The notes under the pieces: model-generated
Seen by the model: the letters and a program-made list of their open reading frames with translations, nothing else
Told to the model about the DNA's origin: nothing
Databases searched by the model: none
Position numbers and translations under genes: made by a program
NCBI GenBank assembly: GCA_023132075.1
Contig: JAGLYT010000083.1
Span: forward strand, 1-6,937
DNA from: JAGLHV01 sp023132075 [NCBI: bacterium]
GTDB lineage: Bacteria > CBDUZB01 > JAGLHV01
DNA length: 6,937 nt
Direction: 5' to 3'
Part shown: piece by piece, positions 1-6,937 of the stretch
Numbering within the stretch: the stretch's first letter is position 1
Layout of the letters: each line of letters begins with the position of its first letter

Positions 1-54
1 TCTTTAATTTTTTCTTTAAATAAGGTTGTTGAGGAAATAGCCAAACAGACATAA
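1..54 (+). CDS. Possible C-terminal end of an upstream gene (partial)
   Basis: Frame 1 is open from the window edge to a TAA at 52-54 and encodes SLIFSLNKVVEEIAKQT. The other two forward frames hit stops within the first 21 bases. The peptide reads like an amphipathic C-terminal helix, as many bacterial proteins have, but 17 residues are too few to name a family. The next gene starts 100 bases downstream on the same strand. This may simply be a chance open stretch. Confidence 0.35.
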   Translation, partial: SLIFSLNKVVEEIAKQT

Positions 55-85
55 TAAATTTTTAAACGTAGTATATACGAGTGGG

Positions 86-99
86 TTGATAAAAAACAA
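86..99. promoter_or_regulatory. Weak FNR/CRP-like inverted repeat upstream of the DnaA-like gene
   Basis: TTGATAAAAAACAA matches the FNR-type consensus TTGAT-N4-ATCAA at 9 of 10 specified positions. It lies 55 bases before the ATG at 155. Its first six bases could also serve as a -35 element (TTGATA), with an AT-rich -10 candidate at about 108-116. A Crp/Fnr-family regulator is encoded in the same window, but no link is shown. In DNA this AT-rich the match could be chance. Confidence 0.2.
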
Positions 100-138
100 T
101 TTAAGTGAAATTTAAATGTTATTACGATTGAAAAAATA

Positions 139-151
139 AAGGGGCAGGTGG
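139..151 (+). promoter_or_regulatory. Ribosome binding site for the MshEN-DnaA fusion gene
   Basis: A purine-rich stretch precedes the ATG at 155. AAGGGG (139-144) sits 10 bases upstream and AGGTGG (146-151) only 3 bases upstream. The first has the better spacing. Together they support the ATG at 155 as the start. Confidence 0.5.
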
Positions 152-154
152 GTT

Positions 155-1639
155 ATGGCTGGAAGATTAAGTGAGATTCTTCAACGTGAAAAGGTTATTT
201 CCGTAGAATCTTTTCAAAGAGCACGGGAAGAGAGCAGGCTACAGGGAGGAATGGATATAGCGTGCTTGATAAACAATGATTATCTAACAGAAGATGGTTT
301 GATCGATTTTTTGAAAAAAAAATATAACTATGTTTATTTTGACTTAGGAAAGCATAAAATAGAAAATGATCTTATAAAACAAATTCCGGCTGGTATCGCA
401 AGAAGGTTTTTTGTCGTCCCTATTGCTAAGACAAATAATATACTTGCTGTAGCTATGCTGGACCCCGTAAGTGATGAAGTTATTGAAAATTTGAAAAAAA
501 TAACGGATTATTCCATTTTGCCTTTTATAAGCCGGAAAAAAGATATTGAAAAAGTTCTTTATTATCAATACGTTTCAGCCCCCGAATTTGTCGAAGATAA
601 AGGCAATGCGAATATTGCTTCAGATGAAAAAGGATTACCTTTAATGAAGAAATTCGTTTTTGATAATTTTATAATAGGGAGTGGAAACAGTTTTACCTAC
701 GCAGTGGCGGTGGCAGTAGCTAAATTTCCCGGAGGCAAATATAATCCCTTGTTTATTTACAGTCATACGGGATTAGGTAAAACGCATTTAGTAAATGCTA
801 TAGGTAATCATTTAATTGCAAACAATCCTTCGATGAAAGTTTTTTATATTAACACGGAACGGTTTGTTAAAGATATTGTTAATGCAATAAAGAATAACAC
901 TGTAGATGAATTACATAGCAGATACAGGGAAAATGATGTTTTTTTAATAGATGATATTCAATTTTTAATTGGCAAAGAAAGAGCGCAGGAAGAGTTTTTT
1001 CATACTTTTAATGCTTTATCTCAATCTAACAAACAAATTATAGTTACCAGTGATCGTCCTCCCGTAGAATTTAAAAACATTGAAGAACGGTTAAAAACAA
1101 GATTGGCGGGGGGGATAATAACAGATATTCAGCCGCCGGATTTAGAAACCAGGGTAGCTATTTTAAAAAAGAAACTTAGCTTAAAGGAAAATAAAATTAT
1201 TCTTTCCGATGAAGTTATTTTTTTTCTGGCACAAAATATTTCTAATAGTGTAAGGGAATTAGAAGGGGTTTTAAACAGGTTAATTGCGATTTCCCGGTTG
1301 ACATTGAAAGGCGGAGAAATCACTCTTGTTATGGCAAAAGAATTGCTTAAAGATATTTTAGCTTTTACTGAAACAGAGGTGCCTGAAAAAAAGCCGGAAG
1401 TTAAAAATAATGACTTTCAAGTTGCGAAATCTTTTAAACAAAAAATTAAGAATGCCAAAGATTTGCAGGAAATAATGGATATAATTGAAGAAACAGTGAA
1501 TTTTTTGGTTCCGAAAGCAGTTGAAAAACAAAATCAACAGGCATTGGATATGTTAAATGAAGTAAAGAAATTGTTGGGTGAAAAAAATCTACAGGAAGCT
1601 TTTAAATTAATTAATAAATTACAGCAAATGAATTTGTAA
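155..1639 (+). CDS. MshEN domain-DnaA AAA+ fusion protein lacking the DnaA DNA-binding domain
   Basis: A 494-residue cytoplasmic protein, not a normal replication initiator. Residues 1 to about 140 resemble the MshEN/GspE N-terminal domain (T2SSE_N family): two helical repeats (4-27 and 33-56), then an alpha/beta part with IPAGIARRFFVVPI and LAVAMLDPVSDEVI. Residues about 165-400 are a DnaA domain III ATPase: Walker A-like SHTGLGKT (203-210), Walker B VFLIDD (262-267), sensor I TSD (298-300), arginine-finger candidate R316 in ERLKTRL, and sensor II R367 in SVRELEG. The initiator-specific helix region (about 233-257) is also present. The DnaA domain IV helix-turn-helix is missing; residues about 420-494 are a lysine-rich helical tail I do not recognise. 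Walker A is odd, with Ser-His where DnaA has Gly-Gly. A DUF4388 gene follows 86 bases on. By analogy with Hda (DnaA AAA+ without domain IV) it might act on DnaA, but I see no clamp-binding motif. Domain calls are confident; function is inferred. Confidence 0.9.
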   Translation: MAGRLSEILQREKVISVESFQRAREESRLQGGMDIACLINNDYLTEDGLIDFLKKKYNYVYFDLGKHKIENDLIKQIPAGIARRFFVVPIAKTNNILAVAMLDPVSDEVIENLKKITDYSILPFISRKKDIEKVLYYQYVSAPEFVEDKGNANIASDEKGLPLMKKFVFDNFIIGSGNSFTYAVAVAVAKFPGGKYNPLFIYSHTGLGKTHLVNAIGNHLIANNPSMKVFYINTERFVKDIVNAIKNNTVDELHSRYRENDVFLIDDIQFLIGKERAQEEFFHTFNALSQSNKQIIVTSDRPPVEFKNIEERLKTRLAGGIITDIQPPDLETRVAILKKKLSLKENKIILSDEVIFFLAQNISNSVRELEGVLNRLIAISRLTLKGGEITLVMAKELLKDILAFTETEVPEKKPEVKNNDFQVAKSFKQKIKNAKDLQEIMDIIEETVNFLVPKAVEKQNQQALDMLNEVKKLLGEKNLQEAFKLINKLQQMNL

Positions 1640-1725
1640 AAAAGAATATCTGTAAGGTTATTAATACAGGAATAAGTTTAAGGATATTGGATAATATTTT
1701 GAAACGGGAAGAGAGAAAATAAAGA

Positions 1726-2475
1726 GTGATTATTAAAGGCAAATTAAATCCGGTTGATTTGAGTAAGATTTTAAAAACTTTTTCGGAAAACAAAGAAACA
1801 GGTTCTTTGGTTGTTATAAATAGTGATAATAAAATAAAAAAAAGTTTTTATTTTCAGGAAGGAAGTTTGTGTTGGGTTTCTTCTTCCCAAAAAATATCTC
1901 TGGATAGAATAATTTTAGGATTTAAAAAAATTTCCGAGGAGAAAATTAAAAAAGTAATAGAAATCCAGAATAAAACAAATAAATCGCTGGAAGAAATTTT
2001 AATGCAACAAAAAATTCTTTCACAAAGCGAGTTTGTAGAAATTCTTAAGCGTCAGCTTTTGGAAGAAATTTACGATGTATATACATGGGAAGAAGGGTTC
2101 TACGAGTTTAATAGAGAATTTTTATCTGATGAGTTTTTGAAAAAAATAGAAAAGTTACAATTTTTTGTCGATATTGACGATCTAATCAGTAAAGGAAATT
2201 TATGGAATAAAAAGGCAAAAAAATGGAAAAGCAGTATTTTTGCAGAGAAATCTTTAATTTTTACCGTGGTTGAAAAAATAAAATCTCAGATAGGGCTTTT
2301 TTTTGATAGAGAAAAAAAAATAATTCTTTTAATAGACGGAAAGAACAAAAAAGATGAAATAGTCGAAAAAAGCGGTCTGTCAGAGCCGGAAGTGTCTGTG
2401 ATTTTATATGCTTTGGCTTTGAGAGGAATTATATTTTTAAAGAAAGATATTAATGAGTATATATTTTTTGTATAA
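1726..2475 (+). CDS. DUF4388 (PatA N-terminal-like) domain protein
   Basis: A 249-residue protein. An in-frame TAA at 1720-1722 leaves the GTG at 1726 as the only sensible start; a GAGAG 11 bases upstream is a modest ribosome site. Residues 3-55 match the DUF4388 opening: GKLNPVDLSKIL, then TGSLVV, then FYFQEGSLCWVSS. Residues 58-81 and 87-110 form two 24-residue helical repeats, each ending in Gln and separated by 5 residues. WEEGFYEFNRE (121-131) closes the domain in the family's usual way. Residues about 196-240 (IILLIDGKNKKDEIVEKSG, then LYALALRGII) resemble the small winged-helix-like tail common in these proteins. There is no signal peptide or membrane segment. DUF4388 proteins are widespread in signalling and gliding or polarity contexts, mostly without a defined biochemical role. 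Adjacency to the MshEN-DnaA gene suggests they work together, which is inference. Confidence 0.8.
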   Translation: MIIKGKLNPVDLSKILKTFSENKETGSLVVINSDNKIKKSFYFQEGSLCWVSSSQKISLDRIILGFKKISEEKIKKVIEIQNKTNKSLEEILMQQKILSQSEFVEILKRQLLEEIYDVYTWEEGFYEFNREFLSDEFLKKIEKLQFFVDIDDLISKGNLWNKKAKKWKSSIFAEKSLIFTVVEKIKSQIGLFFDREKKIILLIDGKNKKDEIVEKSGLSEPEVSVILYALALRGIIFLKKDINEYIFFV

Positions 2476-2629
2476 CAGAAAGTCCAGCCGGTAATCCTCG
2501 AAATGTTTGTTTGGGTTAGTATAAAAAATTTCTAAAAAGTACCCGCAAGTTTATTTGTATTTAATAATGAACGAACATAGTTATTCTTATAAATAAAATT
2601 AAAGCAAAAATTGCCTAACAAAAAGTTGT

Positions 2630-2664
2630 TTTACACAAGCAGAAAATAAAAATATGTTTATAAT
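2630..2664 (+). promoter_or_regulatory. Tentative sigma-70-type promoter for tldD
   Basis: The 223-base gap after the DUF4388 gene encodes no plausible protein. It contains TTTACA (2630-2635, 5 of 6 to the -35 consensus) and, 17 bases on, TATGTT (2653-2658, 4 of 6 to the -10 consensus). A perfect TATAAT lies at 2659-2664 but is 23 bases from that -35. Either -10 would start transcription about 30 bases before the tldD ATG. The gap suggests that tldD begins a new transcription unit. I see no strong terminator for the preceding gene. Confidence 0.35.
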
Positions 2665-2698
2665 AAAAACCGCTGGAAATTCAAAATATAAAGTGTGA

Positions 2699-4135
2699 AT
2701 GAATTTTATGATTACTCAAAACCTGACCAAGGAATTATTTAAAATTGCCGCAGAAAAAGAAATGGATTTTGCTGATGTTTATGCAGAAAACACACATTCT
2801 ACGAGTGTAATTTGTGAAGAAAATAAAATTGAATATGTTTCTTCCGGTGTAGATAAGGGGGTAGGAATTAGGTTTATAACGGGAGAGGAAACGCTATACG
2901 CAAGTACTAATGATTTTTCCCCTAAAAAACTAAAAGGATTAGTCGTAGAGTTATGCTCATCTTATGAGTTTAAGCGGGAAAAAGAAAGAGGGAAGAAAAA
3001 ATGTTTGGATGTTTTTTCTTACGAACATCTTAATGATGAAAATAACAAATTAAACAACATAAAAAAAATGCCGGATAATATTCCGATGGAAGAAAAGGTT
3101 CAATTGGTTAATTTAGCTAATAATGCAGCAAGAAATATAGATAGCAGGATTAAACAGGTTAAAGTTATTTATAATAATATAATAAAAGAGGTGATAGTTG
3201 CTAATTCTTTCGGTTTATATAATTGCGAGAAAAGAGTGTATACTACTTTTTCAGTAAGAGCGATTGCTTTTGACGGGAAGATTATTCAAACGGGGAGTGA
3301 AACTATCGGAGGATTAGTCGGTTTTGAATTGTTCGATAATTATAACGTAGAAATTTTATCCTGCAGAGCGGCAAAACGGGCGGTAAATTTATTGAGTGCT
3401 CCCGAAGTTCTTGCCGGAAATATGCCTGTGATTTTATCTTCGCAAGCTGGCGGGACGATGATTCATGAAGCAATCGGGCATAGTTTGGAAGCGGATTTAG
3501 TGCAAAAGGGAGTATCCCCTGCTTATGCAGGCAGGAAAGGACAAAAAATAGGATCTGAATTAATTACCGTAATTGATGACCCGACTCTTTTTTCCAAACG
3601 GGGTTCTTATCTTTTTGACGATGAAGGAATACCTGCCAGAAAGAATGTTTTAGTGGAAAACGGTGTCTTGAAAAATTATCTTTACGACCTTTTTAGTGCA
3701 TGGAAAGATAATACAAAATCAACAGGGAATGGCCGGCGTGCTTCCTATCGATTTAAACCTATTCCCCGGATGAGTAATACTTATATTGCTTCGGGGAAAG
3801 AAGATCCTCAGGATATTATTAAAACACAGGAAAAAGGATTATTAGTCAAAAAAATGGGGGGAGGGGAAGTAAACACTGCTAATGGGGATTTTGTTTTTGA
3901 AGTAGAAGAGGGATATGAAATAATTAATGGAAGAGTTGGTGCATTAGTGCGGGGAGCGACTTTAATAGGAAATGGCCCGGAGGTTTTAAATTCAATTGAT
4001 AAAGTGGGAAGAGATTTAGGGTTCAATATAGGTACTTGTGGAAAGGATGGTCAGGGAGTTCCTGTTTCGGATGGTCAGCCGACTTTGCGGATACCTAAAA
4101 TTATAATTGGAGGTACTACAAAAGAAAAAAACTAA
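2699..4135 (+). CDS. tldD: Metalloprotease TldD (TldD/PmbA family)
   Basis: A 478-residue protein, close to the 481 of E. coli TldD. In known systems TldD pairs with TldE (PmbA) in the cytoplasm and trims unfolded peptides, for example microcin B17 leader removal and CcdA degradation. TldD is the catalytic, zinc-binding subunit. The metal motif HEAIGH is at residues 256-261 (H256, E257, H261), following SSQAGGTM. The probable third ligand is C447 in FNIGTCGKDGQGV. Other family landmarks are EADLVQKG (264-271), FDDEG (306-310) and NGRRASYRFKPIPRMSN (344-360). The complete active site argues for TldD over TldE, which lacks the metal motif. The ATG at 2699 has a poor ribosome site, and the ATG at 2708 is an alternative; an in-frame stop at 2696-2698 excludes earlier starts. 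No tldE/pmbA is adjacent: the next gene is a Crp/Fnr regulator. Confidence 0.93.
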   Translation: MNFMITQNLTKELFKIAAEKEMDFADVYAENTHSTSVICEENKIEYVSSGVDKGVGIRFITGEETLYASTNDFSPKKLKGLVVELCSSYEFKREKERGKKKCLDVFSYEHLNDENNKLNNIKKMPDNIPMEEKVQLVNLANNAARNIDSRIKQVKVIYNNIIKEVIVANSFGLYNCEKRVYTTFSVRAIAFDGKIIQTGSETIGGLVGFELFDNYNVEILSCRAAKRAVNLLSAPEVLAGNMPVILSSQAGGTMIHEAIGHSLEADLVQKGVSPAYAGRKGQKIGSELITVIDDPTLFSKRGSYLFDDEGIPARKNVLVENGVLKNYLYDLFSAWKDNTKSTGNGRRASYRFKPIPRMSNTYIASGKEDPQDIIKTQEKGLLVKKMGGGEVNTANGDFVFEVEEGYEIINGRVGALVRGATLIGNGPEVLNSIDKVGRDLGFNIGTCGKDGQGVPVSDGQPTLRIPKIIIGGTTKEKN

Positions 4136-4196
4136 ACCGGTAATATTTTGAAAAGAATTCAGCGAAAGAACTTTTTTTAAAATCAGTTTCATTTAT

Positions 4197-4200
4197 GGAG
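4197..4200 (+). promoter_or_regulatory. Shine-Dalgarno that decides the Crp/Fnr gene start
   Basis: GGAG at 4197-4200 lies 6 bases before the ATG at 4207. It overlaps the alternative ATG at 4195, which has no ribosome site of its own. Translation is therefore more likely to begin at 4207. Confidence 0.55.
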
Positions 4201-4206
4201 AAAAAA

Positions 4207-4887
4207 ATGGACAAAATTAAATTGTTAAAAAAAGTAGGGCTTTTTTTTAGGCTTTCCTCTAAGAATCTAAATAAAATAGCTAAAATATCGTACATACAAA
4301 ATTACAAAAAAGAAGAAGATATTTTTTCCGAAGGGGATGAAGGGGATAAATTATATATTGTAATTTCCGGCTTGATTAAAATTTTTAAAATTTCTTCGGG
4401 AGAAAGAATAAAAACACTGGCATTATTAAAGAAAGGTGATTTTTTTGGTGAAATGGCTATTCTGGATAAAGAGCTGCGTTCAGCTACTGCTCAGGCAATG
4501 GAAGATACTGAAATGATGGTAATAGATAATAAGTCTTTTAGATTATTGCTCAAAGACAATTCGGGGATGCTTTTTAATATGATAGAAACGCTGTGTTTTC
4601 GGTTGCGTGAAGCGAATAAACAAATACAGATAATGACTTTTCAAAATATAATGGGGCGGACTGCAGCGGCCCTTTTGAATTTAGCGGCCAGGTCCGGGGA
4701 AAAAACCCAAAAGGGAATAAAAATTAATATGGAAATAACCCACCAGGAATTAGCCAATTTAGTTGGAACTGCCAGGGAAATTATTACTAAGGTTTTGAGC
4801 AGTTTTAAAAGAAATGGGTATCTTATTATCGATGATCACTATATAACTATTATTGACAAAGAAAAACTGAAAGAGGTAATTTGTTAG
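4207..4887 (+). CDS. Crp/Fnr-family transcriptional regulator
   Basis: A 226-residue one-component regulator (230 if started at the ATG at 4195). Residues about 5-125 are a cyclic-nucleotide-binding beta barrel: EGDEGDKLYIVISGLIKIF, then GDFFGEMAILDKELRSATA. FGE (80-82) and RSA (91-93) keep the residues that bind the cAMP ribose-phosphate in CRP, so a nucleotide effector is possible, but many relatives keep this motif without known ligands. A long dimer helix (about 122-145) follows. The winged helix is at about 175-225, with recognition helix GTAREIITKVLSSFKR. That helix reads RExxxK where E. coli CRP has RExxxR. There is no N-terminal cysteine cluster, so it is not a classic FNR iron-sulfur sensor. 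It starts 71 bases after tldD and ends 20 bases before polA, so it may be co-transcribed with either. Its targets cannot be read from the sequence. Confidence 0.9.
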   Translation: MDKIKLLKKVGLFFRLSSKNLNKIAKISYIQNYKKEEDIFSEGDEGDKLYIVISGLIKIFKISSGERIKTLALLKKGDFFGEMAILDKELRSATAQAMEDTEMMVIDNKSFRLLLKDNSGMLFNMIETLCFRLREANKQIQIMTFQNIMGRTAAALLNLAARSGEKTQKGIKINMEITHQELANLVGTAREIITKVLSSFKRNGYLIIDDHYITIIDKEKLKEVIC

Positions 4888-4907
4888 GGGACGCCTGTTT
4901 GGAAATA

Positions 4908-6937
4908 ATGACAAATAAAAAGTTATATCTTGTAGACGGAAATGCATATTTCTATAGAGCTTATTATGCTCTTCCTCCCTTGGTTAATTCTCAGGGGCTT
5001 CCGGTTAATGCGGTTTATGGGTTTACCAGAATGATGCTAAAAATTATACAACAGGAAAATCCATATTATTTAGGTGTTTGTTTTGATTCTCCGCAGCCAA
5101 CTTTTAGACACAAAGAATATGCTGAATATAAAGCAAACCGTTCTGCAATGCCGGAAGATTTAAAAATACAAATTCCTTCATGTAAAAGAGTAATAGAATC
5201 TTTAAGTATTCCCTTTTTCCAAAAGGAAGGGTATGAAGCAGATGATTTGATTGCAACTATTGCCGGGAAAGCGGAAAGAGAGGGGATAGAAACAGTTATA
5301 ATAAGCAATGATAAGGATATGCTGCAATTGGTAAACGAAAAGATAACTGTCTTGGATGAGCTTAAAAATATTGTATATGATTATGAAAAGGTGAAACAGA
5401 CTTTAGGAATAGAGCCTGGACAAATAGTAGATTTTATGGGATTGGCAGGAGATTCCGTAGATAATATTCCCGGTATTCCGGGAATCGGAAACAAAACAGC
5501 AGTTAAATTGATTCAGAAATATGGAACAATAGAAAATGTAAAAAATAACCTGCTGGAACTTAAAGGGAAAATTAAAGAGAAAATAGGGGATTTTTTCCCA
5601 ATGGCGGAAATGAGCAGGGGATTGGCTACTCTGGTAAAAAATGTTCCCATAAATATGGAGATTTCTGCTTGTAAATTTGAAGAAATCGAAAGGGAAAAGT
5701 TTTTAAAAATATTAAAAGAATTTGAGTTTAAAAATTTAATCTCAGAATGGATGCCCGAGGAAAAAGGTATTTCGGATAATTATCAGATTATTACCGGGGA
5801 AAAAGAGTTTGAAAGGATATTGAAAAAATTTTGTGAATCAAAAAAGGTTTTCTTCAAGATACAAACAACAGATTCTTCTCCTTTAACTGCGCAGATAGTA
5901 AGTTTTGTTTTTACATTTGAAGACGGAGAATCAGTTTATTTGCCTCTGGCTCATAATTATGATGCTTGTCCCGGGCAGTTAAAAGCTGATTATGTTTTAG
6001 CAAAACTAAAATTAATTTTTGAGAATGAAAAGATTAAAAAATGCGGTCAGGATTTAAAGTTTAGTTTCATTGTTTTAAAACAACAAGGAATCAATCTTTG
6101 CGGGATAGATTTTGATGTAATGGTGGCTGCTTATTTACTCAATCCTTCTAAGCAAAAGTATCCGTTGGAAAACATAATACTGGAGTATTTAGATGTCAAA
6201 ACGACAACAATTACGGATTTAATCAAAAAAGAAAAAAAAGGGGTTTCAAAAATAAACATAGACAAAATTGCCCTTTTGGCCTGCAGAGATACTAAACTTA
6301 TAATGCAGTTAACAGAAATTTTGAATTTTCAATTAAAGAAAAAAGAGCTAGATAAACTCTTTTACCAAATTGAAATACCTTTACTTAAAATACTGGCAAA
6401 AATGCAAATGGAAGGGATTCTTCTGGATAGTGATTATCTTAAAGAAATACAGGTGGAGTTAGAAAATAAAATTGAAAAATTAAAAAAGGAGGTGTATGCT
6501 CAAAGCGGTGAAGAGTTTAATATAAATTCTCCGAAACAGTTAAGTATTATTTTATTTGAAAAATTGAAGTTGCCGATTATAAAAAAGACTAAAACGGGAG
6601 CTTCTACCTCAGAAGATATTTTAAAAAAACTTTCTTTTTCACATAAATTGCCTGTATTGATTTTGAAATATAGGGAATTACAAAAATTAAAATCTACCTA
6701 TGTTGATGGATTATTGAAATTAGTAGACTCAAAAACCAGGCGTATTCATTCTTCTTTTAATCAAACAATTACAGCAACGGGAAGGCTTTCTTCTTCTGAT
6801 CCCAATTTGCAAAATATTCCTGTCCGTACGAAGATGGGAAAAGCAATCAGAAAAGCTTTTATTTCTAAAAAAGGGTGGGTTTTGGTATCCTTAGATTATT
6901 CACAAATAGATTTAAGAGTTCTGGCTCATTTTTCAAA
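4908..6937 (+). CDS. polA: DNA polymerase I (3' end beyond the window)
   Basis: 676 complete codons run open to the window edge. Pol I fills gaps and removes Okazaki primers. The 5' nuclease domain (about 1-285) is intact: LVDGNAYFYRAYYALP (8-23), FDSPQPTFRHKEY (59-71), EADDLIAT (110-117), SNDKDMLQL (133-141) and GDSVDNIPGIPGIGNKTA (181-198). The 3'-5' exonuclease region (about 292-480) keeps its fold-level sequence but has lost most catalytic acids, as in Taq and Bacillus Pol I. The polymerase domain then begins, with TATGRLSSSDPNLQNIP (622-638) and motif A DYSQIDLRVLAHFS (663-676), where the usual Glu of DYSQIELR is Asp. Motifs B (O-helix) and C lie past the edge. The ATG at 4908 has a close GGAA. 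An in-frame TTG at 4899, 8 bases after AGGGG (4886-4890), would add three residues and is an alternative start. Confidence 0.95.
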   Translation, partial: MTNKKLYLVDGNAYFYRAYYALPPLVNSQGLPVNAVYGFTRMMLKIIQQENPYYLGVCFDSPQPTFRHKEYAEYKANRSAMPEDLKIQIPSCKRVIESLSIPFFQKEGYEADDLIATIAGKAEREGIETVIISNDKDMLQLVNEKITVLDELKNIVYDYEKVKQTLGIEPGQIVDFMGLAGDSVDNIPGIPGIGNKTAVKLIQKYGTIENVKNNLLELKGKIKEKIGDFFPMAEMSRGLATLVKNVPINMEISACKFEEIEREKFLKILKEFEFKNLISEWMPEEKGISDNYQIITGEKEFERILKKFCESKKVFFKIQTTDSSPLTAQIVSFVFTFEDGESVYLPLAHNYDACPGQLKADYVLAKLKLIFENEKIKKCGQDLKFSFIVLKQQGINLCGIDFDVMVAAYLLNPSKQKYPLENIILEYLDVKTTTITDLIKKEKKGVSKINIDKIALLACRDTKLIMQLTEILNFQLKKKELDKLFYQIEIPLLKILAKMQMEGILLDSDYLKEIQVELENKIEKLKKEVYAQSGEEFNINSPKQLSIILFEKLKLPIIKKTKTGASTSEDILKKLSFSHKLPVLILKYRELQKLKSTYVDGLLKLVDSKTRRIHSSFNQTITATGRLSSSDPNLQNIPVRTKMGKAIRKAFISKKGWVLVSLDYSQIDLRVLAHFS

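What the first reader, a model, noticed from the sequence alone, without database searches (positions are those of the whole stretch)
155..1639. DnaA-type ATPase fused to an MshEN second-messenger domain and missing domain IV
The AAA+ core is very close to true DnaA (FLIDDIQFLIGKERAQEEFF-like Walker B region, ITDIQPPDLETRVAIL, sensor II VRELEG). The N-terminus is an MshEN/GspE-N domain instead of DnaA domains I-II, and the box-binding domain IV is absent. MshEN domains of type II secretion and pilus ATPases can bind c-di-GMP. The fusion suggests a DnaA-like switch controlled by a nucleotide signal or by pole or pilus machinery, possibly an Hda-like regulator of initiation. The architecture is directly visible; the role is inferred.
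Basis: partly seen in the sequence, partly recalled or inferred. Interest (0 to 1): 0.8.

Follow-up and report, generated by a model that had tools for sequence, protein, structure and literature searches.

The report
Pilus-linked DnaA-type ATPase with MshEN domain
A protein whose motor half closely resembles the DNA-replication starter DnaA has lost its DNA-grip and carries instead the regulatory head of bacterial pilus motors; several relatives sit in pilus or cell-polarity gene clusters, so DnaA's ATP switch may have been reused to control surface movement.

Summary
Confirmed: window 155-1639 encodes MshEN (res. 1-139), an intact DnaA-type AAA+ core (161-405) and an 89-residue helical tail, without DnaA domains I or IV. 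The genome has a separate canonical dnaA. The fusion occurs in 3 of 3 genomes held of the genus, under purifying selection, and in 10 genomes of 4 families found in two overlapping surveys (386 and 385 genomes). Neighbours point to type IV pili and polarity: in the genus it follows Roadblock, MglA-like and DUF4388 genes (2 genomes; the window's contig starts too late) and precedes a DUF4388 gene (3); in a second lineage it is directly upstream of pilB (3 of 3); in Fermentibacteria it lies in a pil cluster (2 genomes, one reaching pilB). Three further loci show no such neighbours. A split version recurs: double DnaA-type AAA+ gene beside DUF4388 (10 of 10 Gemmatimonadota loci; 19 of 19 in an unnamed, probably identical phylum, against 0 of 11 canonical dnaA loci). 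The c-di-GMP motif is degenerate here (4 of 12 contacts) but passes NCBI's cut-off in 7 of 7 fusions tested from two other lineages. Best reading: a DnaA-type switch reused as pilus/polarity regulator. Hda-like control lacks support. No experiment exists.

The parts
155..1639 (+). MshEN-DnaA-type AAA+ fusion gene, 494 aa plus stop
   Evidence: orthologues in G001, G002
155..571 (+). MshEN/GSPII domain, residues 1-139 (Pfam match 57-134); c-di-GMP motifs I (res. 4-27) and II (res. 33-56) degenerate
572..634 (+). unconserved linker, residues 140-160 (low pLDDT)
635..1369 (+). DnaA-type AAA+ core with lid, residues 161-405
761..787 (+). Walker A, SHTGLGKTH (res. 203-211; K209 = E. coli K178)
941..955 (+). 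Walker B, FLIDD (res. 263-267)
1088..1102 (+). RLKTR, R312 and R316 = E. coli R281 and R285 (R285 as arginine finger is recalled)
1250..1267 (+). sensor II VRELEG, R367 = E. coli R334
1370..1636 (+). 89-residue helical tail in place of domain IV; in the alignments made, only in the three genomes of the genus
1726..2475 (+). next gene: DUF4388 with an inserted MshEN_N-like motif and a C-terminal winged helix, 249 aa; same neighbour in 3 of 3 genus genomes; DUF4388 genes also adjoin DnaA-type AAA+ genes in Gemmatimonadota

Best explanation
The protein is an accessory regulator of type IV pili or cell polarity built from a DnaA-type AAA+ switch. Shown: the AAA+ core keeps the catalytic lysine, the Walker B aspartates and the arginines checked (E. 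coli R281, R285, R334); DnaA-box binding domain IV is gone; the head is a pilus-motor MshEN domain; relatives lie in pil operons, and the genus copies beside MglA-like, Roadblock and DUF4388 genes. Inferred: ATP drives DnaA-like oligomerisation, and the MshEN head docks the oligomer on the pilus motor or on DUF4388/MglA partners, so that the nucleotide state sets where or when pili are extended. In Fermentibacteria and the Abyssobacteria-like lineage c-di-GMP binding to MshEN is the likely input; in the window's genus the c-di-GMP site has decayed and the input is more likely the MglA-Roadblock-DUF4388 module encoded with it.
For: Operon context in G001 and G002 (L110, L109): ExeA-like AAA, Roadblock, MglA-like GTPase, DUF4388, fusion, DUF4388 (the window itself starts 154 bp upstream of the gene). 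Directly upstream of pilB in G026, G098, G099; pilT follows in the three loci read far enough (L048, L113, L115), pilC in L113 and L115. Fermentibacteria L111/L112: a run of MshEN genes, several with a DnaA-type AAA+, after a prepilin-peptidase-like gene (by eye); pilB follows in L112, the L111 contig ends earlier. Second DnaA-like gene of the genus lies two genes after a PilT-like ATPase in G000 and G002. Split version: DUF4388 adjacent in 10 of 10 Gemmatimonadota loci, and in 19 of 19 loci of the phylum of G063 against 0 of 11 canonical dnaA loci. dN/dS 0.26-0.28 (MshEN), 0.09-0.11 (AAA+), 0.13-0.23 (tail). Literature: MglA-GTP stimulates T4P formation (PMC7519303, abstract); PATAN-REC regulators bind PilB1 (PMC9090330, passages); some mglA genes lie near PATAN genes (PMC4316618, passages); that DUF4388 is the PATAN domain is recalled.
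Against: Guilt by association only. Three further MshEN-DnaA loci (G268:C41, G386:C7, G152:C283) show no recognised pilus or polarity gene in the flanks read. The window's locus has no pil structural gene beside it; the pilB-pilT-pilC genes of the genome are on another contig, C57. The positions of E. coli V211 and R245 (ssDNA contacts, recalled) hold the same residues in the window, so action on DNA is not excluded. In the two smaller Fermentibacteria fusions (L111a, L112a) the position of R285 is G, so not every member can switch in the same way. One origin of the fusions is neither shown nor rejected (AU p 0.162), so the lineages need not share a function. In the reverse test only 4 of 27 DUF4388 loci outside the genus adjoin a DnaA-type gene.
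Confidence: 0.55

Rival explanations
1. Hda-like or dominant regulator of DnaA: the AAA+ core mixes with canonical DnaA and stimulates its ATP hydrolysis or caps its filament, with MshEN placing or gating it.
For: Equivalents of R281, R285, R334 and the Walker residues kept; closest structures are DnaA domain III; a DnaA with domain IV was found in 9 of the 10 fusion genomes, G268 not tested.
Against: Hda model 94.2 bits against cut-off 194.8; no match to a clamp-binding pattern (motif recalled); neighbours are motility/signalling genes in most loci read.
Confidence: 0.12
2. ssDNA- or DNA-uptake-related ATPase: the initiator-specific region contacts ssDNA at a pilus-linked machine (transformation), MshEN docking it there.
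For: V211 and R245 equivalents kept in the window; pil operon context in relatives; a CinA-like gene (a family named for competence, recalled; recognised by eye) is the fifth gene upstream in L109 and L110.
Against: The R245 position is R, K or A among the fusions aligned and S in the own canonical DnaA; apart from CinA no competence gene was recognised in the genus loci read.
Confidence: 0.13
3. General signalling ATPase without a fixed pilus role: DnaA-type AAA+ cores combine with various input domains (MshEN, REC, others), and the pil contexts reflect MshEN's origin from a pilB duplication beside pilB.
For: REC-DnaA proteins in Fermentibacteria (REC by eye); three MshEN-DnaA loci away from pil genes; Sumerlaeota long proteins with a C-terminal DnaA core, no clear pil gene in the 6 loci shown (one weak PilM-like match, 16 bits, in L118).
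Against: In the window's genus the gene is not beside pilB but beside MglA-like, Roadblock and DUF4388 genes, kinds tied to pili and polarity.
Confidence: 0.18

Closest known systems
DnaA (chromosomal replication initiator), domain III
   Same: AAA+ core: 51-52% identity and rmsd 1.2 A to B. subtilis DnaA domain III (8bv3); Walker, R281/R285 and R334 positions kept.
   Different: No domain I, no domain IV; MshEN head and helical tail; motility/signalling neighbours in most loci read.
MshEN/GSPII domains of PilB, MshE, PilF
   Same: Same fold; PF05157 above cut-off.
   Different: Joined to a DnaA-type AAA+ instead of the T2SSE ATPase; c-di-GMP contacts mostly lost here, compare the non-binding GSPII-A domain of T. 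thermophilus PilF (PMC12002112, abstract and passages).
Hda
   Same: DnaA-type AAA+ without domain IV.
   Different: Scores below half of the Hda cut-off; longer, with MshEN and tail; no clamp pattern found.
MglA-Roadblock-PATAN polarity modules (Myxococcus, Thermus, cyanobacteria)
   Same: Neighbour genes of these kinds; MglA-PATAN neighbourhoods are described (PMC4316618, passages).
   Different: A DnaA-type AAA+ in the module: 'DnaA' does not occur in that paper's main text.

Membership tests
Canonical DnaA | Bac_DnaA AAA+ domain | tested here: met
   PF00308 218 bits, cut-off 23
Canonical DnaA | domain IV (Bac_DnaA_C) | tested here: not met
   PF08299 not listed for the protein and not found on its contig
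Canonical DnaA | whole-protein equivalog TIGR00362 | tested here: not met
   335.9 bits, cut-off 343.9; the Fermentibacteria fusion L111:7971-9290 passes with 348.1
Hda | equivalog TIGR03420 | tested here: not met
   94.2 bits, cut-off 194.8
Hda | clamp-binding motif (recalled) | tested here: inconclusive
   no match to the pattern tried, but the pattern is from memory
MshEN domain proteins | PF05157 | tested here: met
   50.5 bits, cut-off 23.1
MshEN c-di-GMP receptors | two 24-residue motifs (NF053729) | tested here: not met
   no match at E 0.1 for the window nor at 0.05 for G001; 4 of 12 contact residues. Met by 7 of 7 fusions tested from two other lineages
MshEN c-di-GMP receptors | binds c-di-GMP | not testable with these tools
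   needs ITC or a similar assay
PilB/GspE traffic ATPases | T2SSE ATPase domain (PF00437) | tested here: not met
   not among the 17 families listed
Polarity/pilus accessory factor | encoded with MglA/Roadblock/DUF4388 or pil genes | tested here: met
   window's genus, second lineage, Fermentibacteria; not at 3 other fusion loci
Polarity/pilus accessory factor | needed for piliation or polarity | not testable with these tools
   no experiment available

The most novel reading that the evidence does not exclude
DnaA's AAA+ core founded a class of signalling ATPases without DNA-box binding, whose input domain is exchangeable (MshEN for c-di-GMP, REC for phosphorylation, a separate DUF4388/MshEN partner in Gemmatimonadota) and which uses ATP-driven DnaA-type oligomerisation to control type IV pili or cell polarity in several uncultured phyla.
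Probability: 0.4. Interest if true: 0.87.

Novelty: new variant of a known kind. Interest (0 to 1): 0.7.

Why it matters
DnaA-type AAA+ proteins are known for replication initiation and its control. A recurrent family of them without domain IV, joined to a pilus-motor domain and in several lineages encoded in pilus or polarity operons, would mean that the same ATP-driven assembly switch was reused for motility, and offers a defined protein on which to test whether c-di-GMP can gate a DnaA-type oligomer. It is also an annotation trap: one Fermentibacteria member passes NCBI's DnaA equivalog cut-off.

Tried and rejected
Chimeric assembly or frameshift: rejected, the same architecture and end in three genus genomes and related fusions elsewhere. 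Homology of the window's tail to the helical repeats of the long Fermentibacteria proteins: not supported (sequence E-values 0.11, 0.19 and 3, all below the inclusion threshold). Single origin of the MshEN fusions: neither shown nor rejected (p-AU 0.162 for 8 rows; 59-row tree). The first wide survey did not list the fusion in G268, which the second found, so fusions can be missed by either.

Paper searches: MshEN+c-di-GMP 56 papers, 15 listed; DnaA+MshEN 1; type IV pilus+DnaA-like 2; DUF4388+MglA 0; PATAN+PilB 44, 10 listed; DUF4388 1; DnaA with AAA+ domain/paralog/domain IV/lacking 33, 15 listed; DnaA+PilB+fused+c-di-GMP+replication initiat 1; MglA/MglB/horizontal/MshEN 38, 8 listed; DnaA-like/AAA+/response regulator/receiver domain 72, 10 listed. 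From the titles and abstract openings listed, none describes this protein; unlisted papers were not seen. Papers opened: PMC5013675 (sections 6, 10, 12 and part 1 of 13), PMC11580455, PMC9090330 and PMC4316618 (passages), PMC12002112 (abstract and passages), PMC7519303 (abstract). The supplementary tables of PMC5013675 (MshEN domain partners) could not be seen and might list such a fusion. The names prepilin peptidase, CinA, ThiC, ExeA, TldD-like and REC for neighbours that no family search covered are by eye or recall (TldD and CRP of the window itself are Pfam).

Full report
Window 155-1639 (+) encodes 494 residues with an MshEN domain (PF05157, 50.5 bits) and a DnaA AAA+ domain (PF00308, 218 bits); no DnaA domain I or IV family is listed. 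The own genome (1.87 Mb in 389 contigs, 86.7% complete) has three Bac_DnaA hits: a canonical dnaA with domain IV on C136, the window gene, and a DnaA-like gene of 714 aa on C268.

The fusion is no artefact. Orthologues in the two other genomes held of the genus, G002 and G001, are 87% and 72% identical over the whole length. dN/dS is 0.26-0.28 for MshEN, 0.09-0.11 for the AAA+ core and 0.13-0.23 for the tail; the short linker gives 0.45 and 1.77. The AlphaFold2 model has mean pLDDT 86.3 (38-row alignment; pTM 0.55, so domain placement is unsure). Residues 156-401 match DnaA (8btg_B, Z 32.7, rmsd 1.0 A, 237 residues), residues 1-144 match the GSPII-A domain of PilF (9g1w, Z 16.2, rmsd 3.1 A, 143 residues) and, by Foldseek, MshE with c-di-GMP (5htl).

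The AAA+ core keeps its key residues. Aligned with E. coli K-12 DnaA, the window has the same residues at K178, D235, D236, R281, R285 and R334, and at V211 and R245. Which of these is arginine finger, sensor or ssDNA contact is recalled. The two glycines at E. coli 172 and 173 are S and H. In the two smaller Fermentibacteria fusions the R285 position is G.

The c-di-GMP site is degenerate in this copy. NCBI's motif model NF053729 (cut-off 38) does not match the window or G001. I counted twelve contact residues, six per motif, after PMC5013675 (sections read; which six is my reading of the text): window 4, G002 4, G001 3, G026 6, L115 10, L113 10, L111a 7, L112a 8, L111b 11, L112b 12; pilB proteins for comparison 9 of 12 in all three scored (motif starts were chosen to maximise the score). 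NF053729 passes in 7 of 7 fusions tested from two other lineages: 40.2, 61, 61.3, 62, 68.2, 46.8 and 53.3 bits. The window's DUF4388 neighbour scores 31.5, below the cut-off. [quoted passage not shown] GGDEF domains are present in 8 of 8 fusion genomes tested (G386 and G268 were not), with 7 matches in the own genome.

Distribution. With a 6-row profile, 8 of 386 genomes had a listed match over both domains; with a 9-row profile 9 of 385, a largely overlapping set. Together 10 genomes: G000, G001, G002 (family f1), G026, G098, G099 (f25), G152, G289, G386 (f149), G268 (f211). The lists are cut and mostly four candidates per genome were scored, so fusions may be missed; one search did not list G268. 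A scan of named genomes with two peptide patterns gave 68 loci, among them fusions in records titled Fermentibacteria (L111, L112), Abyssobacteria (L113), Poribacteria (L115) and two of the window's genus (L109, L110). A DnaA with domain IV was found in 9 of the 10 genomes; G268 was not tested.

Neighbourhoods. In G001 and G002 (L110, L109) the order is ThiC-, CinA- and ExeA-like AAA, Roadblock, MglA-like GTPase, DUF4388, fusion, DUF4388, TldD, CRP, and PolA in L109. Pfam on four upstream partners in G001: AAA_22 44.3, Robl_LC7 35.3, Arf 24.3 (cut-off 22.3), DUF4388 89.7 bits; the name MglA is recalled from sequence. The window holds the part from the fusion on. In G026, G098 and G099 the fusion is directly upstream of pilB; pilT is next in L048, L113 and L115; then come a histidine-kinase-like and a response-regulator-like gene (weak matches or by eye) and pilC in L113 and L115. 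In Fermentibacteria (L111, L112) a 983-aa gene, a 422/436-aa MshEN gene, a 423/409-aa fusion and a 1308-aa (contig end) / 1993-aa fusion follow each other after a prepilin-peptidase-like gene; L112 continues through a 484-aa gene to pilB. Three further fusion loci (G268:C41, G386:C7, G152:C283) show no recognised pil or polarity gene (the last contig is only 4.5 kb).

A split version exists. In records titled Gemmatimonadetes, Gemmatimonadales or Longimicrobiales a gene with two DnaA-type AAA+ domains is followed by a DUF4388 protein: 10 of 10 loci (L166, L167, L169-L176). The one such DUF4388 protein scanned (L169) passes NF053729 with 56.1 bits. In the phylum of G063 (unnamed; taken to be Gemmatimonadota because of the shared gene pair) 41 of 41 genomes match the double-AAA+ protein at least through their DnaA. 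Of the 30 loci returned, 19 (from 19 genomes) lack domain IV and all 19 adjoin a DUF4388 frame; 11 are canonical dnaA and none does. Some DUF4388 frames there overlap the AAA+ frame because the ORF caller takes the first start, and some are cut by the locus end. In the reverse direction, of 30 loci fetched for the window's DUF4388 gene, 3 are the genus itself and 4 of the other 27 adjoin a DnaA-type gene (G063, G205, G269, G133).

Tree. On 59 AAA+ domains the 14 MshEN rows need 4 changes and well-supported branches force 2; holding 8 simple fusions together is not rejected (p-AU 0.162). One or several origins are possible.

Mechanism. Shown: an intact DnaA-type core, an MshEN head, loss of domain IV, and pilus/polarity neighbours in three of four families. 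From the literature: MglA-GTP stimulates type IV pilus formation in M. xanthus through SgmX, which is important for polar PilB (PMC7519303, abstract); PATAN-REC proteins interact with PilB1 in Synechocystis (PMC9090330, passages); some mglA genes are near PATAN genes (PMC4316618, passages). Inferred: ATP-dependent oligomers docked by MshEN on the motor or on DUF4388/MglA partners regulate extension; c-di-GMP is the input where the motif is kept. Nothing here shows this directly.

Verdict. A new variant of known parts (DnaA AAA+, MshEN) in a combination for which the searches listed under Tried and rejected returned no description; the wider class reading is kept as the novel case. Interest 0.7.

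Noticed in passing
L049:7013-9154 (G000:C268), L047:3236-5362 (G002): Further DnaA-like gene of the genus (714/709 aa, no MshEN or domain IV match), two genes after a PilT-like ATPase with a GcvH-like gene between.
   Followed up: partly
L180, L185, L187, L188 (Fermentibacteria genomes G386, G289, G152): Proteins of 606-701 aa with a receiver-like domain (by eye) followed by a DnaA-type AAA+ domain: DnaA core as a response-regulator output.
   Followed up: partly
L118, L119, L125, L135, L139, L164 (Sumerlaeota records): Proteins of 1361-2151 aa with a DnaA-type AAA+ domain near the C-terminus.
   Followed up: no
L166, L167, L169-L176; L210, L217: Double DnaA-type AAA+ genes next to DUF4388 in Gemmatimonadota; single-AAA+ relatives beside DUF4388 in G269 and G133 end in a similar W-rich stretch (by eye).
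   Followed up: partly
L058, L060 (G026, G099): Giant frames of 1754 and 1722 aa with two weak DnaA-like matches next to a TldD-like gene (by eye); the window also has TldD (2699-4135) downstream.
   Followed up: no
L056:1480-2535, L057:1201-2271: DnaA with domain IV but a very short N-terminus (352/357 aa), just downstream of a PilB-type gene.
   Followed up: no
window 1726-2475: The predicted winged helix of the DUF4388 protein (res. 161-240) best matches subunits of the SEA/GATOR1 complexes (8adl_S, Z 10.7, rmsd 2.6 A, 76 residues), which act on Rag GTPases (recalled); may be only a common fold.
   Followed up: no
L111:7971-9290: A MshEN-DnaA fusion passes the TIGR00362 DnaA equivalog cut-off (348.1 against 343.9) on the stretch scanned: misannotation risk.
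   Followed up: no
L148: Record titled Thermoplasmata archaeon carries a bacterial DnaA-type AAA+ gene: possibly a binning error.
   Followed up: no
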